Assembly (NCBI GenBank): GCA_002690915.1
Contig: NZGF01000080.1
Span: forward strand, 1-51,556
Origin: Crocinitomicaceae bacterium
Lineage (GTDB): Bacteria > Bacteroidota > Bacteroidia > Flavobacteriales_D > Sanyastnellaceae
Length of the DNA stretch: 51,556 nt
Direction: 5' to 3'
Of this stretch, positions 1 to 51,556 are shown piece after piece; position 1 is the first letter of the stretch; every line of letters begins with the position of its first letter. The notes below the pieces were generated by a model. The model ran no database searches and was not told the origin of the DNA. It saw only the letters and a program-made list of their open reading frames with translations. A program made the translations under genes and the position numbers.

Positions 1-202
1 CAAATCAACAGAATCAACAAATGTTCGTAATCGTCTGTAATGCCTTTATTTACTGAGGTGTGTGCAGTCCGTAGGGGGCTATCAACTATCGAGCAATGAC
101 AGGCCTTTCAGAGCCTTTCAAAATGTTGTTGTTCCCATTGTTGTGCCAAATGGAGGCGGTTTTTTAGGGTGAGGTTGTGGGTGTCTTGGAACGGTTGAAA
201 AC

Positions 203-1066
203 TCATTCCGAGGCCTTCGCCTCCTTCGTGGCAGCATCCAGTGTTTTGCCGTCCTGGGTTTTCCAATCAACCCAACCATTGGAAGGCGAACCTACAATCA
301 GTGTTGATGCTCCCGAAGGTGTTCCCATGAGGACATTTTCCAAAAACACCAACTGGTCCCCTCTCACCTCAATGACCCCTTTATCAATCAACTTTTGACG
401 ATGCGCCTTCTTGGTATCGGGGAATGAGCCTGTAACATCACCAGGCGCAATGGAACCCGCCAATATCACAAACCCTTCATCGGTCATCCTGCCTTTGGCT
501 TCAGCCCCGCGACGATCGGCAACGAAGGTTTGATTGAGGGTAGAATCATCATTGACCTCATCATTGACCGCCTTGAAAACAGGGAAACCAAGCGTACCCA
601 GCAAAAGTGTCATTGCATCAAAGTGATCAGCACACTCGTCCTTCATGGAATTGGAGATGGGAAATTTTACTGGGAGAACTGCATTATGGACTGAAAATCG
701 ATTGGCTCCTTTGGCCTGAGTAATGGCCATGTTTTCCAAAAAGTCGAGGTGGGTTGGAGTGAAACTGTTGTCCTTGGTGATGAAAGCCACCGCCAAATTC
801 CAGAAATCTTTTTTCGGATCTCCATTGTGTTGTTTGAGTCGCATCATGCAGTCAATGGACTTTCCGATGTACACCCTTGGTTCATCATCGAAACCGAACA
901 AAAAGTACAAGCCTGGTTGTCGCAATTCACCGCGCTTATCCGCCTCACCCACCCGCTTGCGTGGAACAATGACAGCCTTCGAAATGCTCGTTGTCAATTC
1001 CGCTGTGCGGATGCCTGTCGGCTCTCCGTCGGTCAGGTAAATCTGAATGGTTTTTCCTCGTGACAT
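203..1066 (-). CDS. GIY-YIG nuclease-family protein with C-terminal DUF4357
   Basis: A 287-residue protein. Residues 51-130 carry a GIY-YIG nuclease signature: GLY at 52-54, YIG at 66-68, the catalytic-type Arg76 in MMRLKQH and a Glu at 111 in DFLENMA. The C-terminal part (about 225-285) resembles DUF4357, with the motif SNGWVDWK followed by DGKTL. Proteins of this architecture are often encoded with type I restriction-modification genes, and here the gene lies 9 bp downstream of an HsdR remnant on the same strand, so the two were probably cotranscribed. The catalytic residues look intact, so the protein may still be active even if the restriction system is not. DNA target and exact role are unknown. 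The 202 bases beyond its stop, up to the window edge, contain nothing I can identify. Confidence 0.8.
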   Translation of the reverse strand: MSRGKTIQIYLTDGEPTGIRTAELTTSISKAVIVPRKRVGEADKRGELRQPGLYFLFGFDDEPRVYIGKSIDCMMRLKQHNGDPKKDFWNLAVAFITKDNSFTPTHLDFLENMAITQAKGANRFSVHNAVLPVKFPISNSMKDECADHFDAMTLLLGTLGFPVFKAVNDEVNDDSTLNQTFVADRRGAEAKGRMTDEGFVILAGSIAPGDVTGSFPDTKKAHRQKLIDKGVIEVRGDQLVFLENVLMGTPSGASTLIVGSPSNGWVDWKTQDGKTLDAATKEAKASE

Positions 1067-1075
1067 GTTCTTGGT

Positions 1076-1846
1076 TTAAGCCACCTCGGCGTTGGCGTTG
1101 ATTCGGTCGATGATTCGGATGATACTGTGGACTTCGGCATCGGTAGTGAAGATGCCCATGATGCCTTGGTCACTCTGGTCAGTGAATGGGGGCTCAAAGA
1201 GCATTTCCTTGTTGATGGTGCCGTTCTTGGTGAGGTAGGTGATGATGGTGTCGATGAACCGCATTTGGTCCGCTGTGAAGGCGCCTGATTGGATGAAGTC
1301 GGCAAAGGCCGCCTGTGCAGCTTGCACGTCGAGTCCGAGGATGCTTCGGACGAACCTTCCCAATGGCACTTCACCGTACTCCTTTTGAAGCTGTTCGCGC
1401 GATCCTGCGGCGTCCTCCGTGAAGAGGATTTCCTCCAAAGCACTCAATTCCGCCTCTGTAATGGGGAGGTTGCGGGTCAACTTATCGATGGTGAGGTGAT
1501 GGCGGTTTTCACGCACGTACTTCTCCACGCGATCCTTGTACGATTGGAGGTTGAGGTACCCTTGCATGGGCTCACGGACCACAATGCCGTCCATGTCCAA
1601 CTCGTCCTCAAACGTGGTGTAAACGATTTCCTGGGACTCCGATTCGAGGTATTGAATCAAATCACGCATGGACGCTCGAAGCTCCTCCATTCGAGCCACA
1701 TTGACCTCCTTCCAATACGTTTCCGTTTGCACACTCTTGATGAGTGGCATCTGTGCCGCGACTTGAGGGATATTTTCCTTGACTTGAAGAGCCACCGTTG
1801 GTGAGCACACCACGATTGTGCATTGGAAGCATTCCGTTTCCAACAT
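1076..1846 (-). pseudogene. hsdR: C-terminal remnant of type I restriction enzyme subunit R
   Basis: The 256-residue product matches only the C-terminal helical region of HsdR-type restriction subunits. Recognisable stretches are RDLIQYLE, IVYTTFEDEL, the block YGEVPLGRFVRSILGLD (about 155-175) and the end block MLFEPPFTD..QGIMGIF. A complete HsdR is roughly 900-1100 residues with an N-terminal nuclease and two RecA-like motor domains; none of these is present here. The first 15-18 residues do not resemble HsdR and probably mark the deletion junction. In frame, a stop lies a few codons upstream, near 1856-1858. Beyond it begins an unrelated phosphoesterase gene on the other strand. No hsdM or hsdS is visible. 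I read it as a decayed restriction gene; a stand-alone DNA- or subunit-binding domain is possible but less likely. Confidence 0.8.
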
Positions 1847-1923
1847 AGCAGCTGTTCAGTTATAACAAACTGTACACACTGACTTTTCAATCGATTAACA
1901 CTTCAGCGTGTTTTTTGTCTTCT

Positions 1924-2772
1924 ATGCCCGTACATAATAAACGATCCATCCAAGTTGCCGTCATTTCCGACCTTCACTTGGGTATGCGCGGCTGCCATGC
2001 CGAAGCCTTGCTTAACTACTTAAAGTCCATCAAGCCCGAGGTTCTCATCCTCAACGGTGATATCATCGACATCTGGCAATTCAAAAAGAAATATTTCCCA
2101 CCTGCCCACATGCAAGTTGTCCGCGAATTACTCTCCATGATTGCACGCGACACGAAAGTCTATTACATCACCGGAAACCATGATGAGCTGTTCCGTCGAT
2201 TCAATGGATTTAAGGTAGGAAATTTTGAATTGGTCAATAAGGTCGTGCTTCAAATCGATGGAAAGCAAGCTTGGTTCTTCCATGGTGATATCTTCGACGT
2301 CACGATGCAATACTCGAAGTGGCTCACAAAGCTGGGGGGCAAAGGATATGACCTCCTCATCGCAGTGAATCAATTCATTAATGCCATCTCAATCCGCATG
2401 GGTCGCGGCCGCATATCACTTTCCAAAAGAGTGAAAGAAAGTGTCAAAGGTGCTGTCAAATACATCAACCAATTTGAGCTTGTCGCTGCCGAAATTGCCA
2501 TTTCCAGTGGGTACGACTTCGTGGTTTGTGGACACATTCACCAACCGGCAGACCGCGAAATAACAACTGAAGAGGGCCGTGTGCGTTACCTAAATAGTGG
2601 AGATTGGGTAGAAAACTGCACAGCACTCGAGTACAATGAAGGTCAATGGCGAATCCATTCCGAACCTCATGTTGCACCAACACCCAAACATGAGCGGGTT
2701 CAAGAACCAAAAATAGAAGCGCTCTTCGAGGAAATGCTTCTTGAGTTTTCCATTAAAAAACCCAATATCTGA
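1924..2772 (+). CDS. LpxH-like metallophosphoesterase (UDP-2,3-diacylglucosamine diphosphatase family)
   Basis: A calcineurin-type phosphoesterase with the full set of metal-binding motifs: SDLHLG, GDIIDIW, GNHDE, HGDIFD and CGHIHQP. This pattern belongs to the LpxH-like branch, which cleaves the pyrophosphate of UDP-2,3-diacylglucosamine in lipid A synthesis, though this paralogue could act on another envelope pyrophosphate. I chose ATG 1924 (282 residues, beginning MPVHNKRS); a TTG three codons earlier at 1915 is possible. Its TGA overlaps the ATG of the following glycosyltransferase (TGATG at 2770-2774), implying translational coupling and a joint role in envelope glycolipid metabolism. 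A second, shorter LpxH-like gene lies at 12952-13737, closer to lpxK, so that one is the better candidate for the canonical enzyme. Confidence 0.8.
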   Translation: MPVHNKRSIQVAVISDLHLGMRGCHAEALLNYLKSIKPEVLILNGDIIDIWQFKKKYFPPAHMQVVRELLSMIARDTKVYYITGNHDELFRRFNGFKVGNFELVNKVVLQIDGKQAWFFHGDIFDVTMQYSKWLTKLGGKGYDLLIAVNQFINAISIRMGRGRISLSKRVKESVKGAVKYINQFELVAAEIAISSGYDFVVCGHIHQPADREITTEEGRVRYLNSGDWVENCTALEYNEGQWRIHSEPHVAPTPKHERVQEPKIEALFEEMLLEFSIKKPNI

Positions 2773-3836
2773 TGAGAATCCTGTATGCATTTCAAGGTAC
2801 GGGAAACGGGCATCAGACTCGGGCGAAGGAATTCATACCATTGTTCAAAAAACACGCCCAAGTCGATATTCTTGTTAGCGGTGGAGCCCCGAACAAAGTT
2901 TTTGATTTCCCAACGGATTATCGGTTCAAAGGCCTCGGATTCCGGTTTGGAAAAAAGGGAGGAATCGATGTCATCCAATCATTTCGTGACCTCAAGTCGG
3001 TTCAATTTCTTCGCGAAATCAATACGGCTCCCATCGCCGCCTACGACCTCGTCGTCAATGACTTCGAGCCCGTAACGGCCTGGGCCTGCCGACGTAGTCA
3101 AATCCCGATTGTAGGAATGAGTCACCAAGCGGCAGTTATGCATCCCCAAGCACCCAAGCCCAATCGGTTGGACTGGTTCGGAATGCAAGTACTGGAGCGC
3201 TTCGCCCCTGTAGATCACAGCATCGGATTCCACTTTCAAGCATACACTCGAGAAATATCCACACCCGTTATCCGACGCGCCGTTCGCAAGCTTCAGCCCA
3301 GCATCGGAGCCCATGTTACAGTTTACTTGCCAGCATACAGCGAAGCGAGGATCATACAAACCCTTCGTCAGCTGCCACAGAAGCACTGGGAAGTTTTCTC
3401 ACCTCGGTGCAACGCCCCTTACCAAATCGATAATGTTGAGATTCTGCCAGTGCACCCTGATACATTCCTGCACAGCATGTCAAACAGTTCAGGAGTAATC
3501 TGCGGAGCTGGATTTGAAACACCGTCCGAAGCGCTCTACTTAGGCAAACCACTCCTCACAATACCCATGCGCGGACAATTCGAACAACAATGCAACGCCT
3601 ATGCGCTGAAGCAAATGGGGGTGGCGGTGCTGGATGAGTTCTCAAATGCATCCTTAAGGAATCTTGCCGACTGGCTCGAGAAACGTCCTGTGATCAAAGT
3701 GAACTACCCAGATGAAAGCAAAAAACTAGTCCAACGTGCACTTGAGTATGCATCAACTCAAGAAAAAATAGAGAAAACAGCTCAGTCCTTACTTAACCAA
3801 AAATCCCCGCATCGGTTGAAGATGCGAGGATTTTGA
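2772..3836 (+). CDS. Glycosyltransferase family protein (MJ1255-type, GT-B-like)
   Basis: A 354-residue protein beginning MRILYAFQGTGNGHQTR. The Gly-rich start with GNGH is typical of GT-B glycosyltransferases of the MurG/UGT type and of the MJ1255-like family. The C-terminal half has the expected nucleotide-sugar site: CGAGFETPSEALYLGKPLL, then PMRGQFEQQCNA. Donor and acceptor cannot be told from sequence. Coupling through the TGATG overlap to the LpxH-like gene suggests glycosylation of a lipid in the envelope. No transmembrane segment or signal peptide is apparent, so it should act on the cytoplasmic side. The last codons form one arm of a terminator hairpin, so the C-terminus (HRLKMRGF) is partly fixed by RNA structure. 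Confidence 0.75.
   Translation: MRILYAFQGTGNGHQTRAKEFIPLFKKHAQVDILVSGGAPNKVFDFPTDYRFKGLGFRFGKKGGIDVIQSFRDLKSVQFLREINTAPIAAYDLVVNDFEPVTAWACRRSQIPIVGMSHQAAVMHPQAPKPNRLDWFGMQVLERFAPVDHSIGFHFQAYTREISTPVIRRAVRKLQPSIGAHVTVYLPAYSEARIIQTLRQLPQKHWEVFSPRCNAPYQIDNVEILPVHPDTFLHSMSNSSGVICGAGFETPSEALYLGKPLLTIPMRGQFEQQCNAYALKQMGVAVLDEFSNASLRNLADWLEKRPVIKVNYPDESKKLVQRALEYASTQEKIEKTAQSLLNQKSPHRLKMRGF
3800..3834. terminator. Bidirectional terminator inside the 3' end of the glycosyltransferase gene
   Basis: An inverted repeat with arms AAATCCCCGCATC and GATGCGAGGATTT around a short loop, one C/A mismatch, and T runs on both sides (TTTT plus, TTTTT minus). It lies within the final codons of the plus-strand gene and directly 3' of the minus-strand tRNA-Glu, so it can serve both converging transcripts. 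Confidence 0.75.
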
Positions 3837-3839
3837 AAG

Positions 3840-3911
3840 TAGCCCGTAGGGGAATCGAACCCCTGTTTCCAGGATGAAAACCTGGCGTCCTAACCCCTGG
3901 ACGAACGGGCC
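3840..3911 (-). tRNA. tRNA-Glu (anticodon TTC)
   Basis: The minus strand folds into a complete cloverleaf: acceptor GGCCCGT/ACGGGCT with a G-U first pair, D arm containing GTCC..GGAC, anticodon stem CCAGG/CCTGG with loop TTTTCAT (anticodon TTC), and T arm AGGGG-TTCGATT-CCCCT. The discriminator is A and no CCA is encoded, so CCA must be added after transcription. It has its own promoter at 3922-3952 and shares the terminator at 3800-3834. The gene is intact, and I found no attachment-site repeat at it. Confidence 0.93.
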
Positions 3912-3921
3912 AAACGGGGCG

Positions 3922-3952
3922 CAAATATACTGCAGAGATTGCAATCGGCAAA
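3922..3952 (-). promoter_or_regulatory. Promoter of tRNA-Glu
   Basis: On the minus strand, TTTG (3949-3952), a 19-nt spacer and TATATTTG (3922-3929) match the Bacteroidota primary sigma consensus TTTG / TAnnTTTG. The box ends 10 nt before the mature tRNA 5' end. Confidence 0.75.
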
Positions 3953-3966
3953 CCGCCGCGAACATT

Positions 3967-4437
3967 TTAGGCCAAATACGCGCGGTACATCCAGACCGTC
4001 TTTTCTTGCTCGCGCATGTAGTCGCTTATCAGGGCGTTGGTGCCTTCGTCGCCGGCCTCACCCGTCAGCTGAAGCAACGCTCGTTCGCGCAGCAATAAAA
4101 CGCTGAATGCGGCCACGCAGTGCTTCAAGGCTTCTGGACCATTGGAAATGTCCTTCACCGCATGTACGTCGGTCGCAGCGAGATACGCTTCATACGTATG
4201 GAGCGGTCGGCCACCGAGGATAAGGATGCGTTCAGCCACCTCATCAATTTTGAGCTGGAGGTCGGCGCAAAGTTCCTCGAATTGGGCGCGCAATTCAAAA
4301 AATTCAGCGCCACGAATATTCCAATGGAAGCCGCGCACGTTCTGGCAGAAGACCTGCAAATCTGCCAACAAACTGTTCAACCCTTCGACGGTTTCTGAAG
4401 TCGCTTGTGGGTTCAATCCGATGGGGGTGTTCTCCAT
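3967..4437 (-). CDS. dps: Dps-family ferritin-like DNA-protection protein
   Basis: A 156-residue Dps protein, normal length for the family. Dps dodecamers oxidise and store iron using peroxide and protect DNA in the nucleoid. The signature is clear: FHWNIRG at 37-43 and the helix LQLKIDEVAERILILG at 60-75. Of the intersubunit ferroxidase ligands known from Listeria Dps (His31, His43, Asp58, Glu62), the equivalents His38, Asp65 and Glu69 are present, but the second histidine is Arg50 (FFELRAQF). This might weaken iron oxidation. The gene starts 11 bp after the proS stop and has no obvious promoter of its own, so it is probably transcribed with proS. Confidence 0.9.
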   Translation of the reverse strand: MENTPIGLNPQATSETVEGLNSLLADLQVFCQNVRGFHWNIRGAEFFELRAQFEELCADLQLKIDEVAERILILGGRPLHTYEAYLAATDVHAVKDISNGPEALKHCVAAFSVLLLRERALLQLTGEAGDEGTNALISDYMREQEKTVWMYRAYLA

Positions 4438-4448
4438 GTTCGTTCAAT

Positions 4449-5924
4449 TTAGTAAGCTCGGGCAAAGACCACGCGGCGCTCAGAATGAGCTCCTGTGCGA
4501 ATGCATTCACCTGCTTCGGCATCATCCCCTTCCAACGGAATGCAACGGATCGTGGCCTTTGTCTCTTGCTTGATGAGGTCTTCGGTTTCAGACGAACCGT
4601 CCCAATGCGCCTCGACAAATCCACCGGTGTCGAGGGCCGCCTTGAATTCATCCCAGGTGTCGACGCGCGTAGTGGTCTCTTCGGTGCGCTTCGCCGCTCG
4701 GTCAAACAACGAGGTTTGGATTTCTTCGAGCAAACCGCGCACGTGGTCCACGATGCCTGCTGCTTCAACAATGGCTTTGGTCTGGGTGTCTCGGCGCGCC
4801 ACTTCTATGGTCCCGCCAGCGAGATCGCGCGGCCCCATGGCCAAGCGCACCGGCACCCCTTTCAATTCGTACTCAGCGAACTTCCAGCCGCTGCGCTTCG
4901 TGTCATCGTCATCAACCTTCACGCGGACACCGGCTGCCTTCAATTCGTCGGCGATGCTGTTCAGCGCCCCTACGATTTCTGCCATTTGATCCTCGCCCTT
5001 GTAAATGGGCACGAGTACCACTTCAATGGGGGCCAGCTTCGGAGGAAGCACAAGTCCCGCATCGTCCGAGTGGGTCATGATCAATGCCCCCATCAATCGA
5101 GTAGAAACACCCCAAGACGTAGCCCACACCAATTCCTGCTTTCCCTCTCGCGTCGCGAACTTCACATCGAACGCACGAGCGAAATTTTGACCAAGAAAGT
5201 GCGAGGTTCCCGCTTGCAGTGCCTTGCCGTCTTGCATCATCGCTTCAATGCAATAAGTATCGAGTGCGCCGGCAAAGCGTTCGTTCGCCGTCTTGATGCC
5301 TTTGAGCACCGGCATGGCCATCCAGCCTTCCGCGAAATCCGCGTATACGTCGAGCATCTTGCGAGCCTCCTCTACTGCTTCATCGGACGTTTCGTGAGCC
5401 GTGTGGCCCTCTTGCCAGAGAAATTCAGCCGTGCGCAAGAACAGGCGAGTGCGCAATTCCCAGCGGACCACGTTGGCCCATTGATTTACCAACAATGGCA
5501 AATCACGGTAACTCTGAATCCAGTTTTTATAGGTGTTCCAAATGATGGTTTCTGACGTAGGACGAACGATGAGCTCCTCCTCCAACTTTGCATCGGGATC
5601 GACCACCACGCCACTTCCGTCCTCCGCATTTTTGAGACGGTAGTGGGTCACCACTGCGCATTCTTTCGCAAAGCCTTCAACGTGGTCAGCTTCCTTGGAA
5701 AGGTAGCTCTTGGGAATGAAGAGTGGAAAGTAGGCGTTGACGTGGCCCGTATCCTTGAACATTTGGTCAAGAACGTCCTTCATGCGCTCCCATATCGCAA
5801 ATCCATAAGGCTTGATGACCATGCATCCCTTAACATCACTATGTTGAGCGAGGTCTGCTTGCACCACCAGTTCGTTGTACCACTTGCTATAATCCGCCTC
5901 GCGGGAAGTCAATTTTGAAGCCAT
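4449..5924 (-). CDS. proS: Prolyl-tRNA synthetase (short, archaeal/eukaryotic-type)
   Basis: A 491-residue class II aminoacyl-tRNA synthetase that charges tRNA-Pro in the cytoplasm. The motif 2 region (RPTSETIIW .. [11 protein letters not shown]) and the following [19 protein letters not shown] identify ProS. The protein begins [20 protein letters not shown] and ends in Tyr (VVFARAY), both typical of the archaeal/eukaryotic-type enzyme that Bacteroidota use. It lacks the large editing insertion of the bacterial long form between motifs 2 and 3. A TACTTTTG box at 5987-5994 lies about 60 nt upstream of the start. dps follows after 11 bp. Confidence 0.96.
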
Positions 5925-5986
5925 AAAGTTGCGCTGTCAGTTTGGTATGGTTTGTGCGGTAAAGAGTCCGTAGATCTTCCGCCCAG

Positions 5987-5994
5987 CAAAAGTA
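5987..5994 (-). promoter_or_regulatory. proS: Probable -7 box of the proS(-dps) promoter
   Basis: TACTTTTG on the minus strand matches TAnnTTTG exactly. No convincing TTG lies 19-21 nt upstream. The box is in the 108-bp divergent region between proS and the lipoprotein gene at 6033, so the two promoters must be close together or overlapping. Confidence 0.5.
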
Positions 5995-6032
5995 CCCAAT
6001 TTCGTACCTTTCTACCACTAAACCCCGCCCCC

Positions 6033-7073
6033 ATGGCACGTTTATCTCATCTCCCACTCCGTTCTACCAGTATTTGGCTATTCGCCGTGCTCGGAAGCTT
6101 GTTTTTTGTTGGTTGTGCGTCCACGCCAGATTTTTCAGCACTCGAAGATGACGAACTGTACCTGAGTCGTGGCGAGGAATTTATTACTGATGAAGCCTAC
6201 TTGGCATTCGCGTACGAAAACACCCCCGACGAGGCAGAAGGAAATGGGGACGACTACTACGATCCCAACCGTACAGAATTCACCCCGCGCTACATGAACA
6301 GTTACGGTATGCCCGGCTACCAGCCGAGCCTCAACAACCGTTACCGTCCTTTTGGTGGAGGGTTTGGAAACGGTTTCGGCACCCAGTGGGGATTGGCTTC
6401 GTACATGAACCCCTACGCCGCCGGCGGTATGGGCATGGGGTACGGCTATGGCATGGGAGGTTACGACCCCTTTTACAACGGCTGGGGCAATCCTTACAGC
6501 ATGGGCTACGGAAGCGGATTTGGGTACGGTAATCCTTATGCCTGGAACGGCGGCTGGGGCAATGGCTGGAATAATCCTTACGGCAGCACCAACTGGAACA
6601 ACAGCACCACGAACTACGGCGGTTGGGCAGGGACTAGCTCCAACGACAGCTTCACAAATATCACGGGACGCACGCGCACTCCCATCATGAGCTATACAGG
6701 CAGTGGCAGCAACTACGATGGCAACGGGGTGTTGGTACGGCCCAAAGTCGAGAGCCAGCGTCTTAGCGAAGTTCCGACCACAGCTCCTGCGGGCACAGAG
6801 GAGGCTTCTCCTACCTATGTTTCACCGAAGCAATCCCGACGAACCCGGGGTTGGATGCAGCCGGAAAACTCCTCGCGTGAACGCAGTAATTCGTCACGCT
6901 CGCGGAGCGCGCCCGCGAACAACTCGAACGATTCGTTCAACAACTCTTCGCGCAGCCGCTCCAATTCGTTTAGCGCACCCTCCAACAATGGCAATTCACG
7001 TTCCGGCGGAAGCTCAAGCGGCAAATCGCGATCCAGCAGTTCATCACGTTCTTCAAGGGGCGGCGATCGATGA
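6033..7073 (+). CDS. Gly/Tyr/Asn-rich lipoprotein with Ser/Arg-rich tail
   Basis: Starting at ATG 6033 gives a 346-residue protein with a lipoprotein signal: hydrophobic stretch IWLFAVLGSLFFVG then Cys28 (FFVGCAS). An earlier in-frame ATG would add 27 residues ahead of the signal and is unlikely. After the Cys come an acidic segment (about 30-75), a low-complexity region rich in Gly, Tyr, Asn and Trp (about 85-205, repeated GYGxGxGNPY-like units) and a C-terminal Ser/Arg/Asn-rich region (about 285-346, repeated SRSRS and NNSS). The basic tail is disordered-looking and could bind polyanions such as LPS or nucleic acid; that is speculation. I recognise no enzyme domain. ATGA overlap couples it to the following outer membrane protein. 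Confidence 0.75.
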   Translation: MARLSHLPLRSTSIWLFAVLGSLFFVGCASTPDFSALEDDELYLSRGEEFITDEAYLAFAYENTPDEAEGNGDDYYDPNRTEFTPRYMNSYGMPGYQPSLNNRYRPFGGGFGNGFGTQWGLASYMNPYAAGGMGMGYGYGMGGYDPFYNGWGNPYSMGYGSGFGYGNPYAWNGGWGNGWNNPYGSTNWNNSTTNYGGWAGTSSNDSFTNITGRTRTPIMSYTGSGSNYDGNGVLVRPKVESQRLSEVPTTAPAGTEEASPTYVSPKQSRRTRGWMQPENSSRERSNSSRSRSAPANNSNDSFNNSSRSRSNSFSAPSNNGNSRSGGSSSGKSRSSSSSRSSRGGDR

Positions 7074-8560
7074 GTGCGCCCAACTTTCTGCGGAGTGCTG
7101 CAGTGGGTCTTTTACTCGTTGGGATGGGACCTACGTGTGCCTGGGCACAAAATGAAATCGACATACTGCGCTACAGCTATCAAGAGACCTTAGGCAGCAC
7201 GCGCACAATGGCAATGGGCGGCGCCTTTGGAGCACTCGGGGCGGACCTTGCGTCATTGAATGGCAATCCGGCCGGGATCGGTATGTACCGGCGTGGCGAT
7301 GCCGGCGTGACCACGGGATTTGCATCCAGAAAGGCCAAGGTGAACATCGCAGGGCAGCTTGGCAACGCCAACCAACTTGCAGGCTCAACCACCAACTTAG
7401 GCATCGCATTGAGCTACCCCTCGGTGAATCCGGACTGGCCTGTGACAACTCTAGCCATCACCAATACGCGCCGCGCCAACTTTAACGAGAAAATCGAAAT
7501 TAAAGACGCCTCGCTCGATGCCTCCTTGCTCGATGCATTCCTTGCTGAGGCAATGGGTACCTTGCCAGCGGATTTGTACGACAGAGCGCCGTTTACCAGC
7601 AACCTGGCATGGGAGACCTACCTCCTCGACCCCCATCCCAACAACGATCCCACAGCTTACATATCAGCCATCCCCGAGGGCGGTGGATACGCCACTAAAA
7701 CCATCGAGCGGACTGGGCGATTGAACGAAACCAACATCGGTCTTGGCTCCGGCTTGAATGAACGGCTGTACATCGGAGCCAGTATCGGCATTATCAGCGT
7801 AGAATTCGACGAGACCAGCATCCACAAAGAGCGCCCACGTCAAGATTCTCTCGCGCTGAGTGAATGGGAGTTCCAAGAAATGCTCACCGTTGAAGGCAGC
7901 GGTATTAACTTCAAAGTCGGCGCAACGCTCGCCGTTACCGATTGGCTCCGTGCTGGTATCGCTTACCACACTCGCAGCCGCATCACCTTAACCGACGAAT
8001 ACTCCACCACTGTACGAAGCGCATTCAACACGGGTGAAACTTACGATTACAACTCCCCCTTCAACCGCCTCGAGTACGTCATTTCCTCCCCATCCCGCCT
8101 GATTGCCTCTGCGGCCTTTATCATGGGCAAAGCCGGCATAATCAGCGCGGATTACGAGAACGTGAACTACGGCACTGGCACCCTCAACGCATCGGCCTTC
8201 TCCGGCTCCGGTGCTTACGATTTCGCGAGTGAAAACGAAGCCGCCGCTGAGCTATATGGCACCTCGCACATCGCCAGAGTCGGATGCGAGTTCCGCGTGC
8301 AGCGTGCCTGGCGCGTCCGGGCGGGAGCCTCTTTTGAGACCTCACCCTATACGCAGGCAGCCGATGTACAGGCCGACGCCAACAGGTACACCGGCAGTTT
8401 TGGCCTTGGTTACCGCACCGAGAACTGGTATTTCGCAGGAACTTTCCGCCGCAGCGTCTACCAAAACGACATCTACCTCTTCTCGCCGGATCTACTCGAT
8501 GCCGGCCGGATGCAAAAAACCCACGGAATGGTCGTAGCCACCGTGGGTTTTCGAATGTGA
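7070..8560 (+). CDS. Outer membrane beta-barrel protein, OmpP1/FadL-like
   Basis: A 496-residue protein with a cleavable signal peptide (hydrophobic core AAVGLLLVGMG, cleavage near AWAQ). The mature N-terminus carries the signature GSTRTMAMGGAFGALGADL followed by SLNGNPAGIGMYR, typical of the OmpP1/FadL/TodX-like barrels of Bacteroidota. Alternating hydrophobic strands continue to a C-terminal VVATVGFRM. FadL-type barrels pass hydrophobic molecules across the outer membrane; the substrate here is unknown. The start overlaps the stop of the preceding lipoprotein by 4 bp (ATGA), so the two are probably made together, perhaps as partners at the outer membrane. Its last codons encode a terminator hairpin. 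Confidence 0.8.
   Translation: MSAPNFLRSAAVGLLLVGMGPTCAWAQNEIDILRYSYQETLGSTRTMAMGGAFGALGADLASLNGNPAGIGMYRRGDAGVTTGFASRKAKVNIAGQLGNANQLAGSTTNLGIALSYPSVNPDWPVTTLAITNTRRANFNEKIEIKDASLDASLLDAFLAEAMGTLPADLYDRAPFTSNLAWETYLLDPHPNNDPTAYISAIPEGGGYATKTIERTGRLNETNIGLGSGLNERLYIGASIGIISVEFDETSIHKERPRQDSLALSEWEFQEMLTVEGSGINFKVGATLAVTDWLRAGIAYHTRSRITLTDEYSTTVRSAFNTGETYDYNSPFNRLEYVISSPSRLIASAAFIMGKAGIISADYENVNYGTGTLNASAFSGSGAYDFASENEAAAELYGTSHIARVGCEFRVQRAWRVRAGASFETSPYTQAADVQADANRYTGSFGLGYRTENWYFAGTFRRSVYQNDIYLFSPDLLDAGRMQKTHGMVVATVGFRM
8516..8551. terminator. Bidirectional terminator embedded in the last codons of the outer membrane protein gene
   Basis: Perfect 11-bp arms AAAACCCACGG and CCGTGGGTTTT separated by 14 nt. 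T runs follow in both directions (TTTT plus, TTTTTT minus). It ends 9 bp before the end of the plus-strand CDS and also lies just downstream of the converging minus-strand gene at 8598. Confidence 0.75.
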
Positions 8561-8597
8561 GTCAAGTAAGTCGATAGGCCGACCACTCTACCTGAAA

Positions 8598-9398
8598 TTA
8601 CTTCTTGGCTTTCGCGAGTGCTTTCGTGATTTGCGTCTCCATACGCGCCATTTCCTCCTCCGCCAACTCTCTATCGACCAGGATACGTCCGCTGTGCTCA
8701 TCGACGATGATTCGTTTGCGCTGGGCAATGTCGATTTGACGCTGTGGAGGAATCTTAATGTAAGACCCTGCCGAAGCCTCGCGCTCAATGGGAACGACCG
8801 CCAATCCATTTTTTGCTGCGTCGCGAATGCGCTTGTAACTCGCTAACAATCGATCGTCAATGCCCTTGGACATTTTGGTGCTCAAGGTGTTCAGAACGTC
8901 TTCCTCCTGCTGCGTTTCTGCAACAATTTCGGAGAGCTCAGTCTTTTTGCTTTCAAGATCAGCTTCGCGCAATTCCAACTTTTCTTTGCTCTCAGAAACC
9001 ACCTCGCCCTTCTGTCCGGATTGTGCTTGGCATTCGCGAATGCGCTTCTCGCATAATTCAATTTCCAGGGTCTGGTATTCGATTTCCTTATTCAAGGATT
9101 CGAATTCACGGTTGTTGCGGACGTTATTCTGCTGCTCAGTGTACTTTGCAATCAAGGCTTTGCTGTCCTCGATTTGATTTTTGTAAGCAGAAATGCGCTG
9201 GTTGACCAAGTCGAGGTCTTCTTCCAAGCGTTCCAAGCGTGCGCGTAACCCAGCAATCTCGTCTTCGAGGTCTTCCACCTCAAGTGGCAATTCTCCCCGC
9301 ACAACTCGGATTCGGTCGATGCGAGAGTCAATCAATTGCAAGTCATACAGTGCGCGTAGCTTGTCTTCTGCAGTGGAGACAGTGGTTTTTTTTGCCAT
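8598..9398 (-). CDS. Coiled-coil protein of the C4-type zinc-ribbon family, zinc ligands lost
   Basis: A 266-residue protein. Residues 10-195 are a long, charged alpha-helical coiled coil, followed by the C-terminal region that in relatives is a zinc ribbon. Relatives typically have CxxC in the first knuckle, then IPPQRQxDI, then CxxCGRILV. Here the framework is kept (IKIPPQRQIDI, IIVDEHSGRILVD), but the four ligand positions read Ser209, Ser212, Asp233 and Ser236, so the site cannot bind zinc in the usual way. The family is widespread; its function is poorly defined and proposed to involve nucleic acids or ribosomes. The gene starts 8 bp after the Nif3-like gene, a pairing common in Bacteroidota. 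Confidence 0.85.
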   Translation of the reverse strand: MAKKTTVSTAEDKLRALYDLQLIDSRIDRIRVVRGELPLEVEDLEDEIAGLRARLERLEEDLDLVNQRISAYKNQIEDSKALIAKYTEQQNNVRNNREFESLNKEIEYQTLEIELCEKRIRECQAQSGQKGEVVSESKEKLELREADLESKKTELSEIVAETQQEEDVLNTLSTKMSKGIDDRLLASYKRIRDAAKNGLAVVPIEREASAGSYIKIPPQRQIDIAQRKRIIVDEHSGRILVDRELAEEEMARMETQITKALAKAKK

Positions 9399-9406
9399 GT
9401 TAGAGG

Positions 9407-10525
9407 TCAGCGATAGTGAATAGGATTCGGATTGGCCATTGCCAAATGGAGGGCAAAATTAGGGAATTTTTCGTTTAGGCGCTTGAGAATCAGGTCCGTT
9501 GTTTGCCACTCACTTTCATAATGACCCACGTCGGCAATCACGATGCGTCCGTCCGCATCGAAAAATTCATGGTATTTAAAGTCAGAGGTCACAAAAACAT
9601 CCGCTCCAGCTCGAATGGCATCGCCAAGCAAAAAGCCTCCAGAACCGCCACAGACCGCGACTTTTTTCACCGAACGACCCAGCAAGCGTGTGTGCTTCAA
9701 CGCTCCACAACCAAGCGTCGACTTCAATCCATCTAAAAACGCCTCCTCGTCCATGGCTGCAGCCAGCTGACCGACCATCCCCGAGCCGACGTTGCTCAAC
9801 GTGTTTTCGAGAGGCCAAACGCTATGCGCAACCTCTTCGTATGGGTGCGCTGCATTCATCGCATCAAGCACCCCCCTCAACTTCCACGGCTCGACTACAA
9901 TCTCCAACCGAACTTCGTCTGCTCGTTTGCGCTCACCGACTTGACCGCTATGGGGCTGGGCGCCCTTAAGCGGCCGAAACGTTCCTTGACCGGCCACCGA
10001 CCACCCGCACTCGTCGTAGTTTCCGATGTGCCCTGCACCAGCGTCGAACATCGCCTGCTGCACAGCCTCTGCATCGTCTTGTGGAATGTAAACCACCACC
10101 TGCATGAGCATACTCACTTTCGGGCGAAGAATACGTTGGCTTTCGGGGGTACAGCCCACTAGGGAAGCAAGGCGTTCATTTACACCATCCGCAACGTTAT
10201 CGAGGTTTGTATGGATAGCGTAAAGCTGAATGCCATTCCGAATGGCCTCCATGACCGTGCGCTCTACATAGGAAGCCCCTGTGAACCGCTTTAATCCCTT
10301 GAACACAATCGGATGGTGTGAGACAATCAAATTCGCTCCCCGTTCCACAGCCTCAGCGACGACTTCCTCCGTGCAATCCAACGATACCAATACGCCTGTG
10401 ACCTCCGCCTCCCAATCGCCGACCAACAAACCAGAATTGTCATAAGACTCTTGAAGAACGGGGGGTGCCCAGGCTTCCAACACCGCGATCACATCGCGCA
10501 CTCGGGTGGGTTCTTTCGGTTGCAT
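9407..10525 (-). CDS. Nif3-like dinuclear metal-centre protein
   Basis: A 372-residue protein of the Nif3/YbgI family, which forms hexameric toroids with a two-metal site in each subunit. The ligands are visible: His70-His71 in SHHPIVF, Asp109 in HTNLD and the C-terminal pair in GHYESE. An inserted PII-like domain spans about residues 130-235 (KVSMLMQVVVYIP to AAHPYEEVAHSVW), typical of the longer bacterial form. Function is unsettled; some members are annotated as GTP cyclohydrolase I type 2 homologues. It is the first gene of a two-gene unit with the coiled-coil protein. A TACATTTG box ends exactly 4 nt before the start codon, suggesting a leaderless mRNA. Confidence 0.92.
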   Translation of the reverse strand: MQPKEPTRVRDVIAVLEAWAPPVLQESYDNSGLLVGDWEAEVTGVLVSLDCTEEVVAEAVERGANLIVSHHPIVFKGLKRFTGASYVERTVMEAIRNGIQLYAIHTNLDNVADGVNERLASLVGCTPESQRILRPKVSMLMQVVVYIPQDDAEAVQQAMFDAGAGHIGNYDECGWSVAGQGTFRPLKGAQPHSGQVGERKRADEVRLEIVVEPWKLRGVLDAMNAAHPYEEVAHSVWPLENTLSNVGSGMVGQLAAAMDEEAFLDGLKSTLGCGALKHTRLLGRSVKKVAVCGGSGGFLLGDAIRAGADVFVTSDFKYHEFFDADGRIVIADVGHYESEWQTTDLILKRLNEKFPNFALHLAMANPNPIHYR

Positions 10526-10529
10526 AACT

Positions 10530-10537
10530 CAAATGTA
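10530..10537 (-). promoter_or_regulatory. -7 box of the Nif3-like gene, 4 nt from the start codon
   Basis: TACATTTG on the minus strand is followed by AGTT and then ATG at 10525. It matches TAnnTTTG exactly. No clear TTG is seen 19-21 nt upstream. It lies in a 45-bp divergent region shared with lpxK. Confidence 0.5.
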
Positions 10538-10558
10538 AGGGAGGTCCAAAACAACGCG

Positions 10559-10566
10559 TACTTTTA
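10559..10566 (+). promoter_or_regulatory. lpxK: Probable -7 box of lpxK, 4 nt from the start codon
   Basis: TACTTTTA, one base off TAnnTTTG, followed by AAGC and then ATG at 10571. Same geometry as the divergent Nif3-like gene. No recognisable -33 element. Confidence 0.35.
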
Positions 10567-10570
10567 AAGC

Positions 10571-11662
10571 ATGTTTCGCCGCAGAATCCAACACGTCCTC
10601 GCACGCACGCTAGGGTGGTTACCTGCCCAATTGTACGGCGTGGTCGTGCGCGGAAGGCACATGCTCTATGACACCGGCCTGCTGCCATCGAAAGAAGGGG
10701 CGCTTCCGACGCTGGTGTTGGGTAACCTGACCGTCGGTGGGACCGGGAAGACGCCCCTCACCGAACGGCTCGTACTCGACTTGGAAGACGCACTGGGAAA
10801 AGGAGCCGTCGGGATCCTCAGCCGAGGGTATGGGCGCGATACGTCGGGTTTTCAGTGGGTCACTCCCCAATCAACCAGTGCTGCAGCGGGTGACGAACCC
10901 GTCATGCTCGCACGCAAATTGCCCCATGCGGCTGTTGCTGTTTGTGAGGACCGACTAGCAGGCCTGGAGCGCATGCGTGCCGAACGTCCCGAACTAAAAT
11001 GGGTGGTATGTGACGATGCGTTCCAACACCGGGCCTTGAAGCCGACCGCCTCGATGCTTCTCATCGACAGCACCCAGCCCATTGCGTCCGACCGTTTGCT
11101 CCCAGCAGGAAGGCTGCGCGATGTTCCAGAGCGGGCACTGGCCGCTGATGCAATCATTATCACGCGCCTTGACGAAATACACGGGGACTTGCGTGCAACG
11201 TTTGCTCCTGCATTCCCAAAAGACAAACCCATTTTTGGCACCCACATGGAAACAGATCCGCTCCTCGCCTGGCCCGGCGATACGCGCTGCGCAAATGGGG
11301 ATAAAACCGCCTCGCCCGATCAGCGTGAACGGATCTTGGCCGTGGCCGGAATTTCGCGTCCTGAGCGTTTCATGGACCGACTTGCCGGGCGTTTCCAAGT
11401 TGTGCGTCGCGAGGCATTTTCAGACCATAAAGCATTCACTACCAATGACTTCAAACGTTGGAAACGCATTGTGGATTCGGACCGACTACATGCATTAGTT
11501 ACCACTGAAAAGGACGTAGTGCGAATGCCCTTAGAAGGCATCCCAGGCCTATCGATCCGGTATGAGCCCATGCATGCTGAATGGCAAGAACCTAACGAGT
11601 TGACGGCTTGGCTTTGGAAGCAAGTTCAACGACACACCGCCGATTCCGCTGGAAGAAGCTGA
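10571..11662 (+). CDS. lpxK: Tetraacyldisaccharide 4'-kinase
   Basis: LpxK phosphorylates the 4' position of the tetraacyldisaccharide to give lipid IVA, at the inner face of the cytoplasmic membrane. The protein has 363 residues, close to the usual length. The P-loop is GNLTVGGTGKTP (51-62) with Lys60, and the characteristic ILSRGYGR and VCDDAFQHR motifs follow. The C-terminal part contains ISRPERF and FSDHKAFT, also conserved in the family. It is the first gene of a run with a TlpA-like lipoprotein gene (20 bp on to its earliest ATG) and lpxH (9 bp further), so two lipid A enzymes are in one unit. Confidence 0.95.
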   Translation: MFRRRIQHVLARTLGWLPAQLYGVVVRGRHMLYDTGLLPSKEGALPTLVLGNLTVGGTGKTPLTERLVLDLEDALGKGAVGILSRGYGRDTSGFQWVTPQSTSAAAGDEPVMLARKLPHAAVAVCEDRLAGLERMRAERPELKWVVCDDAFQHRALKPTASMLLIDSTQPIASDRLLPAGRLRDVPERALAADAIIITRLDEIHGDLRATFAPAFPKDKPIFGTHMETDPLLAWPGDTRCANGDKTASPDQRERILAVAGISRPERFMDRLAGRFQVVRREAFSDHKAFTTNDFKRWKRIVDSDRLHALVTTEKDVVRMPLEGIPGLSIRYEPMHAEWQEPNELTAWLWKQVQRHTADSAGRS

Positions 11663-11730
11663 AAATTCAAGATATTTGAAACATGAAGGTATATGAGCAG
11701 AATGCCTCCCGCTTTGCACGAGGAGGCCGG

Positions 11731-12942
11731 ATGAAGTGGTTGACTGTGGCCGCTTTGGGAGCCGTGATTTTGGTGGGATGCGGAACAGGGACGAACGGGC
11801 CCAAAAACGCCATTTCAGGTGTTTTCAGTGGTGACAACGGCCTGGGCGTAACTATGGACTTGCGCCGCTGGGTTCCCGACAAGAATGGAGTAGGCGGGAA
11901 ATTCGAATCCATCGGCAGCGCCACCAGCGACATGCAGGGAAATTTCGAGCTCATCCCAGACCGTGCATTGGTCATGGACTATTATCAGTTGATGGTCAGC
12001 GGCATGACACCCATGGTGATCATCATGGACAGCACGATGCATGTTCACATCCAGGCCGAAATTCCAGATGGTGGGTTCATTGCAAATGCCACCATTAGCG
12101 GTTCCAAGGCCGCATCCGAAGTCCACGAGTACTATGCGCACGCGATGCCAATGCAAACCACACTGAGCATGCTGCGAGGGACGATGCAACGCACCAAGGA
12201 TAAAGAAAAGATGCAAGATCTTTCCGATCGCGCTGCTCAAAAGAAAATTGAGGCTGACAGCTGGGCAAAGCAGTTCATTAAAGAACACCCCGGATCCCCT
12301 GCCCTTTTGGGGCCCCTGGAGCATCTGGAGCCACGCGCCAATGCGGGCTTGTTCGCTGAAGTACTAGACGCCACAGAAGCGCAGTTACGAGACGGCGCAT
12401 TTCACAAAGCACTGAGCACAGCAACCAAAGGCGCTCAATCCGCTCGTAACAATACCCGTGAACGGGTCGTTCGGAAAGGCAATGGTGCCAATCCGCCCCG
12501 CCCTGTGAAGAATTCGCGCTACGGAGTTGGGGATGAAGCTCCGGACATTTCGATGCAAGATCCCGACGGCAACACCCGCCGGTTGAGCGACCTGCGTGGC
12601 AAGGTGGTCTTGGTCGATTTTTGGGCTTCGTGGTGCGGTCCGTGCCGTCGGGAAAATCCGAATGTGGTGCGCGCATACCAGCAATTCAATGCCCAAGGCT
12701 TTGAAGTCTTTTCGGTCTCGCTGGACCAAAATGCTGACCGTTGGAAAGCGGCCATCGCCATGGACGGTCTGAATTGGCCCAACCACGTGTGTGATTTAAA
12801 AGGGTGGCAAAACGAAGCGGCGCGAGCCTACGGCGTAAGTAGTATACCTCATGCCTTGTTGGTAGATCAGAATGGCACCATCGCCGCCACCCACCTCCGC
12901 GGTCCGGCTCTAGCGGCGAAATTGAACGAATTGCTGCGTTAA
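11731..12942 (+). CDS. TlpA/ResA-like thioredoxin-fold lipoprotein
   Basis: With ATG 11731 the product has 403 residues and a compact lipoprotein signal (MKWLTVAALGAVILVGC). The N-terminal half resembles the DUF4369 domain often found before thioredoxin domains in Bacteroidota. The C-terminal domain is a TlpA/AhpC-type thioredoxin with WASWCGPCRRE; the CxxC cysteines are residues 302 and 305, and a cis-Pro is present in GVSSIPHALL. It should reduce or isomerise disulphides in the periplasm, anchored to a membrane. Start choice is open: an AGGAGG lies 4 nt before 11731, while an alternative ATG at 11683 has a promoter-like GATATTTG exactly 4 nt before it and would lengthen the signal by 16 residues. 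Confidence 0.87.
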   Translation: MKWLTVAALGAVILVGCGTGTNGPKNAISGVFSGDNGLGVTMDLRRWVPDKNGVGGKFESIGSATSDMQGNFELIPDRALVMDYYQLMVSGMTPMVIIMDSTMHVHIQAEIPDGGFIANATISGSKAASEVHEYYAHAMPMQTTLSMLRGTMQRTKDKEKMQDLSDRAAQKKIEADSWAKQFIKEHPGSPALLGPLEHLEPRANAGLFAEVLDATEAQLRDGAFHKALSTATKGAQSARNNTRERVVRKGNGANPPRPVKNSRYGVGDEAPDISMQDPDGNTRRLSDLRGKVVLVDFWASWCGPCRRENPNVVRAYQQFNAQGFEVFSVSLDQNADRWKAAIAMDGLNWPNHVCDLKGWQNEAARAYGVSSIPHALLVDQNGTIAATHLRGPALAAKLNELLR

Positions 12943-12951
12943 TCCGACCCC

Positions 12952-13737
12952 TTGCAACGCGTTCACCTCGCCTCTGACTTGCACCTCGGTGCCCCCGATG
13001 CAGCTCGCAGCCGCGAGCGAGAACTGCGTTTCATCGGCTGGCTAGAAGACTCTGCAGCTGGTCGCCACCACGCTGAAGAGGGACCGGCGACTGAAATCCA
13101 CTTGGTCGGTGACGTCTTCGACTTTTGGCACGAATACAGGCACGCTGTTCCAAAGGGAGGCACTCGGCTGCTTGGGTCCATTGCTCGGGTGGCAGACAGT
13201 GGGATTCCAGTTCATTACCATACCGGCAATCACGACCTCTGGACGTACGGTTACCTCGAAGAAGAATTAGGGGTGCACTTGCACCGCGACCCCATTGTCC
13301 GCAACTACGACGGTCTGAGATGCATGATCGGACACGGCGACGGGCTCGGCCCAGGTGATTACGGCTACAAGCGAATCAAGAAAGTCTTCACTTCCCCGCT
13401 ATTGCAATGGGCATTCCGATGGATACATCCGGACCTCGGCATCCCGCTGGCGGAATTCCTGTCGAAAGACAGCAGAGCAAAAAGCGGCCAAGAAAACGCA
13501 ACATTACAATCGCCTGAAAACGAATGGCTCTGGTCATACTGCAAAGAAGTGCTGAATGCGCAGGACATCGATTGCTTCATCTTCGGCCATCGGCACCTGC
13601 CTTTGGACCTGGAGGTCCCGCGTCCTTCTGATGCGTCCAAATCACACCCCGCACGTTACATCAACCTAGGCGATTGGATCCAACACTTTACGTGTGGAAA
13701 GGTGGTGAACGGCAAAGCCTCGCTGCTTCACCTCTGA
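12952..13737 (+). CDS. lpxH: UDP-2,3-diacylglucosamine diphosphatase (LpxH-like)
   Basis: A 261-residue calcineurin-fold phosphoesterase with all expected motifs: SDLHLG, GDVFDFWHE, GNHDLW, HGDGLG and FGHRHLPL, ending in INLGDW. LpxH hydrolyses UDP-2,3-diacylglucosamine to lipid X during lipid A synthesis at the cytoplasmic membrane. The start is a TTG: an in-frame stop (the TAA of the preceding gene at 12940) lies immediately upstream, and a later start would remove the first metal-binding motif. Position in the lpxK unit supports the lipid A role. It is one of two LpxH-like genes in the window. It ends close to a terminator shared with the converging gene. Confidence 0.88.
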   Translation: MQRVHLASDLHLGAPDAARSRERELRFIGWLEDSAAGRHHAEEGPATEIHLVGDVFDFWHEYRHAVPKGGTRLLGSIARVADSGIPVHYHTGNHDLWTYGYLEEELGVHLHRDPIVRNYDGLRCMIGHGDGLGPGDYGYKRIKKVFTSPLLQWAFRWIHPDLGIPLAEFLSKDSRAKSGQENATLQSPENEWLWSYCKEVLNAQDIDCFIFGHRHLPLDLEVPRPSDASKSHPARYINLGDWIQHFTCGKVVNGKASLLHL

Positions 13738-13760
13738 TCCTATTGGCTCTGCGAGCGCGC

Positions 13761-13792
13761 AAAAAAAATCCCTAGCCATTTGGCCAGGGATT
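13761..13792 (-). terminator. Terminator of the T9SS propeller gene
   Basis: Arms AATCCCTAGCCA and TGGCCAGGGATT (one mismatch) followed on the minus strand by eight T residues. It is placed between converging genes; the minus-strand version is a textbook intrinsic terminator, while the plus-strand version lacks a long T run. Confidence 0.8.
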
Positions 13793-13813
13793 CTTCAATT
13801 CGTTTTCGTTTAA

Positions 13814-16800
13814 TCAGTGGCGGACCAAGAGCTTCGCGGTCTCCTGGAACTGTCCGTTCACCAAGCGCACTATGTATTGACCGTTTGGCAATGTGCTGGC
13901 GTCCACGACCAATGGGCCACCGACGTATCCGTTCACAGATTCATCCACGGCCAGCCGTCCCATCAAGTCGAACACTTGCAACTGGAAGTCGCCCTTCATT
14001 GCGTTCGACTGTACAGTGAAGTTGGCGTCGTTGACAGGGTTGGGGTACACCAACAATCCTTGCGTTTGCTCTGCTAGGTCTTGGTCCAAATCTTCCACGT
14101 CCAAGAACAAGTCAGAACGGAAGATTCCACGACCGTGCGTAGCCGCGTAGATGGCACCTTGGTTCGAAGGATTGATCCAGGGAGCGGTTCCTCGCCATTG
14201 CTGCTTTAAATCAAATACCGGTGCCGTGGCTTGGTCGCTCGCTGAAGCCATATTTTGGTTGGCCATAACCCAATCCCCGCCGCCATTGTCCGTGGCGAAG
14301 ATGCCGTACTCTGTTCCAATCAAGATGGTCTGACCAGAAGGGTCCATGGCGTCAATGATGACGTCGTAACAAGGCAACTTACCCAAACCACTGGCATTCC
14401 AAATATTCGTCCAGTCGACGTCTTCATCCAATGCGTTGAATGTCTCCTGCACTTTACCCGAAGAGACCGTTCCGTATCCTCCCACTGTGATAACCACGTG
14501 GTTCGGATCGTTGGGATCAACCGAGATACCGGTGATAGCCGCGCCCACGGCTTGAATCAGCTTGCCCATGTTCGACGGTACGTCATCCTGCGTATAGATG
14601 TCCTCCATACCTGAGAATCGGTATAACTTACCGTCCCACCCACTCACGAACATGTGATTTCCGGCTTCAGGTTCAACGTTTACTGCAAATTCAACGGCCT
14701 TTGTACCTGTGCCCGCAGGAGCGTTGCCCAAGCGGATCCACTCCGGTGTTGTATTGAAGTTCAATCCGTCGCGTGTCATCCAAATGCCATTGCCTCCGTT
14801 AAAACCTGCAATCGTTACAGCGGTGTATGGATCACGTACTTTCAATCGACCGGCTACATCGTACATCGTGTCAGCTGCATGGACATAAAGGGTGTCACAT
14901 ACTTCTGAGACATCGTACACTTCGACCTCCGCGAAGGTGGTGTCATAGCCTATTGTGTTATACACCCACTGATCCCATTCTTCGATGTAAGCTGAGTCAA
15001 CCAATGGCGTAATGTCAGTAATGACCATCTCGGTGCCAGTAAAAGTGCTATCGGAGTAACAGTCCAATTGCGCAACAGCCTCTTGAGGGTCTAACCAGAA
15101 ATACTCAGGGTCTTCGGTCAACGGCGCATCGAGCTGGCGCTCTGGACGTACCAACATATCGTAGTAAGGAAGCTCTTCACCTTCAGGTAACGTATATTCA
15201 AAGTCCAAGTTTTGGTTGGACGTTGACAGAATGAACGTACTGTCTGTAACGGTTTCTTCGTAGGGATTGACCAAGATGATTTCCCGATTGGTATCAGGAT
15301 CATCCGTGTTTTCATACAGGCGGACCACAGAGTAGAACTGTCCAATTTCACCCTCCGTATTTGCCAGGTCAATGATGTTGGCATCCCAAAAATCGCCGTA
15401 GTTGGCAATGGAGCCCGGTGCAACCGTTCCGCGTGACAGACCACCGTTTTGTGATGTGGCGTAGAATGCATATTCGTAGCCTTCTGCTTCGGTGACTTGA
15501 GAAATTGAACAATCGAATCCGTCACCACCCTGCACCTCTACCGCTTCTTGGTCGCTTAAAAAATATCCACTAGAGGGGATGAATAATGAACCGTTATCTT
15601 GTGTACCACCCATGGCCGCGCTTCGCGCGCTGTGGTCCATGCCATAGAATTGGGTGACAGCGAAATCGCGGTTAATATCGATGTAAGATTCGCCACCGTT
15701 CGTGCTTTTGTAAATGCCGCCATCTGTCGCAACATACATGTTGCCGGAAGGTGTGAACATCACCTCATGAACGTCCGCATGGACGTCGATGTCCGTTCCT
15801 GCAAAATCGAATGCATAAGCCGCTAATTCGGCTTGTTGATTCGGGCCTGAACGCCACAACTCAATGCCACCGACATAAGCCAAATCGGGCTGGCCTTGTG
15901 CAATGCCCAATGCTAAGTCATAGATGCCTTGGTTGCGGGGAAGCGGCGTAGCCTCGAGAATGTCGTTGGGCCAAACATTGGACCAGCTCTCCGCTTGTCC
16001 TGCGTTATCTGAGTGATACAGACCACCGAATGACCCACCACTCGTCGCGAACACTGCAAATGCATGGTTAGAGTCATCAATGCTAATGTCTACACGTACA
16101 CGACCATTGCCAGACTGCGGCAGCACCGTCTCATTGCTATTGGAACCAGAAAGGGAATTGAATGAAGTGAAATCACTCCCTTCACTGCGGTATACTCGGC
16201 AGTTGTTCATGGCGATTAGCATGTACGCGCCGTCTTGCGCCACTGCGATGTCTGCAACAGCGCCGCTGATGTCGTCGCTCGGGCTCATTGTCATCACACC
16301 GTTCTCGATGTAACCGAAGCCTGCATTGCAACCAAACCAAACTCGATCTTCATCATTAGGGTCGGCCACCATGGCGTCCACCGCAGAAAAGTTGCCCGAG
16401 CCGAATTCACCGGGATCGGTTCCTTCTACCATTTCGAAGTTCTCGCCGTCTTGTGACCAGTAGATGCCGCGTCCGCGGAACGAACTTCCGCCTTCACCGC
16501 CTCCACCTTCGAACAACGAACCCGAACCCACGTAGACGTGGCCGTTGTTGGTGATGCCAATTGAGCCAATCATCATTTGGTCAATGCCAAATACTTGATT
16601 CCAATCGTTACCCCCATTGTAGCTTTTCCAAAGTCCGCCGGAGACAGAGCCTGCGTAGAGCTCTTGCTCTTCACTGCCGTCTTCAGGGATAACCGCGGCG
16701 ATGGCACGCGTTCGACCACCAATGTTGTCTGGGCCCATTTCATTCCAATAGTGATCTGTCGATCGATTGTTACTGGATTGATTGGCCGCGAAGCGCTCCA

Positions 16801-17038
16801 CCTCATGTCGGAGTTCGCGCAGTCCGTCTTCGTTCATTTCGCCAGTCTCAATGTCGCCGCGGAGCAGCTTTTGAATTTCCCAAGCACCATCAGGCGATTG
16901 AGCAGACTTGGCATCCGCACGAGGGACGTACGTTGTTTGATCCGAAACAGCAGCAGGGTCAGTGGAATTGTTGGCTTGCCATCCTGCAAAAGCAAGGACA
17001 ACAGCAGCAGAAGCAGTGAATACAGATTTCAATTGCAT
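13814..17038 (-). CDS. Large secreted beta-propeller (BNR/VPS10-like) protein with T9SS sorting domain
   Basis: Starting at ATG 17038 gives 1074 residues with a signal peptide (MQLKSVFTASAAVVLAFAG). An earlier start at 17095 would bury the signal. The body contains repeated sialidase/sortilin-type propeller blades, such as GGLWKSYNGGNDWNQV, GGIYKSTNGGESY and GIFATDNGGGDWVMA, with FRSD near the end. The final ~80 residues are a type A T9SS sorting domain: VYPNPVNDANFTV, then LQVFDLMGR and LPNGQYIVRLV. The protein should cross the outer membrane by T9SS and be released or anchored at the surface. Ligand or substrate is unknown; no sialidase catalytic set was recognised. A promoter is at 17066-17095 and a strong terminator follows. 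Confidence 0.85.
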   Translation of the reverse strand: MQLKSVFTASAAVVLAFAGWQANNSTDPAAVSDQTTYVPRADAKSAQSPDGAWEIQKLLRGDIETGEMNEDGLRELRHEVERFAANQSSNNRSTDHYWNEMGPDNIGGRTRAIAAVIPEDGSEEQELYAGSVSGGLWKSYNGGNDWNQVFGIDQMMIGSIGITNNGHVYVGSGSLFEGGGGEGGSSFRGRGIYWSQDGENFEMVEGTDPGEFGSGNFSAVDAMVADPNDEDRVWFGCNAGFGYIENGVMTMSPSDDISGAVADIAVAQDGAYMLIAMNNCRVYRSEGSDFTSFNSLSGSNSNETVLPQSGNGRVRVDISIDDSNHAFAVFATSGGSFGGLYHSDNAGQAESWSNVWPNDILEATPLPRNQGIYDLALGIAQGQPDLAYVGGIELWRSGPNQQAELAAYAFDFAGTDIDVHADVHEVMFTPSGNMYVATDGGIYKSTNGGESYIDINRDFAVTQFYGMDHSARSAAMGGTQDNGSLFIPSSGYFLSDQEAVEVQGGDGFDCSISQVTEAEGYEYAFYATSQNGGLSRGTVAPGSIANYGDFWDANIIDLANTEGEIGQFYSVVRLYENTDDPDTNREIILVNPYEETVTDSTFILSTSNQNLDFEYTLPEGEELPYYDMLVRPERQLDAPLTEDPEYFWLDPQEAVAQLDCYSDSTFTGTEMVITDITPLVDSAYIEEWDQWVYNTIGYDTTFAEVEVYDVSEVCDTLYVHAADTMYDVAGRLKVRDPYTAVTIAGFNGGNGIWMTRDGLNFNTTPEWIRLGNAPAGTGTKAVEFAVNVEPEAGNHMFVSGWDGKLYRFSGMEDIYTQDDVPSNMGKLIQAVGAAITGISVDPNDPNHVVITVGGYGTVSSGKVQETFNALDEDVDWTNIWNASGLGKLPCYDVIIDAMDPSGQTILIGTEYGIFATDNGGGDWVMANQNMASASDQATAPVFDLKQQWRGTAPWINPSNQGAIYAATHGRGIFRSDLFLDVEDLDQDLAEQTQGLLVYPNPVNDANFTVQSNAMKGDFQLQVFDLMGRLAVDESVNGYVGGPLVVDASTLPNGQYIVRLVNGQFQETAKLLVRH

Positions 17039-17065
17039 GGTCTGAGTTTTGTCTATCAGGAATTC

Positions 17066-17095
17066 GAAAGTTACAACAAACAAAGCGCCTGTCAA
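17066..17095 (-). promoter_or_regulatory. Promoter of the T9SS propeller gene
   Basis: On the minus strand TTG (17093-17095), a 19-nt spacer and TAACTTTC (17066-17073), one base off the TAnnTTTG consensus. The box lies 27 nt before the start codon. Confidence 0.55.
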
Positions 17096-17192
17096 CTCAT
17101 TCTGTTCACGACATCCTCACCAAATTCAGCCTGAGGGGGATAAGCGGTCAAAAACCGATACGCAGTGGCACTTGAGGCTTTCGAGTCAAGCG

Positions 17193-18074
17193 CTAAACAA
17201 GGTGCTTTTCAGCATGGTAGCTGGAGCGAACAAGGGGTCCACTTTCGACATAGCGGAACCCTTTCGATAACCCGATTTCCTTCAATTCCGCGAACGTATC
17301 GGGGTGAATAAACTCAACAACAGGCAAGTGCTTCGGGGTTGGCTGTAAATACTGTCCCAGCGTGAGGATTTGGCAATCCACACTTCGGAGATCATCCATG
17401 GTCTCAACGACCTCCTCAAATGATTCTCCCAAACCCAGCATGACCCCTGATTTGGTTTTGATGCCCGCTTGGCGCAAGCGACGTAACACTTCAATGCTGC
17501 GGTCGTATTTAGCCTGAATCCGGACCTCCTTGGTTAGGCGACGAACAGTCTCGAGGTTGTGGGACACAATTTCTGGCGCCTCCTGAATGATCCGGGCAAG
17601 GTTTTCCCATTTGCCTGCAAAATCCGGAATGAGGGTCTCAAGCGTGGTGCCGGGGCTTTGGTGGCGAATGGCCCGAACCGTCTGGGCCCAAATTTCACTA
17701 CCCCCATCGAGCAAATCATCGCGGTCGACCGAGGTGATGACTGCATGTTTAACGCTCATCAACTTGACCGAATTGGCAACGCGACCCGGCTCGAACGGAT
17801 CTGCCTCCAATGGCCTCCCGGTAGCGACATTGCAAAATCCGCACGAGCGTGTGCAGATGTTACCGAGAATCATAAACGTCGCTGTTCCGGCCCCCCAGCA
17901 TTCGCCCATGTTCGGGCAATGACCGCTTTCGCAAATCGTGTGGAGCTTGTGCTCCGAAACGATGTCGCGCACCTCCTTGTAAGCTTGCCCCGTAGGCAGC
18001 TTCACCCGGAGCCATTTAGGCTTGGGAACGCGTTGCAAAGCGTTTTCAGGGGTGGGCGTTGATGGCGTTGTCAT
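17193..18074 (-). CDS. lipA: Lipoyl synthase
   Basis: A radical-SAM enzyme that inserts two sulphur atoms into protein-bound octanoyl groups to make lipoate. The 293-residue protein has both iron-sulphur motifs: the auxiliary cluster cysteines 48, 53 and 59 ([12 protein letters not shown]) and the radical-SAM cysteines 74, 78 and 81 (CTRSCGFC). The conserved C-terminal RSSYHAE provides the serine that ligates the auxiliary cluster. It starts 3 bp after an outer membrane protein gene on the same strand and is probably transcribed from that gene's promoter. I saw no clear terminator in the 154 bp beyond its stop. Confidence 0.96.
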
Positions 18075-18077
18075 GGC

Positions 18078-18884
18078 TTACCGGGTCCAGTTTCTTCCGA
18101 CCTCAAAGGTCGCAAATAAGGTGACAAACAAGCGGTTGTTCTGTTCAAAATTCGCGGCAAAGACCTCAGGTGCCACGAGGAAGGCATCAACCGACACACC
18201 TGTGGTCAGGGCCTTGGGCATGAACCGCTCATCCCCGAATTCGAAATCCAGCCCATAGCTGGCATGTGCCCCGGGAACCACGGTTAACTCATCCAACCCA
18301 TTGCTCCAGTCAGCCCGGCCATAAATGTTGTCCGAGAAATGAGCGAACGGGTCGTACCGTTCCTTAGCGGTATAATCGTAGGGGATATCGGGATAGCCGA
18401 TTTCCAGGTAGATGGGTTTTAAAACCGCCAACGCCGCTCCCACTTTCCAAAACGTACTGAACCGAACCGCGTCGCGCCGCAATTTCTCAGCGCGGAGGTT
18501 TTGCTTACCGTACCAAAGGCGGAGGGTTTGAAGGGTATTCTGTTTGCCGTAGACGTACGGCCGACCGTTTTCATAAATGGGGTTGGTCGTCTGGATTTCC
18601 TTCGGGTGCTTGAAGTAAGCCAAATCGACCCCGATGTTCCTCACGGCAAACGCATTCAGGTAGAAGCCTCGTCGGGCCGTGATGCCGATGCCTTGGGTGT
18701 GAAACAACACGCCCACTTGGTATTCATCGGTCAGCGGCACGTTCACCTTGCCATCGCGGTACACCGCTTGGTCACCGGTAAGCGGAGCACTTGTGCTCTG
18801 CGCTCGGATACCATTAAAGGAACCCACACACCCAAAAGAGAAGGCAAGTGCGACCAACAAGAATCGGAGACAAGGCGCGAACAT
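18078..18884 (-). CDS. Conserved outer membrane protein of unknown function
   Basis: A 268-residue protein with a signal peptide (core FLLVALAFSFG, cleavage probably near IRAQ). Mature sequence alternates short hydrophobic strands with polar loops, ends in FATFEVGRNWTR and contains VGVLFHTQGIGITARRGF; this looks like a small beta-barrel of a kind common in Bacteroidota. A Cys at 19 sits in a poor lipobox, so I prefer signal peptidase I cleavage. I do not recognise a named family. It is translated first in a two-gene unit with lipA. A TAAATTTG box ends exactly 4 nt before its ATG. Confidence 0.65.
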   Translation of the reverse strand: MFAPCLRFLLVALAFSFGCVGSFNGIRAQSTSAPLTGDQAVYRDGKVNVPLTDEYQVGVLFHTQGIGITARRGFYLNAFAVRNIGVDLAYFKHPKEIQTTNPIYENGRPYVYGKQNTLQTLRLWYGKQNLRAEKLRRDAVRFSTFWKVGAALAVLKPIYLEIGYPDIPYDYTAKERYDPFAHFSDNIYGRADWSNGLDELTVVPGAHASYGLDFEFGDERFMPKALTTGVSVDAFLVAPEVFAANFEQNNRLFVTLFATFEVGRNWTR

Positions 18885-18888
18885 GTGT

Positions 18889-18896
18889 CAAATTTA
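18889..18896 (-). promoter_or_regulatory. -7 box of the outer membrane protein-lipA unit, 4 nt from the start codon
   Basis: TAAATTTG on the minus strand, then ACAC, then ATG at 18884. Exact match to TAnnTTTG; no clear -33 element. Predicts a leaderless transcript. Confidence 0.5.
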
Positions 18897-18950
18897 GCGC
18901 GGAATGCGATACTTGGTTGCACATTTGCAAGCATTAAGAAAGTCCAAAAA

Positions 18951-19370
18951 ATGACGAGCACCACTCCGAACTACACGCTTGCATATCAAGGCCAACTGCG
19001 CACTTCGATGCAGCACATGCAATCCAACAGCAAAGTTATTACTGATGCACCGGTCGACAACCGAGGGAAAGGTGAATCCTTCTCACCAACGGACCTCGTC
19101 AGTGCGGCCCTCGCAAGCTGTGTCATGACCATCATGGCCATCAAGGCCGGAGACATGGGACACGAAACCATAGACATGGAAGCACGGGTTTGGAAAACAA
19201 TGGCGTCCAATCCAAGGCGTATCGACCGAATTCAGGTCGAACTGGATCTGCACATTCCAGATGTCACAGATCAGCAAAAACTTATTTTGGAGCGCACAAC
19301 AAAAGCGTGCCCCGTGGCGCGCTCTTTGCACCCGGACACTCAAAAGGAAGTCGTTTTCAATTGGCAGTGA
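18951..19370 (+). CDS. OsmC-family peroxiredoxin-like protein
   Basis: A 139-residue OsmC/Ohr-type protein. Members reduce organic hydroperoxides with two cysteines; both are here, Cys57 in ALASCVMT and Cys120 in TKACPVARS, with the family motif SPTDLVSAALASC. ATG 18951 was chosen because the homology begins there; the reading frame is open much further upstream, but only as the antisense of the neighbouring gene. The motif FSPTDL and the length fit the YhfA/OsmC-like branch more than Ohr. It should be cytoplasmic. It converges on a tiny lipoprotein gene with no intergenic base between the two stop codons. Confidence 0.9.
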   Translation: MTSTTPNYTLAYQGQLRTSMQHMQSNSKVITDAPVDNRGKGESFSPTDLVSAALASCVMTIMAIKAGDMGHETIDMEARVWKTMASNPRRIDRIQVELDLHIPDVTDQQKLILERTTKACPVARSLHPDTQKEVVFNWQ

Positions 19371-19487
19371 TCACTCGCACACCTCCACCTCAGCATACGC
19401 TGCACAAGCGGAGTAACTCGTCGCACAAGAAGCGAAGAGCGATGCAGCCAACATCAGGCCAATAGTCCATTGAAAAAACCGTTTCAT
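19371..19487 (-). CDS. Small lipoprotein of 38 residues
   Basis: A short reading frame: positively charged start MKRFFQW, hydrophobic segment TIGLMLAASLFAS, then Cys21 in a fair lipobox (LFASC), then only 17 residues (CATSYSACAAYAEVEVCE) containing two more cysteines. Such minimal lipoproteins occur in Bacteroidota, so I believe it is real despite its size. It would be lipidated and carried to the envelope with a very short exposed peptide. Its stop abuts the stop of the OsmC-family gene. No exact promoter box was found; the 61 bp between it and rmuC are the shared divergent region. Function unknown. Confidence 0.65.
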   Translation of the reverse strand: MKRFFQWTIGLMLAASLFASCATSYSACAAYAEVEVCE

Positions 19488-19548
19488 CTTTCGGTTGTTA
19501 AAAGTTCAATATCCACTACGGATTGTCGCATACGAAGGTTACGTTTAG

Positions 19549-20913
19549 ATGTATATTCCCATCATGGAGTCGCCGCAACTTATCCCCATCCTCATCTTAA
19601 TACTCGCCTTGTTGACCGCCGGGATCCTCCTGTTGGCAAGGAAAATGATACGTCATGACAGCCGCTCTACATCCTCGGATTCCGATGCTGAACGGGTGCG
19701 TTTTGATCGTGATCAGTTGCAGTCGGAGTTGGAACGAATCCGCGAAGAATTAACCAGTACACGGCAGGAATTGAAAGCGGCAATCGAGGCCCGCAGTAAA
19801 GCTGAGCAGCGGTACGAAGACCACGCCGAAGAAGCCGAAAACCGCAGAACGGAGCTCAAACGCGAATTTGACCTGCTCGCTCGCGACATCATAGAAAAAA
19901 ACGCGGAGCGCCACCAGAAACATCTCAGTGAGGGCGGCAAAGAGACATTATCCGCCGTAGTGAAGCCCATGCAAGAAAAGTTCATTGAGCTGCAAAACCA
20001 GATGAACAAGTTCTACGGTGACGAACGAGAACAATTAGGGCAACTGGACAAGGAACTCGAGAAGCTGTTCTCGTTGAATCAAAGCCTGCAAACAGAAGCG
20101 AAGCACCTCACCAACGCCCTGAAGGGCGAATCCAAAGTGCAGGGCGATTGGGGCGAATACCAATTGGAGCGTATTCTAGAGCAAGTGGGACTTGTGGAGG
20201 GCATTCATTATTCGAAGCAATCGTCGCAACGGGACGAGGCGGGTAGGCTCTACCGACCGGATTTCCTCATTTACCTTCCAGACGACAAGGTCCTCATCAT
20301 CGACAGCAAAGTAAGTTTAACGGCCTATGAGCGCATGACGCAAGCCGATGATTCAGCGGTGATTGAAAAGGAGCGAACTGCCCATGCCGCAAGCGTTTCT
20401 TCACACATCAAAGGATTGGGCAAAAAAAACTATGCCGAGTTGTACGGCAAAAGCACAGACTACACCCTGATGTTCATGCCAGTAGAAGCCTCGTGGGTCG
20501 CATTGGGTCAGCACCTGCTAAGGTTACAGGAGGAGGCCCTAGGCCAAAACGTGCTGCTCGTCTCGACCAGCACTTTGATTGCAACGTTGCGTACCATCAG
20601 CTACGTGTGGCAGCAAGAGGAGCAAAAAGCGAACATCCAAAAAATCGCAGAGCGCGGCAGCAAGCTCTATCACCAGATTTACGCGTTTCTCGATGAGTTT
20701 TCGAAGATTCGCGTCCAGCTGAACCGGGCCCAATCCTCCTACGACGAGGCTTTGGTCAAGCTGAAAGGTCGGCAAGGGGCGTTGTATCAAGCTGAGCAAA
20801 TGCGCGAATTGGGCGTCAATGTCAAAGCGCGCATTCCGGAAGAATTCACATCGGACCTCCCAGCGACCTCGCCTGAAATTTCTAAAGAATCCGACGAACT
20901 GGAACGCCCTTGA
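19549..20913 (+). CDS. rmuC: DNA recombination protein RmuC
   Basis: A 454-residue RmuC-family protein. It begins with one membrane-spanning segment (LIPILILILALLTAGILLL, about 10-28), continues with a long coiled coil (about 45-200) and then the conserved nuclease-like domain with GDWGEYQLERIL and RPDFLIYLP..LIIDSKVSL; the Asp and DSK residues are the presumed PD-(D/E)XK-type site. RmuC limits recombination between inverted repeats; the biochemical activity is inferred. The start may be 19549 or the ATG five codons later at 19564. Its TGA overlaps the next ATG (TGATG). Confidence 0.93.
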   Translation: MYIPIMESPQLIPILILILALLTAGILLLARKMIRHDSRSTSSDSDAERVRFDRDQLQSELERIREELTSTRQELKAAIEARSKAEQRYEDHAEEAENRRTELKREFDLLARDIIEKNAERHQKHLSEGGKETLSAVVKPMQEKFIELQNQMNKFYGDEREQLGQLDKELEKLFSLNQSLQTEAKHLTNALKGESKVQGDWGEYQLERILEQVGLVEGIHYSKQSSQRDEAGRLYRPDFLIYLPDDKVLIIDSKVSLTAYERMTQADDSAVIEKERTAHAASVSSHIKGLGKKNYAELYGKSTDYTLMFMPVEASWVALGQHLLRLQEEALGQNVLLVSTSTLIATLRTISYVWQQEEQKANIQKIAERGSKLYHQIYAFLDEFSKIRVQLNRAQSSYDEALVKLKGRQGALYQAEQMRELGVNVKARIPEEFTSDLPATSPEISKESDELERP

Positions 20914-22160
20914 TGAATCTGCGAAAACTCTTCCGTTTGGGGACCGCCACGCTAATCACTGCAGCGCTATACGGTTGTGGGGCGTCTGGCACCAGATTGG
21001 GGAAATCCAACCAACGGCCTTACGACTTTGAGGCCCAAATCCTCCACCCGCGGTGTGCTGTTCTACCTGCAGGCATTGACAGCGTTGATGTATACCTCGA
21101 ATGGTCTCGTGAAGAAGCGCTATTTCTCCGGAATTCGCCGCAGAGCCCCTTCACGGCGAACCTTCAGCTGAAATCCGGCTCGATTGAAGTCTCCTGGACC
21201 GATACGCTGGTGGATTTTGCGCCCCAATGGGACCGAAAGCAATGGCGCTTTTCGCTTGCAGCGTTCGCCTCAGAATGGAACCAATCAACCAACCTGATTC
21301 CGATGCAATTGAATGATTTGCACCGGAACGCCACAGCCACTCGGCTTGTGCCTCTGCCCCAGCCCGGCATCCCCAGAACACCGTTTCAAAGCGACGGATG
21401 GCCCGTGCACGACGGATTTGCCGTAGCAGGTGACACCCTCTTCTTCGAGAGCGCACCAGGAAGCCGGTGGCAGCACGCCAGCACCGAAGTCCCGGAGGTC
21501 ATGCCGGCCCCGCCGTTTTCCCAGGTCAAGGACAAAAGCGATACCCTTCAGCCGGCCGTCCGCTCGGATTGGAACACCGAGGAGACTGGCTGGAGCGGCT
21601 ACATCGTACAACCTGGCATCAACATCGTCGGTCAACCTACCGCGAGCGGCACATTGCGTGTGGCTCATCGTGTCGTCGGCACTTCTAAAGACCACCCGCA
21701 GGTCCGAGATCTGCAACTGATGATCCAATCCAGTCGGTACATTACGTCGCGCAAAGAGTACGAACGCATGGTCACCGCGTCGGACCCCAAGGCCGCGCTG
21801 GACGCCTTCTGGCTCAGCTGTGGAAACGAAAAAGAAGCTTCGGCCACCTTGATTGCGACCTATTACGGCCGAGTGGAGGAGTCGAACCGATACTTTTCCG
21901 GGGTGCACCCAGGATGGCGCACCGACCGCGGCATGGTGCACATCGTATTTGGAATCCCCAACAAAGTGCGGCGCGGGTCAGACAGCGAATGGTGGATTTA
22001 CGGCGAAGAAGGCTCAGCGAACGCCCTAGTCTTTCGTTTCCTCCATGTAGCCCACCCTTGGGATAACGAGTTCTACGTGCTAAGCCGCAGCATTCAATTC
22101 CGATCGCCGTGGGACCGCATGGTCACAAATTGGCGCAACGGCCGCATCAAAGCGGATTGA
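20913..22160 (+). CDS. GWxTD-domain lipoprotein
   Basis: A 415-residue protein. The signal sequence ends LITAALYGCGAS, giving lipidation at the cysteine. The C-terminal part holds the family hallmark GWRTDRGMVHIVFG (about residue 330), preceded by the helix with ALDAFWLSC, as in GWxTD proteins of Bacteroidota. Their function is not established; they are predicted periplasmic or outer membrane lipoproteins. The middle of the protein looks like beta-rich extracytoplasmic domains. It is coupled to rmuC by a TGATG overlap and followed within 20 bp by rlmB, a mixed set that suggests operon convenience rather than shared function. Confidence 0.85.
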   Translation: MNLRKLFRLGTATLITAALYGCGASGTRLGKSNQRPYDFEAQILHPRCAVLPAGIDSVDVYLEWSREEALFLRNSPQSPFTANLQLKSGSIEVSWTDTLVDFAPQWDRKQWRFSLAAFASEWNQSTNLIPMQLNDLHRNATATRLVPLPQPGIPRTPFQSDGWPVHDGFAVAGDTLFFESAPGSRWQHASTEVPEVMPAPPFSQVKDKSDTLQPAVRSDWNTEETGWSGYIVQPGINIVGQPTASGTLRVAHRVVGTSKDHPQVRDLQLMIQSSRYITSRKEYERMVTASDPKAALDAFWLSCGNEKEASATLIATYYGRVEESNRYFSGVHPGWRTDRGMVHIVFGIPNKVRRGSDSEWWIYGEEGSANALVFRFLHVAHPWDNEFYVLSRSIQFRSPWDRMVTNWRNGRIKAD

Positions 22161-22179
22161 TTTGCCGGTACCTTTGGGC

Positions 22180-23040
22180 ATGCCTTTTGATCTGCCTTCT
22201 CCCAACCGTTCTTCGAACCGTTCCAATCGGCCCATTTCCCCTGACGGAGCATCGGGACCTTCCGGACCTCGCAAGAAAGGACCGTATACCGGCCCAAAAC
22301 GCCCGCCCAAGGGTAGTTACGTGATAGGGTGGCATCCGATCATGGAAGCATTGGACGCGGGCAAGGAATTTCAAAAAGTATTGATCCAACGGGACGAAAA
22401 AGGCGAACGCACCACCGCACTCGTCGCCCAACTTCGCGAACTGAACATCCCCGTTCAGCGTGTGCCCAAAGAGAAATTGAATCGGATCACCGTCAAGAAC
22501 CACCAAGGCATCTTGGCCTTCCTTTCGCCCATCACCTACCAGCCGCTTGAAGAGTTGATTGCTCGGGCCTACGAATCAGGTGAAGCGCCTTTGCTTGTGG
22601 CGCTAGATGGCGTAACCGACGTCCGCAACATTGGAGCAATCGCCCGCAGCGCAGAATGTTTTGGAGCCACAGCGCTGGTCATACCTTCCTTCGGCGTAGC
22701 TGCCATCCAGGAAGATGCCATCAAATCTTCTTCAGGCGCCCTGCTTAGGCTACCGGTGGCCCGTGTGCCCGATATGGCCCGTGCATTGGATAGCATCAAA
22801 GCCCAAGGCATGACTTGCATCGCATTGGACGAAAAAGCCGAGAAGCCCATCCATGCGCACCAAAACAACGGCCCCGTTTGTCTCGTCATGGGCGATGAAG
22901 GCACTGGGATTTCCGACGGCGTCGCTCGCAAATGCCCGCTGCAGCTGCGATTACCCATGACCGGTAAGACTGGAAGCCTCAATGTTTCAGTTGCTGCTGG
23001 AATCGCATTATCTCATATTGCGTTGTGGAAAGAAGCTTGA
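22180..23040 (+). CDS. rlmB: 23S rRNA (guanosine-2'-O)-methyltransferase RlmB
   Basis: A SpoU/TrmH-type SPOUT methyltransferase that methylates G2251 (E. coli numbering) in the ribosomal P-loop. All three SPOUT motifs are present: NIGAIARSAECFGA, LVMGDEGTGISDG and LRLPMTGKTGSLNVSVAAGIA. The substrate-binding N-terminal domain starts around VIGWHPIMEAL. Ahead of it is an unusual 45-residue basic, Pro/Ser/Gly-rich extension. I use ATG 22180 (286 residues); a TTG at 22162 directly after the previous stop would add six residues. Confidence 0.93.
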   Translation: MPFDLPSPNRSSNRSNRPISPDGASGPSGPRKKGPYTGPKRPPKGSYVIGWHPIMEALDAGKEFQKVLIQRDEKGERTTALVAQLRELNIPVQRVPKEKLNRITVKNHQGILAFLSPITYQPLEELIARAYESGEAPLLVALDGVTDVRNIGAIARSAECFGATALVIPSFGVAAIQEDAIKSSSGALLRLPVARVPDMARALDSIKAQGMTCIALDEKAEKPIHAHQNNGPVCLVMGDEGTGISDGVARKCPLQLRLPMTGKTGSLNVSVAAGIALSHIALWKEA

Positions 23041-23129
23041 CAAACCACTAAAAATACCGGAGTGTAGCCGTTATCATTGTCTTGTGGGTTTCTCTCCCTG
23101 AGGCAACCCAATACCGCAATGAATCGACC

Positions 23130-25154
23130 ATGAAGCACATGCCGCTTTTCCGCTCAATGACCATCACCGCCACCTTGATGGCAGGAATGATGCTACTCAA
23201 TTCCTGTGGTTCTCGCCACTTTTGGAAAGGACTCCGGTTGTCCGATAAGGAGCGTTATACCGAAGCTGCTGCCAATTTGCACCGCGCATTGGCCAAGTGG
23301 CCCAATGACACCATGAGCTATCGCTTGCTGGGACAGACCCAGTTTCACCTCATGGATTTTGCCGCTGCAGAGAGGACATACGAGGAATTGGGCTTTCGAA
23401 CGGCACTCAACGCTGACGACCAGTTGAATTACGCCAAATGCATGATGCAACAAGGTAAGTACGCCGAAGCAGCGGATGTATTGGAATGGCTTATGATGGA
23501 TGACGACGCGCCCGAATATGTCCGGCGCGTCTGGGACCGGTGCGCTTCACAACTGCATGTTGATGAGGACGAACGACGCTGGCAGGTCAGTCCGCTTCAC
23601 CTCCCCGGTTTGGAGACAGCATCTGCACCGCGCATCAGTAAAAATCGGCTATATTTTTGCAGCGAGCCCTACCAATGGAGTCGAGCCGACCAGGCCGCCC
23701 GGCTGGATCGAAACGAAACCTGGTTCATAGATTTGGGTAATAACAGCCCCCACGTGATGAGGGCCAAGGAGGTCACAGCCATGGATCTACCAGACCACGA
23801 CGGCATCATCAGCTTGTCGCCCGACGGACGCTCCATCGCTTATTCGAAGAAAAATAACCGCAGCGTCGGTTGGTTTGGCGACCCCATCGAAGGCGGCTAC
23901 CAATTGCTGATTGCGTCACGAACAGCGACAGGAGAATGGGGTGAACCAAACCCTTTTCCATTCGTCGAAAAAGGCTACGTTTTCGCCCACCCTACGTGGT
24001 CTCCCGATGGGAATCGCCTGTACTTCGCTACGGATCTGCCATCACCAGAAGCCCAAGGCGGCATGGACCTTTGGGTGTCCGAACGAAACGGGACTTTCTG
24101 GGAAGAACCCCTCAACCTGGGTCCTGAAGTCAATTCCGCTGGAGAGGATATTTTCCCGGCTTTCGACAACAACGGTCGCCTGTACTTTGCATCCAATGGC
24201 CACCCTACCCTCGGCGGCCTGGACATCTTTTGGACGGAAATCGATCCAACTGCAAAACCTGAAACACGGCACTGGCGAGACGGCGATGCATGGAAAACAC
24301 CTGTTAGGATGGCTTTCCCAATCAACAGCCTTGCCGACGATTACGCCTTCGCCATTGAATCGGATGGCGCACACAGCTTCATCTGTTCCAACCGAGGTGG
24401 ATTCGATGAAATCTTCCGAGTGGAACAAAGCGACGATGTTGCGAGGTTCAACGTGGTGGCCAAAGATTACGCCACGGGCGAATCGTTGCCGCGCGTACCC
24501 ATTCGCTGGATTGACCTAAAAGACGGTTCGGCATGGGATACCCGAACATCCCTTGACGGTAAGCTTTCGATTGACCTTCCACCCGACCGTGGCTTCCAAG
24601 TTACCTGCGCACTGCCAGGTTATTTGGTGACGCGCAAGTTCATCACTACTGACGCCACCGAACCCGTTTGGGAAGTAGAGTTGGCCAAAATCAAAACATT
24701 GAACGACAAGCGCTTCGCCGACCGCTGGATGGGTGGTACGCCTTTCGAAATCGCAGGTCTAGAATGGGAATCCGATGCCAATATGACCCGTGCAAGCGAG
24801 GTCAACCTCTACTACTTGGTGGACTTCCTCAAACTTAACCCGGAGGTATTCCTCGAGATTCGAACCCACGAAAACGCTTCAACATGGGACCTGTTCGATC
24901 AACCTACTAACCGAAAATCCAAACTGCGCTCAATCGAAATCGAATCCTTCTTGCTAAAGGCTGGCGTCTCCTCGAAACAACTCATCAGCGTCGGAAAGGG
25001 CATTGACGAGCTTCGCAACGGGTGCCTGCCCGGCACGCCCTGTGCGTTATACAACCATGAGGACAACGACCGCACAGAATTCCGCATCTATGGGCTCTTA
25101 CAACAGACACCGGGCCAAATTGACCCGGTGCCGTTTATGAAGTCTGATAAATAA
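23130..25154 (+). CDS. PorE-like lipoprotein: TPR, PD40 propeller, regulatory-like and OmpA-like domains
   Basis: A 674-residue lipoprotein from ATG 23130 (signal ending MMLLNSCGS). Domain order: TPR-like helices (about 20-125), PD40/WD40-like propeller blades (LSPDGRSIAYSK, WSPDGNRLYFATD, FDNNGRLYFASNG), a carboxypeptidase-regulatory-like beta domain (about 438-510) and a C-terminal OmpA-like domain (about 550-670) with LEIRTHE and DNDRTEFRIYG. The same order is found in PorE, which ties the type IX secretion machine to peptidoglycan. Other Bacteroidota proteins share this layout, so the exact role is uncertain. Two T9SS cargo genes lie in this window, which fits but does not prove a secretion role. 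Its 3' end forms a hairpin. Confidence 0.8.
   Translation: MKHMPLFRSMTITATLMAGMMLLNSCGSRHFWKGLRLSDKERYTEAAANLHRALAKWPNDTMSYRLLGQTQFHLMDFAAAERTYEELGFRTALNADDQLNYAKCMMQQGKYAEAADVLEWLMMDDDAPEYVRRVWDRCASQLHVDEDERRWQVSPLHLPGLETASAPRISKNRLYFCSEPYQWSRADQAARLDRNETWFIDLGNNSPHVMRAKEVTAMDLPDHDGIISLSPDGRSIAYSKKNNRSVGWFGDPIEGGYQLLIASRTATGEWGEPNPFPFVEKGYVFAHPTWSPDGNRLYFATDLPSPEAQGGMDLWVSERNGTFWEEPLNLGPEVNSAGEDIFPAFDNNGRLYFASNGHPTLGGLDIFWTEIDPTAKPETRHWRDGDAWKTPVRMAFPINSLADDYAFAIESDGAHSFICSNRGGFDEIFRVEQSDDVARFNVVAKDYATGESLPRVPIRWIDLKDGSAWDTRTSLDGKLSIDLPPDRGFQVTCALPGYLVTRKFITTDATEPVWEVELAKIKTLNDKRFADRWMGGTPFEIAGLEWESDANMTRASEVNLYYLVDFLKLNPEVFLEIRTHENASTWDLFDQPTNRKSKLRSIEIESFLLKAGVSSKQLISVGKGIDELRNGCLPGTPCALYNHEDNDRTEFRIYGLLQQTPGQIDPVPFMKSDK
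25109..25131. terminator. Possible terminator hairpin in the 3' end of the PorE-like gene
   Basis: Arms CACCGGG and CCCGGTG with an inner CAA/TTG pair. The stem is stable but the following CCGTTTATG has only three T residues, so termination may be weak. It is the only hairpin near this convergent junction, where the stop codons of the PorE-like gene and eno are 9 bp apart. Confidence 0.4.
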
Positions 25155-25163
25155 GGGCTCGAA

Positions 25164-26486
<1,323 letters not shown>

Positions 26487-26542
26487 TCATTACCAAATCC
26501 TGGTCGTAAAACCGCCGCGAAGTTACTGAATCAAAGAGGGAA

Positions 26543-27673
26543 TCACGCAGGCACAGCCACCTGTTCCATATTTGCCACAAATTGGTCGAACAGGTACCGG
26601 CTGTCGTGCGGACCGGCTGAGGCCTCCGGGTGATATTGCACAGAAAACACCGGGCGACCTTTCAATGCGATGCCAGCCACCGTATTATCGTTCAAATGGA
26701 TGTGGGTCAATTCCACGTCTGGGTGTGCATCCAACGAATCACGGTCCACCACAAATCCGTGGTTTTGTGAGGTAATCTCGGCCTTGCCCGTGATAAGATT
26801 CTTGATGGGATGGTTCACACCACGGTGACCGTTGAACATCTTCGCCGTCTTCAATCCTTGGCTCAAGGCCAGCACCTGATGCCCTAAACAAATCCCGAAC
26901 ACACTTCTATCTGTATCCACAAGCGCCTTTACCTTCTCTACGGTCTCGGGCATCGCACCGGGGTCGCCGGGGCCGTTGGACAACATGATGCCATCAGGGT
27001 CAATGGCCATCATTGCCTCTATCGAAGAATGCATCGGAAAAACGTGCACTTCACAACCCCGATCGGTAAGGCATCGAACGATGTTCTTCTTAACGCCCAA
27101 GTCGAGCAAAGCCACTTTCAATCCATTTTCCTTTCCGGCTGCAGGGGTCTCCACATGGACCTCGGCACACGTGACTTCGCTGCTCAATTCAAGCCCCTCC
27201 ATAGACGGCACTGCGTCGAGTTGGCGCTTGAGTTCGGCCTCGTCTGTGTTGTCACTGCTAATGATGGCATTCATCGCCCCCTTCTGCCGTATGTGACGAA
27301 CCAGTGCACGTGTATCTATGTCGCAGATGCCAACCACGCCGTCGCGGTCCATGTAATCTTGTAACGTCCCGCACCCGCCGACTCGGCTTGCAATAGAGGA
27401 AAAATTCTTCGTGACCAATCCTGCAATTTGCACCCGGTCAGACTCCACTTCCGCATCGTGCACGCCATAGTTACCTACGTGAGCAGTTGCCATCACTAAG
27501 ATTTGGCGCAGGTAGCTCGGATCCGTGAAAATTTCTTGGTATCCGTACATCCCAGTATTAAATGCAATCTCACCGGTCGTTGTCCCAATGGCACCGGCTG
27601 ATTTCCCTTCGAAGCGCGTACCGTCTGCCAGGATGAGCACAGCAGATACTTTCTGATTACTTGATTGAACCAT
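26543..27673 (-). CDS. carA: Carbamoyl-phosphate synthase small subunit
   Basis: CarA is the glutaminase subunit that supplies ammonia to CarB for carbamoyl phosphate, used for arginine and pyrimidines. The 376-residue protein has the N-terminal CarA domain (GEIAFNTGMYGYQEIFTDPSY, GVVGICDIDTRAL) and the class I amidotransferase domain with the catalytic cysteine in GICLGHQVL and the His/Glu pair in YHPEAS. The start at 27673 is fixed by homology and by a promoter box 4 nt upstream; the frame is open further upstream only because of the repeat tract of rplQ. No carB is in the window, so the partner is encoded elsewhere. Confidence 0.96.
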   Translation of the reverse strand: MVQSSNQKVSAVLILADGTRFEGKSAGAIGTTTGEIAFNTGMYGYQEIFTDPSYLRQILVMATAHVGNYGVHDAEVESDRVQIAGLVTKNFSSIASRVGGCGTLQDYMDRDGVVGICDIDTRALVRHIRQKGAMNAIISSDNTDEAELKRQLDAVPSMEGLELSSEVTCAEVHVETPAAGKENGLKVALLDLGVKKNIVRCLTDRGCEVHVFPMHSSIEAMMAIDPDGIMLSNGPGDPGAMPETVEKVKALVDTDRSVFGICLGHQVLALSQGLKTAKMFNGHRGVNHPIKNLITGKAEITSQNHGFVVDRDSLDAHPDVELTHIHLNDNTVAGIALKGRPVFSVQYHPEASAGPHDSRYLFDQFVANMEQVAVPA

Positions 27674-27677
27674 GGTG

Positions 27678-27708
27678 CAAAAGTACTTCCCGGCTTTCAC
27701 CTCTTCAA
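27678..27708 (-). promoter_or_regulatory. carA: carA promoter, with its -7 box 4 nt from the start codon
   Basis: TTG (27706-27708), 20-nt spacer, TACTTTTG (27678-27685), then CACC and ATG at 27673. Both elements and their spacing match the Bacteroidota primary promoter. Transcription would begin at or next to the A of ATG, so the mRNA should be leaderless or nearly so. Confidence 0.75.
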
Positions 27709-27767
27709 CTCTAAGGCCGCTCGATTTTTCCTCAACCTGTTCACCAACCAGCGAAAAGCGAGAAAGC

Positions 27768-27797
27768 AAAACGGGAGGCTTCGCAGCCTCCCGTTTT
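27768..27797. terminator. Terminator at the end of the ribosomal super-operon
   Basis: Perfect 13-bp arms AAAACGGGAGGCT and AGCCTCCCGTTTT around TCGC. On the minus strand it follows the rplQ stop by about 20 nt and ends in TTTT. It insulates the long ribosomal transcript from carA, whose promoter lies just beyond. Confidence 0.85.
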
Positions 27798-27818
27798 ATT
27801 ATCCTTGGTAAAAAAGGA

Positions 27819-28466
27819 TTAGCCCTTCTTCTGTTCTTCCGAGCCGTCGGCAGCCTCTTCGGCAGCAGGTGCTTCTTCAGCCGAAGCCTCAGCAGCAGGT
27901 GCTTCTTCAGCAGAAGCCTCAGCAGCAGGCGCTTCTTCAGTAGCGGCCTCAGCAGCCGGTGCTTCTTCAGCCGAAGCCTCAGCAGCCGGTGCTTCATCAA
28001 CCACAGCTTCTGTAGCTGCAACTTCAGCGGCCGGAGCAGCAGCGGCTTTCGCCCCACCACGACGTGAACGACGTGAACGCTTCTTCTTAGCTTCGGTTCC
28101 ATAGATGTCGTTGAAATCAACGAGCTCAATCATGCACATCTCAGCGTTATCGCCCAAGCGATTGCCCGTGCGAATGATGCGCGTGTAGCCCCCATCACGG
28201 CTGGCCACTTTCGGGCCCACCGAACGGAACAACTCAGAGACAGCAAACTTGTTGCCAAGAGCACTGAAAACGATACGGCGACTATGCGTCGTATCTTCTT
28301 TCGAACGCGTAACAAGCGGCTCCACGAACTGTCTCAACGCTTTCGCTTTGGCCACAGTGGTAGATATACGCTTGTGCTCAATCAGTGAGCACGCCATGTT
28401 GGACAGCATGGCCTTACGGTGTGCGGTCTTACGACCGAGATGGTTGAAATTCTTATTGTGCCGCAT
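27819..28466 (-). CDS. rplQ: 50S ribosomal protein L17 with Ala/Glu-rich repeat tail
   Basis: The first ~118 residues ([20 protein letters not shown] to ELVDFND) are ordinary bL17, which lies near the peptide exit region of the large subunit. Then follow a basic linker ([12 protein letters not shown]) and an acidic tail to residue 215 made of a repeated [10 protein letters not shown] decapeptide, encoded by a 30-bp tandem repeat. Longer L17 tails rich in Ala and Glu are known in Bacteroidota, but perfect decapeptide repetition is notable. It is the last gene of the ribosomal unit, 4 bp after rpoA, and is followed by a strong terminator. Confidence 0.96.
27871..27990 (-). repeat. rplQ: Four tandem 30-bp repeats in the rplQ tail
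   Basis: Units at 27871, 27901, 27931 and 27961, each 30 bp and differing by a few bases, reading GCTTCTTCAGCCGAAGCCTC on the plus strand followed by AGCAGCAGGT or close variants. Degenerate partial units flank both sides. Being a multiple of three, copy-number change would keep the frame and vary only tail length. Confidence 0.9.
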
Positions 28467-28470
28467 GACT

Positions 28471-29463
28471 TCACTCTTTGTCGAGTTTGTATTTGCTCAC
28501 ATCCATTCCGAATGAGAGGTTTTTGTTCTCGACCAAATCCTCCAACTCCGTGAGGGACTTCTTGCCGAAGTTTCGGAATTTCAACAGGTCGTTCTTGTTG
28601 TAGCTCACCAATTCGCCCAACGACTCGATGTCGGCTGCCTTCAGGCAGTTCAACGCACGAACGCTGAGGTCCATATCGCTAAGCTTCGTCTTGAGCAATT
28701 GGCGCATATGCAAACTGGTTTCATCAAATTCCTCCACTTCAACGCGCTCCTCCAATTCAAGAGAAATACGCTCGTCGCTGAACAGCATGAAATGTTGAAT
28801 CAAAATCTTCGCTGACTCCTGCAAGGCATCCTTTGGAGAAATGCTGCCGTCGCACTCGAGGTGCAGGACGAGCTTCTCGTAGTCAGTGCGTTGCTCAACA
28901 CGGTAGTTCTCCACTTCGTATTGGACGTTGCGGATGGGCGTGAAGATGGAATCCATGGCGATCGTGCCGAGAGATGTCCCTTCGCGCTTATTCTCTTCAG
29001 CTTGAACGTAGCCACGGCCTTTGCCGATGTTCAATTCCAAGGTCATCGAGACCGACTCATCCATGTTACAGATGACTTGGTCCGGGTTCATAACTTGGAA
29101 CGCAGAAGTAAACTGACCGATGTCGCCCGCGGTGAAGGCTTTTTGACCACTGACCTTTACTGTCACGGTTTCACCATCAGTGCCTTCGATTTGACGCTTG
29201 AAGCGGACTTGCTTCAGGTTGAGAATCATTTCGGTCACATCCTCTTGGACGCCCTTAACGGTGCTGTATTCGTGCTCAACGCCATCGATCTTCACGCTTG
29301 TGATGGCGTGGCCTTCTAAAGAAGACAATAAGATGCGTCTCAACGCATTACCTACGGTGATACCAAAACCTGGCTCAAGGGGTCGGAATTCAAAAGTGCC
29401 ATTGAACTCCGTAGAGTCCAACATAATCACTTTGTCTGGTTTCTGGAAATCTAGAATTGCCAT
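28471..29463 (-). CDS. rpoA: RNA polymerase alpha subunit
   Basis: The 330-residue alpha subunit nucleates assembly of RNA polymerase. The N-terminal dimerisation domain contains [19 protein letters not shown]; the C-terminal domain (about 255-320), which contacts upstream DNA and activators, has the helix-hairpin-helix [16 protein letters not shown]. Length and sequence are standard. It lies between rpsD (18 bp) and rplQ (4 bp), the usual alpha-operon position. Confidence 0.97.
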
Positions 29464-29481
29464 GTGTCTCAGGTTTTTGGA

Positions 29482-30087
29482 TTACTTCGAGTACAATTCG
29501 ACGATGAGCGACTCCTTAATGTTCTCAGGAATTTGCTCACGCGTTGGTATGCTGATAAAAGTGCCGGACATGTTCTGCGTGTTCCAGTCCAACCACTCCA
29601 ATCGCTTGGGGGCTGAACCGAGTGCGCTAGTGATCGCCGTCATTGACTTGCTCTTCTCACGCACAGCCACGACGTCACCAGGACGCAAGCGGTACGAGGG
29701 GATGTTGACCACGTGGCCATTCACCATGATGTGACGGTGCGTGACAAACTGTCGCGCTCCACGGCGGGAGTTTGAGATGCCCAAGCGGAACACCACGTTG
29801 TCCAATCGGCTTTCGCAAAATTGGAGCAAAATCTCACCGGTGATGCCGGGTCGGGCGTTGGCTTGCTTAAACATGTTGGAGAACTGTTTCTCTAGGATTC
29901 CGTAAGTGTACTTTGCCTTTTGCTTCTCAGCGAGCTGTACAGAATATTCAGATTCCTTCTTTCGGCGGCGGGTATTGCCGTGCTGGCCTGGGCCATACGG
30001 GCGGCGCTCGAGCGCTTTATCTGGGCCGAAGATCGCCTCCTTAAATCGGCGGCTGATTTTTGATTTGGGTCCGCGGTAACGTGCCAT
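29482..30087 (-). CDS. rpsD: 30S ribosomal protein S4
   Basis: uS4 binds 16S rRNA early in 30S assembly and helps decoding accuracy. The 201-residue protein begins [15 protein letters not shown] and has the S4 RNA-binding domain at about 92-155 ([26 protein letters not shown]). The N-terminal zinc-cysteine cluster of some homologues is absent, as in many Bacteroidota. In E. coli S4 represses the alpha operon; whether it does so here is unknown, though a small hairpin lies two genes upstream. Confidence 0.97.
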
Positions 30088-30121
30088 ATCGGATTACTGT
30101 TCTTAGGTTCGACGATGAGAA

Positions 30122-30505
30122 TTATACGCGACGACGCTTTGGTGGGCGGCATCCGTTGTGCGGGAATGGTGTGGCATCGACGATTTCGATGATTTCAATT
30201 CCCATGTTGTGCAAGGCGCGCATGGCACTCTCGCGGCCCGCTCCTGGACCCTTTACAAATGCTCGGATTTTTCGCAATCCGAGGTCGTGCGCTTCGCGAC
30301 CACAATCTTCAGCAGCAACCTGTGCAGCATAGGGCGTGTTTTTCTTGGAGCCCCGGAAACCCATCTTCCCGGCGCTTGACCATGAAATCACTTGGCCACT
30401 GTTGTTGGTCAGCGAAATGATAATGTTGTTGAAGGATGAGTGGATGTGGGCTTGGCCTGTGGCCTCCACAACGACTTTCTTCTTTTTCTTGACGTTCTTC
30501 GCCAT
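30122..30505 (-). CDS. rpsK: 30S ribosomal protein S11
   Basis: uS11 lies in the 30S platform and helps form the mRNA exit path. The 127-residue protein has a Lys-rich start ([10 protein letters not shown]) and the conserved core [30 protein letters not shown] and the basic end [11 protein letters not shown]. It follows rpsM after 49 bp, the largest gap in the operon, which contains a perfect small hairpin. Confidence 0.97.
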
Positions 30506-30526
30506 CGTCTTAATTTTTAGGTGATC

Positions 30527-30542
30527 AGTTCCACAGGGAACT
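30527..30542 (-). other. Small perfect hairpin between rpsM and rpsK
   Basis: On the minus strand AGTTCC, CTGT, GGAACT: a 6-bp stem with a 4-nt loop. No T run follows directly, so it is not a standard terminator. It could be an RNA processing or autoregulation site within the alpha operon; nothing else supports a particular role. Confidence 0.4.
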
Positions 30543-30554
30543 CAATGAATGCGA

Positions 30555-30923
30555 TTATTTCTTCTTGTTCGCGACTGTCTTACGCTTGCCCTTCCGGGTG
30601 CGTGAGTTATTCTTTGTGCGCTGTCCACGTAACGGCAGGCCGTTACGGTGGCGGATGCCTCGGTAGCTTCCAATATCCATCAAACGCTTGATGTGAGATT
30701 GAACTTCCGAACGCAACTCCCCTTCCACTTTAAAGCTCGTGGAAATGGCGTTACGGACCGCACCGACTTCATCATCGGTCCAGTCTTCAACTTTCTTGTC
30801 TTCTGACACTTCACATTCCGAGAGCAATTGAGAGGCTCGGCTACGGCCAATTCCGTAGATGTAAGTGAGTGCAATCACACCCCGCTTGTTGCGAGGAATA
30901 TCGATACCAGCTATACGTGCCAT
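30555..30923 (-). CDS. rpsM: 30S ribosomal protein S13
   Basis: uS13 contacts the large subunit and the P-site tRNA from the 30S head. I place the start at the ATG giving [15 protein letters not shown], the universal N-terminus, for 122 residues; a start seven codons earlier is open but not conserved. The middle has the helix-two-turn-helix ([13 protein letters not shown]) and the C-terminus the basic tail [20 protein letters not shown], which reaches the tRNA. Confidence 0.97.
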
Positions 30924-30949
30924 GGGCGATGGGTTTGGCGACATCAGGA

Positions 30950-31066
30950 TTAACCCTGACGTTGCTTCATTTTAGGATTCTTCTTATTAATGACGTATAA
31001 GCGTCCTTTCCGACGAACAATCTTGCAGTCGGCGGTACGCTTTTTGAGTGAAGCACGGGTTTTCAT
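30950..31066 (-). CDS. rpmJ: 50S ribosomal protein L36
   Basis: A 38-residue protein, [20 protein letters not shown] followed by [18 protein letters not shown]. This is bL36, the smallest protein of the large subunit, placed as usual between infA and rpsM. Only one of the cysteines of the zinc-binding form remains (Cys14), so it is the zinc-independent type commonly seen in Bacteroidota. Confidence 0.96.
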
Positions 31067-31073
31067 AGTGCAA

Positions 31074-31295
31074 TTATTTCTTGTATCTGAACGAGATTCG
31101 GCCTTTGGTCAAGTCGTATGGAGACATATCCACTCGCACGCGGTCACCAGGCAAGATTTTGATGTAATACATCCGCATCTTTCCTGAAATGTGGGCCGTG
31201 ATGATGTGCCCGTTTTCCAATTCAACTCGGAACATTGCGTTGGACAATGCTTCGAGGATGGTGCCATCTTGCGTTATGGACGCTTGTTTCGCCAT
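31074..31295 (-). CDS. infA: Translation initiation factor IF-1
   Basis: IF-1 occupies the 30S A site during initiation. The 73-residue protein is a single OB-fold: [19 protein letters not shown], then [20 protein letters not shown] and [20 protein letters not shown]. Standard length and position, 29 bp after map and 7 bp before rpmJ. Confidence 0.97.
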
Positions 31296-31324
31296 ATGAT
31301 TTAATCTCTAGTTAGAATATCGTT

Positions 31325-32113
31325 TTAGTGTTGTAAGACTTTTTCTATTTCGTCAAAACTTGAGAGAACGTCCGCTTGGTCCTTGCGCACGACGACGTCA
31401 TGTTCGAAGTGCGCACTCACCTTGCGATCTGCCGTCACAATCGTCCAGCCGTCTTCCATGTGAAAGACCTCCTTCCGACCAAGGTTAATCATGGGCTCAA
31501 TGGCTAAAACCATTCCGTCCATTAAACGCGGACCGTTACCGCGCCGTCCGTAGTTGGGGACTTCCGGTGCTTCGTGCAACGAACGACCCAACCCGTGACC
31601 AACCAATTCTCGAACTACTCCGTAACCGTTTTTCTCGGCATGTTGCTGGCAAGCGAAACCGATATCGCCGATTCGCTTCCCGACCACAGCTTGCTCAATT
31701 GCAAGCCGGAGGCATTCTTTGGTGACGTCTAGCAGCTGCTGAACCTCTGGAGCAATGTCGCCCACCGCAAAGGTGTACGCACTGTCTCCGTAAAATTCAT
31801 TCTTCAACACTCCACAATCGATGGACACGATGTCCCCTTCTTCCAAAGGCCGATTGTCTGGAATGCCATGCACAACCGCTTCATTGACGGATGTGCATAA
31901 GGAATTCGGAAATCCTCCGTATCCTTTGAAGCCAGGTTCTGCGCCGAAATCGCGAATGAATTCTTCCGCGATTGCGTCCAGTTCCAGTGTTGTGACCCCC
32001 GGACGAATCCGACTGGCCACAGCAGCTAACGTTTTCCCTACAAGCAAAGAACTTTCCCGAAGGAGCTCGACCTCATCGTCCGTTTTGATATGCACGCGTC
32101 GGCCGAAACCCAT
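31325..32113 (-). CDS. map: Methionine aminopeptidase, type I
   Basis: Removes the initiator methionine from nascent proteins in the cytoplasm. The 262-residue enzyme has the five metal ligands in order: Asp in VSIDCGV, Asp in YGDSAYTF, His in VGHGLGR, Glu in AIEPMIN and Glu in AHFEHDVVV. The NEAVVHGIPDNRPL segment holds the catalytic histidine. It starts 6 bp after secY, the usual spc-operon order (secY-map-infA) in this phylum. Confidence 0.97.
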   Translation of the reverse strand: MGFGRRVHIKTDDEVELLRESSLLVGKTLAAVASRIRPGVTTLELDAIAEEFIRDFGAEPGFKGYGGFPNSLCTSVNEAVVHGIPDNRPLEEGDIVSIDCGVLKNEFYGDSAYTFAVGDIAPEVQQLLDVTKECLRLAIEQAVVGKRIGDIGFACQQHAEKNGYGVVRELVGHGLGRSLHEAPEVPNYGRRGNGPRLMDGMVLAIEPMINLGRKEVFHMEDGWTIVTADRKVSAHFEHDVVVRKDQADVLSSFDEIEKVLQH

Positions 32114-32119
32114 TTCAGA

Positions 32120-33469
32120 TTATCCCGTAATACCACCCACAGGAGACTGCGGACGGCCGCGCAATTTTCCGGACTTCATCAAACCGTCGTAATGACGGGA
32201 GAGCAGATAGCTCTCGATTTGTTGAAGGGTATCCAGAATGACCCCCACCATGATCAACAGCGACGTACCGCCGAAGAAAATGGAGAAGCCTTGCGCTTTT
32301 GTTAAACCGAGGCTGAACACGATTGCCGGTAAAATAGCAATCAAGGCCAGCATTAAAGAACCAGGCAACGTGACGTTGGACAACACGCGCTCCAAGAAAT
32401 CCGCCGTGGGCTTTCCTGGCTTCACGCCTGGAACAAAACTGTTTTGACGCTTCAAGTCATCCGCCATTTGGTTGGGGTTGACCGTAATCGCCGTGTAGAA
32501 GTAGGTAAACACCACAATCATTACGAAGAAGATCAGGTTATACCACAGTCCGTTGAAGTCAGAAAGACTTTGCAATGCTGCATTGTCTTGGAACGTCGCG
32601 CTTTGTGTCAAATACAACGGCACGAACATGATTGCTTGAGCGAAAATGATTGGCATCACACCCGCTGAATTGACCTTCAATGGAATGTAGCTACGTGCAC
32701 CCTCACCTTGCGGGAGCTGTGAGCCGCCCGCCTGCATCTTGGCCATCTGGACAGGAACCTTGCGCAAAGCCTGCACCAAGGCAACACTCGCGCCGATGAC
32801 AATCAACAAGAAAGCAATTTCTACCAGAAAGAAGAACACCGATGTATCCGGGTGGATAAATTCTTGGATGATGGCCTGTGGAAAGGTAGCTATGATACCG
32901 ATCATGATGAGCAAGGAAATACCGTTGCCCACGCCTTTATCGGTAATACGCTCGCCCAACCACATAATAACGAGCGTTGAACAAACCAAAATCAAGACCG
33001 CGCTGAACCACCAAAATGTTGATGGGTCCGCAACAGCTCCAGGAACACCCGCAACCGAAGTAGCGAGGTAGCCAGGCGCTTGTACCAATGTAATTGCGAT
33101 GGTTAAGAAACGCGTATACTGGTTGATTTTCTTTCGCCCGCTTTCTCCTTCAGCTTGCATCTTTTGAACCGCAGGCACAGCAATGCCCAACAGCTGAAAA
33201 ATAATCGACGCCGAGATGTAGGGCATTATGCCTAAAGCAAAGATTGAGGCACGCGTGAAAGCTCCACCCGTGAACAAGGACAACAAGTCGCCCAAACCGC
33301 CGCTTCCGGACTGCGCCATTTGCTCAGCCAGAACGTCGCTGTTTACACCAGGGATCACGATGAATGAGCCAATTCGGTAAACCAAAATCAAGCCCAAGGT
33401 TATGCCCAACTTCTGGCGCAACTCATCGTGCTTCCAGATATTCGAGATTTGAGTGAAAAAATTCTTCAT
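32120..33469 (-). CDS. secY: Protein translocase subunit SecY
   Basis: The central pore of the Sec channel in the cytoplasmic membrane. The 449-residue protein has about ten transmembrane segments, beginning with LGITLGLILVYRIGSFIVIPGV. The plug region (LLSLFTGGAFTRASIFALGI) and MPYISASIIFQLL are conserved. The conserved cytoplasmic loop with SFVPGVKPGKPTADFLERVL binds SecA and ribosome. Upstream rplO is 11 bp away. All T9SS cargo and lipoproteins in the window would first use this channel. Confidence 0.97.
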   Translation of the reverse strand: MKNFFTQISNIWKHDELRQKLGITLGLILVYRIGSFIVIPGVNSDVLAEQMAQSGSGGLGDLLSLFTGGAFTRASIFALGIMPYISASIIFQLLGIAVPAVQKMQAEGESGRKKINQYTRFLTIAITLVQAPGYLATSVAGVPGAVADPSTFWWFSAVLILVCSTLVIMWLGERITDKGVGNGISLLIMIGIIATFPQAIIQEFIHPDTSVFFFLVEIAFLLIVIGASVALVQALRKVPVQMAKMQAGGSQLPQGEGARSYIPLKVNSAGVMPIIFAQAIMFVPLYLTQSATFQDNAALQSLSDFNGLWYNLIFFVMIVVFTYFYTAITVNPNQMADDLKRQNSFVPGVKPGKPTADFLERVLSNVTLPGSLMLALIAILPAIVFSLGLTKAQGFSIFFGGTSLLIMVGVILDTLQQIESYLLSRHYDGLMKSGKLRGRPQSPVGGITG

Positions 33470-33480
33470 CTGTCAGGGGA

Positions 33481-33927
33481 TTATGCTTCGGTGGCTTCAC
33501 CGCCAGCTGCTTCGATAGCAGCTTTCGCAGATGCTGAAAATTTGTGTGCTGTCACAGGTACCCCTGTCTTCAGCTCTCCTCTTCCGAGGATTTTGACCAA
33601 ATCACGCTTTCCGGCCAAGCCGTTTTCCATGAGGTCATTTAGGGTGACTGCTTTGAGCTTCTTGCGGTCGATCAATTCCTGGAGGGTGTCCAAGTTGATG
33701 CCTTTGTATTCCACGCGGTTCGGATTGGTGAAACCGAACTTAGGTACGCGGCGCTGGAGAGGCTGTTGCCCACCTTCAAAACCGATTTTACTCTTGTAGC
33801 CGGAACGCGACTTCGCGCCTTTGTGACCACGGGTTGAGGTGCCTCCGTGTCCGGAGCCTTCACCGCGACCAACTCGCTTGCGCTGTTTCCGAGAACCATC
33901 TGCTGGCTTGAGATTGCTGAGATTCAT
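33481..33927 (-). CDS. rplO: 50S ribosomal protein L15
   Basis: uL15, a late assembly protein of the large subunit. 148 residues; Gly/Arg-rich N-terminal extension ([20 protein letters not shown]) that threads into 23S rRNA, then a globular domain ending in [20 protein letters not shown]. Standard length, between rpmD and secY. Confidence 0.97.
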
Positions 33928-33947
33928 GGCTTATGCTGGTTAATGAT

Positions 33948-34127
33948 TTATAGTTCTTCGACCGTGACGAGGTGGCTCACCTTTCGGACCATGCCCAAAA
34001 TCTGTGCTGTGGCTTCATGCTCGACAGGGTTGTGTAATTTCTTGATTCCGAGGGCCTCGATGGTGGCCTTCTGACGCTTAGGGCGGTTGATCGCACTGCG
34101 CACTTGGGTGATTTTGATTTTTCCCAT
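33948..34127 (-). CDS. rpmD: 50S ribosomal protein L30
   Basis: A 59-residue reading frame: [20 protein letters not shown], then [17 protein letters not shown] and a C-terminal [13 protein letters not shown]. This is uL30, in its usual place between rpsE (11 bp) and rplO (20 bp). The ferredoxin-like fold and the conserved ALGIKKLH leave little doubt. Confidence 0.96.
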
Positions 34128-34138
34128 GGTATTCGAGA

Positions 34139-34678
34139 TTAACCGTTAAACACTTTATGCACAGAGATGCCGCGCAACTGGGCGATGTCCTTAGCACTTC
34201 GCAATTCCTGCAAAGCGTTGAACGTTGCCTTCACCACGTTGTGTGGATTGCTTGAACCCAGTGACTTGGCAAGAACGTCCTTTATGCCTGCGCTCTCCAA
34301 CACGGCGCGCATCGCACCACCGGCGATAACACCTGTACCAGGAGATGCTGGTCGTATCATGACGTGCGCTCCAGCAAACTTCATTTCCTGCGCGTGCGGG
34401 ATCGTACCGTTCACCAATGGCACTTCAATCATATTCTTCTTGGCGTCTTCGATGCCTTTCTGAATGGCGGTTGCCACTTCACGGCTCTTGCCCAAACCAT
34501 GGCCTACACGGCCTTTCTCGTCGCCGACGACCATGATTGAGCTGAAGCTGAACGTACGGCCGCCTTTGGTGGTCTTCGCCACGCGGTTGATGCCCACTAG
34601 GCGCTCCTTCAAATCGGGATCTCCGGTTCGTGATTGCTGCTGGTTGTCGCGGCCTTTTCGTTGTTGACGTTGTTCCAT
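34139..34678 (-). CDS. rpsE: 30S ribosomal protein S5
   Basis: uS5 sits on the 30S solvent side near the mRNA entry and affects decoding fidelity. 179 residues; double-stranded RNA-binding-like N-terminal part ([34 protein letters not shown]) and C-terminal domain with [19 protein letters not shown]. The first ~15 residues are rich in Gln and Arg. No deviations at conserved positions were noticed. Confidence 0.97.
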
Positions 34679-34684
34679 CTTTCC

Positions 34685-35035
34685 TTAGAATTTAAGCCCG
34701 GCTTCGCGAGCAGCTTCTGCCAGGGACTTCACCCTGCCGTGATACAAATAGCCATTTCTGTCGAAAACGACGGATTCAATTCCTGCAGCTTTGGCCTTTT
34801 CAGCGATCATCTTACCAACGGCTGCGGCTTGGTCCAACTTGGGACCATTCACGTCATCGGTACCCAATGAACCGGCTGCAGCCAACGTCCGACCTTCTCG
34901 GTCGTCGATGATCTGCGCATAAATCTGCTTATTACTGCGGAAAACAGACAGCCGCGGACATTCCTGCGTGCCATGGACCTTTCCACGGACGCGGCGCTTG
35001 ATGCGGTTACGTGAGAATGTTTTTTTCGTTCCCAT
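34685..35035 (-). CDS. rplR: 50S ribosomal protein L18
   Basis: uL18 binds 5S rRNA in the central protuberance. 116 residues with the basic start [19 protein letters not shown], the core [18 protein letters not shown] and the end [17 protein letters not shown]. Lies between rplF and rpsE with 9- and 6-bp gaps. Confidence 0.97.
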
Positions 35036-35044
35036 TGTTCTCGA

Positions 35045-35596
35045 TTATTTAGCGGCGGTCTTACCAGCCTTGCGACGAATCTGTTCACCGGCGTAACGAA
35101 TACCTTTGCCTTTGTAAGGCTCGGGCTTGCGCAACGAGCGAATCTTGGCAGCAACCGTGCCGATAAGCTGCTTATCGTGCGAGGTCAATTCCACATAGGG
35201 ATTCTCCCCTTTCTTCGTTTCGGCCTTCAACTTAATTTCTTCAGGCAAGCGCAGAATGATTTGGTGGCTGTAACCCAGCGACAACGTCAAATCTTGTCCT
35301 GCAGAGGAGGCACGGTATCCCACACCTACCAATTCCAAGCGGATAGTATATCCTTTGGACACGCCCTCAACCATGTTATTCACAAGAGCGCGGTACAATC
35401 CGTGCTTTGAACGGTGATTCTTGTGGTCAGAATTTCGAGTGAGAGTCACAACATTATCATTCAACTCGACACCGATTTCAGAATCGATTGTCTGCTCCAA
35501 TTCCCCTTTCGGGCCTTTTACCTTGACTAAAGCACCGTCAATCGTCACTGTGACGCCTTCTGGTACTTCAATGGGTGCTTTTCCTATCCGTGACAT
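35045..35596 (-). CDS. rplF: 50S ribosomal protein L6
   Basis: uL6 lies near the factor-binding centre of the large subunit. 183 residues forming two repeated domains: SRIGKAPIEVPEGVTVTI at the start and KKGENPYVELTSHDKQLIG in the second half, ending with the signature EPYKGKGIRYAGE. Standard length. Confidence 0.97.
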   Translation of the reverse strand: MSRIGKAPIEVPEGVTVTIDGALVKVKGPKGELEQTIDSEIGVELNDNVVTLTRNSDHKNHRSKHGLYRALVNNMVEGVSKGYTIRLELVGVGYRASSAGQDLTLSLGYSHQIILRLPEEIKLKAETKKGENPYVELTSHDKQLIGTVAAKIRSLRKPEPYKGKGIRYAGEQIRRKAGKTAAK

Positions 35597-35614
35597 AATG
35601 CTCTTCCTTTCTTA

Positions 35615-36013
35615 TCAGTAAACGGTGCAAATGACTTCGCCGCCGATGTTCATCTTGCGGGCTTCTTTGTCTGTCATCAACCCCTTTGAGGTGGAAATAA
35701 TGCTAACACCTAGACCATTCAATACGCGCGGGAGATCTCCCGAGCTAGCGTACTGACGCAAACCAGGCGTAGAAACGCGCTGCAATTGTGTGATAGCAGG
35801 TCGCTTCGTCTTACCGTCGTAGCGCAAAGCAATCTTAATGGTGCCTTGGTGTCCTGCATCGTCGAACTTATAATTTAGGATATACCCCTTATCAAATAGG
35901 ATACGGGTCATTTCCTTTTTCATGCTAGAGGCTGGAATCTCCACGACTTTGTGACCTGCCATCTGCGCGTTGCGGATGCGAGTCAGGTAATCTGCGATCG
36001 GATCAGTATTCAT
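35615..36013 (-). CDS. rpsH: 30S ribosomal protein S8
   Basis: uS8 binds the central domain of 16S rRNA and in E. coli represses the spc operon. 132 residues with N-terminal [20 protein letters not shown] and the C-terminal signature [15 protein letters not shown] and GGEVICTVY. Whether it regulates this single long operon is not known. Confidence 0.97.
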
Positions 36014-36034
36014 AATCTTCAGTCTATTCGTGGG

Positions 36035-36304
36035 TTACCAACTTGCTTTCTTAACGCCTGGGATTTTCCCGGCCAACGCCATCTTACGGAACAACACGCG
36101 TGAGATTCCGAATTGCCGCATGTAACCACGAGGGCGACCCGTAATCTGACAACGGTTGTGCATGCGCACAGCTGCGCTGTTAGGTGGAAGCTTCTGTAGT
36201 CCTTCCCAATCTCCAGCAGCTTTCAATGCAGAACGCTTTTCAGCGTACTTCGCTACCATCCGAGCTCGCTTGCGCTCACGCGCTTTCATCGATTCTTTTG
36301 CCAT
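36035..36304 (-). CDS. rpsN: 30S ribosomal protein S14
   Basis: uS14 of the 30S head. I place the start at ATG 36304 (89 residues, [17 protein letters not shown]); the frame is open upstream, but that part is antisense to no conserved protein and overlaps rplE. The C-terminal [19 protein letters not shown] is diagnostic. It is the zinc-free form: the CxxC pairs of the short type are missing. Confidence 0.96.
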
Positions 36305-36308
36305 CTTA

Positions 36309-36860
36309 CTACTTTTTGAAAGGGAATCCAAAACCTTCGAGCAGCGCTTGCGCTTCCTCGTCGGTGTTTGCTGTGGTGACAATCGTGATATCCATTCCAT
36401 TAAAGAACTTCACCTCGTCCAGATTGATTTCTGGGAAAATGACCTGTTCCTTCACGCCAAAGGTGAAGTTTCCGCGGCCATCAAATCCCTTGGTCTTCAC
36501 TCCTTGGAAGTCCCGGGTACGGGGCAATGAAATAGCGATTAAACGATCCAAAAATTCATACATGCGATCGCGACGCAGTGTGACGCGCGCACCAATGGGC
36601 ATCCCCTTACGCAACTTAAAATTGGACACATCCTTCGTCGAAATGGTTTTCACCGCCTTCTGACCCGCCACGCGTGTCATCTCATCGGTTGCGTACTCGA
36701 CTATCTTCTTGTCTGCGATAGCCTTTCCGAGGCCTTGGTTCAGGCAAATCTTGGTGACGCGGGGTACCTGCATCACACTTTTGTACTCAAAGCGCTCCTT
36801 GAGCGAGGGTACAATTTCCTCAGCGTACTGAGTCTGGAGTCGTGGAACGTAACTCATCAC
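36309..36860 (-). CDS. rplE: 50S ribosomal protein L5
   Basis: uL5 binds 5S rRNA and contacts P-site tRNA and 30S S13. 183 residues with [32 protein letters not shown] and the C-terminal [20 protein letters not shown]. Its ATG overlaps the rplX stop by 4 bp, implying coupled translation. Confidence 0.97.
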
Positions 36861-37177
36861 TTCAGTTCCTCATTGGTTTTCTTAGAATAACGAACAAGCT
36901 TTCCATCGTCTCCACGACGACGTCCAACTCGGGTTGCATTGCCTGCGGCATCAACAACCATCACATTGGAAATGTGCATACTCGCCTCGACACTTTCAAT
37001 CCCTCCTTGTGGGTTGGCTGGTCCAGGCTTTACGTGCTTTTTTACCATATTGACTCCCTCGATCTTCACCCGATCGGTCTTGCGGTCAACTGACAAGACA
37101 ATTCCCTGCTTGCCTTTGCTTCCGCCTGCAATCACCTTTACGGTATCTCCTTTTTTGACTTTTACTCGCTTAAACAT
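36857..37177 (-). CDS. rplX: 50S ribosomal protein L24
   Basis: uL24 starts assembly of the large subunit. 106 residues from ATG 37177, chosen because the KOW domain begins there ([20 protein letters not shown]); an earlier ATG at 37216 would overlap rplN. The motif [18 protein letters not shown] is conserved. Confidence 0.96.
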
Positions 37178-37187
37178 GTTCTTCGAA

Positions 37188-37556
37188 TTAAAGTACCTCA
37201 GGGGCAAGTGAAACAATTTTCATGAACTCCTTCTCACGAAGCTCACGGGCCACAGGGCCAAAGATTCGCGTACCGCGCATTTCATCGTTGGCGTTCAACA
37301 ATACGATGGCGTTGTCGTCGAAACGGATGTACGACCCATCGGCCCGTCGGACGGCCTTTTTGGTGCGGACCACCACCCCTTTTGAGACTGCTCCCTTTTT
37401 GATGTTACCGTTGGGTGTAGCTGCCTTAACAGTCACAACTACGGTATCCCCGATGCTTGCATATCGCCGACGTGTACCGCCCAACACCCGGATGCAAAGG
37501 ACTTCCTTTGCTCCGCTGTTGTCAGCCACCTTCATGCGGGATTCTTGTTGTATCAT
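37188..37556 (-). CDS. rplN: 50S ribosomal protein L14
   Basis: uL14 forms an intersubunit bridge. 122 residues, highly conserved: [34 protein letters not shown] and the end [12 protein letters not shown]. Standard length; 34 bp after rpsQ. Confidence 0.97.
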
Positions 37557-37590
37557 CTTCTGATTTCTTTCGCTTTATACTCCTCTACGC

Positions 37591-37866
37591 TTACTTCGCT
37601 CGCTCGATTACCTCAACCAAACGCCAGCACTTTCGCTTGCTCAATGGTCGGGTCTCCATGATGCGGACCGTGTCCCCAATGTTGCAGGTCTCCGCTTCAT
37701 CATGTGCCATGAACCTGCTCGTTTTCTTGACGAACTTTCCGTACATGGCATGCTTCTCCTTACGCTCCACCGCCACGGTGATGCTCTTAGTCATAGAATT
37801 GGACGTAACAATGCCAATTCGCTCCTTGCGCAGGTTGCGCTCCAATGGTGTGCTTTCAGTGCTCAT
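37591..37866 (-). CDS. rpsQ: 30S ribosomal protein S17
   Basis: uS17, an early 16S-binding OB-fold protein. 91 residues with [20 protein letters not shown], the motif [20 protein letters not shown] and [14 protein letters not shown]. The start overlaps the rpmC stop by 4 bp. Confidence 0.97.
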
Positions 37867-38066
37867 GAGTTAGCATTCTTACGGGCATTCAATTCAGTCA
37901 ACAAGCGCGCTACATCGCGCTTCTTATATTTAAGAGCGGTCGTGGACTCCAGACCGGCTACGGTGTGGTTGAACCGCAATTTTGCGAGTGCTTCTCGCTC
38001 CACTTCAATGCGCTCCTGTAAATCGGAGTCAGAGAGTTGTCGGATTTCAGTCATTTCAATCATCAC
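37863..38066 (-). CDS. rpmC: 50S ribosomal protein L29
   Basis: uL29 lies at the peptide exit site and is part of the docking site for chaperones and targeting factors. 67 residues forming two helices: [20 protein letters not shown] and the end [17 protein letters not shown]. Its start overlaps the rplP stop by 4 bp, and its stop overlaps rpsQ. Confidence 0.96.
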
Positions 38067-38482
38067 TCTGCATAATCTGGGCGTACGACAAACTTACATT
38101 TCACGGGCAGCTTTTGTGCTCCGAGGCGCAAGGCTTCTTGGGCTGTTTCCATAGAGACACCATCAACTTCGAACATCAATCGGCCTGGACGAACAGGTGC
38201 CACCCAGTGACTAGGTGCACCTTTACCCTTACCCATACGAACCTCTGCAGGCTTCGATGTAATGGGCTTGTCCGGGAAGATTCGAATCCACACTTGACCC
38301 TCACGCTTCATGTAGCGAGTAATCGCAATACGTGCTGCTTCGATTTGACGTGAAGTGATAAATCCCTCCTCCAACGTCTTGATTCCGAATGATCCATAAG
38401 CCAGGGTGCTTCCGCGATACGCCAATCCGCGTATCCGGCCCTTTTGCATCTTTCTGAATTTCGTTCTTTTCGGCTGTAGCAT
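38063..38482 (-). CDS. rplP: 50S ribosomal protein L16
   Basis: uL16 organises the A-site tRNA region of the large subunit. 139 residues, with [20 protein letters not shown], the conserved [20 protein letters not shown] and [20 protein letters not shown], which carries the arginine hydroxylated in some bacteria. Confidence 0.97.
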
Positions 38483-38497
38483 GATCTAACTCTTCTA

Positions 38498-39217
38498 TCA
38501 GTTACGCGAACGACGACGACCTCCGCCTTGACGGCTTCCACCGCGACGGTCGTTCGATTGCTTTTGTGGTGGAATGGGCGACAAGTCTTTCTTGCCGTAA
38601 ATCTCACCTCGGCAGATCCAGCACTTAATGCCGATGCGACCGTAGGTGGTGTGTGCTTCCATCAACGCGTAGTCGATGTCTGCGCGGAAAGTGTGCAATG
38701 GAATACGGCCTTCCTTGTAAGACTCGGAGCGCGCGATTTCCGCACCGTTAACACGGCCCGCAATATTGATCTTTATTCCTTCCGCTCCCAAACGCATGGT
38801 GCCCGCGATGGCCATCTTGATGGCGCGACGGTGTGAAATACGCGCTTCGATTTGACGGGCGATACTCTCAGCGACGAGCTTGGCATCCAATTCAGGTCGC
38901 TTAATCTCGAAAATGTTGATCTGCACCTCCTTTCCTGTCAACTTCTTCAGTTCTTCACGCAGCTTGTCTACTTCCTGGCCACCTTTTCCGATGATTACAC
39001 CGGGACGAGCAGACTTCACGGTAACCGTGACCAACTTAAGCGTACGCTCAATGATGATATTGGAAACGCTTGCCTTGCGCAAACGAGCCAACAAGTACTC
39101 ACGGATCTTCTCATCTTCTACAAGCTTGTCTTTGTAGTCGTTGCCTCCGTACCAATTTGAGTCCCATCCACGGATGAACCCAAGTCGATTTCCAATTGGA
39201 TTTGTTTTCTGTCCCAT
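38498..39217 (-). CDS. rpsC: 30S ribosomal protein S3
   Basis: uS3 forms part of the mRNA entry tunnel with helicase activity. 239 residues: [22 protein letters not shown] domain with [19 protein letters not shown], and the C-terminal domain with [15 protein letters not shown]. The tail is Gly/Arg/Ser-rich ([16 protein letters not shown]), typical of Bacteroidota. Confidence 0.97.
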
Positions 39218-39220
39218 GGT

Positions 39221-39619
39221 TTAGCTTTTGACGGAGTCTACGATGATGGTTACGTGATTGCTGCGCTTGCGAATGCGGTGAGCACGGCCTTGTGGTGCAG
39301 TCTGGAGGCGCTTCAACATGCGTGCACTATCCACCTTCACTTCGCGTACAATCAAATCTGAGTCTTCTGGATTCACTCCGGCATTTTTAGCTTCCCAGTT
39401 GGCAATGGCCGAACGGAGCAACTTCTCCAACCTGTTGGAAGCCTCTTGGGGACTGAACTTCAAAATGTTCAAGGCCTGGAATACACCCTTGCCTCGCACC
39501 GAGTCAGCGACCAAACGCATTTTCCGAGGGGACGTCGGACAGTTGTTGAGCTTCGCGATTGCGATGCTCTTCATTTCTTCCTTTCGCGCTTCTGCAGCGA
39601 GTCGTTTACGTTTTCCCAT
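39221..39619 (-). CDS. rplV: 50S ribosomal protein L22
   Basis: uL22 extends a hairpin into the peptide exit tunnel. 132 residues; core [20 protein letters not shown] and the hairpin end [18 protein letters not shown]. The first 15 residues form an extra basic extension ([16 protein letters not shown]) compared with the shortest homologues. Confidence 0.97.
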
Positions 39620-39624
39620 GGCTA

Positions 39625-39900
39625 TTATCGCTTCTTATCCTTCTTGTCCGCGTGACCACGGAACGTGCGGGTGGGTGAGAATTCTCCAAGCTTGTGACCA
39701 ACCATGTTCTCGGTAACGAAAACAGGGATGAACTGGCGGCCGTTGTGGACAGCTACCGTCAAACCGACGAAGTCAGGCGTGATAGTACTGGTCCTAGACC
39801 ATGTCTTAATCACGGACTTTTTGCCAGATGCTTGCATTGCCTCAACACGATCGTTGAGTTTGTAGTGAACAAATGGGGGTTTCTTGAGTGAACGTGACAT
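39625..39900 (-). CDS. rpsS: 30S ribosomal protein S19
   Basis: uS19 of the 30S head, next to S13. 91 residues starting [20 protein letters not shown] with the signature [20 protein letters not shown] and [13 protein letters not shown]. Normal length. Confidence 0.97.
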
Positions 39901-39905
39901 GGCTA

Positions 39906-40727
39906 TTACTTCTTGCGGCGTTCAATGATATACTTCGAGCTATTCTTGCGCTTATTACGCGTCTTGTACCCCTTCGCTGGGAGACCCTTCCGCGAGCGCG
40001 GATGTCCACCCGAGGAGCGACCCTCACCACCTCCCATGGGGTGATCGACCGGGTTCATTACCACTCCACGTACGCGTGGGCGGCGTCCTAACCAGCGCGA
40101 ACGACCTGCTTTACCGGAGACTTGGAGGTTATGCTCTGAATTGCTTACGGAACCGATGACGGCTAAGCAAGTCACCAGGATCATACGTGTTTCACCACTC
40201 GGCAACTTTACAATCGCGTATTTTCCGTCGCGAGCGTTCAACTGAGCGTAAGAGCCTGCACTGCGAGCGAGCGCGGCTCCTTTGCCAGGGTACAACTCGA
40301 TATTGTGAATGACCGTACCCAATGGGATATCCGACAAGTACATCGCGTGACCTACATTCGGAGTGGCTTCCTTACCGCTGTTAATTTTCATGCCCGGCGT
40401 GAGGCCCTGGGGAGCAACGATGTAACGCTTCTCTCCGTCGGTGTATTCCACCAAGCAAATACGCGCTGTACGGTTTGGATCATACTCGACCGTCAGGACG
40501 GTAGCTTCCATCTGCTTGTTGCGCTTGAAATCAATCAAACGGTAGCGGCGCTTGTGGCCACCGCCGCGGTAGCGCATGGTCATTTTACCATCTCCATTTC
40601 TTCCGCCTGACTTCTTCAAGGGGCGCAGCAATGGCTTGTGAGGCTTGTCCGCAGTGATGTCGTCGAACTTCGACAACACCTTGTGACGGGTGCCTGGGGT
40701 AATGGGGTTGAATTTACGAAGTGCCAT
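39906..40727 (-). CDS. rplB: 50S ribosomal protein L2
   Basis: uL2 is needed for subunit joining and peptidyl transferase activity. 273 residues from ATG 40727 ([20 protein letters not shown]); a start nine codons earlier would overlap rplW. The conserved functional segment [20 protein letters not shown] includes the histidine linked to peptidyl transfer. Confidence 0.97.
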
Positions 40728-40731
40728 GTGC

Positions 40732-41025
40732 TTAGATGTTCTCGTAGAAGTCAATCATTTCTCCTTCGGCCAAGCTGACAATGGCCTTCTTATAACCGAC
40801 TGTGCGTCCTTTGATGACGCCAGTCTTCGTGAAGCGTTGGCGGCGCTTGCCGTCAACACGCAGCGTTCGAACAGAAGTCACGGTCACACCGTACTCCTTT
40901 TCCACTGCCTTTTTGATCTCTACCTTATTCGCACCGTCCTCGACAACAAACCCGTAGGCATTGTTCTTCTCGGTATCGGCGGTCATCTTCTCTGTGATGA
41001 GGGGCTTAACTAAAATCTGTGACAT
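40732..41025 (-). CDS. rplW: 50S ribosomal protein L23
   Basis: uL23 forms the exit-site docking platform for trigger factor and SRP. 97 residues: [40 protein letters not shown] and the end DFYENI. It has 8 bp to rplD and 4 bp to rplB. Confidence 0.96.
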
Positions 41026-41033
41026 AACGATTC

Positions 41034-41660
41034 TTATTTGAGCATTCCCTCAATCACCTTGTGGGCGTCATCCACGAAGATGAGGGTGTTACAATTCATG
41101 ATGTCGTAAGTGCTGAGGTCGCTAGCTAACATGACGCGATGCTTTGCGAGATTGCGGCTACTCTTGTAGACATTGTTGTCTGCAGTAGACAAAACCATCA
41201 AGGTTTTGTTATCAGTCAATTCCAATCCCTTCATCAAGCCTGCAAAATCCTTGGTCTTTGGTGCTTCCATCTTTAGCCCTTCGATCACAAGAATTGCTTT
41301 TTCCTTTGCCTTGTAGCTGAGCGCACTGCGACGTGCCAACTGCTTCACCTTGTGGTTCAGCTTTTGGGTGTAGTCGCGTGGTTCAGGACCAAAGGTTGTG
41401 CCACCTCCGCGGAACAATGGATTCTTAATCGAACCGGCACGTGCTGTACCTGTTCCCTTCTGCTTTTTGATTTTGCGGGTTGACCCGGAAACCAAACCAC
41501 GGTGCAACGTATCGTGCGTGCCTTGGCGCTGTGCGGCTTGGAACCGCTTCACGTCGAGGTAGATCGCGTGATCATTGGGCTCGATGCCGAATACCGCCTT
41601 GTTCAATGTCACAGACTTTTCAGTCTTTGAACCTTTGGAGTTGTAAACATCTATTTTCAT
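41034..41660 (-). CDS. rplD: 50S ribosomal protein L4
   Basis: uL4 lines the peptide tunnel and in E. coli represses the S10 operon. 208 residues from ATG 41660 with HRGLVSGSTRKIKKQKGTGT, RAGSIKNPLFRGGGTTFGP and the C-terminal NVYKSSRNLAKHRVMLASDL. The start overlaps the rplC stop (TGATG), so the two are translationally coupled. Confidence 0.97.
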   Translation of the reverse strand: MKIDVYNSKGSKTEKSVTLNKAVFGIEPNDHAIYLDVKRFQAAQRQGTHDTLHRGLVSGSTRKIKKQKGTGTARAGSIKNPLFRGGGTTFGPEPRDYTQKLNHKVKQLARRSALSYKAKEKAILVIEGLKMEAPKTKDFAGLMKGLELTDNKTLMVLSTADNNVYKSSRNLAKHRVMLASDLSTYDIMNCNTLIFVDDAHKVIEGMLK

Positions 41661-42289
41661 CACGCTTCTGGTTTACGGATTTCAACAGTTGAACCTTTGT
41701 GCCCAGGCACCGCACCCTTCACAACCATGACACCATCCTCAGGAAGGATTTTCACGATTTCAAGGTTTTCGATAGTCACCCGAGCATTGCCAGTCTGTCC
41801 TGCCATGCGCATGCCCTTGAAAACTCGTGCGGGCGTTGAAGCAGCACCAATAGATCCGGGGGCACGCAAGCGGTTGTGCTGGCCATGTGTCGCTTGACCC
41901 ACACCACCAAAACCGTGGCGCTTTACAACACCTTGGAAACCTTTTCCTTTTGACTTACCAACTACAGAGACATACTCACCTTCGTTGAAGATGTCTTCAA
42001 CATTGATTTTGTCACCCGTTTGGTGTTCTTCGGCGAATCCTTTGAATTCAACCAATTTTCGCATGAGGCCAACGCCAGAGCGCTTGAAGTGGCCTTGCAA
42101 GGCTTTGGAAGTGCGCTTTTCTGAGCGCTCACCATAGCCGAGCTGAATGGCTTTGTAGCCATCCTTCTCCAGGGTACGAACTTGCGTAACGACGCAAGGA
42201 CCAACCTCTAAAACGGTGCATGGGATATTCTTCCCAGAGGCATTGTAGACGCTGGTCATACCTAACTTCTTCCCTATGAGTCCGGGCAT
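41660..42289 (-). CDS. rplC: 50S ribosomal protein L3
   Basis: uL3 starts 50S assembly and reaches the peptidyl transferase centre. 209 residues: [20 protein letters not shown], then [16 protein letters not shown] and HRAPGSIG-like [20 protein letters not shown], with GRMAGQ-like [13 protein letters not shown]. Normal length; it follows rpsJ after 39 bp. Confidence 0.97.
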
Positions 42290-42328
42290 GATTTTGGTGT
42301 TTTGTTTTGCGTTAATTAAAAACTCTTG

Positions 42329-42634
42329 TCAGACCTTGATTTCCACTTCAACGCCGCTTGGGAGCTCCAAGCGCATCAACGCGTCAACGGTCTTTGAAGA
42401 TGAACTGTAAATGTCAATCAGGCGCTTGTAAGCGTTCAACTCGAATTGCTCACGCGACTTCTTGTTCACGTGGGGCGATCGCAATACAGTGTAAATGCGC
42501 TGGTGCGTTGGCAGTGGAACGGGTCCGCTGATTACAGCACCGGTGGTCTTTACCGTTTTGACAATCTTCTCGGCCGACTTGTCGACGAGATTGTGATCGT
42601 ACGACTTGAGTTTGATTCGAATTTTTTGCGTCAT
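42329..42634 (-). CDS. rpsJ: 30S ribosomal protein S10
   Basis: uS10 of the 30S head; its loop also serves in NusB-dependent antitermination. 101 residues with [40 protein letters not shown] and the end [11 protein letters not shown]. It follows fusA after 12 bp with no tuf gene between, as is usual in Bacteroidota. Confidence 0.97.
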
Positions 42635-42646
42635 CTTACTTCCTTA

Positions 42647-44752
42647 TTAACCGTTGCCTTGTGCTTCAGCAATCACTTTTTCTTGAATACTGTTCGGGGC
42701 TTGCGAGTAGTGGCTAAACGACATTGATGACGTCGCACGGCCTGAGGTCAGTGTGCGCAAGTCAGTCACATAACCAAACATTTCAGACAGTGGCACCTTT
42801 GCGTTGACAATGGTCTTGCCTGAACGCTCGCCAGTTCCTTCAATGAGAGCTCGGCGCTTATTCAAGTCGCCAATTACGTCACCCATATTCTCGTCAGGCG
42901 TCACAACCTCCAATTGCATCATAGGCTCCAATATCTTGGGCTGGCAGCTCTTGACTGCGTTCCGGTATGCCATTTTGGCTGCGAGTTCGAATGAGAGCTG
43001 ATCCGAATCAACCGCGTGGAACGAACCGTCCACTAATTCAACCGCCATGCTGTCCATCTGGTATCCGGCCAACACACCATTCTTCATGGCCATTTCAAAG
43101 CCTTTCTGCACAGAAGGAACAAATTCCTTGGGTACGTTTCCTCCTTTTACAGAGTTCTTGAACACCAAGCCTGCTTCTTCTGGCGTGGGCGATGGACCTA
43201 TTTTGACGATGATGTCCGCGAACTTACCGCGTCCACCAGACTGCTTTTTATAAACTTCGCGGTGATCGGTGCTACCAAAGATGGCTTCCTTGTAATTAAC
43301 TTGAGGGGCACCTTGGTTGCACTCAACCTTGAACTCACGGCGCAAGCGGTCAACCAAAACTTCCAAGTGCAATTCGCCCATGCCGGAGATCACTGTTTGA
43401 CCCGTTTCCTCATCCGTTCGGACATTGAACGTTGGGTCCTCTTCAGACAATTTTGCCAGACCATTGGATAGCTTATCAAGGTCTGCCTGAGACTTTGGTT
43501 CGACTGCGATACCAATTACAGGATCTGGAAATGACATGCTCTCCAACACCAAAGGCGCACCTTCTGAACAAAGCGTGTCGCCTGTCCGGATGTCCTTAAA
43601 ACCGACAACCGCTCCGATATCACCTGCTTCGAGTTCCTCAATGGGATTTTGCTTATTCGAGTGCATTTGGAAAATGCGCGAGATACGCTCTTTCTTTCCG
43701 CTGCGCGTGTTGATTACGTATGAGCCTGCAGGCAACTTACCGGAGTAAGCGCGGACAAAGCACAAACGACCAACAAAAGGATCTGTAGCAATTTTGAACG
43801 CCAAACCAGCGAAGGGCTCGTCGGGATCCGGCTTACGCTCGATTTTCTCCTCTTCATCATCCACGGCCGTACCCACAATTGCTTCCACATCGTAGGGGGA
43901 AGGCAGGTACATCATTACCGCGTCCAACATGGTTTGAACTCCTTTGTTCTTGAAGGCAGAGCCGCACAAAAGTGGAGTGATTTCCATGCCAATTGTGGCC
44001 TTCCGGATCGCAGCGATAATCTCGTCTGCTGTCAAGCTGTCCGGATCTTCGAAGTACTTCTCCATGAGGGCCTCGTCCTGTTCAGCCGCCGCCTCAATCA
44101 ACAAACCGCGGTATTCTTCAACAGTGTCGACCAGGTCCTCAGGAATTGGCACCTCATCCCAGGTCATACCCTTGTCCTCCTCGTTCCAAACAAAAGCCTT
44201 GTTCGTGATCAAGTCAACCACACCCTTAAAATCGTCCTCAGCGCCGATTGGCACCTGCAATGGAACAGGACGTGCACCAAGCATGTCCTTTATCATGCCA
44301 ACGACATTCAAAAAGTCCGCACCTGAACGATCCATTTTGTTGATGAATCCGATGCGTGGCACCTTGTATTTATCTGCAAGGCCCCAGTTGGTCTCCGACT
44401 GTGGCTCAACGCCCGATACTGCACAGAACAAAGCAACGGCACCGTCCAATACACGCAATGAGCGCTCTACCTCCACGGTAAAATCAACGTGACCCGGAGT
44501 GTCTATAATATTTATTCTGTATTGCTCATCTTCAAACTTCCAGAAACAAGTGGTTGCAGCAGAAGTGATGGTAATGCCACGCTCCTGCTCCTGCTCCATC
44601 CAGTCCATGGTCGCGGCACCGTCGTGTACCTCACCAATTTTGTGAGAGATACCGGTGTAATAAAGGATACGCTCGGTCGTAGTGGTCTTACCCGCATCAA
44701 CGTGAGCCATGATGCCGATATTCCGAGTGTAGTTGAGATCTCTTTTAGCCAT
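42647..44752 (-). CDS. fusA: Elongation factor G
   Basis: The GTPase that drives translocation on the ribosome. 701 residues, full length. GTPase motifs: [15 protein letters not shown] (P-loop), [20 protein letters not shown] and NKMDRSGAD. Domain IV and V follow with [14 protein letters not shown] and the C-terminal [16 protein letters not shown]. No sign of the shortened mitochondrial-like EF-G2 type. Lies 27 bp after rpsG. Confidence 0.98.
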
Positions 44753-44779
44753 GATTGTAAGGCGTATTCAATGCGATTA

Positions 44780-45247
44780 TCAGAAACGGAAATGTGAGAA
44801 CGCTTTATTCGCTTCAGCCATGCGGTGAGTGTCTTCCTTCTTTTTGTAGGTTCCGCCCTCCTCTTTGGCTGCTGCCATGACCTCCGCTGCTAAGCGATCG
44901 GCCATTGACTTTTCATTGCGTTTGCGCGCAAAACTAATCAGCCACTTCATGGCCAGACTTTGCTTACGTGAATCGCGAATGGGTTGCGGAATCTGGAAAG
45001 TAGCACCGCCCACACGTCGGCTGCGCACCTCCACCGCTGGAGTTACATTGTCCAAGGCACGCTGGAAAACCTCAAGGCCGTTCTCATCAGTGCGCTCCTG
45101 AACTTGGTCCATAGCCTTATAGAAGATGTCGAATGCAACGCTCTTTTTTCCGTCCAACATCAAGTTGTTGACGAAGCTCGTTACGAGAACGCTGTCAAAT
45201 CGAGGATCCGGCAGGATCAAATGCTTTTTAGGTATTCTTCTTCTCAT
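44780..45247 (-). CDS. rpsG: 30S ribosomal protein S7
   Basis: uS7 organises the 30S head and E site and represses the str operon in E. coli. 155 residues: [35 protein letters not shown] and [20 protein letters not shown]. It starts 6 bp after rpsL. Confidence 0.97.
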
Positions 45248-45253
45248 GACAAA

Positions 45254-45634
45254 TTAGCTCTTGGCTTTAGGCCGCTTGGTTCCATACTTCGATCGACGCT
45301 GGGTGCGTCCCTCAACACCTGCTGTATCCAACGCACCACGGACGATGTGGTAGCGCACACCTGGTAGGTCCTTAACACGGCCTCCACGAACCAACACAAT
45401 GCTATGTTCTTGGAGGTTGTGTCCCTCACCACCGATGTAAGCGTTGACCTCGTTTCCGTTGGTCAATCGAACACGCGCAACTTTACGCATGGCCGAGTTC
45501 GGCTTCTTAGGTGTCGTAGTGTAGACGCGCACACAAACGCCGCGGCGTTGTGGACAAGAATCCAAGGCGGCAGATTTGCTCGCTTGGGTCTTCGTGATGC
45601 GCCCTTTTCGGATGAGCTGCTGGATGGTTGGCAT
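45254..45634 (-). CDS. rpsL: 30S ribosomal protein S12
   Basis: uS12 lies at the decoding centre. 126 residues with [39 protein letters not shown] and [19 protein letters not shown]. The lysines whose change gives streptomycin resistance in other bacteria (in TPKKPNS and GRVKDLPG) are wild type. It is the first gene of the 33-gene unit; its promoter lies about 60 bp upstream. Confidence 0.98.
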
Positions 45635-45693
45635 TCGACCTGTCTATCAGATTACGTGTGTACAAAAACTATTTCCCCAAATTAAAGGGGGTG

Positions 45694-45723
45694 CAAAAGT
45701 AGCAGATTATCGCTTAAAAGCAA
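45694..45723 (-). promoter_or_regulatory. Promoter of the str-S10-spc-alpha super-operon
   Basis: TTG (45721-45723), 19-nt spacer and TACTTTTG (45694-45701) on the minus strand, an exact match to the Bacteroidota consensus. The leader of roughly 55 nt to rpsL contains CCCC..TTTAATTT..GGGG, a possible small hairpin that could be an S7- or S12-type control site; this is inference. Confidence 0.75.
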
Positions 45724-45901
45724 TAGCTGAAGCCGCCTTTTTTCAAGCATTTCCCGCATTCCCAACCGCTCTTGCGAAAACACCATTGAATTCAGGGCTT
45801 TTCTTCATTCCAAACAGCCAGTTCATCCCCCCGAAAAAGACGACTTTTAAACAAGTTGGCGAAGAGGTCGGTTGAATCTTCTCTTTCTATACCCCCCTTA
45901 T

Positions 45902-45909
45902 TACCTTCG
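45902..45909 (+). promoter_or_regulatory. Weak candidate -7 box of uvrD
   Basis: TACCTTCG, one base off TAnnTTTG, followed by AGGT and the GTG at 45914. The 4-nt spacing repeats that seen at other genes here, but no -33 element is visible. Confidence 0.25.
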
Positions 45910-45913
45910 AGGT

Positions 45914-48295
45914 GTGGATTTTCTGAACGAATTAAACGAGGCACAACAAGCAGCCGCCCGGCATCAAGAAGGGCCCATGATGGTCATTGCTGGAGCAGGT
46001 TCGGGAAAGACTCGGGTGCTGACCTACCGCATAGCAAACCTCATTCATAACGGTGTTGACCCGTTTTCAATACTCTCACTGACCTTCACTAACAAGGCGG
46101 CGCGCGAGATGAAAGAACGCATCGGCACGGTCATTGGGGAAGGTGAAGCACGTAATATTTGGATGGGAACATTCCACAGCGTTTTTGCACGGATTCTGCG
46201 CACGGAGTGCGAGCGCATCAACTACCCCCGCCATTTCACCATTTACGACACCCAGGACAGTAGGGCGCTCATCAAGGACATCATCAAAGGACTGGGCATG
46301 GATGACAAGGTTTACAAGACCGCAAGTGTGCAAGCCCGGATTAGCAACGCTAAAAACAACCTCATCGACGCCCATGGATACGCCGACCATGCGGAAATAA
46401 TGTCCGAAGACCACCAAGCAGGTCGACCACGCATCGCAGAAATTTACCGAGCATACGAGAACCGCTGCTTCCGAGCACAAGCTATGGACTTTGACGACCT
46501 GCTGTTCAAGATGAACGTCCTGCTCAGGGATTTCCCAGATTTGCTACTAAAGTACCAGCATAAATTTTCGTACATCTTGGTGGATGAGTACCAAGACACC
46601 AACTTTGCCCAATACCTCATTATAAAGCAGCTCGCAGCCTTGCGTGAAAACCTTTGTGTGGTCGGAGATGACGCCCAATCGATTTACGGTTTCCGCGGCG
46701 CCAACATCCAGAACATCCTTAATTTCAAGCAGGACTACCCGGATTTTGTCTTGTACAAACTTGAACAAAACTACCGATCTACAAAACGGATCGTCGATGC
46801 GGCCAACAGCGTAATCGCCAACAACAAGGACCAGATTGAAAAGATCGTGTGGACTGCCAACGGCGAAGGCGAGCGCATTGCCGTGCACCGCTGCTACAGC
46901 GACAATGAGGAAGGCCGTTGGGCGGCCACGCAAATCTTCGATCTGCACAACCAATACCAACAACATTGGAAGGACATCGCTATTCTCTACCGGACAAATG
47001 CCCAGTCGCGTTCGTTTGAGGAGAGCCTGCGCAAACTAAATGTACCATACCGCATTTACGGAGGCTTGTCGTTTTACCAGCGCAAAGAGATCAAGGACTT
47101 GATCGCCTACTTCCGGCTCACCGCCAACCCCCGAGACGATGAAGCACTCAAGCGTATCATCAACTACCCAACTCGAGGCATTGGGAAGACCACCATGGAT
47201 AGGCTGCTCGTGGAATCAACCGAACGCGACGTCAGCATTTGGGACCTCGTGACAGACGACATGGCGCCGCCCACGAGCGTGAAGGGGGCGAGCCTACGCA
47301 AAGTGCAGGACTTCATACAAATGATTCGCGGGTTTGCCGCAGAGGTGGACACCAAAGACGCCCATGACCTCGGCATGCACATCGCCAAGCACACGGGGCT
47401 GGTGCACTCCTTGTACCAAGACAAAACTCCGGAAGGCGTCGCCCGCTACGACAATGTTCAAGAATTGCTGAACGGGATGAAGTCCTTCGTCGAGCAAGCG
47501 AAAGAAACCGAACCAGATGCCTTCGCGTCGTTGGGTGACTTCCTACTGGACGTCGCCCTGCTAACAGATGCCGATCAGGACGATGGCGACGACAACAAAG
47601 TCAGCATGATGACCATCCACGCCGCCAAGGGTCTGGAGTTCGAGAACGTCTTCATCGTGGGCTTGGAGGAGGAGCTCTTTCCGTCGTCTATGGCAATGCA
47701 GTCCCGGTCCGATCTTGAAGAAGAACGCCGCTTGTTTTACGTGGCCCTGACGCGTGCAAAGCGAACCTGCGCCCTCAGCTATGCACTCACTCGTTATAAA
47801 TGGGGTCAGCTGATTCAAGCGGAGCCAAGTAGATTCATCGAAGAAATAGACAGCGACTGCCTAGTTATGCCCTCAGCCCAACAAGCGAAGCCCACACCGT
47901 TTACCGGCGGGACCAACTTCGAGGCTCAGCGCAAGAACTGGCAAGCCATGGGCAGCGGCAGCCCAGGCGCTGCGTTCGACCGGATGGCCGCGAAAAAAAA
48001 AGCCACCGGTACCTCGCCCGCACATCCCTTCAAAAAGAAACCGCCCCAACCGCCCGTGTCGCCCTCCGGCAAGACCATGGCACGCGTTAAGCCTACTGCT
48101 AACGTAACACCCAATTCAGCACCTGTCGACGGCATCGCCGAAGGCACCAACGTCTGGCACGAAAAATTTGGGAAGGGCAAAGTGCTACGCTTAGAAGGAG
48201 CCAGCCCCAACGAGAAAGCCACGGTGTTTTTCCCAAAAGCGGGACAAAAGCAACTGCTTTTGAAATTCGCTAAACTTGAAATCATCGACCCGTGA
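45914..48295 (+). CDS. uvrD: UvrD/PcrA-type ATP-dependent DNA helicase
   Basis: A superfamily 1A 3'-5' helicase for repair and for removing RecA or stalled complexes. The start is taken as GTG 45914, giving MDFLNELNEAQQAAA as in relatives (793 residues); a TTG at 45872 would add 14 residues. Motifs in order: IAGAGSGKTRVL (I), FTNKAAREM (Ia), VDEYQDTN (II), GDDAQSIYGFRGA (III), LEQNYRST (IV), MTIHAAKGLEFENVF (V) and RRLFYVALTRAK (VI). The C-terminal part has a basic linker and a Tudor-like domain (VWHEKFGKGKVLRLEG), as in PcrA, which binds RNA polymerase. Its TGA overlaps the next ATG. Confidence 0.95.
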   Translation: MDFLNELNEAQQAAARHQEGPMMVIAGAGSGKTRVLTYRIANLIHNGVDPFSILSLTFTNKAAREMKERIGTVIGEGEARNIWMGTFHSVFARILRTECERINYPRHFTIYDTQDSRALIKDIIKGLGMDDKVYKTASVQARISNAKNNLIDAHGYADHAEIMSEDHQAGRPRIAEIYRAYENRCFRAQAMDFDDLLFKMNVLLRDFPDLLLKYQHKFSYILVDEYQDTNFAQYLIIKQLAALRENLCVVGDDAQSIYGFRGANIQNILNFKQDYPDFVLYKLEQNYRSTKRIVDAANSVIANNKDQIEKIVWTANGEGERIAVHRCYSDNEEGRWAATQIFDLHNQYQQHWKDIAILYRTNAQSRSFEESLRKLNVPYRIYGGLSFYQRKEIKDLIAYFRLTANPRDDEALKRIINYPTRGIGKTTMDRLLVESTERDVSIWDLVTDDMAPPTSVKGASLRKVQDFIQMIRGFAAEVDTKDAHDLGMHIAKHTGLVHSLYQDKTPEGVARYDNVQELLNGMKSFVEQAKETEPDAFASLGDFLLDVALLTDADQDDGDDNKVSMMTIHAAKGLEFENVFIVGLEEELFPSSMAMQSRSDLEEERRLFYVALTRAKRTCALSYALTRYKWGQLIQAEPSRFIEEIDSDCLVMPSAQQAKPTPFTGGTNFEAQRKNWQAMGSGSPGAAFDRMAAKKKATGTSPAHPFKKKPPQPPVSPSGKTMARVKPTANVTPNSAPVDGIAEGTNVWHEKFGKGKVLRLEGASPNEKATVFFPKAGQKQLLLKFAKLEIIDP

Positions 48296-48969
48296 TGTGT
48301 TCACTGGCCTCCCATCTTCGACGCTTGGCGATGGCACTGATCATCTTATCCAGCATGGTGGTCAGCGGATGCCGACCCGAGCCGGACAACAACTTGACAC
48401 TTGCCGTGACGGTGCTTCATGTCGACACAAGTGACCCGGTAGCAGATATCGACTTCGAATTGGAACGGCGGGTGCTAGAAAACGGCATACTCAATGGCAA
48501 CTACCAGCCAGTGGGGTCTGCGACCTCCAATGCGGTAGGCTTGGCGAATTTCTATTTCAAAAGGGTCAACGCACTGGATTACCAACTCAACTTGGTTTCG
48601 ACCGATTGGTTCGCCCGTTCGGACTTCATCCAACCAGATTCCTTTCTTGAATCGTCCAAGGTCGACTACACGACAGAAGCAACCCCTAGAGGCACCGTGC
48701 ACATTCGACTCGTCAACACCTACCCGCTCAACGAGGAGGATAAGGTACAGTTCCGCACCCTGAACCCTACAAGTGACTTCCTCACCTGTTCCAATGCGTG
48801 GGAAACCCACTTCGGCACAGAAGTAGATGTAGAGCGCACGTGTGATTTGGAAGCCGATCGGTATCTGTCCTATCGCTACCATGTCACCCGCAATGGAGAA
48901 TTAACCGAAAACCTCGACAGCATCTGGGTGTCCCGGGGAGAACTCACTGAATTGCTCATCGCTTACTGA
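48295..48969 (+). CDS. Lipoprotein of unknown function
   Basis: A 224-residue protein from ATG 48295. The signal MALIILSSMVVSGC gives a lipobox with Cys. The rest is predicted beta-rich and looks like a carboxypeptidase-regulatory-like or transthyretin-like fold (NAVGLANFYFKRVNALDYQL), with two further cysteines in FLTCSNAWE and ERTCDLEAD that may form a disulphide. I do not recognise a named family. TGATG overlaps on both sides couple it to uvrD upstream and the esterase downstream, an unusual company for a periplasmic or outer membrane lipoprotein. Confidence 0.7.
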   Translation: MCSLASHLRRLAMALIILSSMVVSGCRPEPDNNLTLAVTVLHVDTSDPVADIDFELERRVLENGILNGNYQPVGSATSNAVGLANFYFKRVNALDYQLNLVSTDWFARSDFIQPDSFLESSKVDYTTEATPRGTVHIRLVNTYPLNEEDKVQFRTLNPTSDFLTCSNAWETHFGTEVDVERTCDLEADRYLSYRYHVTRNGELTENLDSIWVSRGELTELLIAY

Positions 48970-49601
48970 TGCCGTACCACTCGCTGTCCGTTACCAAGAC
49001 CGCTCGGTACTTCACCTCCGGCCCCGCTATCTCGGAAGCTAAAGGTGTGCTGATCGTCCTGCACGGTTACGGCCAGTTGCCCGAGTTCTTTCTGCGGCGC
49101 CTTCAACCGCTGGCCGACGCCGGATGGGCTATCGTCGCACCAGAGGGGTTGCATCGGTTTTACCTCGAAGGAGCCCACGGGCGTGTGGGAGCCTCGTGGA
49201 TGACAAAAGAAGCACGGGAAGACGACATTGCGGACTACGTGCGGTACCTCGATGCCTTGTCGGTCAAACTTGATTTAACAGAGCGGCGCCTTGTTCTGCT
49301 CGGATTTTCCCAAGGCGTAGCAACTGCATCCCGCTGGGTGGCGATGGGAAACACCGCGTTCAGCCGGTTGATTTTGTGGTCTGGGGTATTCCCACCGGAT
49401 TATCCATGGGAATCGGGCACCGAACAAATGAAATCGATGCGCATTGATGTGGCGCTGGGCACCGAAGACGACTTCTTCGACGATTCTCTGCTGAAGACAA
49501 CGGCTTCAGTTTTGGAAGAGAAGGCTGTATCCTTCACGACCCATTCTTTTCAAGGAGGACACGCCATCGACACGGACTTGTTACAGCGTTTGTTGGACTG
49601 A
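48969..49601 (+). CDS. Alpha/beta hydrolase, phospholipase/carboxylesterase-like
   Basis: A 210-residue alpha/beta hydrolase of the phospholipase/carboxylesterase type. The nucleophile is Ser114 in LGFSQGVATA, with the probable acid Asp167 or Asp168 (LGTEDDFF) and His198 in FQGGHAID; the oxyanion segment is VLHGYGQ near residue 32. No signal peptide, so it should be cytoplasmic. Natural substrate unknown; small esters, acyl thioesters or lysophospholipids are possible. Its ATG overlaps the stop of the lipoprotein gene. A promoter for the next gene overlaps its last codons. Confidence 0.85.
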   Translation: MPYHSLSVTKTARYFTSGPAISEAKGVLIVLHGYGQLPEFFLRRLQPLADAGWAIVAPEGLHRFYLEGAHGRVGASWMTKEAREDDIADYVRYLDALSVKLDLTERRLVLLGFSQGVATASRWVAMGNTAFSRLILWSGVFPPDYPWESGTEQMKSMRIDVALGTEDDFFDDSLLKTTASVLEEKAVSFTTHSFQGGHAIDTDLLQRLLD

Positions 49602-49621
49602 CCAAAGGCGCCGTATTTTTG
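49589..49621 (+). promoter_or_regulatory. Promoter of the peptidylarginine deiminase gene
   Basis: TTTG (49589-49592), 21-nt spacer, TATTTTTG (49614-49621); an alternative TTG in the same area gives 18 nt. The -7 box lies 14 nt before the ATG at 49636. The -33 part overlaps the end of the esterase gene. Confidence 0.65.
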
Positions 49622-49635
49622 ACCAAACTGCAAGT

Positions 49636-51438
49636 ATGAACCTCTCATTGAACCTCAACAGGGGTTTGACCGCGGTCTTCCTGACCGCGTGCACCGCCCT
49701 CCATGCTCAACACGTCACCTGGCCTCAAGCCATCACCAAGGCCGAACGTAACCACGTCGAACGCATCGGCTTTGAACCCGTCGCATCGCGCGGCATCGAG
49801 ACCCCGCCCCCATTTGATTCGCTGCGCACCGCTGCAGAATGGGAAGAAGTGGAAGCGTTGACCATCTCGTGGACTTCGTTTCCTTGCATTCAAAAGCAGA
49901 TTGTTGCCGCTTCGAAACAAGAATGCACCGTAATCATCTTCGCCGACGATGTCGGTGAAGTCGAAAATTACCTAACCAGTTCCACCTGCGGCGGTGTGAT
50001 GGACTTGGAAAATGTGGAAATCGTTTCCGCAGAGTACAATTCCATTTGGATCCGCGATTACGGGGCCAACACCGTCTATGGAAGCTGGAACGATGACCGA
50101 GTTTTGGTGGATTGGATGTACAATCGGCCACGCCCAGACGATGACGCCATTCCCGATGTGCTCGGGGACCACATGGGGCTGGACGTGTACACCACCACAG
50201 CCGAACCCAACGACTTGATGAACACAGGTGGAAATTGGATGTCTGATGGATTCGGAACTGCTTTTGCGTCTGAGCTTATTCTTGAAGAAAACGACGGAGG
50301 CAGTTCGTGGTGGACAGATTTTCCGGACCACAGCGAGACCGAAATCGACCAAATCATCGAGGACTTCCACGGCATAGACACCTACATCAAAATGCCAGTC
50401 TTACCCTACGACGGCATTCACCACATTGACATGCACATGAAATTGCTCGACGAGAGCACCCTCCTCGTTGCCGAATATCCAATGGGGATTGCAGATGGAC
50501 CTCAAATCAATGCGAACATGGATTATGTGTTGGCAAATTACACGACGAAGTGGGGCACACCGTTCGACATCATTCGCATCCCAAGTCCGCCCGAGCAAGG
50601 CGGAGGCTACCCGAACCAAAACGGCTGGTACTTGACGTATACAAATTCCGTCTTCGTCAACAACACCATTCTTCTGCCCACCTACTACACCGCGTACGAC
50701 ACCACCGCCATCCGCATCTACGAGGAGGCCTTACCAGGGTACGAAGTGGTCGGCATCGATTGCGACAACAACGGCTCAGCCATCATTTCTCTAAGTGGCG
50801 CCATCCATTGCATTACCCATACCGTAGGCGTTGACGACCCGCTCATGATCAGTCACTTGGCGCTGCCAGACACGGAAGACGACCAAAACGACTACGACGT
50901 GGAGGCGTACTTGAGCCACCGCAGCGGCATCCAGACTGCTACCCTGCATTGGGCGACCGATCCGACTGGGGAATGGACTTCCGTGAGCATGATAAATGCA
51001 GATTATCTGGGCAACTGGATTGCCAGCATTCCAGCCCACCCTCCCGGCACAACGCTGCACTATTACATAGAAGGACAGGCAAACTCAGGAAAAGTAGGTA
51101 ATCGTCCCATGCCCGCTCCAGACGGTTGGTGGAGTTTTGAGGTCATCGACCCAACGGTGGGCATCGGTGAGTTTGACGCGTCGCCGATGGCAGCGGCCTA
51201 TCCCAACCCCGCCTCAGCCATCACCAGCATCCCCATGGAATTGCGCAGCGGCACTTCGGGCAGTTTGGTGGTTTACAATGCGCTTGGCGCACAGGTCGAC
51301 TTGCTCCATCAAGGCTACTTCCCCGCTGGGAGCTCGCACTACTTCCTGCACGCGAATCAAATGGCGTCCGGACCTTACCTCATTGTCTTTCAAACCGACG
51401 AGGGACAGCAATGGAGCCAGCACCTGATGGTAAAGTGA
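49636..51438 (+). CDS. Secreted peptidylarginine deiminase, PPAD-like, with T9SS sorting domain
   Basis: A 600-residue enzyme of the guanidino-modifying superfamily. It has a signal peptide (cleavage near ALHA, residue 24), a catalytic domain (about 55-405), an Ig-like domain (about 425-500) and a type A T9SS sorting tail (YPNPASAITSIP to the end). Compared, from memory, with the citrullinating enzyme PPAD of Porphyromonas gingivalis, the key residues match: Asp141 (WIRDYG), Arg164 and Arg166 (YNRPRPDDD), His263 and Asp265 (HIDMH), Asn337 (YTNSV) and nucleophile Cys392 (AIHCITH). The two arginines bind the carboxylate in PPAD, so preference for C-terminal arginine is predicted. Agmatine deiminase is the alternative, but it is cytosolic and lacks these arginines and the tail. 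It has its own promoter and terminator. Confidence 0.87.
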   Translation: MNLSLNLNRGLTAVFLTACTALHAQHVTWPQAITKAERNHVERIGFEPVASRGIETPPPFDSLRTAAEWEEVEALTISWTSFPCIQKQIVAASKQECTVIIFADDVGEVENYLTSSTCGGVMDLENVEIVSAEYNSIWIRDYGANTVYGSWNDDRVLVDWMYNRPRPDDDAIPDVLGDHMGLDVYTTTAEPNDLMNTGGNWMSDGFGTAFASELILEENDGGSSWWTDFPDHSETEIDQIIEDFHGIDTYIKMPVLPYDGIHHIDMHMKLLDESTLLVAEYPMGIADGPQINANMDYVLANYTTKWGTPFDIIRIPSPPEQGGGYPNQNGWYLTYTNSVFVNNTILLPTYYTAYDTTAIRIYEEALPGYEVVGIDCDNNGSAIISLSGAIHCITHTVGVDDPLMISHLALPDTEDDQNDYDVEAYLSHRSGIQTATLHWATDPTGEWTSVSMINADYLGNWIASIPAHPPGTTLHYYIEGQANSGKVGNRPMPAPDGWWSFEVIDPTVGIGEFDASPMAAAYPNPASAITSIPMELRSGTSGSLVVYNALGAQVDLLHQGYFPAGSSHYFLHANQMASGPYLIVFQTDEGQQWSQHLMVK

Positions 51439-51556
51439 CACCGGAGTTTCGCCCAATGAAAAGGCCCGCTCTTTGCGGGCCTTTTCATTGGGCGAAACTC
51501 CGGTGTCACTTTACCATCAGGTGCTGGCTCCATTGCTGTCCCTCGTCGGTTTGAAA
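51388..51556. repeat. Perfect 82-bp inverted repeat ending at the window edge (probable assembly fold-back)
   Basis: Bases 51388-51469 and 51475-51556 are exact reverse complements around the loop TCTTT. The left arm includes the last codons of the deiminase gene; the right arm simply reads them backwards, up to the last base. Only the inner part (51458-51486) is needed for the terminator. The outer part has no evident biological sense and probably arose by hairpin-primed fold-back or an assembler turning back at a contig end. Confidence 0.9.
51458..51486 (+). terminator. Terminator after the deiminase gene
   Basis: Arms GAAAAGGCCCGC and GCGGGCCTTTTC with the loop TCTTT, followed by a short T run. 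A convincing intrinsic terminator 20 bp after the stop codon. Bases beyond about 51480 may be mirrored rather than genuine, so the right arm is partly uncertain. Confidence 0.7.

What the first reader, a model, noticed from the sequence alone, without database searches (positions are those of the whole stretch)
49636..51438. PPAD-like peptidylarginine deiminase with T9SS tail outside its best-known host
The sequence keeps the nucleophile Cys392, His263, Asp265, Asn337, Asp141 and both carboxylate-binding arginines (Arg164, Arg166) of P. gingivalis PPAD, plus the same domain order: signal peptide, catalytic domain, Ig-like domain, T9SS tail. The rest of the window looks like an environmental Flavobacteriia-like organism, not an oral pathogen. 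One difference stands out: the substrate-contacting tyrosine three residues before the catalytic histidine in PPAD is Gly260 here. This suggests secreted protein citrullination in another ecological setting, possibly with altered specificity. The comparison is from memory of the PPAD sequence.
Basis: partly seen in the sequence, partly recalled or inferred. Interest (0 to 1): 0.7.

Follow-up and report, generated by a model that had tools for sequence, protein, structure and literature searches.

The report
Secreted arginine-modifying enzyme, environmental PPAD cousin
A bacterium of a mostly environmental group carries a secreted enzyme related to the protein-citrullinating enzyme of a gum pathogen; it belongs to a large branch of that family whose active site lacks one gate residue and whose gene often lies near that of an uncharacterised lipoprotein.

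Summary
ORF 49636-51438 (+, 600 aa) is PAD_porph with leader, catalytic, Ig-like and T9SS-tail domains. The best solved relative is P. gingivalis PPAD by sequence (E 4.7e-37; next family member 4e-17) and by whole-chain fold. In the tree it joins PPAD in a clade with the arginine pair (98/94), apart from agmatine-deiminase-type proteins. But it is not an oddity. 538 stretches of GTDB species genomes encode relatives (capped list), and 47 of 60 near genomes, own included, hold it. Gly260 is usual: 0 of 120 distinct subfamily members have Tyr there; Tyr occurs in PPAD and one other PPAD-branch protein, L163. A published analysis already called pPAD-type genes more widespread than thought (PMC8826395). 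New here: the signature [YF]D-x-I-x-HIDMHMK, and a small lipoprotein gene within 5 kb of the enzyme gene in 34 of the 40 near genomes that hold it. Most likely a surface-exposed peptidylarginine deiminase. Whether it takes C-terminal or internal arginine is open, because human PAD4 has the same arginine pair without Tyr.

The parts
49636..51438 (+). secreted PPAD-clade peptidylarginine deiminase, 600 aa
   Evidence: ORF; PF04371 E 7.3e-35; best PDB match PPAD 4yt9 E 4.7e-37
49636..49710 (+). probable Sec signal peptide (residues about 1-25)
   Evidence: read from sequence; helix 7-21 in model; similar leaders ending AQ or SQ in relatives; no dedicated predictor run
49807..50865 (+). catalytic guanidino-modifying (pentein) domain, residues about 58-410
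   Evidence: model, superposition
50056..50058 (+). Asp141 (PPAD D130), guanidinium binding
   Evidence: 120 of 120 distinct members
50125..50133 (+). Arg164-Pro-Arg166 (PPAD R152/R154), carboxylate/backbone binding pair
   Evidence: 120 of 120 distinct members; 0 of 12 agmatine-deiminase-type proteins
50407..50442 (+). loop and catalytic His: Y258-D-G260-I-H-H263-I-D265-M-H-M-K; Gly260 is at the place of PPAD Tyr233
   Evidence: Tyr in 0 of 120
50644..50646 (+). Asn337 (PPAD N297), catalytic triad
   Evidence: 119 of 120, one gap
50809..50811 (+). Cys392 (PPAD C351), nucleophile
   Evidence: 118 of 120, two gaps
50878..51144 (+). Ig-like domain, residues about 415-503
   Evidence: model; aligned to PPAD second domain
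51193..51435 (+). T9SS type A C-terminal sorting domain, residues about 520-600
   Evidence: TIGR04183 24.4 bits (cut-off 23); 53 of 61 aligned members
48292..48969 (+). small lipoprotein (225 aa; lipobox Cys is residue 26 counted from 48295), linked to the deiminase in many genomes; two beta-sandwich domains
48969..49601 (+). alpha/beta-hydrolase (esterase-like) between lipoprotein and deiminase; part of the same gene string
   Evidence: PF02230 E 7.7e-10; within four genes of the deiminase in 16 of 79 named loci

Best explanation
The gene makes a cell-surface peptidylarginine deiminase. The protein crosses the inner membrane by Sec and the outer membrane by the type IX system; its tail is removed and it is anchored or released (inferred from the tail, SprA and the genus's PorU). 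Outside, Cys392 attacks the guanidinium of an arginine held by Asp141 and Asp265, with His263 as base and Asn337 completing the triad, giving peptidyl-citrulline and ammonia (inferred from PPAD chemistry; residues shown here). [quoted passage not shown] The Tyr gate that in PPAD closes on the carboxylate is missing, as in all 120 distinct subfamily members surveyed. The pocket mouth may therefore tolerate arginines that are not strictly C-terminal. I think C-terminal arginine is still the main substrate (about 0.5), with internal or flexible-tail arginine next (about 0.3). The host role is probably processing of arginine-rich peptides on the surface (ammonia or citrulline release, charge change of surface proteins); this last step is a guess.
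Confidence: 0.7

Rival explanations
1. Endo-acting or broad peptidylarginine deiminase: without the Tyr gate the enzyme also citrullinates internal arginines of proteins, as human PAD4 does, with the arginine pair gripping backbone carbonyls rather than a C-terminal carboxylate.
For: PPAD Y233 corresponds to PAD4 S468, and R152/R154 to R372/R374 (PMC4487231 legend). Tyr is absent in 120 of 120 distinct members. No second C25 protease was seen in 11 of 12 same-genus relatives to expose C-terminal arginines.
Confidence: 0.3
2. Secreted agmatine or free-arginine deiminase used for nitrogen scavenging; the peptide specificity is lost or never existed.
For: Same Pfam family as agmatine deiminases. 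NCBIfam agmatine deiminase models hit all 61 aligned members weakly. The own assembly has no other PF04371 match. One agmatine-deiminase-type protein, L155, also has a leader and a tail-like C-terminus by eye, so export does not exclude that chemistry.
Against: Scores are far under the agmatine deiminase cut-offs (38.6 against 381.8 bits). The tree puts all 12 agmatine-deiminase-type proteins apart at 100/100. Those 12 lack both arginines.
Confidence: 0.15
3. The linked lipoprotein is a dedicated partner of the deiminase. It could be an inhibitor that protects the cell's own envelope, as the small lipoproteins encoded upstream of Tannerella KLIKK proteases are said to do, or a surface anchor. 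The functional unit would then be a two-gene module, not a lone enzyme.
For: 34 of 40 near genomes that hold the lipoprotein have it within 5 kb of a group I deiminase. In 11 of 31 linked named loci none of UvrD, esterase or ribosomal protein S12 is beside it. It is nearly always on the same strand upstream, but on the opposite strand in L124, G056 (69 bases away) and G045 (3 kb away) (coordinates). Potempin precedent: PMC7296668 (passages seen).
Against: 13 of 47 near genomes with the deiminase show no linked lipoprotein, and the 19 distant group I loci L034-L052 show none in the 0.4-1.4 kb of upstream sequence held. Shared ancestry of gene order among related genomes explains part of the linkage. 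G041 and G030 hold a homologue without a detected deiminase. The fold is a generic pair of beta sandwiches. Inhibition is untested.
Confidence: 0.3

Closest known systems
Porphyromonas gingivalis peptidylarginine deiminase (PPAD; PDB 4yt9, 4ytb, 4ytg, 5ak7, 5ak8, 6i0x)
   Different: 26-28% identity; Gly for Tyr233, Met for Cys239, His for Trp240; SGAIHCIT in place of DALHCRT; separate branch of the clade
Group II PPAD-branch proteins of other Bacteroidota (L053-L056, L163)
   Same: arginine pair (5 of 5); T9SS-tail-like ends, by eye, on L053, L055, L056 and L163 (L054 ends early)
   Different: 36-43% identical to PPAD and on its branch at 100/100; Ala (4) or Tyr (L163) at the gate position
Agmatine deiminases (AguA; PDB 2jer, 3h7k, 6nib, 6b10)
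   Different: no arginine pair (0 of 12), no Ig-like domain in the solved ones; apart in the tree. One relative of this type, L155, does have a tail-like end
Human PADs (PAD1-4)
   Same: pentein fold; PAD4 has an equivalent arginine pair and no Tyr at the gate (PMC4487231 legend)
Potempins (lipoproteins upstream of Tannerella KLIKK proteases)
   Same: small lipoprotein gene just upstream of a secreted enzyme of a T9SS organism (analogy for the linked gene only)
   Different: partner is a deiminase, not a protease; no sequence or fold comparison with potempins was made

Membership tests
PPAD-clade secreted peptidylarginine deiminases | pentein catalytic domain with Cys/His/Asn triad and two Asp | tested here: met
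PPAD-clade secreted peptidylarginine deiminases | two arginines (R152, R154) at the substrate carboxylate | tested here: met
   R164, R166 by alignment; 120 of 120 distinct members
PPAD-clade secreted peptidylarginine deiminases | groups with PPAD rather than agmatine deiminases in a tree | tested here: met
   99/96 and 98/94
PPAD-clade secreted peptidylarginine deiminases | Ig-like domain fused after the catalytic domain and T9SS tail | tested here: met
   Pfam tail model below its own cut-off
PPAD sensu stricto | Tyr233 closing on the substrate carboxylate | tested here: not met
   Gly260; Tyr in 0 of 120 distinct subfamily members, so not PPAD itself but a sister subfamily
PPAD-clade secreted peptidylarginine deiminases | calcium-independent citrullination of arginine peptides | not testable with these tools
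   needs purified enzyme
Agmatine deiminase (TIGR03380 / NF010070) | score above the curated family cut-off | tested here: not met
   38.6 against 381.8 bits and 43.6 against 483 bits. Weak as a test: none of the agmatine-deiminase-type matches (60 genomes) reaches the cut-off either
Agmatine deiminase (TIGR03380 / NF010070) | lies inside the agmatine deiminase clade | tested here: not met
   all 12 AgD-type rows apart at 100/100
T9SS cargo | T9SS machinery in the host | tested here: met
   SprA in own genome; PorU in same-genus G001. PorU's family (C25) not found in the own assembly, completeness 84.91%. Other T9SS parts were not searched for
Potempin-type inhibitor (for the linked lipoprotein) | inhibits the enzyme encoded next to it | not testable with these tools
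   only gene order, lipobox and beta-sandwich model known

The most novel reading that the evidence does not exclude
Free-living Bacteroidota widely carry a surface citrullination module: a gate-less, broad or endo-acting peptidylarginine deiminase exported by the T9SS and paired with a dedicated lipoprotein that restrains or anchors it. PPAD of the gum pathogen would be a specialised, Tyr-gated offshoot of this older environmental system.
Probability: 0.2. Interest if true: 0.75.

Novelty: new variant of a known kind. Interest (0 to 1): 0.42.

Why it matters
PPAD is often presented as a near-unique bacterial citrullinating enzyme (for example PMC4893104, passages seen), and its native purpose is unclear. 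A large environmental sister branch with the same catalytic residues but a different pocket mouth gives natural comparisons for what the Tyr gate does, and environmental hosts in which to find what secreted citrullination is for. The linked lipoprotein, if it acts on the enzyme, would be the first genetic lead to a natural partner of this enzyme family that I know of (recalled, not established by search).

Tried and rejected
Agmatine deiminase identity: rejected by scores, tree and missing arginines. Tyr233 as a Porphyromonas-only trait: my own idea, dropped when L163, from a genome of G169's class, proved to have Tyr. Gingipain-type partner protease: the own genome search gave nothing and its control was silent. 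The wider search found C25 in 19 of 20 genomes, the own assembly being the miss. In 11 of the 12 same-genus relatives the matches fit one gene (two pieces of one frame in G003); G002 has two partial matches on two contigs that overlap in the profile and may be one gene or two. The one checked, in G001, is PorU. That leaves no gingipain candidate but does not exclude other arginine-specific proteases. Esterase or UvrD helicase as functional partners: in 11 of 31 linked loci the lipoprotein is there without them, though in 4 loci UvrD or the esterase is there without it. Lipoprotein fold: no convincing whole-chain match; N-terminal half like CNA-B, transthyretin and DUF3823 domains, which names no function. 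Direct pocket geometry: not possible, as no model coordinates were in the Python box. A PPAD family sample was not obtained; PPAD is one sequence here.

Rows dropped before counts: L001, L032 and L033 as duplicates of L002, L002 and L031. The 129 group I rows fell to 120 after identical or contained catalytic regions were removed. One of 151 aligned rows was too short for the catalytic set. The trees used 38 of the 129 group I rows, picked by hand. AgD_L155 was left out of the second tree because of its long branch. One of the 80 named loci gave no core gene in the neighbour script. L072's wrongly predicted lipoprotein ORF was left out of the profile. My first script for agmatine-deiminase-type proteins caught only 3 of 12 loci; one search mended it.

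Full report
What is there. ORF 49636-51438 on the + strand encodes 600 aa. Pfam PAD_porph covers residues 65-396 (E 7.3e-35). NCBI's T9SS type A sorting domain covers 522-599 (24.4 bits, cut-off 23); the Pfam tail model is just under its cut-off (24.2 against 27).

Distribution. A protein search of 60 near genomes, own included, matched 54, but that query included the tail, so some hits are tails only. Counting matches at E below 1e-100, 47 of 60 carry the enzyme (coordinates, tallied). With the catalytic domain alone, 35 of 395 genomes sampled across the phylum match at E at or below 1e-20. Of these, 21 (own genome included) are group I at E below 1e-80, 4 are group II, and 10 are weaker. Of those 80, 56 carry the NCBI order Flavobacteriales, 3 Chitinophagales, 3 Saprospirales, 1 Bacteroidales and 17 no order. 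Two of the titles are named strains, Cryomorpha ignava and Brumimicrobium mesophilum; nearly all others are metagenome bins, some with titles that point to water samples (pond, groundwater, lake or sea surface). So the enzyme is widespread in environmental Bacteroidota.

Active site across the family. Group I was surveyed on 129 rows, 120 of them distinct over the catalytic region. W138, D141, R164, R166, D259, H263, D265 and M266 are identical in 120 of 120. N337 is kept in 119 and C392 in 118, the rest being gaps from cut or broken genes. Position 258 is always aromatic (Y 95, F 25). Position 260, where PPAD has Tyr233, is G 83, D 12, V 5, E 5, I 4, Q 3, N 2, L 2, A 2, H 1, P 1, and never Tyr. 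The signature is [YF]D-x-I-x-HIDMHMK. Four group II proteins of one genus have Ala there. A fifth, L163, has Tyr. So, in this sample, Tyr belongs to the PPAD branch, with loss or late gain inside it, and Gly260 is ordinary for the window protein's branch. The 12 agmatine-deiminase-type proteins fetched have neither arginine (0 of 12). The more distant group III (5 proteins) has the second arginine only.

Tree. Catalytic domains of 60 proteins (38 of the 129 group I rows): groups I and II with PPAD form one side of a branch at 99/96 (ultrafast bootstrap / SH-aLRT). Agmatine-deiminase-type proteins lie apart at 100/100, and PPAD lies with group II at 100/100. After the long-branch row AgD_L155 was removed and L163 added, the arginine-pair clade has 98/94 and group II plus PPAD 100/100. 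Group I as a clade of its own is weakly supported (81/58 and 82/44).

Specificity. In PPAD, R152 and R154 bind the substrate's C-terminal carboxylate, and Y233 binds it on closure of the Michaelis loop. The authors give Y233 and R152 as the clash that prevents endo-action, and map R152/R154 to PAD4 R372/R374 and Y233 to PAD4 S468 (PMC4487231, passages and a figure legend seen). R152A lowered activity on an arginine ester while R154A did not differ there; on peptides the wild type was higher than the mutants (PMC4893104, passages seen, cut short). Y233 is not in the mutant list shown. Hence the arginine pair supports a peptide substrate over agmatine but does not decide between C-terminal and internal arginine, and loss of the Tyr opens the endo possibility. 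This is inference; no pocket geometry could be measured.

Export. SprA is encoded in the own genome. C25 peptidases were not found in the own assembly (completeness 84.91%, control silent). A search of 20 genomes found C25 in 19, the own assembly being the miss. In 11 of the 12 same-genus relatives among them the matches fit one gene; G002 is unclear. The one checked, in G001, is PorU (1112.9 bits against 420). So a T9SS sortase is expected, but no gingipain-like arginine protease was seen in that genus.

Neighbourhood. The deiminase ends a string of same-strand genes: UvrD-type helicase (45872-48295), lipoprotein (48292-48969), esterase-like hydrolase (48969-49601), deiminase. In 79 usable named loci the lipoprotein family is within four genes of the deiminase in 31; in 11 of these none of UvrD, esterase or ribosomal protein S12 is found beside it. 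A profile search raised this to 34 of 80 named loci, 33 on the same strand and one (L124) on the opposite strand; in 15 the open frames lie within about 100 bases of each other. In the 60 near genomes the lipoprotein is found in 40, and in 34 of these within 5 kb of a group I deiminase. The six exceptions are G021, G030, G038, G041, G046 and G055. 13 of 47 deiminase genomes have no linked copy. It is absent in the 0.4-1.4 kb of upstream sequence held for the 19 distant loci L034-L052. The lipoprotein (28 aligned members) is modelled at pLDDT 91.5 as two beta-sandwich domains, the first like CNA-B, transthyretin and DUF3823 domains. Precedent for a small lipoprotein encoded just upstream of a secreted enzyme and inhibiting it: potempins of Tannerella forsythia (PMC7296668, passages seen; the inhibition is cited there as data to be published). 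Whether this lipoprotein does the same is unknown.

Literature and novelty. [quoted passage not shown] its supplementary tree was not seen). Ten searches of the open library listed, by title and start of abstract in their capped lists, no study of a group I protein, of its pocket, or of the linked lipoprotein. That library lacks most subscription papers, and most papers were seen only as listings. I therefore rate it a new variant of a known kind: known chemistry and architecture, with a distinct branch that lacks the gate in every member surveyed, and a candidate partner gene.

Noticed in passing
window 48292-48969 (+): Uncharacterised lipoprotein gene linked to group I deiminases in many genomes, sometimes directly upstream, in a few cases on the opposite strand.
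   Followed up: yes
L163: Group II protein (579 aa, T9SS-like tail by eye) 37% identical to PPAD, with Tyr at the gate position, in a genome of G169's class, apart from the window's class.
   Followed up: partly
L029, L116, L118, L128 C-termini: Some group I deiminases end in dockerin-like calcium-loop repeats (pattern match).
   Followed up: no
G022, G026, G032, G036, G037: Several related genomes show two or more group I matches; in each of these five at least one lies in a longer open frame of 824-1024 aa.
   Followed up: no
14 near genomes, e.g. G011:C46, G005:C65, G034:C7: A second, more distant deiminase-like protein (23-28% identity, open frames of 413-460 aa, E 3.9e-19 to 8.4e-9) in 14 near genomes, most of the window's genus; not seen in the own assembly.
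   Followed up: no
L057-L061: Group III PAD_porph proteins of about 670-725 aa with only the second arginine and a GGTGH[IL]D motif; function unknown.
   Followed up: partly
L155: Agmatine-deiminase-type protein (461 aa) with a leader and a T9SS-tail-like end by eye.
   Followed up: no
L086 and others, +1 or +2 gene: In 11 of 79 named loci a twin-arginine, asparaginase-like gene (judged by eye from one example) follows the deiminase.
   Followed up: no
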